Virus record (IMG/VR): IMGVR_UViG_3300000225_000005
Coordinates: 1 to 28,477 of that record
DNA: 28,477 nucleotides
Direction: 5' to 3' (one strand)
Source: a virus
Shown here: in pieces, positions 1-28,477 of the stretch
Layout: every line of letters begins with the position of its first letter
How positions within the stretch are numbered: position 1 is the stretch's first letter
Notes under the pieces: generated by a model
Seen by the model: only the letters and a program-made list of their open reading frames with translations
The model's database searches: none
Told to the model about the DNA's origin: nothing
Made by a program: the position numbers and the translations under genes

Positions 1-1878
1 AGTGCAATTGGATTGGGTGAAGTTAAGACAGTAGCAGATGCAGTTACGAGTGCAGTAAATGCTTATGGTCAAGAAAACCTTAGTGCTGAAAGTGCAACAG
101 ATATTTTGACTGCTGCAGTTCGTGAAGGTAAATTAGAAGCAGATGCATTAGCACAATCAATGGGTAAAGTTCTTCCTACTGCATCTGCTTTAGGTGTGGA
201 ATTTCACGAAGTTGGTGCAGCAATGGCAGCGATGTCAAGAACAGGAACTGATGCAGCAATGGCATCAACATCATTAAACACTATTTTATCAAATATTTTA
301 TCACCTGTTAAACAAGCAAAAGATGAATTAGCAAAAATTGGCATAACATCAGATGACCTCCGTAAATCACTTGATGAAGATGGATTAATTCACGTTTTAA
401 CAATGCTTGCAACTGAATTTGAAGGTAATGTCGAAGCAACAAATGCGGTGTTTGGTAGTATGAGGTCACTAAGAGGTGTTTTAGATTTAACAGGTAAAAA
501 TCTAGGCACTACTGAACAAATATTTCAAAGATTAACAAATACAACTGGAACATTAAATACTGCAGTTACAGAATTAGAAGATGAGTTAAGTCATCAATTT
601 AAAAAATCTTTAGAAGCAGTTAGAACTTCTTTTACAGAATTAGGTAAAACTTTAGCGATTACAATTTTACCTTTTATACAAAAATTTGCAGGATTTTTAA
701 CTACATTAATAAACAAGTTCAACAATTTAGATACTTCAACACAAAATACTATTTTAAGATTAGTCGCATTTACTGCAGCACTTGGCCCTCTTATATTAAT
801 TATTTCAGGTTTAGCATCAGCATTTTCTTTATTAGCAGCACCTGTTGTTTTAGTTTCAGCAGCAGTTATTGCGTTAATATTAGCTTTCGAACACGTACAA
901 ACTAATATAAAAATGGTTGGTTTACAAATTGCAAAATTTGCATCAAAAGCAGTTGTTCGTTTAGGCACAATTGGTAAAGCAATTAGAGCACTATTTAAAG
1001 GCGAAAATATTAATGAAGTTTTAGCCGATATGGATATTTTATTACAGGGTGTAGATGATAAGTTTGACTCAATGATTGAAGCATTAGACCCATTAGGTGA
1101 AAGTATTTTAGAAAAAATATCGTCTGCAGTTGGTAGTTTAATGGATGGATTTAAACAAGTAGGTGTTGGAATAGGTGGACAAATCGGTAAAGGCATAGAT
1201 GAATCATTAACTAAATCTGTTGAAAAAACAATTCCAAAAGTATTAGGCAAAATAGGTGGGGGCTTTGGTACATTAAGTCATTTTATAGCATCATCAATGG
1301 GTGCGGTAATGACACATCTAGAAGAACAACAAGCTAAAGCAGCAGAAATAGCAAAAAAACAAGGCGATATAATTAATAATGCAATGGGTAATATTATAAG
1401 CCAAATAGGTAATTCATTATCTACTCTTTTTGCAGGCGGTAATGTTTCGGCTGAAAAATTTGCTGCAGGTGTATTAGGTATTTTAGGTGATTTAGCAATG
1501 CAAATTGGTACAATGGTTATACTAGCAAATAAAGCAGTAACTGAAATGTTAATTCCTGGTTTAGGGATGGCAGCAGGTTTTGCATTAATTGCAATAGGTG
1601 CAGCTATGAAAGGACTGTCTACAAGATTACAAAATGAGGGTGTGCCATTAGATGGTGCATTTGCTAAAGGTGGTATTATAAGCGGCCCAACAGTAGGATT
1701 ATTAGGAGAATATTCAGGTGCAAGACACAATCCTGAAGTTGTAGCACCTTTAGATAAATTAAAAAGTATGATAAGTTCAAATGGTTCTCAAAACTTATCG
1801 GGTGAGTTTGTAGTAAGAGGACAAGATTTAGTTGTAGCATTACAAAGAGCAGAAAGAAACCGAAACAGATTTAAATAA
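1..1878 (+). CDS. Tail tape measure protein, N-terminus missing (partial)
   Basis: This protein sets tail length and sits inside the tail tube before ejection. The reading frame is open from base 1, so the gene starts outside the window and the first in-frame TTG at base 13 is not a real start. About 625 residues are visible. They include a long Ala-rich helical part, a strongly hydrophobic segment near residues 245-290, and a Gly/Ala-rich membrane-like region near residues 460-530. The C-terminal signature GGIISGPTVGLLGE, followed by EVVAPLDKLK, is typical of phage tape measures. The N-terminal part seen here resembles the TP901 core (alternating Ala-rich helices with AAMAAMSRTGTDA). The stop overlaps the next ATG as TAATG, so the next tail gene is probably translationally coupled. 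The role is confident; the true length is unknown. Confidence 0.93.
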   Translation, partial: SAIGLGEVKTVADAVTSAVNAYGQENLSAESATDILTAAVREGKLEADALAQSMGKVLPTASALGVEFHEVGAAMAAMSRTGTDAAMASTSLNTILSNILSPVKQAKDELAKIGITSDDLRKSLDEDGLIHVLTMLATEFEGNVEATNAVFGSMRSLRGVLDLTGKNLGTTEQIFQRLTNTTGTLNTAVTELEDELSHQFKKSLEAVRTSFTELGKTLAITILPFIQKFAGFLTTLINKFNNLDTSTQNTILRLVAFTAALGPLILIISGLASAFSLLAAPVVLVSAAVIALILAFEHVQTNIKMVGLQIAKFASKAVVRLGTIGKAIRALFKGENINEVLADMDILLQGVDDKFDSMIEALDPLGESILEKISSAVGSLMDGFKQVGVGIGGQIGKGIDESLTKSVEKTIPKVLGKIGGGFGTLSHFIASSMGAVMTHLEEQQAKAAEIAKKQGDIINNAMGNIISQIGNSLSTLFAGGNVSAEKFAAGVLGILGDLAMQIGTMVILANKAVTEMLIPGLGMAAGFALIAIGAAMKGLSTRLQNEGVPLDGAFAKGGIISGPTVGLLGEYSGARHNPEVVAPLDKLKSMISSNGSQNLSGEFVVRGQDLVVALQRAERNRNRFK

Positions 1879-4800
1879 TGGCTTACGGAGTTAAATATGA
1901 ACTTAATTTCTCTGATGTAAAAGGAAATCAAAGAAGTGTACAGATTCTTAAAAAAGATTACGTTGGTGATGTAAATTCAATTGTTGGTACTGATAACCCT
2001 GTTATTATTAAATATACCAATGATGATGATTTTTATAATCCAATTATTGGTTCTTCTTGTGTTTTAAATATTAAAACTACCGACACAATTTCGTATGATG
2101 AATTTATAAATTTTGATGAAAGAGAATATAAAATTAGAGTTAATATTGGCGTTGAAGATGAAGCAGCAGATATTAATTCACCACTTTGGCAACTTGCAGA
2201 CACAAATTGGGAAGCAACAGATTATAATTGGGCAGTAGGAACAGTCTTTCAAGTTTATTGGGAAGGGTTTTTAGTTGCAGATACTTTTACAGAAGTAATA
2301 CAAGCAAAGCCTTATGATATAAGTTTACGAGCAATTGATAATTTAGGAACTCTTGATTCATTTTTAATACCTGATGGAAATATAAATACAAATGCAGATG
2401 GTTCAATTAAAACTGCAGCAGGTGAACAAACTTTATTAGATTCTGCTTTTTATTATATACATAAAATATTAGCATTTACAGGTCTTAATTTTGATATATA
2501 TATTCAAAATAATATTAGAAAAGTAAACCCATCTACAGGTAGTGTTGAAACTGAAAATAATAATTTATTTCAAGATATATTAATTAATGAGTTTGCTCTG
2601 CAAGAAAACTTTTCAAAATTATCATCTAAAGTAGTTTTAGAAAACATATTAAGATTAACAAATTCAAGAATATATCAGGCTAATGCAAGTTGGTATATTG
2701 TTTCAAATAGTAATTATTATGATTCAGCAATTTCAGGTACTTTAACAAGTACTGAAGATGCTTCAGGAGATTCTACTGGTGAAAGTCAAGATGACACAGT
2801 ATTTAATCCAACAGTCACAACACTTTCAATTGGTACACCAACATCCACGAGTGGAATTTTACGTGGTTTAATTATTAGTGATAGAGGTTTAACAATTATA
2901 GAAAGAGGATTTTATTTTGGTACTAATCCAATTATATTAGCAAACCCTAAAATAGTTTCAACCGATTCGTCAACAACTTTTACTTCAACACAAACATCTT
3001 TAACAACTGGCGAAACGTATTACATAATGGCTTATGCTAAAAATAACGCAACAACAGAAGGAACAGGTGGAGTTATAGAATATGTACCTGGTGGTGTAAC
3101 ACCTGAACCTGAACCAGACCCAATATCACCTACATTAACATCAATACAACCAAACGGTTACAATGTAACAAATACTTCAATTCCTTGTGCAGGTCAAGTA
3201 GATAATGTAGGAACAAGTAATGTAACTGAATATGGTTTTTATTTTGGTACCAATGCAAACGCTTATAATCAAAGTCCAAATGTTAGGTATGTTGTAGCGA
3301 CAGGTCAAAATTTATCTACTGCTTTTGGTTTTGTTACAGACACATCAGGCGCTCCTTTTAATTTAACTTTAACTGCAGGAATTGCATATTATATTACACC
3401 ATTTGCAAAAAACAGCACAGGTGAGGGAGTTGGAACGACAAGAACACAATACACTTGGAATGCTTGGGAGTTAAGAAAACAATTAGATTCATCAAAACAA
3501 TATGTTCCATATACAAGTGATTCTCGAACAGATAATGTTTATATTTCAACTTCATCAAGTGCAGCTGAATGTTATACAATAATGATTGGTGCTTATAGAG
3601 CAAGTTTAGCAGGTTTGCCAACAATTTCAGGTGCTTGTCAAGATGATACAACTGAACCAACACCATCTGTAGAAGAAACTTGTGTTAAAATTTTATTATA
3701 TAGAAGTAATACGGCAAAAGATTTATGTTGTGAAACACCAACATCTAGAGACGCATATATAAATGGTACTGATTTTTATAGTAACACAGGTACAACTAAA
3801 GTTTACATTAATAATGATTGTAGCACACTTTTAACAAGCAATCAATATTTATCAAGCGATTTAGTTGATTACAGATATTGGAATGGAACTAATTTAGAAA
3901 ATACAATAGGGTGTAATTCTACAAGTGCAGATAAATGTGAAACAGACGTAGTAACACCGTCAGCATTTGTTGTAAAAAATGAAATCACAAATGAAGAAGA
4001 TTTTGTTGTATATAATTCAACATTCTCTATTGAAGAAAGGGTTACAATTTCAGGTGATGCTCAAAATAAATGTTGGACTATAATACAAGAATATCCTGCA
4101 TCAGCAAATCCAACAAGAACAATAACTGCAAGTTGTAATACTCCTAAACCTGTAGAAAGTGAATCTTGTCCTACAATGACATTTTTTGCAAGATATTTAA
4201 AATGTAATGATGATAGAATAGAAATAATTGGAAATAATACTGAAAACTTTCCAAACTACATTAAACAAATAAGCACAGGTGATTGTTGGTCATTAATTGA
4301 TAGAACAAGTCAAACACAAAATGATGATAATTTCAATTTAGGTTGTACACCGACTTCTAAATTTCAAATAGATTTTTTAAGTTGTGATGATTGTTTAGGT
4401 GTATCTACAACTACACAAGTGCCACCACCACCATCTACTACAACACAACCATCTATATTTTATAGATTGTATCAAAGTTTACTAACCAATTGTTCAGATG
4501 ATGATGTTATTTTACAAGTATCTAATTCAACAAATAGTTTTCCTACTGTAATAACAAATGGAACTGATTGTTATAAATCTTTATCAGATGGCGGAAATGG
4601 AGCAGATGGTGATGTAGATAATTATATATCTTTTAACACCGGTAATTTAGCAACTGACTGTGCTGCTTGTAATACATATTTAAGTACGACAACTACACAA
4701 GCACCAACTACAACTCAAGCACCTTGTACTGCAATACAGGCAAATGTTACAACGAGTGCATTAAATGCTTGTTGTGGTGGAAAAGCAGTAGAAATATATA

Positions 4801-4973
4801 TTAATTCAACTTCATTATCGACTACTACTGTAGTTTACACAAATTCAGATTGTACTACTATACTTGGAGCAGGTAATTTCATAAAACACAGTAACGAGGG
4901 TTTATTCTTTTGGAACGGAAATACATTGTCAAGTCAAACTTGTCCAGGTTGTTCAGAAGCTGCAATACAATAA
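1878..4973 (+). CDS. Large modular tail protein with Cys-rich repeats and Thr/Pro linkers
   Basis: A 1031-residue protein directly after the tape measure, so probably part of the tail tip or receptor-binding apparatus. Residues 1-280 form a globular start (WQLADTNWEATDYNW near 104-118) like tail proteins of flavobacterial phages. Residues 310-400 and 420-520 look like two Ig/FN3-like modules sharing ERGFYFGTN / EYGFYFGTN and a GxxYYI.xxAKN strand. From 600 on there are cysteine-rich modules. One type occurs at about 601-690 and 949-1026 (CC pair, YxNxDC, WNG, final C). Another occurs at about 764-835 and 857-931, with a weaker third copy near 705-753 (NSTNSFP, GTDCY pattern). Thr/Pro/Gln linkers lie at about 843-858 and 935-949 and resemble mucin-like spacers. 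No signal peptide is seen. The stop touches the ATG of the glycosyltransferase-like gene. Tail location is confident; the exact role (hub versus adhesin) is inferred. Confidence 0.8.
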   Translation: MAYGVKYELNFSDVKGNQRSVQILKKDYVGDVNSIVGTDNPVIIKYTNDDDFYNPIIGSSCVLNIKTTDTISYDEFINFDEREYKIRVNIGVEDEAADINSPLWQLADTNWEATDYNWAVGTVFQVYWEGFLVADTFTEVIQAKPYDISLRAIDNLGTLDSFLIPDGNINTNADGSIKTAAGEQTLLDSAFYYIHKILAFTGLNFDIYIQNNIRKVNPSTGSVETENNNLFQDILINEFALQENFSKLSSKVVLENILRLTNSRIYQANASWYIVSNSNYYDSAISGTLTSTEDASGDSTGESQDDTVFNPTVTTLSIGTPTSTSGILRGLIISDRGLTIIERGFYFGTNPIILANPKIVSTDSSTTFTSTQTSLTTGETYYIMAYAKNNATTEGTGGVIEYVPGGVTPEPEPDPISPTLTSIQPNGYNVTNTSIPCAGQVDNVGTSNVTEYGFYFGTNANAYNQSPNVRYVVATGQNLSTAFGFVTDTSGAPFNLTLTAGIAYYITPFAKNSTGEGVGTTRTQYTWNAWELRKQLDSSKQYVPYTSDSRTDNVYISTSSSAAECYTIMIGAYRASLAGLPTISGACQDDTTEPTPSVEETCVKILLYRSNTAKDLCCETPTSRDAYINGTDFYSNTGTTKVYINNDCSTLLTSNQYLSSDLVDYRYWNGTNLENTIGCNSTSADKCETDVVTPSAFVVKNEITNEEDFVVYNSTFSIEERVTISGDAQNKCWTIIQEYPASANPTRTITASCNTPKPVESESCPTMTFFARYLKCNDDRIEIIGNNTENFPNYIKQISTGDCWSLIDRTSQTQNDDNFNLGCTPTSKFQIDFLSCDDCLGVSTTTQVPPPPSTTTQPSIFYRLYQSLLTNCSDDDVILQVSNSTNSFPTVITNGTDCYKSLSDGGNGADGDVDNYISFNTGNLATDCAACNTYLSTTTTQAPTTTQAPCTAIQANVTTSALNACCGGKAVEIYINSTSLSTTTVVYTNSDCTTILGAGNFIKHSNEGLFFWNGNTLSSQTCPGCSEAAIQ

Positions 4974-5882
4974 ATGAGATATATTTGTTGCCAACCATCT
5001 AATATTTATTATTCTTGGCAAGTAGATACTATGATTTATAGTTTTGTAAATAATGGTATAAATCAAGAAGAAATAGATATTGTTTTTTCTATAAAATCTT
5101 TAGAGGATAATCCTTGTCTTTATTTATTAGATAAATACCCAAATGTTAATTTTTATTTTTATCCTGATACAAGAAAAAGTATTAAATATATTTCAAGTAT
5201 AAGACCATACACATTAAAAAAACATTTTTATAAATACCCTGATTTGTATAAAGGAACTTTTATGTATCACGATTGTGATATAGCTTTAACAAAACCATTA
5301 GAAATAGATAATTATTTATGTGGGTGCGACCAAACTTGTTATTTAAGCGACACAATTAGTTATATAGGACACAATTATATATTATCAAAAGGTCAAGATG
5401 TTTTAGATTTAATGTGTAGTGTAGTAAATATTGATAAAGAAATTATAAAACAAAATGAAGAAAATTCAGGTGGTGCTCAATATGTTTTAAAAAATATAGA
5501 TTATACTTTTTGGGAAGAAGTTGAAATTGATTGCGAGAATTTATTTTATGAAGTTGTTAGGCTAAATACTAAAAAAGTTGCAGAAGATGACAGGCATCAC
5601 CCTTTGCAAATATGGTGTGCTGATATGTGGGCAGTACTTTGGAATTTATGGAAAAGAGATAGAAAGACAAAAATTATAAAAGAATTAAATTTTACTTGGG
5701 CTACAGAACCAATTGTTAAATGGGGTGAAAATTCTATATTTCATAATGCAGGTATTAACAACAATAAAGACAAAGCATTTTATAAAGCGAACTATATAAA
5801 TAAAATTCCACCTAATGATTTAGATATAAATCCAACTTTGGCTTCCTTTAAATATTATGAACTTGTAAAACAAATATTGTAA
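4974..5882 (+). CDS. Glycosyltransferase-like protein (GT-A type) within the tail operon
   Basis: A 302-residue protein whose ATG follows the previous stop with no gap (TAAATG), so it is almost certainly co-expressed with the tail genes. It has features of a GT-A nucleotide-sugar transferase: a Rossmann-like start, then YHDCDIAL with a DxD-type metal-binding motif at residues 100-102. Further on are SGGAQY (165-170), which resembles the GGxQ acceptor or donor loop of small GT-A enzymes, and SIFHNAG (254-260), a late His motif that often supplies a metal ligand. No membrane segment or signal peptide is seen, so it should act in the cytoplasm. Its substrate is unknown. By position it could glycosylate the Thr/Pro- and Asn-rich tail protein just upstream, but it could also act on a host sugar. 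The fold call is moderate; the substrate is inference only. Confidence 0.6.
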   Translation: MRYICCQPSNIYYSWQVDTMIYSFVNNGINQEEIDIVFSIKSLEDNPCLYLLDKYPNVNFYFYPDTRKSIKYISSIRPYTLKKHFYKYPDLYKGTFMYHDCDIALTKPLEIDNYLCGCDQTCYLSDTISYIGHNYILSKGQDVLDLMCSVVNIDKEIIKQNEENSGGAQYVLKNIDYTFWEEVEIDCENLFYEVVRLNTKKVAEDDRHHPLQIWCADMWAVLWNLWKRDRKTKIIKELNFTWATEPIVKWGENSIFHNAGINNNKDKAFYKANYINKIPPNDLDINPTLASFKYYELVKQIL

Positions 5883-5887
5883 ATTTG
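5880..5887 (+). promoter_or_regulatory. Putative TAnnTTTG promoter -7 box, leaderless start at 5892
   Basis: The motif TAAATTTG matches the Bacteroidota sigma-ABfr -7 consensus TAnnTTTG. It overlaps the stop codon of the upstream gene and is followed by only 4 nt before the ATG at 5892, so a transcript would start at or within a base or two of the start codon. No convincing -33 TTG at the usual spacing is seen. Confidence 0.45.
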
Positions 5888-5891
5888 TAAT

Positions 5892-7208
5892 ATGGGTACA
5901 ATTAGAACAGAGCAGACAAGATTACTACAAGATAATGGTACAGAGAATATTGAATTTTTTGTTTATGATAAAGATGGTGTTGCTAAAACAACACTCAATC
6001 AAACTAAAGATGTATTAAAACAAATACCAAGTAATCTATCACCAATTAATTCAAATCTATCAGTTGAGTATTTAAGACCTTTAAGAGATGCAATAAAAAC
6101 AACAACATCAGAAGATACACAATTATTAAATAAAAATCCAAATTTTAGATATAGCACTTTTAATTGGGATATAAATACAGTTAGCGGTGAAGTAATGGCC
6201 TCTATTGGAATGCCAAGTCAGTTTGCAGTTAATACAAATCCAATAACTGGAATTTATTGTTTAATTCAAAATGGTGTACCTCCTGCATATAATAATTTGA
6301 ACCCACAAGAAAAAACTAATTATATGATAAAAAATATTTTACTTGACACACCTATTATTAGTGGTCAAAGTATTGATGTTAGTTATAATTATTATTTACA
6401 TACTGGTTTAATAATTTATTTATTTAATACATTACAATATATGTCTGTTGGTTTAGATTCAACAGGCAATGGTTCGATTAACAAAATGTATAATTTTGAA
6501 GAAAGTAAATTTGAAACAGGAACTTTTACAGAAAGTAAATTTTTTCAAAAAATTGATATTACACAATATGATTCTTGGAATTTATATTCTACGGAAATTA
6601 AATGTAATTTAACTGAAGATGAAACAAACCCACATATCGAAGTAAAATTGTTTAAACTTACACAGGGTCAAAGTTTAACACAACCTTTAATGTTTTATGA
6701 TGGGTTTGCCATTACACAAAAAAATTCAGCAAAAAAAAGACAACATACAAAAAGAAAAGGAGCAATATTTACATTTATTGATGGTAATATAACTGTAGCA
6801 AATGATAATATTACCGGTGAATATAAACAAGAAGAAACAATGCTTTCAAATGAAATTAATTTACAAAACACTAATTCAATATTTGGAACATTTGCCAGAA
6901 AAGACAGGCCATTGTCACTACAACAAAACACTTTAGATAAATGTATATTACAAGAGTTTATAAATGATTATAGAACGCCTATAAAAAGATATGAAGGAGA
7001 ATTTTATAAAGATGATTCTGATGTAGTACCAATTTATTTTTATCACAAACTTTGGGTAAATTTTGGCACCGCAGTTTTACAAGAGCCTGTTAGTTGCATT
7101 ATAGATAGTTTAGAATATAATGTCAAACAAAATACATATAATATTATAATGCACATACCTAATGCAGATGATGATATTATAAGTTATGATACCTATAAAT
7201 TAAGTTAA
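5892..7208 (+). CDS. Tail/baseplate structural protein of unknown exact role
   Basis: A 438-residue protein that closes the tail module. The middle part is beta-rich with Asn/Thr-rich stretches (for example residues 160-260), as in virion proteins. The C-terminal part, from about residue 340 (LDKCILQEFINDYRTPIKRYEGEF, quoted in two pieces: LDKCILQEF and INDYRTPIKRYEGEF), resembles the end of tail proteins in flavobacterial phages, where a YEG strand and an I-x-x-LEYNxK strand precede a short acidic tail. That C-terminus might once have been continuous with the N-terminal domain of the large protein at 1878, with the glycosyltransferase gene inserted later. This is a guess. The gene has its own candidate -7 box overlapping the preceding stop. 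The structural call is moderate and the specific role is not known. Confidence 0.6.
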   Translation: MGTIRTEQTRLLQDNGTENIEFFVYDKDGVAKTTLNQTKDVLKQIPSNLSPINSNLSVEYLRPLRDAIKTTTSEDTQLLNKNPNFRYSTFNWDINTVSGEVMASIGMPSQFAVNTNPITGIYCLIQNGVPPAYNNLNPQEKTNYMIKNILLDTPIISGQSIDVSYNYYLHTGLIIYLFNTLQYMSVGLDSTGNGSINKMYNFEESKFETGTFTESKFFQKIDITQYDSWNLYSTEIKCNLTEDETNPHIEVKLFKLTQGQSLTQPLMFYDGFAITQKNSAKKRQHTKRKGAIFTFIDGNITVANDNITGEYKQEETMLSNEINLQNTNSIFGTFARKDRPLSLQQNTLDKCILQEFINDYRTPIKRYEGEFYKDDSDVVPIYFYHKLWVNFGTAVLQEPVSCIIDSLEYNVKQNTYNIIMHIPNADDDIISYDTYKLS

Positions 7209-7235
7209 ATATTTTTTTTATTTAAAAATAAATTT

Positions 7236-7243
7236 TATATTTG
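7236..7243 (+). promoter_or_regulatory. Putative TAnnTTTG promoter -7 box, leaderless start at 7249
   Basis: TATATTTG in the 40-nt gap after the tail module, 5 nt before the ATG at 7249. It is preceded by a T-rich and A-rich tract. It probably starts transcription of the early/replication genes. A -33 element is not clear. Confidence 0.55.
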
Positions 7244-7248
7244 TATAT

Positions 7249-7506
7249 ATGTTACTTAAAGAAATTTTAGAGGGTTGGGGTAATTGGGCAAGATTACAAT
7301 TTAAAACATTAGACCAAGAAATCGTACACTTATCTAAAACAAGATTATTAAAATGTGATGTTTGTGAAATTCGTTCAGGCCATATTTGTAATCCAAATAA
7401 AAGTGGTGTGCATCTAATAACTAAAGAAATAAAAAATGGTTGTGGTTGTGCTATACCACCAAAGACATTGGCACCAAGTGCAAAGTGTCCTTTAGGTAAA
7501 TGGTAA
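7249..7506 (+). CDS. Small Cys-rich (zinc-binding-like) protein
   Basis: An 85-residue protein, first gene after the tail module. The N-terminal half is polar and helical (LEGWGNWARLQF). The second half carries six cysteines: CDVC (35-38), C46, then CGCAIPP (64-70) and C79. This suggests a small metal-binding fold of the kind found in host-takeover or regulatory proteins of flavobacterial phages. The final KCPLGKW motif is well formed, so the protein looks intact. I do not recognise a named family with certainty (it resembles DUF6171-type proteins). The ATG is fixed by the TAnnTTTG box 5 nt upstream. Function unknown; an early regulatory role is only inferred from position. Confidence 0.7.
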   Translation: MLLKEILEGWGNWARLQFKTLDQEIVHLSKTRLLKCDVCEIRSGHICNPNKSGVHLITKEIKNGCGCAIPPKTLAPSAKCPLGKW

Positions 7507-7516
7507 ATCAATATAT

Positions 7517-7792
7517 ATGAATAAATTTAGAATAGATTTTATAACAAGTTTAGAAAAATTAAAACTTCAAAAAACTTTTGTAGCTAGTAAATTAGATATG
7601 ACTATGCCTACATTAAATAGTAAGGTGTTAAATCCTGAAAAATTAACTTTAAAAGATTTAAGTAAATTATTAGAGTTAGGATTTCAAATTGACATAATTA
7701 ATATATTAAAAGAAATAAAAGAAAAAGAAAATGGAAAAAACAACAAAAGCAGCAAGATTGAAAAGTTTGTGGAACAAATATCAACTTCTTGA
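7517..7792 (+). CDS. Small helix-turn-helix-like protein
   Basis: A 91-residue protein with a helical N-terminal domain. Residues about 10-60 read like a Cro/XRE-type helix-turn-helix: KLQKTFVASKLDMTMPTLNS, then KLTLKDLSKLLELG, with a recognition helix near MTMPTLNSKVL. The C-terminus is a charged tail rich in Lys and Glu. It starts 10 nt after the previous stop and its 3' end overlaps the next gene by 62 nt in another frame, so its last 20 residues are constrained by that gene. It could be an early transcription regulator. With no divergent partner or repressor nearby there is no sign of a lysogeny switch. Confidence 0.6.
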   Translation: MNKFRIDFITSLEKLKLQKTFVASKLDMTMPTLNSKVLNPEKLTLKDLSKLLELGFQIDIINILKEIKEKENGKNNKSSKIEKFVEQISTS

Positions 7793-8162
7793 AGAAGATG
7801 GTTTTAAACTACCAAGAGGTGGTAAAGTAATACCAATAATTACTAGAACAGGTATAGATAAAATTCAAGCAACTGAAAAAATAAAAATACAGTTTAGTGA
7901 AATTGAATATCAACCTGGAATTTCTGCAGCAGTTAAAGCAACTGCAACTTTAGGTGACAATTATGTTGAATCTTATGGTGAGGCAAATAATAAGAATAAT
8001 AAAAATCCTTATCCATTAGCTATGGCAGAAAAGAGGGCAATGTCCCGAGTCGTACTTAAACTAACTGGCTTTTATGAGTTGGGAGTTTTTGGTGAAGATG
8101 AAAGTGATACTTTCAAAAAAGAAGAAACTAAAGAAGTTTCAAGTTATAATATTAAAAGTTAA
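7731..8162 (+). CDS. Putative single-strand annealing protein (Rad52/Erf-like)
   Basis: A 143-residue protein placed directly before the OB-fold protein and the RecE-like exonuclease, where phage recombination modules carry their annealing protein. The core (about residues 40-120) runs as strands with a GDNYVESYGEA turn. It ends in a helix with PLAMAEKRAMSRVVLKLTG (residues 93-111) and an acidic FGEDES, a pattern seen in Rad52/Sak/Erf-like proteins where the last helix packs on the DNA-binding groove. It would pair exposed single strands after resection. No other in-frame Met precedes the MAEK helix, so the ATG at 7731 is the only reasonable start despite the 62-nt overlap upstream. Family assignment is tentative; profile or structure comparison would decide. 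Confidence 0.5.
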   Translation: MEKTTKAARLKSLWNKYQLLEEDGFKLPRGGKVIPIITRTGIDKIQATEKIKIQFSEIEYQPGISAAVKATATLGDNYVESYGEANNKNNKNPYPLAMAEKRAMSRVVLKLTGFYELGVFGEDESDTFKKEETKEVSSYNIKS

Positions 8163-8168
8163 AATTAT

Positions 8169-8501
8169 ATGGAATTAAAAGGAACAATTAAATTAATTGG
8201 TGATGTACAAAATTTTAAAGATACATTTACTAAAAAGTCAATAGTAATAACTACTGATGAAAAATATTCCAATGATATTGAGATTGAGTTTATTAAAGAT
8301 AGAATTGAACTAATTAACAATCTGAATGTCGGAGATTATATTACAGTAGGAATTAACATTAATGGTAGAGGTTGGGAAAATCCTGAAACTAAAATAACAA
8401 AATATTTTACATCTATTATTGGTTGGAAAGTTGATGTCGGTGAAAAAGAAACCGTATCAATTCCAGTTGGACAAGAAACTGGCGATGATTTACCATTCTA
8501 A
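8169..8501 (+). CDS. DUF3127-like single-strand DNA-binding (OB-fold) protein
   Basis: A 110-residue protein, a compact OB-fold by pattern (MELKGTIKLIG at the start, then VITTDEKYSNDIEIEFIKD). It resembles DUF3127, an SSB-like family common in Bacteroidota and their phages. The C-terminus TGDDLPF is a textbook SSB tail tip, which docks partner proteins such as nucleases, helicases and primases. It lies 7 nt after the annealing-protein candidate and is followed at once by a strong intrinsic terminator, so it ends that transcript. It would protect single-stranded DNA and recruit partners during recombination and replication. Confidence 0.8.
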   Translation: MELKGTIKLIGDVQNFKDTFTKKSIVITTDEKYSNDIEIEFIKDRIELINNLNVGDYITVGININGRGWENPETKITKYFTSIIGWKVDVGEKETVSIPVGQETGDDLPF

Positions 8502-8504
8502 CAC

Positions 8505-8529
8505 AAGGGGTGCTTCGGCACCCTTTTTT
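8505..8529 (+). terminator. Intrinsic terminator after the OB-fold gene
   Basis: A 9-bp stem (AAGGGGTGC with GCACCCTTT, one G-T pair) closed by a TTCG tetraloop and followed by a run of T. It begins 3 nt after the stop at 8501. UUCG-capped hairpins are exceptionally stable, so this is a clear rho-independent terminator. It could attenuate rather than fully block entry into the exonuclease genes, which show no clear promoter of their own. Confidence 0.92.
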
Positions 8530-8542
8530 AATATAAATAATT

Positions 8543-8728
8543 ATGACACAAGGAGAAAAACAGAATTTAGAATTTAAAGATATTATGATTAAAGCATTAC
8601 AAGATGAACTTGAAAAAAAAGATTTAATTATAACAGGAAAGAATTTAATTATAAAACGATATAAAGAATTAACTAAAAATAAATTTAATAAAGATGGAAA
8701 TGAAAATAGAGAAACTAGAGTGTGTTAA
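8543..8728 (+). CDS. Small coiled-coil-like hypothetical protein
   Basis: A 61-residue, highly charged, probably helical protein (KALQDELEKKDLIITGKN with heptad-like spacing). It begins 13 nt after the terminator and overlaps the start of the exonuclease gene by 35 nt. I do not recognise the family. Its position suggests co-translation with the RecE-like exonuclease. Confidence 0.55.
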   Translation: MTQGEKQNLEFKDIMIKALQDELEKKDLIITGKNLIIKRYKELTKNKFNKDGNENRETRVC

Positions 8729-9473
8729 TGATAACATTAAAGATTATCATTCAAAAGATTGTATTTCAGCAAGTGGCTTAAAATTAATATATAAAAGGTC
8801 AATATTTCATTATTTAAACAAAGAGTTTAAAAAAACATCTGCTATGGATTTAGGTAATGCAGCACATATATTATTATACGAAGGATTAGAAAAATTTGGT
8901 GAAGAATATTTTGTTTTGCCAAAATTAGATATGAGGAAAAAAGATGATAAAGAACTAAAAAAAGATTTAGAATTTAGAAATAAAGGAAAAGAAAGTATAT
9001 CTAATGACCAGTATAAAATACTAATGAACTTATATACTAATTTAGATAATAATAAAGATGCTTTATTTTTTACAAAAGGTAAATATGAAATTAGTCATTA
9101 TGGTACTTATGAAGGAATACCTGTTCGTGTAAGACCTGATTGTATGGGTGAGGATTGGATTAGTGATATTAAAACCTGTCAAGATAGTTCGCCAAGAGAA
9201 TTTAAAAATACTATTTGGAAATTTTCATATATGGTGCAAGCAGTTTTTTATTGTGATATGCTTGGTTATGACCCTAAAAAGTTTAGATTTATTGCTTGTG
9301 AAACAAATGCACCTTATACTGTACAGCATTATGCATTAAGTGAAGATATGATTAAAGTTGGTCGTGATGGTTGGAAAAAAGCATTTCATTATTGGAAACA
9401 ATATGTTCAAGAAAATAAAATTACATATTTTGAAGGCTACGTCAAAACTTTAGATAATGCTATAATTATATGA
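8694..9473 (+). CDS. RecE-like (exodeoxyribonuclease VIII-type) PD-(D/E)XK exonuclease
   Basis: A 259-residue 5'-3' exonuclease of the RecE/lambda-exonuclease group, which resects double-stranded ends for strand annealing. Visible motifs: ISASGLK (24-30); GNAAHILLYEG with His 58; RPDCMG with the catalytic Asp 149; SDIKT with Asp 158 and Lys 160; and YMVQAVFY (179-186) with the conserved Gln and Tyr. The size is normal for phage versions of the C-terminal RecE nuclease. Two possible starts, ATG 8694 and ATG 8700, differ by two residues. The gene overlaps both neighbours (35 nt upstream, 4 nt ATGA downstream). With the annealing candidate at 7731 it forms a two-component recombination system. 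Confidence 0.9.
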   Translation: MEMKIEKLECVNDNIKDYHSKDCISASGLKLIYKRSIFHYLNKEFKKTSAMDLGNAAHILLYEGLEKFGEEYFVLPKLDMRKKDDKELKKDLEFRNKGKESISNDQYKILMNLYTNLDNNKDALFFTKGKYEISHYGTYEGIPVRVRPDCMGEDWISDIKTCQDSSPREFKNTIWKFSYMVQAVFYCDMLGYDPKKFRFIACETNAPYTVQHYALSEDMIKVGRDGWKKAFHYWKQYVQENKITYFEGYVKTLDNAIII

Positions 9474-10150
9474 AAGATATTGAAAGAATTAAAACAATAT
9501 GCGATAATTATTTTAATATAGACATATCAGTTAAAACTAGGGCGAGAGAATATGCAGATGCTCGTAAAATGTATTATAAATTATCTAGGGATTTATTAAG
9601 AAAACCAGTAAAAAAAATCGCTAGTATTGTTAATGTAGACCACTCAACTGTTATTGTTGGTTCACAAAGGTTAGATGAATTAATTAGTATAGATAAAGAT
9701 ATTGAAGAAAATTATTTAACTTTAAGGGATAAGTGTCTAAATGATGGTGCGATTTTTAATATACATACTACAGATATAAATAATATGTCAAACCCTTATT
9801 TAAAATATTTAGGTAAAGAGGATATTTTACAACATAGTGTTATGGAATATATGAAAAATAAATATTCTGATGTGTATTGCATACACGTACCAAATGAAGG
9901 TAAAAGAACACCATTTATGCAATTCAAATTTAAATATTTAGGTGGCCAAAGAGGCATTCCTGACATTTTAATATTTAAACAAAATAAGAAAGGAAAGTGT
10001 GGTTTAGCGATAGAATTAAAAGTAGGTTATAATAAACCTACAGAAAATCAATTTAATGCATTAGAAAGTTTGAAAAAAGCAAACTGGGAATGTCATTGGC
10101 TAAATGATTATGAAAAAACTATTCAAATAATAGATGAATATTTTAAATAA
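9470..10150 (+). CDS. DnaA domain IV-like HTH fused to a VRR-NUC nuclease
   Basis: A 226-residue two-domain protein. Residues about 1-75 match the DNA-binding domain IV of DnaA: a helix with AREYADARKMYYKLSRDLL, then IASIVNVDHSTVIVGSQRL, where DHST (57-60) is the DnaA signature that reads DnaA boxes. Residues about 117-226 form a VRR-NUC nuclease of the PD-(D/E)XK superfamily: QHSVMEYM, HVPNEGKRT, GGQRGIPDILIF (Asp 165), AIELKVG (Glu 182, Lys 184), then PTENQ with Gln 194. The AAA+ part of DnaA is absent. The gene is coupled to the exonuclease by a 4-nt overlap. The fusion suggests a nuclease directed to DnaA-box-like sites, either the phage origin or host oriC. The domains are confident, their joint role is inferred. 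Confidence 0.85.
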   Translation: MKDIERIKTICDNYFNIDISVKTRAREYADARKMYYKLSRDLLRKPVKKIASIVNVDHSTVIVGSQRLDELISIDKDIEENYLTLRDKCLNDGAIFNIHTTDINNMSNPYLKYLGKEDILQHSVMEYMKNKYSDVYCIHVPNEGKRTPFMQFKFKYLGGQRGIPDILIFKQNKKGKCGLAIELKVGYNKPTENQFNALESLKKANWECHWLNDYEKTIQIIDEYFK

Positions 10151-10155
10151 TTATT

Positions 10156-10404
10156 ATGCAAAAAAAGATGCTTTTTTGGAATGAAAAAAGACAACGATTG
10201 AAATATACAAATAACACTAAATTATTAGAAAGTGATTTTGAATATGTCGGAAAATTAACTTCAGCAGAATTTGATATATTAATAGAATCAATGTTTATTG
10301 TTTATGAAGATGATTATATTTCGTTTGAAGATATAGTTATTATGTACTCAAAATTAATTAGTTTTATATGTGAATTAAAAAGAATAACGAATGAAGAATT
10401 ATGA
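10156..10404 (+). CDS. Hypothetical protein
   Basis: An 82-residue acidic, mainly helical protein (LTSAEFDILIESMFIVYEDD) with no motif I recognise. It begins 5 nt after the nuclease and overlaps the replication protein by 4 nt (ATGA), so it belongs to the replication operon. Confidence 0.65.
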   Translation: MQKKMLFWNEKRQRLKYTNNTKLLESDFEYVGKLTSAEFDILIESMFIVYEDDYISFEDIVIMYSKLISFICELKRITNEEL

Positions 10405-11072
10405 AAAGAACATATTATGCAGTAATACCTGCGTATGTTAGATATGATAAAGATTTAACACCGAATGCTAAACTTATGTTTGGCGAATTAACCGCACTAA
10501 GTAATGATAAAGGTTATTGTTATGCTTCTAACAAATACTTTTCGGAACTTTATCAAGTGTCTACTGTTTCAATTTCCAAATGGATTAATCAATTAAAAGA
10601 GAAAAAATATATTAAAGTAACTTTTACATATAAAAATAATTCTAAAGAAATAGAATCTAGAAACATCTATATAAGTAATGTTAAAGAGGTATTAAAGAAA
10701 TCTTTAACACCCCATAAAGAAAAGTTAAAAGATAATAGTAATACTACTATTACTAATAATAAAGAGATAATATATAATGAGTTAATTGAAAAGTCATTTT
10801 CTCATATTTCAAATCTTTTTCCTTTAGCAGTTCAACCAAGAACTAAAGTTGATATAAAAAATTGGAAAGAATGTTTGGATAAATTAGATAGATTAGATGG
10901 TTATGATACAAGAGCAGTTTATTATATAGTTAAAAAAGTAAGGTCAGATGGTTTTTGGAAAGAGAATTTTTTCTCAATATTAAAACTTCGTAAAAAAAAT
11001 AATGATGGTGTTAAATACATTGATATGTTTAGGGCAAAATTTGCTAAAGATTATGAATTTAACACAAAATGA
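10401..11072 (+). CDS. HTH replication initiation-like protein
   Basis: A 223-residue protein of the phage replication-protein type with an N-terminal winged helix (HTH_36-like). YYAVIPAYVRYDKDLTPNAK, then LMFGELTALS and YCYASNKYFSELYQVS, leads into a recognition helix ending KWINQLKEKKYI (about residues 60-73). A flexible Asn/Lys/Thr-rich linker (about 105-130) connects to a helical C-terminal domain (residues 135-205), as in DnaD-like loaders. This class binds the phage origin and helps load the replicative helicase, here probably the primase-helicase two genes on. It overlaps both neighbours by 4 nt. The N-terminal domain call is good; loader function is by analogy. Confidence 0.8.
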   Translation: MKRTYYAVIPAYVRYDKDLTPNAKLMFGELTALSNDKGYCYASNKYFSELYQVSTVSISKWINQLKEKKYIKVTFTYKNNSKEIESRNIYISNVKEVLKKSLTPHKEKLKDNSNTTITNNKEIIYNELIEKSFSHISNLFPLAVQPRTKVDIKNWKECLDKLDRLDGYDTRAVYYIVKKVRSDGFWKENFFSILKLRKKNNDGVKYIDMFRAKFAKDYEFNTK

Positions 11073-11506
11073 TATTTGATTTAATAATTTTAGATATAAT
11101 GGAAAATATAAGTTTAATTAAAAATAGTAAAAGAATAAAACAATCAATGGATTTTACAAGCGTACAAAATCGTGCTATACATCCAAGCGATATAGATGGT
11201 ATTTTAGAATTTGATGATAAATATTTATTTATTATAGAAATGAAATTCTTTGGTACTAATATACCAACAGGCCAAAAATTAGTATTACAAAGAATTATAG
11301 ATGCGTGGCAAGAAACGAAAAGAATTGGTGCAATATTTAAAGTTGAACACAAGTTTACAGATGACAATATAGATGTGCCATTAAATTTATGTTTTGTTAC
11401 TAAAATATATAGTAATAAAAAATGGACAAAAATAAAGCCACAACCTTTTGTAAAATATTTAAATAGAGTTGGAAAAAAACATAAAATATATAAATGTAAA
11501 TTTTAA
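11069..11506 (+). CDS. Small PD-(D/E)XK-type nuclease
   Basis: A 145-residue protein with a minimal PD-(D/E)XK core: IHPSDIDGILEFDDKYLFII, then EMK. The Asp of DIDG and the Glu/Lys of EMK fit the metal site, and PTGQKLVLQRIIDAWQ follows as the conserved helix with Gln. A short basic tail ends the protein. It resembles small phage nucleases annotated as Holliday-junction-resolvase-like or Vsr-like, but I cannot assign the subfamily. The ATG at 11069 overlaps the upstream stop (ATGA); an inner ATG at 11099 is also possible and removes ten residues of uncertain value. It would cut DNA in the replication/recombination module. Confidence 0.65.
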   Translation: MIFDLIILDIMENISLIKNSKRIKQSMDFTSVQNRAIHPSDIDGILEFDDKYLFIIEMKFFGTNIPTGQKLVLQRIIDAWQETKRIGAIFKVEHKFTDDNIDVPLNLCFVTKIYSNKKWTKIKPQPFVKYLNRVGKKHKIYKCKF

Positions 11507-11547
11507 TATAATAAATAAAATAATTAAGTTTATTGAAAGAAAAAGAA

Positions 11548-13221
11548 ATGAAAGAAAAATTTTTAGATATAGGAATTGATATTGGTAATAAATCAGGAAA
11601 TTATCATATAGTTTGTCCTAAATGTAGTCATACAAGAAAAAAATCCAAAGACAAGTGTTTAAGTATAAACGTAGAAAAAGGTTTATATAATTGTTTTCAT
11701 TGTAATTGGTCGGGTAATGTTAATGTAAGGGCTAAAAAACAATATGTTAAGCCTGTAGAAGTAAAATCACCATTAAATAAAAAAACAATTGAATGGTTTT
11801 CTAACAGAGGTATAACTGAAAACACTTTAGTTAATTGGAAAATAACTGAAAGCAAAGAATATTTTACACAAGTAAAACAAAAAAGAAATGCTATAAATTT
11901 TAATTATTATAGAGAAAATGAGTTAGTTAACATAAAATTTAGAGATGGAGACAAGAATTTTAAATTATATAAAAATGCAGAATTAATATTTTATGGTATA
12001 GATAGAATAAAAACAATGGACAAAATATATATAACAGAAGGCGAAATTGATGCTTTAAGTTTATTTGAGTCTGGAATATTTTCAGTTTGTAGTGTACCAA
12101 ATGGCGCTAATGTAGGCAATCAAAGGTTAGAATATTTAGACAATTGTTGGGAATATTTCGTTGATAAAAAAGAAATTATATTATGCACAGATAATGACCA
12201 AGCAGGGTTATCTTTACGAAAAGAGTTAGCAAGAAGATTTGGAAAAGGTAGATGTAAGTATATAGATTTTGGTGAATATAAAGATGCAAATGAGATATTA
12301 ATAAATTTAGGTAGTGCAGAATTAAGAAGTGTATTGGATAAACCGAAAAACTTTCCAATCGAGGGTGTTTTAAATATTAACGATATTTGGGATAGTGTTT
12401 TAAATTATAATGAAAATGGAATATCAAATTACAATGTGCGACTTGGCAACAGTCGAGAATATTATAACATTAGCTTCGGAGAATGGTCTGTATGCACAGG
12501 CATTCCAAATGCAGGAAAATCAGACGTCATCGACCAAATATGTGTTAATCTGGCACTACACGAAGATTTTCGCATAGCAATGTTCTCTCCTGAATCATTT
12601 CCTTACGAAGCACACATAAAAAGACTAGCAAATAAAATAAATGAAAAAGATTGCGACACAGAATCATTAAATAATACAAAGGATTTTATAATTGAACATT
12701 TTGATTTTGTAAAAATAGATTTAGAAAATTTAACTCTTAAAGGAATACTAGATGCTTTTAGACAATTAGTATTTCAAAAAGGAACAAACGTTTGTGTAAT
12801 TGACCCATATAATATGTTAGACCATTCTGCACAAAGAGATTTTACTTATGTCGGTAAACTATTATCGGAAATAACACAATTTTGCCAACAAACAAACACT
12901 CATTTATTTCTAGTAGCACACCCAAGAAAGATGGAAAGTATTAATGGTAAATATAGGGTGCCTAATCCTTATGATATATCTCAATCATCTGATTTTTTTA
13001 ATAAAGCATATAATTGTATTACAGTATATAGAAATCTTGGACAACAAACACAATATTTAAGTGATAGTGTTTCTGTATATATACAAAAAGTAAAAAGAAA
13101 AGAAAATGGAATGCAAGGGAATTTTATGGTTGCACCTGATTTTAGAAATGGTGGTGTTTATAAAGAGATAAATGAATATGACCAAAAAATAAGTACCCAA
13201 AAAAATGACATACCATTTTAA
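11548..13221 (+). CDS. Bifunctional primase-helicase (T7 gp4/Twinkle type)
   Basis: A 557-residue replisome enzyme that primes and unwinds DNA. Counting from ATG 11548: a CHC2-like zinc finger (C23-x2-C26, then CFHC near 49-52), a Toprim primase core with TEGEID (163-168) and the acidic pair TDNDQAG (214-220), and a DnaB-like RecA helicase with Walker A GIPNAGKS (318-325). Walker B is near CVIDPYNM (416-423), followed by LFLVAHPRK. The zinc finger, Toprim and helicase are all intact, so both activities are expected. An upstream in-frame TTG at 11533 exists but the ATG is the better start. The C-terminus NDIPF resembles an SSB tail tip. With no polymerase gene present, this enzyme must work with the host polymerase. 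Confidence 0.95.
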   Translation: MKEKFLDIGIDIGNKSGNYHIVCPKCSHTRKKSKDKCLSINVEKGLYNCFHCNWSGNVNVRAKKQYVKPVEVKSPLNKKTIEWFSNRGITENTLVNWKITESKEYFTQVKQKRNAINFNYYRENELVNIKFRDGDKNFKLYKNAELIFYGIDRIKTMDKIYITEGEIDALSLFESGIFSVCSVPNGANVGNQRLEYLDNCWEYFVDKKEIILCTDNDQAGLSLRKELARRFGKGRCKYIDFGEYKDANEILINLGSAELRSVLDKPKNFPIEGVLNINDIWDSVLNYNENGISNYNVRLGNSREYYNISFGEWSVCTGIPNAGKSDVIDQICVNLALHEDFRIAMFSPESFPYEAHIKRLANKINEKDCDTESLNNTKDFIIEHFDFVKIDLENLTLKGILDAFRQLVFQKGTNVCVIDPYNMLDHSAQRDFTYVGKLLSEITQFCQQTNTHLFLVAHPRKMESINGKYRVPNPYDISQSSDFFNKAYNCITVYRNLGQQTQYLSDSVSVYIQKVKRKENGMQGNFMVAPDFRNGGVYKEINEYDQKISTQKNDIPF

Positions 13222-13226
13222 ATTTT

Positions 13227-13234
13227 TACATTTG
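13227..13234 (+). promoter_or_regulatory. Putative TAnnTTTG promoter -7 box, leaderless start at 13238
   Basis: TACATTTG, then three bases, then ATG at 13238. It decides the start of the next small gene against an upstream in-frame ATG at 13205 that lies inside the primase-helicase end. No clear -33 element. Confidence 0.5.
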
Positions 13235-13237
13235 TAT

Positions 13238-13408
13238 ATGTTTGAAATTGAAGTAGCTACTTGTTATGGTATTGGTATAGGTGTATATTATACAAATGAA
13301 AATATAGAGGGTGTAGATGTTATTGCTGATGATTTAAGACACACCATACAAATAGCATTTTTCTTTATACTTATTAATATAAATTATTTTACAGATGATT
13401 CTAATTAA
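13238..13408 (+). CDS. Small hypothetical protein with a hydrophobic C-terminal segment
   Basis: A 56-residue protein: an acidic N-terminal half (EIEVATCYGIGIGVYYTNEN) and a hydrophobic stretch HTIQIAFFFILININYF near residues 35-51 that could sit in the membrane or form a beta edge. Similar short proteins are common in flavobacterial phages, with no known role. I chose ATG 13238 because it follows a TAnnTTTG box and avoids overlap with the upstream gene. It overlaps the ParB-like gene by 14 nt. Confidence 0.6.
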   Translation: MFEIEVATCYGIGIGVYYTNENIEGVDVIADDLRHTIQIAFFFILININYFTDDSN

Positions 13409-14000
13409 AAAACAAGTTAAAATAGAAACCATATTTGAAAATGAATCTAATCCAAGATTTATAAATAAAAAAGAATTTGAAATATTAGTTAAATCAATAA
13501 AAGATTTTCCTGAAATGTTAGAGAAAAGACCAATTGTAGTTGATGAGAATATGATTATTCTTGGTGGAAATATGAGATTAAAGGCTTGTAAAGAAGCTGG
13601 ATTAAAAAAAGTTTGGATTGACCCAGCAATAAATTGGACTGAAAAACAAAAAAGAGAATTTATAATAAAAGATAATGTTGGTTCTGGAGAATGGGATTGG
13701 GATATATTAGGCAACAATTATACTTTTAAAGAACTTAAAAACTGGGGCTTGGAGGTTAATTCATTTGATATTGATGATATGGAAACTAGCGATGAATTCA
13801 CTTTACCTGATGGTGATAAAGAGCCATTTCAGCAACAGACTTATACACTAGCAGATAAACAAGCCATCTTGATTAAAAATGCAATTACTGATATAAAAAA
13901 AACTGAAGAATTTAAATATGTTGAAACTTTTGGTAATGAAAACGGCAATGGTAATGCTTTATATTTATTAATATCCCAATGGAAAAAAACAAACAGTTAG
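13395..14000 (+). CDS. ParB/Srx-domain protein, probable DNA-modification partner
   Basis: A 201-residue protein with a ParB/sulfiredoxin-like N-terminal domain (about residues 5-75): NPRFIN (19-24), LVKSIKDFPEML (31-42), RPIVVDE and ILGGNMRLKACKEAGLKKV (55-73), the phosphate-binding motif of this fold. The middle (KDNVGSGEWDWDIL, then ELKNWGLEV) is the segment that in many phages links a ParB domain to a DNA methyltransferase. The end (GNENGNGNAL) is also usual for phage ParB-like proteins. The methyltransferase itself is absent, and two Mom-like genes follow instead. ParB/Srx domains use CTP or ATP and often occur beside DNA base-modification enzymes. It overlaps both neighbours. Domain call is strong; role in modification is inferred. 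Confidence 0.85.
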   Translation: MILIKKQVKIETIFENESNPRFINKKEFEILVKSIKDFPEMLEKRPIVVDENMIILGGNMRLKACKEAGLKKVWIDPAINWTEKQKREFIIKDNVGSGEWDWDILGNNYTFKELKNWGLEVNSFDIDDMETSDEFTLPDGDKEPFQQQTYTLADKQAILIKNAITDIKKTEEFKYVETFGNENGNGNALYLLISQWKKTNS

Positions 14001-14677
14001 AAAACATTAATGTTAAAATTATAAATTCTAAAATTGCTAAAGCATATACTGTAAAAAATCACTATATGAAAACCTTTCCAAATCCATTAGTTTGTTTTGG
14101 TGTTTTTTATAATAAATTATTAAGTGGTGTAATTACATTTGGTTTAAGTCCAAGTACAGAACAAAAAATAAAAAAAATTGTACCAAAAATAAATAGAAAT
14201 GAATTTATAGAAATGCAAAGAATGCACATATCAGATTCATTAAAACAAAACACAGAAAGTTATGTTTTAGGAAAAATATATAAACTGTTCAAAGCAAATA
14301 CTAAAATTAAATTATTAATAACACATTCAGGTGGATGCAAAAATGATTGTGGGATTGTTTATCAGGCAAGTAGTTGGATGTATTTTGGCAAAGAATTGTG
14401 CAATGATTTTTATCATACTGATATAGGTGAGTATAAAAACATTATATCTCCTATGAGATTTGGCAGAGTCCCCAGAGAGATTATTAAACAAGGTAATCAA
14501 AAAGTAGGTGAATATTTGTTTGGTAAAGGCAAAATGATTAACTCATTTAGATATTTATATTTATATCCTATTAATAAAGGCATTCGTGGATATTTACAAA
14601 ATAAATGTGAAGAATATCCTAAAGATAGTCAGGTGTTTAGGAAGAACCAAGAATGGATAAAAGGGGGTGACCAATAG
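13979..14677 (+). CDS. Mom-like DNA modification protein (GNAT fold), first copy
   Basis: A 232-residue protein of the Mu Mom family, GNAT-fold enzymes that add a group to N6 of adenine in phage DNA and so block restriction. Visible: INSKIAKAYTVKNHYMK (N-terminal strand and HY motif), FGVFYNKLLSGVITFG (beta hairpin that starts the GNAT core), NEFIEMQRMHISD, a conserved LLITHSGG stretch, and GIVYQASSWMYFG, the late Mom signature. The C-terminus is longer than the second copy and Arg/Lys-rich (FGRVPREIIKQGNQK), perhaps for DNA contact. It starts 22 nt inside the ParB-like gene. Its last codons (14663-14677) also form the 5' strand of a tRNA-like structure, so the sequence there serves two purposes. 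Confidence 0.75.
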   Translation: MEKNKQLENINVKIINSKIAKAYTVKNHYMKTFPNPLVCFGVFYNKLLSGVITFGLSPSTEQKIKKIVPKINRNEFIEMQRMHISDSLKQNTESYVLGKIYKLFKANTKIKLLITHSGGCKNDCGIVYQASSWMYFGKELCNDFYHTDIGEYKNIISPMRFGRVPREIIKQGNQKVGEYLFGKGKMINSFRYLYLYPINKGIRGYLQNKCEEYPKDSQVFRKNQEWIKGGDQ

Positions 14678-14713
14678 GGGTTTTAATGCAGTTCGATTCT
14701 GTACACCTCCACA
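14663..14713 (+). ncRNA. Armless tRNA-like structure between the two Mom-like genes
   Basis: A compact element with a 7-bp acceptor stem (GGGGGTG 14663-14669 with CACCTCC 14704-14710, one G-T pair) and a perfect T-arm: stem TGCAG/CTGTA around the 7-nt loop TTCGATT (14687-14703). Between acceptor and T-arm only 17 nt remain, enough for a 3-bp mini hairpin (ACC with GGT) but not for an anticodon arm. After the acceptor come A, C, A, without an encoded CCA. It overlaps the last codons and stop of the first Mom-like gene and ends 6 nt before the ATG of the second. It cannot decode. A role as an RNA processing signal, a regulator of the second gene, a decoy for tRNA enzymes, or a tRNA relic are all open. 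Confidence 0.55.
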
Positions 14714-14719
14714 AACATA

Positions 14720-15388
14720 ATGGGTAGAGCAAAAGAAATATTAGTAAAAGTAATAAACAGTAAAATTGCTAATGATTTTATAAAAAAAAACCATTACAGT
14801 AAAAAAGTAGTGCCGAACAGCACATTACATTTAGGTTGTTTTTTAGACAACAAACTGCACGGAGTTATGCAATACGGCCCTAGTATAAATAAAAAAGGCA
14901 CAATTAATTTAGTTGAGGGAACTGGGTGGAATGAGTTTATTGAACTGAATAGAATGGCTTTTGATGATTATCTACCAAAGTATTCAGAGAGCCGATGTAT
15001 AGCGGTAAGCATTAGATTAATAAAAAAAAATGCACCACAAATAAAATGGATAATAAGTTTTGCAGATGGAACAAAATGTGGTGATGGAACTATTTATAGA
15101 GCAAGTGGTTTTAAATTAGTTGGAATAGTTGACAATACTGCATTAAGATTAAACCCTAAAACAGGTGAAGCTATTCACGTAATACAAGCACATCACTTAA
15201 AAATTACCAATGAATTTAAAAAATGGAAACCATTTAAAGGAAAACAATTAAAATATATTTATTTGATTGATAAAAATATGAAAATAACAAAAGAGGTTAT
15301 GCCTTTTAGTGAAATAGATGTACAAAAAGCAGGAATGTATAAGGGCAAAAAAATAACAGTCAAAGAAAGAAAAAATAAAAATATTTAA
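14720..15388 (+). CDS. Mom-like DNA modification protein (GNAT fold), second copy
   Basis: A 222-residue paralogue of the preceding protein, only moderately similar. It shares VINSKIANDFIKKNHYSKK, LHLGCFLDNKLHGVMQYG, NEFIELNRMAFDD, then ISFADGTKCGDGTIYRASGF. That last segment fits the Mom signature more closely than in the first copy. The two genes probably arose by duplication and then diverged, perhaps in target sequence or in the step they catalyse. The C-terminus is Lys-rich (KGKKITVKERKNKNI). It begins 6 nt after a tRNA-like element and is followed, 4 nt after the stop, by another. Family call is good; the added chemical group cannot be read from sequence. Confidence 0.8.
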   Translation: MGRAKEILVKVINSKIANDFIKKNHYSKKVVPNSTLHLGCFLDNKLHGVMQYGPSINKKGTINLVEGTGWNEFIELNRMAFDDYLPKYSESRCIAVSIRLIKKNAPQIKWIISFADGTKCGDGTIYRASGFKLVGIVDNTALRLNPKTGEAIHVIQAHHLKITNEFKKWKPFKGKQLKYIYLIDKNMKITKEVMPFSEIDVQKAGMYKGKKITVKERKNKNI

Positions 15389-15392
15389 CTCT

Positions 15393-15463
15393 GCGGCAGA
15401 GGTGTAATAGTTGCATAATTGACAAACCAGTCAATAGGAGAAGTTCAAATCTATCCTGCCGCT
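15393..15463 (+). tRNA. tRNA-like element with a non-canonical anticodon loop
   Basis: A perfect 7-bp acceptor stem (GCGGCAG 15393-15399 with CTGCCGC 15456-15462), a 4-bp wobble-rich D-stem (GTGT/GCAT), and a 5-bp anticodon stem (ATTGA/TCAAT). A T-loop TTCAAAT at 15444-15450 carries a B-box-like GTTCAAATC. Departures from a working tRNA: the anticodon loop is 8 nt (CAAACCAG; 6 nt if the C-G closes) and lacks U33; the T-stem has two mismatches; no CCA is encoded. The 5' end lies in a 13-bp palindrome (CTCTGC-G-GCAGAG, 15389-15401) that competes with the fold. If it were charged, reading CCA as anticodon would suggest Trp, but I would not rely on this. It lies 4 nt after the second Mom-like gene. 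Confidence 0.45.
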
Positions 15464-15528
15464 CTAATTTAATTATAATAAAAAATTAAATAACTGCAAA
15501 TAAATTTTTTTATTTAAAGTATTCTTTG

Positions 15529-15536
15529 TATATTTG
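15529..15536 (+). promoter_or_regulatory. Putative TAnnTTTG promoter -7 box
   Basis: TATATTTG, 25 nt before the ATG at 15562, in a T/A-rich gap of about 95 nt after the second tRNA-like element. It would give a short leader of about 20 nt, unlike the leaderless boxes elsewhere in the window. A -33 element is not clear. Confidence 0.5.
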
Positions 15537-15561
15537 TATTAAATAAAACAAATAGAAATTA

Positions 15562-15690
15562 ATGAAATGCTTATTAACATTCTTTACGATATTTGGAATT
15601 ATTGCTTTTATTATCGCAGCTTATCATTTTGCGATAGACCAATATGGAATATACCAAATCAATAAAGAATACAAAAAACAAAAAAAATGA
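15562..15690 (+). CDS. 42-residue single-membrane-segment protein
   Basis: A small gene: M, then a hydrophobic segment (LLTFFTIFGIIAFIIAAYHF, residues 4-23) and a Lys-rich tail ending KEYKKQKK. This is a typical small inner-membrane protein, N-terminus outside by the positive-inside rule. It overlaps the next gene by 4 nt (ATGA) and has a -7 box 25 nt upstream, both of which support it being real. Function unknown; small membrane proteins like this sometimes interfere with host envelope or lysis, but nothing here shows that. Confidence 0.6.
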   Translation: MKCLLTFFTIFGIIAFIIAAYHFAIDQYGIYQINKEYKKQKK

Positions 15691-15992
15691 AATACAACGG
15701 ATATACAAATTACGACACTTGGAAAGTCTGCTTGAATATTGATAATGTTGAATCAGTATATAAAAGTGTGCAAGAAACTTTTAACAAAAGAGTTGATTGG
15801 CAAAAACCTGAAAGCGCAGGAAGATTATCTTTTATCACTATGATATTAGTAAGGGAACACGAAAAAGATTTCGTAGATAAAATAGAATGGAAAATGGTAA
15901 ATTGGGATGAGGTTGCTACTGTCTTAACAGAAAGCACTGAGAACCCTCACGCACTTGAAGCACTTTTAACGCAAGATTTAAATCAAGAATAA
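15687..15992 (+). CDS. Hypothetical phage protein with NYDTWKV motif
   Basis: A 101-residue protein. The N-terminal YTNYDTWKVCLNIDN resembles the NYxTWNV start of a phage family of unknown function (DUF7249-like) found in several phage lineages, usually near regulatory or early genes. The remaining part is helical and acidic. It overlaps the small membrane protein by 4 nt. I do not know its function. Confidence 0.7.
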   Translation: MKYNGYTNYDTWKVCLNIDNVESVYKSVQETFNKRVDWQKPESAGRLSFITMILVREHEKDFVDKIEWKMVNWDEVATVLTESTENPHALEALLTQDLNQE

Positions 15993-16043
15993 TGGCTAAA
16001 CATCAAACTAATGCATATTGTGGCCATTAAATAAATAATAAAT

Positions 16044-16415
16044 ATGGAAAATAAAATAATTACAAAAGAAGAAATCGAAAAATATATAATTTTAGAATTC
16101 GATAAAGAATTAAATAAAATATTACAATATAAATACAATAATTTTATATATAATATGTATAATAAATATGACCAATCAGAAAAAGAATTAGATTTAATTA
16201 TAAAAAAAATTATTTTAAGTAGTTGGTTTATAAGAGATAAAAAATTACATAAACAAATATGTGAATTATTTAATTATGATAAAAACCACGCATCAACAAA
16301 TGTATTTAAACATATGAAAGCAAATTTATATGAATATGAATTCTTTTTGGAAGATTGGTATGATGAACAAATAGAAAAACTTGCTGAAAGAATGGATGTT
16401 TGGAAAAATAAATAA
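16044..16415 (+). CDS. Hypothetical helical protein
   Basis: A 123-residue, strongly helical, Lys/Glu-rich protein. One segment (LHKQICELFNYDKNHAST, then NVFKHMKANL) is faintly like a DnaA domain-IV helix pair with a His-Ala-Ser-Thr turn, but too weak to name. It sits between accessory genes and a terminator that precedes the packaging genes. Function unknown. Confidence 0.6.
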   Translation: MENKIITKEEIEKYIILEFDKELNKILQYKYNNFIYNMYNKYDQSEKELDLIIKKIILSSWFIRDKKLHKQICELFNYDKNHASTNVFKHMKANLYEYEFFLEDWYDEQIEKLAERMDVWKNK

Positions 16416-16446
16416 TAAATAAACATTTCATTTTGTGTTTTTAAAG

Positions 16447-16472
16447 TCCTCTTGCAAAAGGGGATTTTTTTT
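16447..16472 (+). terminator. Intrinsic terminator before the packaging genes
   Basis: A 7-bp stem (TCCTCTT with AAGGGGA, one G-T pair) capped by the GCAA tetraloop and followed by eight T. It separates the accessory operon from the small terminase, whose promoter box begins 4 nt later. Confidence 0.9.
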
Positions 16473-16475
16473 ATG

Positions 16476-16483
16476 TAATTTTG
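16476..16483 (+). promoter_or_regulatory. Putative TAnnTTTG promoter -7 box, leaderless start at 16488
   Basis: TAATTTTG, 4 nt before the ATG of the small terminase, immediately after the terminator. A TTG at 16452-16454, 21 nt upstream, could serve as -33 element although it lies inside the hairpin. Probably the late head-gene promoter. Confidence 0.6.
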
Positions 16484-16487
16484 TAAA

Positions 16488-16841
16488 ATGAAAACGAACA
16501 AAATCGAACATACTAAAAAAGCAATTCTTGAAGCATTAGAAAAATCTTTAGGAGTTGTTACAACTGCCTGTAAACAGGTTGGAGTTGGTAGAACTACTTT
16601 TTATGAGTATCTTAACAAAGATGAAAACTTTGCAAACGAAGTTGCTGACATTCAAAATATAGCTTTAGACTTTGCAGAAAGTCAATTGCATAAACAAATA
16701 CAAGATGGTAATACATCAGCAACAATATTTTATTTAAAAACAAAAGGTAAAAAAAGAGGTTATGTTGAACGAAGTGAAATTGTTCACGATGGTGCAATTA
16801 AATCAACTTTAATAGAATGGAAGCCCAGTCAAGAAGAATAG
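16488..16841 (+). CDS. terS: Terminase small subunit
   Basis: A 117-residue DNA-recognition subunit of the packaging motor. The N-terminal half is a helix-turn-helix (AILEALEKSLGVVTTACKQV, then GVGRTTFYEYLNKDENF), as in phage small terminases. The second half is a helix and a segment with TSATIFYLKTKGKKRGYVER, which occurs in the phBC6A51-type group. Size and position directly before TerL fit. It overlaps TerL by 25 nt. The start is fixed by the TAnnTTTG box 4 nt upstream. It binds the packaging site and feeds DNA to the large subunit. Confidence 0.88.
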   Translation: MKTNKIEHTKKAILEALEKSLGVVTTACKQVGVGRTTFYEYLNKDENFANEVADIQNIALDFAESQLHKQIQDGNTSATIFYLKTKGKKRGYVERSEIVHDGAIKSTLIEWKPSQEE

Positions 16842-18004
16842 AACAACATTGCAATAAACAATTTTACGATTTAATAAATTCTAATAAAAGATTTAAAGTA
16901 CATCAAGGAGGTACAAGGTCAGGAAAAACTTATGCGGTATGTCAATATTTAACATACTTGTTAACTGAATCTGAAGAACCTTTAGTTATATCAATTATTA
17001 GAAAAACATTGCCTGCATTAAAGGGAAGTGTTTTAAGGGATATAATTTCTATACTTGAAAAAACAGGATTATATTATTTAGGTATACATAATAAATCTGC
17101 TAATACATTTGAATATGGTAAACATCTTGTTGAATTTCTATCAGTAGATGAACCACAAAAGATTCGTGGCCGAAAAAGAAACATTGCTTTTTTAAACGAG
17201 GGGAATGAATTAACTATTGAAGATTTTCGCCAAATTAATATGAGGACATTAGATATGGTGATTGTTGATTTTAATCCAAGTGACCCTATACATTGGATAT
17301 ATGATGATTTAGTACCTCGTGATGATTGTGATACTTGGATAACCACTTATAAGGATAATAAATTTCTTTCGCAAGATTTAGTGTATGAAATAGAAAGAAT
17401 GAAACTAAAAGACCCCGATTATTGGCGTGTATATGGCGAGGGATTAAAAGCAATATTTAGTGCAAGACAAATATTTAACAATTGGAATTTTATACCTTAT
17501 AGTGATTTTCCAGAATTTGATATTGATAATGATGCTATAATTGGAATCGATTTTGGTTATAGTAACGACCCTACTGCTATAATAATTGGATATAAAAAAA
17601 ATGATAAACTATTTTTTCACGAACTATTATATAAAACAGGAATGACGAATGATGAAATAGCTGAATTTATAAAAGCAAGTGGATATGAGCAAGTAATATC
17701 TTATGCAGATTCAGCTGAACCTAAATCAATAGAAGAAATAAAAAGGACAGGGTTATACATAAATCCTGCTCGTAAAGGACAAGGAAGTGTTAATGCAGGT
17801 ATAAGCCTTTTAAAAGAATATGATGTGTATATTAGTAAAGAATCTAAAAATATACAAAAGGAATATCATAGTTATTATTGGACTGAAATGAAAGATGGAA
17901 CTATAATAAATAAGCCTTTAGATAGGATGAATCATTGTATGGATGCAATGAGATACTTGACTTTTAGCAGTTTTGGCAAGCAACAAAACTTCTTTGTAAT
18001 ATAA
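16817..18004 (+). CDS. terL: Terminase large subunit
   Basis: A 395-residue ATPase-nuclease that drives DNA into the head and cuts concatemers. ATPase: Walker A GGTRSGKT (31-38), Walker B IAFLNEGNE (123-131), and coupling motif VDFNPSDP (150-157). RNase H-like nuclease: GIDFGYSNDPTA (243-254) with Asp 245, YADSAEP (296-302) with Asp 298, and DRMNHCMDAMRY near 372-383 with the third Asp. It matches the PBSX/Terminase_3 type in order and length, complete. It overlaps the small subunit by 25 nt and is followed by the portal. The ATG gives a full-length protein with no better start. Confidence 0.96.
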   Translation: MEAQSRRIEQHCNKQFYDLINSNKRFKVHQGGTRSGKTYAVCQYLTYLLTESEEPLVISIIRKTLPALKGSVLRDIISILEKTGLYYLGIHNKSANTFEYGKHLVEFLSVDEPQKIRGRKRNIAFLNEGNELTIEDFRQINMRTLDMVIVDFNPSDPIHWIYDDLVPRDDCDTWITTYKDNKFLSQDLVYEIERMKLKDPDYWRVYGEGLKAIFSARQIFNNWNFIPYSDFPEFDIDNDAIIGIDFGYSNDPTAIIIGYKKNDKLFFHELLYKTGMTNDEIAEFIKASGYEQVISYADSAEPKSIEEIKRTGLYINPARKGQGSVNAGISLLKEYDVYISKESKNIQKEYHSYYWTEMKDGTIINKPLDRMNHCMDAMRYLTFSSFGKQQNFFVI

Positions 18005-18008
18005 TTAT

Positions 18009-18016
18009 TATTTTTG
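18009..18016 (+). promoter_or_regulatory. Putative TAnnTTTG promoter -7 box
   Basis: TATTTTTG, 19 nt before the portal ATG at 18036. Predicts a short leader of roughly 13 nt. No clear -33 element at standard spacing. Confidence 0.45.
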
Positions 18017-18035
18017 TAACATAAATCATAAGCGA

Positions 18036-19511
18036 ATGGCATCTATTTTTTCAAGAGTTGGAAATATTCTTAAAAAGAATTTTCAAAACACAAACACAAA
18101 CTTTAATAAAATTATATATAATTATCTAGGACAATCTATTGTGTGGAATGCCGATAATGATGACACATATATAAATAAAGGATATATGTTTAATTCAACA
18201 GTTTATTCCATTGTTAACTTAATCGCAAAAACTGCAAGCAATATTCCTTTTCAAATTTATGAGGTAAAAAATCAAAATGAGTTAAAAAAATATAAAGCAA
18301 TGACAAGTGGTTTGATGAATGGAAACATTTTACATAAATCATTGTTACAAAGAAAACACGCATTAGCAGAATTAGATAATACTGATTTACATAAACTTTT
18401 AGAAAGACCAAATCCTTCACAATCTTATAGTAGTTGGATTCAGGAAATTATAGCATTTGGTAAATTAACAGGAAACAGATATGTGTATGGGATTAAACCT
18501 GAATCAGGCCCTAATCAAAGTAAATGGCAAGAACTTTATGTGTTACCAAGTCAATCGGTAGAAATAAATAGCAACGGAATATTTGAACCTGTTAAAAGTT
18601 ATAGTTTGGATTATTCAGGTCAATATAAAATTGAAGCAGAAGATATTTGTCACATAAAAGATTTTAACCCATATTATGATGGTACAGGTTCACATCTTTA
18701 TGGTATGTCACCACTAAAGGCAGGTTTAAGGAGTTTAGATACAAATAATGAAGCGGTTACGACAGGTGTTAAGTATTTGCAAAATCAAACATCAAGAGGT
18801 GTGCTTATGTCAGATGAAGGAGATTTAAATGAAGTACAAGCAAAACAATTAAAGGATAAATTTAAACAACAATATCAGGGAAGTGATAATGCAGGGGATA
18901 TTATTATTACTCCTAAAAAATTAAGTTGGGTAAATTTTGGTCTTAATGCTGCCGATGTTTCGCTTATAGAACAATACAATGCTAGTATAAAAGATTTATG
19001 TAATATTTATCAAGTACCTGTTCAATTATTAAACAACACAGATAGTTCTACATATAATAATATGGTTGAAGCTAAAAAATCATTATATCAAAATGCAATT
19101 ATTCCTGAACTAAATAAAATTAAAGATGAGTTAAATAGGTGGTTAGTTCCATCTTTTGGTGATAATCTTTATTTAGATTTTGACTACTCTAATATTGCAG
19201 AACTACAAGAGGAGATGGATAGTGTAGTAAAACAAATGTCGAGTGCTTGGTGGACTACACCAAATGAAAAAAGACAAGCAATGAATTTTGGTATAGATGA
19301 AGAAAATGCTGAAATGAATGATTATTATATACCTGCTAATTTAATGCCAATGAAAAATGATATTATCGAAGAAGAAATTAAAAACGTGGATATTGATTAT
19401 AATGCATTAATAGCAGAGGATTTAAAAAAAGTAAATTCAGTTTCGAAAGAAAAAAAAACAGATAGCTTTTCAGTAACATCTTGGGAAAAAAATATTTCTA
19501 AAAATAAATGA
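18036..19511 (+). CDS. Portal protein (HK97 family)
   Basis: A 491-residue portal that forms the ring through which DNA enters and leaves the head. Visible: the N-terminal segment with FNSTVYSIVNLIAKTASNIP (50-69), LLERPNPSQSYSSWIQEI (128-145), a stem/wing region with GMSPLKAGLRSLDTNNEA, and the NLCNIYQVPVQL-like turn IKDLCNIYQVPVQLLN followed by NMVEAKKSLYQ, typical of HK97 portals. The C-terminus is charged and helical. It follows TerL and precedes the Mu-F-like head protein, the usual order, and overlaps the latter by 4 nt. The length is at the upper end of normal. Confidence 0.95.
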   Translation: MASIFSRVGNILKKNFQNTNTNFNKIIYNYLGQSIVWNADNDDTYINKGYMFNSTVYSIVNLIAKTASNIPFQIYEVKNQNELKKYKAMTSGLMNGNILHKSLLQRKHALAELDNTDLHKLLERPNPSQSYSSWIQEIIAFGKLTGNRYVYGIKPESGPNQSKWQELYVLPSQSVEINSNGIFEPVKSYSLDYSGQYKIEAEDICHIKDFNPYYDGTGSHLYGMSPLKAGLRSLDTNNEAVTTGVKYLQNQTSRGVLMSDEGDLNEVQAKQLKDKFKQQYQGSDNAGDIIITPKKLSWVNFGLNAADVSLIEQYNASIKDLCNIYQVPVQLLNNTDSSTYNNMVEAKKSLYQNAIIPELNKIKDELNRWLVPSFGDNLYLDFDYSNIAELQEEMDSVVKQMSSAWWTTPNEKRQAMNFGIDEENAEMNDYYIPANLMPMKNDIIEEEIKNVDIDYNALIAEDLKKVNSVSKEKKTDSFSVTSWEKNISKNK

Positions 19512-20278
19512 TTTATAAACTAAATAAAAGTTATTATACAGATTGGACTGCACAATTAGAGAAAGCAGAAAAACAACAAGACAAAATCTGGTCTAATTAT
19601 TTATATAAAGAATCCAATAAAATTATTAATACTTTTATGGTAGGTAAAAGAATTCCATATTTAAATGAATTTTATCAACTTAAAGATTTACAAAATTTAT
19701 ATATAGGCTTATACAAGTCAATAGGTCTTAAAATGGCAAATTGGTATTATAGACATTACGAAGATTATATTACGAAAGCCAATCCAGAGGGTTATCAAAG
19801 TATATGGGAAGAAAAATTTGCATATATAGGCAAGACAATAGCAGGCGAAAGAATTGTAAGCATATCTGATAATCGTAAAAAAGAATTTAATAAAATTTTA
19901 AAAAGATATATGCAAGAAGAATCTTTTATGGCTTTAAATGAAGTCGCTGCGGAAAGGGTTTTAAGAAAAAAGTTTAAAGGTATGAGCATATCAAATGGCA
20001 AAAGAATAGTAAGAACTGAAAGTGTAAATGCTGCAAATTACGCCACCAATGAAAGTGCTACAAGTTTATTTGGTGCAAATAATCTACAAAAAGAATGGAT
20101 GTCAGGTGGTGATGGTAGGGTAAGAAACGCACATATAACGGCTAATGGTCAAAGAAGGGGGATGAATGAGAAATTTACCGTAATGGGTGAACAATTAAAT
20201 CATCCAGGAGATAGTTCAGGTTCTGCAGCTAACGTAGTTAATTGTAGATGTGCAAGTGCTCCAATTCCAATTGTTTAA
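19508..20278 (+). CDS. Head morphogenesis protein (SPP1 gp7/Mu F-like)
   Basis: A 256-residue minor head protein. The C-terminal domain has the family pattern: RIVRTESVNAANYATNESA (165-183), then EWMSGGDGRVRNAHITANGQ, and the end CRCASAPIPIV with the NCRC signature of Phage_Mu_F. In SPP1, gp7 binds the portal and affects DNA ejection. It starts with ATGA overlap on the portal gene and is followed by a promoter box and the protease. Confidence 0.88.
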   Translation: MIYKLNKSYYTDWTAQLEKAEKQQDKIWSNYLYKESNKIINTFMVGKRIPYLNEFYQLKDLQNLYIGLYKSIGLKMANWYYRHYEDYITKANPEGYQSIWEEKFAYIGKTIAGERIVSISDNRKKEFNKILKRYMQEESFMALNEVAAERVLRKKFKGMSISNGKRIVRTESVNAANYATNESATSLFGANNLQKEWMSGGDGRVRNAHITANGQRRGMNEKFTVMGEQLNHPGDSSGSAANVVNCRCASAPIPIV

Positions 20279-20284
20279 AATAAT

Positions 20285-20292
20285 TATCTTTG
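20285..20292 (+). promoter_or_regulatory. Putative TAnnTTTG promoter -7 box, leaderless start at 20297
   Basis: TATCTTTG, 4 nt before the protease ATG at 20297, in the 18-nt gap after the head morphogenesis gene. This promoter would add transcription for the abundant capsid protein. No -33 element at standard spacing. Confidence 0.55.
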
Positions 20293-20296
20293 TATT

Positions 20297-20995
20297 ATGA
20301 ATATGATATATAAAACAAGTCCAATAGGCGAAATAAAGGACATAGACGAAAAGTCAGGAACTGTAAAAGGATACGGTTCTGTTTTCGGAAATGTAGATTC
20401 TGATGGTGATATAATCACTAAAGGTGCATACACTAAAACAATTAAAGAAAATGGTGAAAGAATAAAATATCTTTATCAACATCAAATGGATAAGCCGCTT
20501 GGAAAAATGGTAAACCTATATGAAGATGCAAAAGGTTTAATGTTTGAGGCGAAAATACCAAAGACACAATTAGGTTCTGATGTTTTAGAATTAATTAAAG
20601 CAGGTGTTATTACTGAAAATAGTGTTGGAATATTACCATTACAAAAAGAGGGATGTGATGGAGATGATTGTTTTAGAAAATTAACAGAGGTAAAATTATA
20701 TGAAATCTCTGCAGTTACATTAGCAGCAAATGATGAAGCAATGATATTAGATGTAAAAGGAAATGTTGATGTAAATAAAGTATTGTCGAGATATGATAAC
20801 TTGGTGAAATTAATTCGCAAAGGTAATATATCTGATAATTTAGGTTATGCTATTGAAGCAGAACTGATTAAACTCAAATCAATTTTTTCAGATAGTATCA
20901 CTTTGCCGACTGATATTGAAGTCACAGAGCCGATTGAGGTAAAAAATAACGATAGTGAGATTTATAAATATTTGTTTAATAAATTAAATTCGTAA
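20297..20995 (+). CDS. HK97-type prohead protease (peptidase S78)
   Basis: A 232-residue serine protease that removes the capsid protein's N-terminal scaffold domain during head maturation. Motifs: GYGSVFGNVDSDGDII (33-48), YLYQHQMDKPLGKM with the catalytic His (about residue 60), GVITENSVGILPL with the catalytic Ser, and LYEISAVTLAAND. The C-terminal tail is acidic and is probably self-cleaved. It lies directly before the capsid gene, 3 nt away. An inner ATG at 20303 is possible, but the one at 20297 fits the promoter spacing. Confidence 0.94.
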   Translation: MNMIYKTSPIGEIKDIDEKSGTVKGYGSVFGNVDSDGDIITKGAYTKTIKENGERIKYLYQHQMDKPLGKMVNLYEDAKGLMFEAKIPKTQLGSDVLELIKAGVITENSVGILPLQKEGCDGDDCFRKLTEVKLYEISAVTLAANDEAMILDVKGNVDVNKVLSRYDNLVKLIRKGNISDNLGYAIEAELIKLKSIFSDSITLPTDIEVTEPIEVKNNDSEIYKYLFNKLNS

Positions 20996-20998
20996 AAA

Positions 20999-22216
20999 AT
21001 GAACGATGAAATTAAAAAAGAATTAGACCAGATTGGAAATTTGGTTGATTCTAAAATTGAAAAAGCCTTCAATTCAGCTAAAGATAATGCTAAAGGGGAA
21101 ATCGAAACTTCATTAAAAAGTGAGATTGACAATTTAAGTAATGAATTTTTAGCTAAACACGAAGAAGCTACAAAAAGATTGGATAATTTTGAAGTTGCTG
21201 CAAAAAAAGCAATTACTTCAAATCAACCAACTACATTTAAAAGTTCTTTAATTAAAAGCCTTAATGAAGGTGTAATTGAAGGATTATTAAAAGGAAATTC
21301 AAACGCTGCGAAATTCGATATGAAAGCTGCTGATATGACTATGGCCAATGCCTATTCAGGTGTTGTTGCCGGAGAAACAGTTATTCCAGATTTCAAATAC
21401 GACCCTTCAAGAAGCGTAAACATTAGAAATTTAATTCCTAATGGAAGCACAGATGCACAAACAATTAGATTCCCAAAAGAATCTGCTTATGATGATGGCG
21501 CTGCTGCTACTGCACAAGGTTCAACCCTTCCTCAATCTGATTTCGATATTACTGCAACATCAGTAAATGTTGAAAAAATTGGTACTTTTATGAGAATAAC
21601 AGAAGAAATGTTAGCTGATACACCACAATTATCATCTTACCTTTCTGCTAGAGTTCCTGGTAAAGTATTGGCAATTGAAGATAATGAAATTCTAAACGGA
21701 GATGGTTCAACACCAAATCTTGATGGATTATTTACTGATGGTGCTGCATTTGTAACTGGTGCTTCTGGTGCTTTTTACCACGCAGTTGAATCAGCAAATG
21801 AATATGATGTTCTACTTGCTGCAATAAACCAGTTAAATTTGTCGAATTATCAACCGAGTGCTATTTTAGTTAATCCAACTGATATGCATAAAATCGCATT
21901 ATTAAAAGCGACAACTAACGAGTATTTGAGAAATCAAATATATTCTGGTTTAACACCAACTATTATGGGAGTTCCTGTTACTGCTAACACGGCTGTAACT
22001 GCAGGAAAGTTTCTAGTCGGAGATTTAAATCAAGCAACACAGCTTTGGATTAGAGAAAATCTTTCTGTTGAATTTTCAAGAGAAGATTCTACTAACTTCA
22101 GAGATGGGTTCGTAACTGTTAAAGTATCTGAAAGAGTTGCTTTAACTAACTACCAACCAAATGCAATTGTACAAGGTACATTCACAACTGCGAAAGCAGC
22201 ACTTGAAACTGCATAA
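20999..22216 (+). CDS. Major capsid protein (HK97 fold)
   Basis: A 405-residue shell protein. Residues 1 to about 100 form a charged coiled coil, the delta/scaffold domain that the upstream protease should remove (likely cut in or near residues 100-115, before ADMTMANAYSG). Core features: VIPDFKYDPSRSVNIRNLIP, a flexible loop with PKESAYDDGAAA, TATSVNVEKIGTFMRITEEM, AIEDNEILNGDGS, then ILVNPTDMHKIALLK, and a final FSREDSTNFRDGFVTVKVSE, all usual in HK97 capsids. The gene uses fewer of the rarest codons than its neighbours, as expected for a very abundant protein. A strong terminator follows. Confidence 0.96.
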   Translation: MNDEIKKELDQIGNLVDSKIEKAFNSAKDNAKGEIETSLKSEIDNLSNEFLAKHEEATKRLDNFEVAAKKAITSNQPTTFKSSLIKSLNEGVIEGLLKGNSNAAKFDMKAADMTMANAYSGVVAGETVIPDFKYDPSRSVNIRNLIPNGSTDAQTIRFPKESAYDDGAAATAQGSTLPQSDFDITATSVNVEKIGTFMRITEEMLADTPQLSSYLSARVPGKVLAIEDNEILNGDGSTPNLDGLFTDGAAFVTGASGAFYHAVESANEYDVLLAAINQLNLSNYQPSAILVNPTDMHKIALLKATTNEYLRNQIYSGLTPTIMGVPVTANTAVTAGKFLVGDLNQATQLWIRENLSVEFSREDSTNFRDGFVTVKVSERVALTNYQPNAIVQGTFTTAKAALETA

Positions 22217-22238
22217 GTAATCGAGTAGTAAATTAAAT

Positions 22239-22264
22239 TAAGGGGTTTAATCACCCCTTTTTTT
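22239..22264 (+). terminator. Intrinsic terminator after the major capsid gene
   Basis: Stem AAGGGGT with ACCCCTT around a 6-nt loop (TTAATC), followed by a T-run to 22264. It begins about 23 nt after the capsid stop and should end the head transcript. The rest of the gap to 22367 is A/T-rich (TTTATTAAAAA tracts) with no gene. A TATATTTA near 22341 could be a weak -7 box for the next RNA, lacking the final G. Confidence 0.9.
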
Positions 22265-22367
22265 ATACCCTATTATTAAATAAATATTAAAATTTATTAA
22301 AAAAGTGTAAAAATATTTTATTTATTAAAAAAAAAGTGTTATATTTATACATAATTACTAACAATAC

Positions 22368-22417
22368 AGGTGCTGATAACCCATATAGAGAACGTGTCGA
22401 AAGGGCAGCACCTTTTT
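22368..22417 (+). ncRNA. Compact structured RNA or leader hairpin with poly-T tail
   Basis: A perfect 8-bp outer stem (AGGTGCTG 22368-22375 with CAGCACCT 22406-22413), a 4-nt bulge (ATAA), an inner CCC/GGG stem (22380-22382 with 22403-22405), and a 20-nt apical loop containing GAACGTGTCGAAA. It ends in a short T-run. It lies 13 nt before the ATG of a small membrane protein, so it could be a leader or attenuator, or a stand-alone small RNA ending in its own terminator. The large conserved-looking loop is more than a simple terminator needs. I cannot match it to a known RNA family. Confidence 0.45.
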
Positions 22418-22430
22418 AAAATTAGAAATT

Positions 22431-22538
22431 ATGAATAAAAAAGAAATATTAGAAGCATTAACATTTATAGCATATACAATAACTGGAATTGGAATGTTTT
22501 GTATTTTATACTTAATATCTCAAATATTTTCTGTATAA
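22431..22538 (+). CDS. 35-residue single-membrane-segment protein
   Basis: Starts MNKKEILEAL, then a long hydrophobic segment (TFIAYTITGIGMFCILYLIS, residues 11-30) and a short tail QIFSV. This is a probable inner-membrane microprotein. It follows the structured RNA by 13 nt. The stop leads straight into a tandem repeat of TAATAATAAG-type units. Supported only by its composition and position; function unknown. Confidence 0.5.
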   Translation: MNKKEILEALTFIAYTITGIGMFCILYLISQIFSV

Positions 22539-22571
22539 GTAATAATAAGTAATAATAAGTAATAATAAGTA
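22537..22571 (+). repeat. Tandem repeat of a 10-bp unit made of stop codons
   Basis: The unit AATAATAAGT occurs three times at 22541-22570, flanked by partial units (TAAGT before, AA after). It begins at the TAA of the membrane microprotein and ends 2 nt before the ATG at 22573. It gives stop codons in all three forward frames. It could be a replication-slippage expansion, a translation insulator or an A/T-rich ribosome-landing leader. Confidence 0.85.
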
Positions 22572-22572
22572 A

Positions 22573-22806
22573 ATGAAAATAGATTTAAAACCATCAGGAA
22601 TTGTAGGATTATTATATAACAGAAAAGCAAAGCATAGAGAATATGTTGGCACTCGGGTTTGGGAATTGCGTGAACAGATTAGTAGTATTGCTTTAAATAT
22701 TGATAAATGTAAAAAAGGACAATATGAAAAAACAATCAATTTAATGAAGCGAAAATTATATTTTATGAAAAAATATCAAAGATATTATAGAATTATTATA
22801 AGATAA
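22573..22806 (+). CDS. Small basic hypothetical protein
   Basis: A 77-residue, strongly basic, helical protein (NRKAKHREYVGTRVWELREQ in the middle, then KRKLYFMKKYQRYY). It could bind nucleic acid, but no family is recognised. It starts right after the tandem repeat, and its stop overlaps the next ATG (TAATG), so the two are coupled. It lies in the accessory island between capsid and connector genes. Confidence 0.55.
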   Translation: MKIDLKPSGIVGLLYNRKAKHREYVGTRVWELREQISSIALNIDKCKKGQYEKTINLMKRKLYFMKKYQRYYRIIIR

Positions 22807-22952
22807 TGGCAAAGATTACTGACTTAATAAAACCTGTAAATAATGTTTTAAGAAATAATATTGATAAATTAAATAGTGATGATTATTCTTTTATATTAGA
22901 AAGGATAATACAAATAAAGAACAAACTCATAGAGATTGAATCTCGTGAGTGA
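22806..22952 (+). CDS. 48-residue hypothetical protein
   Basis: A small helical protein (MAKITDLIKPVNNVLRNNID, then KLNSDDYSFILERIIQIKNK). Supported by its TAATG coupling to the gene before and by ending 25 nt before a terminator stem. Function unknown. Confidence 0.5.
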   Translation: MAKITDLIKPVNNVLRNNIDKLNSDDYSFILERIIQIKNKLIEIESRE

Positions 22953-22977
22953 GTGTTTTTCATTTAGTTTTTGTTTG

Positions 22978-23026
22978 AAGTGGTAGTGTGTTAATTAGTC
23001 ATTAGTAACATTACCACTTTTTTTTT
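22978..23026 (+). terminator. Intrinsic terminator ahead of the endonuclease gene
   Basis: Long hairpin: AAGTGGTA (22978-22985) with TACCACTT (23012-23019), and an inner TGTTA/TAACA stem after a 3-nt bulge, then a T-run. It closes the small-gene transcript and insulates the endonuclease gene from the head operon. Confidence 0.85.
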
Positions 23027-23032
23027 ATACCT

Positions 23033-23040
23033 TAGTTTTG
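23033..23040 (+). promoter_or_regulatory. Putative TAnnTTTG promoter -7 box
   Basis: TAGTTTTG directly after the terminator. The G at 23040 is also the first base of the candidate GTG start of the endonuclease gene. If this box is used, RNA would begin about 4-7 nt inside the open frame, so either the gene starts further downstream with an unusual codon or the box is not used for it. Confidence 0.35.
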
Positions 23041-23402
23041 TGGATTCCAATGCAAAAGGTTGTATTGCTGAATATAGATTCGGTATTGAATGTCTTAAAC
23101 GAGATATAAAAGTTTCTTACCCTTTAGTCCACACTTCTTTTTATGATTGCATAGCAGATACAGGAGAATCAATGTATCGTATTCAAATTAAATCCACAAC
23201 ACAAGGTTTTCAAAAACACAGAAAGACTGTAGGTATACAATGGGAACATAACTATAAAAAAATAGATGTAGATTATTTTGCTATATGGGTTGAAAAATTT
23301 GATGGTTTTTTTATTTTTAAAAATGATGGTAAAAGAATATCAGTAAGATTAAGTCTAACAAATGACTATTCGAAATTTTTTAATAACTTTGAATTTATAT
23401 AG
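23040..23402 (+). CDS. PD-(D/E)XK endonuclease, homing-like
   Basis: A 120-residue protein of the small PD-(D/E)XK endonuclease type seen with phage introns and as free-standing cutters. KGCIAEYRFGIECLKRDIKV (6-25) holds the conserved Glu; SFYDCIAD (33-40) holds the Asp; YRIQIKSTTQ (46-55) holds the Gln and Lys of the QxK motif. The rest (WEHNYKKIDVDYFAIWVEKF) matches the family's second half. No ATG fits; GTG 23040 is the only useful start but it overlaps the promoter box, so the true start is uncertain. The gene is alone between two terminators, like a mobile cassette. It could spread itself or the surrounding DNA between co-infecting phages. Confidence 0.7.
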   Translation: MDSNAKGCIAEYRFGIECLKRDIKVSYPLVHTSFYDCIADTGESMYRIQIKSTTQGFQKHRKTVGIQWEHNYKKIDVDYFAIWVEKFDGFFIFKNDGKRISVRLSLTNDYSKFFNNFEFI

Positions 23403-23430
23403 AACCTACTAAAAGGTTCTAATGTTTTTT
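23401..23430 (+). terminator. Intrinsic terminator after the endonuclease gene
   Basis: AGAACCT (23401-23407) and AGGTTCT (23414-23420) form a 7-bp stem with loop ACTAAA, then AATG and six T. The stem begins inside the stop codon (TAG at 23400-23402) of the endonuclease. Confidence 0.82.
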
Positions 23431-23443
23431 CTTCTTTTCTTTT

Positions 23444-23480
23444 AAAAATGCACTATAAAATAATTATGGTGCATTTTTTT
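23444..23480 (+). terminator. Second intrinsic terminator before the connector genes
   Basis: AAAAATGCAC (23444-23453) with GTGCATTTTT (23469-23478), a 10-bp stem with a 15-nt loop and extended T-run. It lies just upstream of the promoter box at 23481 and separates the island from the connector operon. The A and T tracts would also let it work, weakly, on the other strand. Confidence 0.85.
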
Positions 23481-23488
23481 TATCTTTG
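23481..23488 (+). promoter_or_regulatory. Putative TAnnTTTG promoter -7 box
   Basis: TATCTTTG directly after the T-run of the terminator and 21 nt before the ATG at 23510. Likely promoter of the connector and lysis genes, giving a leader of about 16 nt. Confidence 0.55.
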
Positions 23489-23509
23489 TGTTAAATAAAT
23501 TAACAAATT

Positions 23510-24055
23510 ATGAAAGCATACAGGAGTAATCAGTTGAATCAATTTCATACACAAATAAAAATTACTGCCACAACAGGCTCGGAAATAGTTTCAACAACTA
23601 ATGCAAAAGATTATATGAGAGTTGATACATCTTCTGATGACACTATAATTGGAAGGATGGTGACTGAAGCGAGATTAGTTATTGAAAATTATATTACAAA
23701 AGACATTGTTGCAAAAACAAGACAATTTTATTTAGCAAGTGTAGATGATAGATTTGTATTACCTTTTTCTCCTATTACTTCAATACAATCTATAACAGTA
23801 GATGGTACCGCTACAACTGATTACACAACGTATGGGTTAGATGATACAATAATTGAATTAGATGGTTTACCTAGCGAGGAAGTTATTGTCAGTTACACAA
23901 CATCAGGAATGAATGATAGTTTATTGATTCAAGCAATATTACAATTGGTTTCAAGTTATTATGACAATAGAACAGATTATATAAAAGGCGCTATGACTGA
24001 ATTACCAACAAGTGTAAAAAACACATTAAGTGGTTATAAAACAATGTTCATATAA
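23510..24055 (+). CDS. Head-tail connector protein (HK97 gp6-like)
   Basis: A 181-residue connector that docks below the portal after packaging. The pattern is that of the gp6/Phage_connect_1 group: AKDYMRVDTSSDDTIIGRM (28-46) and VTEARLVIENYITKDIVAK (47-65) form the helical pair, followed by a beta part with RFVLPFSPITSIQSITVDG, and a final helix ending LLIQAILQLVSSYYDNR. Size is normal. It is the first gene of the connector group and shares one base with the next ATG (TAATG). Confidence 0.86.
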   Translation: MKAYRSNQLNQFHTQIKITATTGSEIVSTTNAKDYMRVDTSSDDTIIGRMVTEARLVIENYITKDIVAKTRQFYLASVDDRFVLPFSPITSIQSITVDGTATTDYTTYGLDDTIIELDGLPSEEVIVSYTTSGMNDSLLIQAILQLVSSYYDNRTDYIKGAMTELPTSVKNTLSGYKTMFI

Positions 24056-24381
24056 TGAATGCAGGTAAATTAGATAAAAGAGTTTTAATTAAAAGACAAA
24101 CAAAATCAAGCGATGGCTTTGGTGGTTATACATCTACTAATGCAACACAGAGTACAATATGGGCTAAAGTAGATTTTACTAATGGAGAAATTACTAGTAA
24201 AAATGGTCGTAAGAAAAGAAATCTACAAATAGAATTATTAGTTAGAAAAAAAACTGCTGATACAATATTGACAACTGATTTATTGCAAATAGAAAACATA
24301 TCAGGATTATATCAAATAAATGATATGTATGATGCCGATTATAAATATTACACCAAATTGATTGCTACTAAAAGAGATTAA
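24055..24381 (+). CDS. Head-tail joining protein (SPP1 gp16-like)
   Basis: A 108-residue stopper protein. MNAGKLDKRVLIKRQTKSSD, then GFGGYTSTNATQSTIWAKV, is the classic start of Phage_H_T_join (beta strands with a WA-x-V turn). LQIENISGLYQINDMYDADY follows near the end. It closes the packaged head and joins the tail. TAATG coupling to gp6-like gene; 2-nt gap to the next. Confidence 0.92.
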   Translation: MNAGKLDKRVLIKRQTKSSDGFGGYTSTNATQSTIWAKVDFTNGEITSKNGRKKRNLQIELLVRKKTADTILTTDLLQIENISGLYQINDMYDADYKYYTKLIATKRD

Positions 24382-24383
24382 TT

Positions 24384-24731
24384 ATGAATATAAACGTAAA
24401 TGTAGATAGAAGTGATGTTCAACAACTCAATTCTGCTATAAACAAATTAAAAACATATAGTGCAGTTAAATTTTATCAAGAAATACAAAGAGGTGGATTA
24501 AATGCTGCATATAAGGTAAAAAAAGATGCACCATTTCGTACAGGTAATTTAAGGTTAAATGTTAAATGGGATGGTAAAGCAGTAAGGTCAGATGCTCCAT
24601 ATTCAGGGTTTTTAGAATTTGGTACAGAAAACCAAAAAAAACAAGAATACTTTATTAAAAATATTTTAGCTGAAGTCAAAAGAACAATAAGAACCATTGA
24701 AACAAAAATACAGAGAACTTTAAGAAGATGA
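24384..24731 (+). CDS. HK97 gp10-like tail/neck protein
   Basis: A 115-residue protein. The pattern LNAAYKVKKDAPFRTGNLRL (about 33-52), then APYSGFLEFGTENQKKQEYF, is the conserved core of the HK97_gp10 group: the DAPFRTGNLR segment, the Y-x-x-xLEFGT strand and a long final helix. These proteins work at the tail end that meets the head. It starts 2 nt after the joining protein and overlaps the next gene by 4 nt. Confidence 0.9.
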   Translation: MNINVNVDRSDVQQLNSAINKLKTYSAVKFYQEIQRGGLNAAYKVKKDAPFRTGNLRLNVKWDGKAVRSDAPYSGFLEFGTENQKKQEYFIKNILAEVKRTIRTIETKIQRTLRR

Positions 24732-25165
24732 AAGAAGTAATACATTACATACGACAAAAAATAATTACAAGACTGAACGGCAATGTAAGTTTTGGTGGCA
24801 GCAATGTTCCAGTTTATAATAGAGTTCCTAGCACACAAGATGAACCTTATATAATAGTTTATTCAAATGATGAATCAAACATTGACAACAATCAATCATC
24901 ATTTATTACAGAGTGTGTAACAAGAATAGAAGTTGTAACATCTTTTTTATCTGATGATGGTGGAGAATTGCAAGCAAATTCAATAGTAAATAGTATATTA
25001 CAATTAATTAGAACAAGCAAAACAGATTATTTTGATTTAAGTTCTAATGATTTTAATGTTTATACTTTTAATATCGAAGGTATTTCATATATTGAAGATG
25101 CTGATGAAGAAAAAACATATTTTAGGGCATTGATAGATATATCAAACAGAGTTCAACAAAATTAA
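24728..25165 (+). CDS. Tail terminator/completion protein (DUF3168-like)
   Basis: A 145-residue protein of the tail-completion kind: N-terminal helix (MKEVIHYIRQKIITRL), VPVYNRVPSTQDEPYIIVYS (28-47), then RIEVVTSFLSDDGGE, a helix with IVNSILQLIRT and a strand-rich end. The PVY-x-x-x-P-x-(n)-PYI start is typical of DUF3168 and lambda gpU-like terminators. These cap the tail tube at the head side. It is next to gp10-like, the usual place. The group name is moderately sure. Confidence 0.72.
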   Translation: MKEVIHYIRQKIITRLNGNVSFGGSNVPVYNRVPSTQDEPYIIVYSNDESNIDNNQSSFITECVTRIEVVTSFLSDDGGELQANSIVNSILQLIRTSKTDYFDLSSNDFNVYTFNIEGISYIEDADEEKTYFRALIDISNRVQQN

Positions 25166-25170
25166 ATATT

Positions 25171-25671
25171 ATGACAAAAAGTAAAAAAAGCAATTTTAGT
25201 AAACACATATCTTGGAAAGAAGCATTTGGTTCTGCAACTGCAAAAAAATTAGATATAGATAACACACCTACAGAGGAAGCATTATCAAATATGAAAATAT
25301 TAGCTGATGAGTTATTTGAACCTTTAAGGGAAAAAGTAGGTGAACCTATATTAGTTACTTCATTTTATCGTTCACTAGAATTAAATAATAATTTAAGCGG
25401 TGCAGCAGCAACATCACAACATATAGATGGTTGTGCAATAGATTTAGATGCAACAAGTATTTCTAATTGTGAATTGTTTTATATAATTAAAAACGAATTA
25501 GATTTTGATAAACTTATTTGGGAATTAGGAGATGATAACAACCCTGCTTGGATTCACGTATCTTATGTAAAGGGGAATAATAGAAAATTAGTGTATCAAG
25601 CTAAAAGAAAAGCAGGTAAAGGATATTCTACATATACACACTTTGGTTTAGATATAGATTACGATGCTTAA
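25171..25671 (+). CDS. Peptidase M15-type endolysin
   Basis: A 166-residue zinc D,D- or L,D-peptidase that cuts cell-wall peptide stems at lysis. Zinc-site motifs: SQHIDGCAIDLDA, with His 88 and Asp 95, and PAWIHVSYV with the last His (about residue 130). ILVTSFYRSLELNN (residues 61-74) is the conserved lead strand. No signal peptide or anchor, so it depends on a holin to reach the wall. It overlaps the holin gene by 8 nt, a lysis pair. Position between connectors and fibres. Confidence 0.93.
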   Translation: MTKSKKSNFSKHISWKEAFGSATAKKLDIDNTPTEEALSNMKILADELFEPLREKVGEPILVTSFYRSLELNNNLSGAAATSQHIDGCAIDLDATSISNCELFYIIKNELDFDKLIWELGDDNNPAWIHVSYVKGNNRKLVYQAKRKAGKGYSTYTHFGLDIDYDA

Positions 25672-26038
25672 ACTATTAAAGAGATTATTAGGTTTTTCAG
25701 ATAAAAATGACATTGGTGGGCTTGGTCTTGAGATAAGGGAACTTATAAAAGGAAAAGAAATTGACCCACAAAAGTTAATTGAATTACAAGCACAGATTAA
25801 CGAACAAGAAGCAAAACACAGAACAATTTTTGTGGCAGGATGGCGCCCATTCATTGGTTGGGTTTGTGGATTTGCTTTAGCATACAACTTTGTATTAAGA
25901 GATTTACTTGTTTGGTATGTTGGAGTTGAATCAGCACCACCTGCTTTGCAAATGGAACATTTAATGACTGTGTTAATAGGTATGTTAGGACTAGGAGGGA
26001 TGAGAACTTTTGAAAAGTTTAACAACAAGTCAAGCTAA
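25664..26038 (+). CDS. Holin (GTA-type 3TM holin-like)
   Basis: A 124-residue membrane protein. An amphipathic, Lys/Glu/Gln-rich N-terminal half (residues 1-58) with ELIKGKEIDPQKLIELQAQI. Then WRPFIGWVCGFALAYNFVLR (about 63-82) and DLLVWYVGVES as membrane segments, and a final MEHLMTVLIGMLGLGGMRTF (101-120). The RPFIGWVCG start and the GLGGMRTFEK end match the 3TM holin of gene-transfer agents. It should open the membrane for the M15 peptidase encoded just before. Confidence 0.87.
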   Translation: MLKLLKRLLGFSDKNDIGGLGLEIRELIKGKEIDPQKLIELQAQINEQEAKHRTIFVAGWRPFIGWVCGFALAYNFVLRDLLVWYVGVESAPPALQMEHLMTVLIGMLGLGGMRTFEKFNNKSS

Positions 26039-26169
26039 TGGCACAAAGAGTATTTATTTCTTATGTTGAAAGACCAAAGAAAAAAAGACCTGGATGTCAC
26101 AGTAAAAATGCAAGTAAAGGTCAATCAGGTTACAAAAAAAAATACAGAGGACAAGGCAAGAAACATTAA
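26038..26169 (+). CDS. Small, very basic conserved phage protein (KKKRPG type)
   Basis: A 43-residue gene with TAATG coupling to the holin. The protein (MAQRVFISYVERPKKKRPGC, then HSKNASKGQSGYKKKYRGQG, ending KKH) has the KKKRPG-(C/V)-H-(A/S)-K block and the YKK-x-YRGQG end. I recall this as a small conserved protein of many marine and Bacteroidota phages. It is highly positive, so it should bind nucleic acid or fill a virion role. Function unknown. Confidence 0.75.
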   Translation: MAQRVFISYVERPKKKRPGCHSKNASKGQSGYKKKYRGQGKKH

Positions 26170-26181
26170 TTATTAATTTAT

Positions 26182-26189
26182 TATTTTTG
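26182..26189 (+). promoter_or_regulatory. Putative TAnnTTTG promoter -7 box
   Basis: TATTTTTG, 16 nt before the ATG at 26206, in the 36-nt gap after the KKKRPG gene. Likely promoter of the fibre genes, with a leader of about 11 nt. Confidence 0.5.
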
Positions 26190-26205
26190 TAGTAAATTAT
26201 TACTT

Positions 26206-26478
26206 ATGTCAAACGATTTATATAATACAGGAAATTATCAAAAAGCAGCTTTCGGGGAATTTGGGTTAAGACAAATAGCTTCAGGTGCTACAAGTACAGT
26301 TGGTGAAAAATACAATGCAATTGTAGCAATGGAAGATTCAACAATAACTTGTACAAATGCAGCTACAGGTGGAGATACTGCAATAACAAGTTTAGAATTA
26401 AGTGCAGGATTAATTATATATGGAACATTCCATACGATAAGTTGTGCAGCGGGAAAAGTAATTGCTTATATAGAATAG
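26206..26478 (+). CDS. Small structural-like hypothetical protein
   Basis: A 90-residue protein with a beta-rich composition and Gly/Ala/Thr in excess (ITCTNAATGGDTAITSLELS). It could be a decoration or fibre-associated protein, as in marine phage clusters that place one such gene before the fibres. No named family recognised. The gene is well positioned with a promoter box upstream and a coupled small gene after. Confidence 0.6.
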   Translation: MSNDLYNTGNYQKAAFGEFGLRQIASGATSTVGEKYNAIVAMEDSTITCTNAATGGDTAITSLELSAGLIIYGTFHTISCAAGKVIAYIE

Positions 26479-26479
26479 T

Positions 26480-26611
26480 ATGTTAGGACTAGGACTTAAT
26501 TTAGCGAAGATGGCAAACAATGTTACTACTATTATTCATAAAATAAGACAATATTGGGATAGAAATCAACAAAAATGGGAAAACGTAAATAAAAATTGGG
26601 AATCATTATAA
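26480..26611 (+). CDS. 43-residue hypothetical protein
   Basis: A helical, Asn/Gln/Trp-rich protein (MLGLGLNLAKMANNVTTIIH, then KIRQYWDRNQQKWENVNKNW, ESL). It follows the previous stop by one base and ends 10 nt before the fibre gene. Trp residues at about seven-residue spacing suggest an amphipathic helix. The role is unknown. An inner ATG (residue 11) is also possible. Confidence 0.5.
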   Translation: MLGLGLNLAKMANNVTTIIHKIRQYWDRNQQKWENVNKNWESL

Positions 26612-26621
26612 AAAATAAATT

Positions 26622-27503
26622 ATGGCAAGTTTAACAGGTAATAAAATAAAAGACACTTATACATCACTACTTAAAGTAGGAGATAATGCTGCAATTGATA
26701 GTTCAGCACAAGCACTAACAGATGGGGCAGGTAATGCACTTGGTTTAACACTAACAAACACAGGTATTATTGTTTCAACCGCAAAAGGTACTTTACTGGG
26801 TACATCTTCAACAGGTGAGATATCTAGTACATTAATTGCCGATAATGCAGTAGATGCAACAAGATTAAATGTAAGTGGAAATGGAACATCAGGACAATAT
26901 CTTATTAGTGATGGTGATGGTAGTTTTTCTTGGCAAACTTTATCTGCAGGAGACATAACAGGTGTTACGGCAGGAGATGGAATTAGTGGGGGTGGCACGA
27001 CTGGAGATGTTACAGTTTCTTTAGCTTCAAGTGCTGCAGGAACAGGATTGTCTTATGCTTCAGGAGTTATCAATCTTGATTCACATACAGGAGATGTTAC
27101 AGGTACAACTGCTTTAACAATAGCAGCAGACGCAGTAGTAACTGCTAAAATATTAGATTCAAATATTACTACGGCTAAAATTGCTGATGATAATGTAACT
27201 TATGCAAAATTAGGTGCAGAATTCACAACAGCAGCAGCATTAAGTGGTACATCTGTAGATTGGGCAACTGCTACAACATTTACTAAAACATTAGGAGCAA
27301 ACACAACATTGACATTTGCTAATGTATCGACTGGAATGCAAGTTAATTTAGTTATTAGTGGTAATTACACTTTAACTTTACCGACAAGTGTTAAAGAACT
27401 TACAAATGCTTCAACGTATGATGGAACTGGAGAAAATTTAATAAGTATAGTTTCTACAAATGGAAACACAGAGCAATTCGCAACAATAAATAAAGTAGCA
27501 TAA
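26622..27503 (+). CDS. Tail fibre protein with repetitive beta region
   Basis: A 293-residue fibre. DITGVTAGDGISGGGTTGDV (about residues 110-129) and HTGDVTGTTALTIAADAVV are repeats common in phage fibre shafts. Earlier SLADNAVDA-like blocks (LIADNAVDATRLNVSGNGTS) and later blocks (DSNITTAKIADDNVTYAKLG) also repeat the 'IADxxVTxAKL' shaft pattern. The C-terminus is a separate beta region (TTLTFANVSTGMQVNLVISG). It should contact the host surface or carry the adhesin that follows. It precedes a chaperone-like gene by 2 nt. Confidence 0.85.
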   Translation: MASLTGNKIKDTYTSLLKVGDNAAIDSSAQALTDGAGNALGLTLTNTGIIVSTAKGTLLGTSSTGEISSTLIADNAVDATRLNVSGNGTSGQYLISDGDGSFSWQTLSAGDITGVTAGDGISGGGTTGDVTVSLASSAAGTGLSYASGVINLDSHTGDVTGTTALTIAADAVVTAKILDSNITTAKIADDNVTYAKLGAEFTTAAALSGTSVDWATATTFTKTLGANTTLTFANVSTGMQVNLVISGNYTLTLPTSVKELTNASTYDGTGENLISIVSTNGNTEQFATINKVA

Positions 27504-27505
27504 TT

Positions 27506-27985
27506 ATGAAAGCAGTAAATAACGCAGGAATTATAACATTTTATCAGTCAGTACCAAATTCATTTAGGTCATCAACTGGTTTACATTTAAACGTAAAAGG
27601 TTGGTCAAGTCAAGATATGAAAGACAATGGACTTTTTGATGTAATCATAGATGATAGTTATGATTCAAGAATACACGATTTAGGTGAGATATATTGGGAC
27701 ACAGGGGCAACAGTATTCAAAAAAGACATATCTGATAAGTCATTTGATAAATCAGTAAGCGAATTAAAAGAGCAATCAATTAGCAACTTTAAAAGTAGAA
27801 TTGGTGGTGAACTTGCAAAAACAGATTGGTATATAATAAGAGAAATGGATAATGGTGTTGATGTACCTGCAGATATTGTAGATGCAAGAGTAGCTTTAAG
27901 AGAATTATCAGATATAGTTGAATCGGAAATAAATGAACTAACTACTAAATCAAAAGTTATTACATACGATTTCCCAAACATTTAA
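27506..27985 (+). CDS. Tail fibre assembly-like protein
   Basis: A 159-residue protein directly behind the fibre. The second half (ISNFKSRIGGELAKTDWYII, then REMDNGVDVPADIVDARVAL) follows the pattern of fibre-assembly chaperones (Caudo_TAP/DUF4376): a helix, then L-x-x-TDWY-x-x-R-x-x-x-x-G-x-x-VP-x-x-(I)-x-x-xR. The N-terminal half is a strand-rich domain. It would help the fibre fold or trimerise. The call rests on this pattern and on position. Confidence 0.6.
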   Translation: MKAVNNAGIITFYQSVPNSFRSSTGLHLNVKGWSSQDMKDNGLFDVIIDDSYDSRIHDLGEIYWDTGATVFKKDISDKSFDKSVSELKEQSISNFKSRIGGELAKTDWYIIREMDNGVDVPADIVDARVALRELSDIVESEINELTTKSKVITYDFPNI

Positions 27986-27988
27986 TAA

Positions 27989-28477
27989 ATGGGTTTAAAT
28001 AAAAGATTAATTGGTGCAGGTGCTACAGCAAGTGGTGCATTAACACCAAGTGAACACTTTGGAGTCGTATTATACGAAGGTGATGGTTCTACATCACATT
28101 CTATTAACGGAGGTAAGTTTGGTGCAGGTGCTTATTTTAATGGTAGCAGTAGTAAGGTGGACATAGGCTCATTTGGTTCAGTATTTCAGCAAAACTTTAC
28201 TGTTTCTTTATGGTTTAATTTAAATTCTTTATCTGCACTTAATAATTTATTTTCTTCACAAGATGATTATTATACTTATATATTGGCTCGTAATGACACT
28301 AATAAAGTACAAGCATCAATACAAATTGCGCCAAGCACTTCTTATGCTATAAATAGTGGGACAATAACTACTAATACTTGGTATCACGCAGTAATAACTG
28401 TATCGAGCACTGATGGGTTTAAATTTTATATGAACAATGTATTACAAGGTACTGAATCTGCTGCTACAGGAAACTTA
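27989..28477 (+). CDS. LamG/concanavalin A-like adhesin, C-terminus missing (partial)
   Basis: 163 codons are visible, open at the right edge. Start is MGLNKRLIGAGATASGAL (residues 1-18). The jelly-roll pattern follows: GGKFGAGAYFNGSSSKVDIG, then FTVSLWFNLNSLSALNNLFS, and NTWYHAVITVSSTDGFKFYM with YMNNVLQGTE. This is the LamG/Laminin_G_3 profile (GxGAxFNGxx, W-x-N, TWYH-x-V). Such domains bind glycans. It lies after the fibre and its chaperone, so it probably forms the receptor-binding tip. Confidence 0.9.
   Translation, partial: MGLNKRLIGAGATASGALTPSEHFGVVLYEGDGSTSHSINGGKFGAGAYFNGSSSKVDIGSFGSVFQQNFTVSLWFNLNSLSALNNLFSSQDDYYTYILARNDTNKVQASIQIAPSTSYAINSGTITTNTWYHAVITVSSTDGFKFYMNNVLQGTESAATGNL

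Follow-up and report, generated by a model that had tools for sequence, protein, structure and literature searches.

The gene studied here lies on a stretch of DNA of 28,477 nucleotides from a marine virus of flavobacteria (IMG/VR record IMGVR_UViG_3300000225_000005), which was analysed over its full length and is referred to below as the window. The gene encodes a protein in which a DnaA-domain-IV-like DNA-binding domain is joined to a VRR-NUC nuclease domain, and it is embedded in a recombination-replication operon. The features of this region are listed below in the order in which they occur.

7731 to 8162, plus strand: 143 amino acid protein without a family match, a putative single-strand annealing protein by its position only
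8169 to 8501, plus strand: DUF3127 single-strand DNA binding protein (SSB; PF11325, 5.5e-23; phrog_4932, 2.4e-30)
8694 to 9473, plus strand: RecE/exonuclease VIII-type PD-(D/E)XK exonuclease (DUF3799; PF12684, 1.1e-21; phrog_412, 2.7e-54)
9470 to 10150, plus strand: fused DnaA-domain-IV-like/VRR-NUC gene, 226 amino acids (profiles, AlphaFold2, Foldseek)
9470 to 9733, plus strand: DnaA-domain-IV-like helix-turn-helix, residues 1-88 (Pfam Bac_DnaA_C, alignments to 1j1v and 8btg, contact residues, AlphaFold2)
9755 to 9790, plus strand: disordered linker, residues 96-107 (AlphaFold2 pLDDT below 50; site of a 10-residue deletion in the related locus L004)
9785 to 9787, plus strand: in-frame ATG (labelled M107; the codon two before the N of N108-P109), a possible internal start that may be the retained ancestral VRR-NUC start
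9803 to 10147, plus strand: VRR-NUC domain, residues 112-226 (Pfam, family alignment, family profile, Foldseek)
10156 to 10404, plus strand: 82 amino acid protein with no assigned function, found directly after the nuclease gene in every relative read, fused or unfused
10401 to 11072, plus strand: replication initiator, HTH_36, O/DnaD-loader-like (PF13730, 1.3e-12; phrog_19658, 1.6e-28)
11533 to 13221, plus strand: primase-helicase (phrog_239, 5.5e-81)

The order of genes is thus putative annealing protein, SSB, RecE-type exonuclease, DnaA-like arm plus VRR-NUC, 82 amino acid protein and initiator, with the primase-helicase further on. A junction resolvase is expected in a recombination-replication module of this kind. 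The ATG of the fused gene overlaps the stop codon of the exonuclease gene (ATGA), suggesting that the two are translationally coupled. At the place that corresponds to the putative annealing protein, the related locus L017 encodes an ERF-family annealing protein (6e-20). Between the initiator and the primase-helicase (11069-11506) lies a gene for a 145 amino acid protein containing SDIDGVLEF...LIEMK, which resembles a small PD-(D/E)XK nuclease core and had no match in Pfam or PHROGs; a homologue occupies this position in L017 and L004, and a different protein in L047. Downstream, 13395-14677 encodes a ParB/nuclease-like protein and, behind it, a Mom-like DNA modification protein (phrog_1384, 8e-33); chemical modification of the phage DNA is therefore possible. 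Three exact copies of ATAAGTAATA, spaced by 10 bp, occur at 22535-22572 between the gene for the major head protein and the next genes. The left end of the window (1-1878) encodes a tape measure protein and an ORF that is LamG-like by eye runs off the right end (27989-28477). Across the two ends, the last ORF would continue in frame into the first. As no end repeat was found in the window, and the join would place the LamG-like stretch in the middle of the tape measure protein, the window probably represents a fragment and not a circle.

The original prediction had placed DnaA domain IV at the N-terminus of the fused protein and a VRR-NUC domain at the C-terminus, with the AAA+ part of DnaA missing, and our searches bear out all three parts. 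The Pfam family Bac_DnaA_C matches residues 4-64 above its curated cut-off (E = 2.5e-8; 34.3 bits against 31.5), and a profile built from the N-terminal family recovers known DnaA structures at E values of about 1e-9 to 1e-10. The match to the DnaA model TIGR00362 covers domain IV alone (38 bits against a cut-off of 343.9) and the AAA+ ATPase domain III of DnaA is absent from the fused protein in the profile search. Pfam VRR_NUC matches residues 153-207 at 21.3 bits, slightly below its cut-off of 23.8 in the window protein itself, and scores 33.8 bits in the unfused relative L047. The C-terminal family profile finds the VRR-NUC structure psNUC (4qbl) at 6e-14. We modelled the fused protein with AlphaFold2 from 42 related rows, which yielded two confident domains (mean pLDDT of 87.8) on either side of the linker. 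The DnaA-like domain comprises helices at residues 2-15, 26-43, 47-53, 58-74 and 76-90. In Foldseek searches the N-terminal half of the model matched DnaA domain IV in 3pvp and 1j1v, both of which are structures bound to DnaA boxes (1.3e-3, 1.2-1.3 Å, target TM of about 0.8, range 0.81-0.86), and the C-terminal half matched 4qbl (4e-6, 2.0 Å). Both halves therefore belong to known families.

The published VRR-Nuc motif consists of E-PD-ExK followed, about 10 residues past the lysine, by a conserved glutamine that contacts the lysine (PMC4103454). The corresponding residues of the window protein are E117, P164-D165, E182-x-K184 and Q194, and all of them are invariant in the family alignment. 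E117 is assigned as the motif glutamate because it opens the first nuclease helix, and Q194 lies 10 residues past the lysine, matching stNUC (PMC4103454). The active site had originally been given as Q121, D165 and E182-x-K184; D165, E182 and K184 hold, whereas Q121, although likewise invariant in the family, is distinct from the published VRR-Nuc glutamine, a place taken by Q194. The closest characterised proteins, the free-standing phage or bacterial resolvases psNUC (4QBL), stNUC (4QBO) and saNUC (4QBN), share the fold, the E-PD-ExK and Q residues and a phage setting with the window protein (PMC4103454). The nearest solved relative, psNUC, is a dimer that cuts four-way junctions symmetrically but leaves linear duplex intact, and four-way junctions are also the substrate of the characterised free-standing VRR-NUCs (PMC4103454). 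Compared with these resolvases, the window protein adds the N-terminal DnaA-domain-IV arm (a next-door gene in relatives), and junction cutting is predicted here. FAN1 is also a VRR-NUC with additional DNA-binding parts, but it is a monomeric 5'-flap nuclease in which an insertion of two helices prevents dimer formation, and its profile match is weak. The AlphaFold2 model has a single short helix between beta1 and beta2 (residues 148-156), as in psNUC, rather than the two long helices of the FAN1-type insertion.

Scanning IMG/VR gave at least 120 relatives, and the 80 best of them were read. The fusion is present in 14 loci including the window, which answers the call for a search for the same architecture elsewhere, and most of the other loci have two adjacent genes, the DnaA-like gene first, with a spacer of usually 27-28 bases. 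Estimates of dN/dS are about 0.03-0.1 for the nuclease and 0.07-0.45 for the DnaA-like arm, indicating that both domains are maintained by purifying selection. Together with the 13 further loci that carry the fusion, this argues that the fusion is no assembly artefact. Each half was also searched alone, which avoids selecting for the presence of both domains. With the DnaA-like query, a VRR-NUC gene lies directly downstream in 78 of 80 loci and the remaining two are cut by the contig end, giving 78 of 78 uncut loci; with the nuclease-only query, a DnaA-like gene lies directly upstream in 64 of 74 loci and five of the ten exceptions are cut at the contig start. These counts describe the most similar loci only, as the nuclease scan alone gave 533 relatives. 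A third, more distant query returned the same picture of pairing. The same two proteins are thus encoded by neighbouring genes in dozens of related viruses, so it is very likely that the DnaA-like protein and the VRR-NUC work together, and the earlier idea that both domains serve one task is backed by this conserved adjacency and by the fusion.

In the tree, a single well-supported clade of 18 rows holds all of the fusions; it also contains L023/L028, where the genes are separate but overlapping, and L017/L018, sisters of the window's clade, where the nuclease is kept and the DnaA-like domain is lost. No DnaA-like copy was found elsewhere in the whole 34-kb contigs of L017 and L018. A single fusion event and a later loss could explain this, although the tree requires three label changes and leaves the history unsettled. 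Other loci that keep the nuclease include L051, with no remnant of the arm, and L120, where a 55 amino acid ORF upstream of the nuclease (3798-3965) matches the coiled-coil tail of the unfused arm (see below) only and the DNA-binding domain is lost. The arm is thus dispensable for the nuclease, as these four loci show. In L093 a different 99 amino acid protein, with weak HTH_28 and HTH_23 matches, is encoded just upstream of the VRR-NUC (5718-6017). An arm without a nuclease was not seen within this group of relatives. We dropped the broader statement that the DnaA-like protein is always accompanied by the nuclease, which is true inside this group only, as free-standing copies without an adjacent VRR-NUC occur in isolated Flavobacterium, Olleya, Nonlabens, Cellulophaga and Pelagibacter phages. 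These "DnaA C-terminal" proteins (tooticki/mumin, Harreka_1, P12024L, phi46:1 and HTVC035P) are small and mostly encoded in early, recombination or replication regions; unlike the window protein they are unfused and not directly beside a VRR-NUC, although phi46:1 has one three genes upstream. The whole fused protein had no match in 84,980 genomes, and the nuclease alone matched five MAG contigs, three of them named Flavobacteriaceae. UniProt holds an unnamed protein of the same length (A0A516L0Z0; 42% identity over 221 aligned columns). Searches of the open literature for DnaA domain IV together with VRR-NUC or phage nucleases found no description of the pair or of the fusion.

The unfused DnaA-like protein has a conserved C-terminal tail, LVxDYNLLLLENDxLKxKIxELEE..., which is predicted to form a coiled coil and was modelled by AlphaFold2 as one 35-residue helix with moderate confidence. 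The tail motif is present in 185 of 195 unfused ORFs (from overlapping loci, not all of them independent) and in none of the fused ORFs, which would be expected if the covalent link took over a contact. Most simply, the coiled coil would let the separate arm join a partner, either itself or the nuclease, and fusion would have taken its place. All 14 fused genes have a start codon at the site of the former nuclease start (seven ATG, six TTG and one GTG), in a disordered and otherwise variable stretch, and other NTG codons ahead of the KYLGKE motif are rare, with two shown (L004 and L021). TTG is a minority leucine codon here (8-37%); it is the sole candidate nuclease start in the unfused loci L022 and L042/L043/L045 and the likely nuclease start in L047, L017 and L018. 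This suggests that the fused genes may also yield a second product, an arm-less nuclease made from the internal start. The fused lineages are related to one another, so the kept start codon is a lead rather than proof.

E. coli DnaA reads bases through R399 and residues 423, 432-435, 438 and 439 (PMC5043019, PMC5742627). In the window protein R24 corresponds to R399, R32 to R407 and D57-H58-S59-T60 to D433-H434-T435-T436. The arm thus shares with DnaA domain IV (1J1V, 3PVP, 8BTG) the fold, the basic-loop arginine R399, R407 and the recognition-helix histidine, and R399, R407 and H434 are invariant across all 60 distinct family members. Over positions 399, 423, 432-435, 438 and 439, the window protein is the same as flavobacterial host DnaA (taken from MAGs that also carry relatives of the nuclease) only at R399, D433 and H434: position 423 is a lysine, T/A at 435 has become serine, and 432, 438 and 439 are changed as well. 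The recognition helix reads VDHSTVIV in the window and mostly KNHATVMH in unfused relatives, the latter being nearer to flavobacterial host DnaA (RDHATVLH) than to E. coli DnaA. Of four DnaAs tried, the flavobacterial protein also scored highest against the arm family profile. A family signature in the arm, Y-V-x-A-R-x-x-Y-Y-x-x-C-R, was not seen in the DnaAs compared. The arm therefore has a DnaA-derived or DnaA-related fold, and its target sequence is probably not the classical DnaA box.

The original prediction went further and proposed a nuclease that the arm guides to DnaA boxes, either of the phage origin to start replication or of host oriC to stop it, and had called for a search for such boxes. 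The invariant contact residues, the host-like recognition helix of unfused relatives and the preference of the profile for flavobacterial DnaA are all in keeping with such a site-specific origin nuclease. DnaA boxes, however, were not enriched in the window (TTATNCACA, one found against 2.8 expected; TTATCCACA with at most one mismatch, four found against 11.9 expected) or over 716 kb of relatives, where TTATCCACA occurs seven times against 8.1 expected and, with one mismatch, takes a middle rank among 25 shuffled words. The apparent depletion of boxes in the window was gone in the pooled relatives. We also looked for a cluster of boxes in the flavobacterial dnaA region, from which to derive the host box, and found none there. 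DnaA-box specificity of the arm is thus not supported, and the diverged helix of the window protein, with its lysine at 423, likewise counts against this reading, as does the sparing of linear duplex by psNUC (PMC4103454). A precedent for a nuclease that borrows the DnaA domain IV module is found in the TnpA-REP (HuH) nucleases of subclass 2.1, which have a C-terminal Bac_DnaA_C domain (PMC6006769); their nuclease fold is unrelated, their role is in mobile elements and the domain order is reversed. The repeats flanking these genes are unlike DnaA boxes, and the authors propose a changed target or no direct role of the domain in target recognition (PMC6006769). As the operon encodes its own separate replication initiator and free-standing VRR-NUCs act as junction resolvases (PMC4103454), origin nicking or an attack on oriC by the fused protein is unlikely, and we consider an origin nuclease quite improbable overall.

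The strongest competing explanation is that the arm regulates transcription of the early replication and recombination operon and that the fusion merely ties this regulator to the resolvase, for instance in autoregulation. A helix-turn-helix combined with a coiled coil is a frequent layout among dimeric regulators, L093 has a different small HTH-like protein at the same place, and free-standing DnaA-like proteins are encoded in early regions of isolated flavophages, such as right before Erf/YqaJ/SSB in P12024L. As these distant proteins are unpaired with VRR-NUC, the basic role of the arm may indeed differ and could be regulatory. The gene nevertheless sits within the operon, coupled to the exonuclease stop codon, and not at its head; in this group it always adjoins the nuclease and it became fused to it. 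Scans for over-represented 9-mers and clustered repeats gave no shared repeated motif; the words recovered were shared coding words, plus a single local 12-bp repeat in L046. We give regulation a minor chance. The arm might instead be a decoy that competes with host DnaA for its boxes while the attached nuclease acts independently, a role that would suit the host-like helix of the unfused relatives and the many free-standing copies in phages. This would leave the strict pairing and fusion with a resolvase unexplained, and the recognition helix of the window protein has diverged; we regard it as very improbable.

We favour, as somewhat the likelier explanation, that the gene encodes a Holliday-junction or branched-DNA resolvase of the phage recombination-replication module, equipped with a DnaA-like DNA-binding arm. 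This reading draws on the fold and profile matches to psNUC, the invariant active site, the pairing and fusion, the tail helix lost on fusion and the operon order; there is direct support for both folds, for an active site with its residues intact, for the conserved pairing of the genes, for their fusion and for the operon. The loci that do without the arm, and the distant free-standing DnaA-like proteins of isolated phages, count against it. Under the resolvase reading the VRR-NUC domain would dimerise and cut four-way or fork DNA arising from the neighbouring exonuclease, SSB and putative annealing protein. Each subunit would carry one DnaA-like domain as an arm that binds double-stranded DNA and keeps the enzyme on phage DNA or positions it there. 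In most relatives this arm is a separate coiled-coil protein encoded just upstream, which may contact the nuclease; in the lineage of the window the two are joined, and free nuclease may still be made from the start codon retained at the junction. A more elaborate and doubtful possibility is that the two products of one gene, a sequence-anchored full-length protein and an arm-less resolvase, form mixed dimers and that these, by means of a reader derived from DnaA but with a new target sequence, direct the cutting of junctions to chosen sites in the phage DNA.

Free-standing VRR-NUC resolvases are known to select DNA by its shape. If the resolvase reading is correct, the presence of a conserved, and in this lineage fused, sequence-reader domain would imply that in some phages the site of junction cutting is controlled as well, or that the enzyme is kept on the phage's own DNA. 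The relatives provide a natural series, from coiled-coil pair through overlapping genes and fusion to loss of the arm, that allows this to be tested by comparison. It would also give a testable role to the small "DnaA C-terminal" phage proteins, which are common and are without a known function in the records examined.
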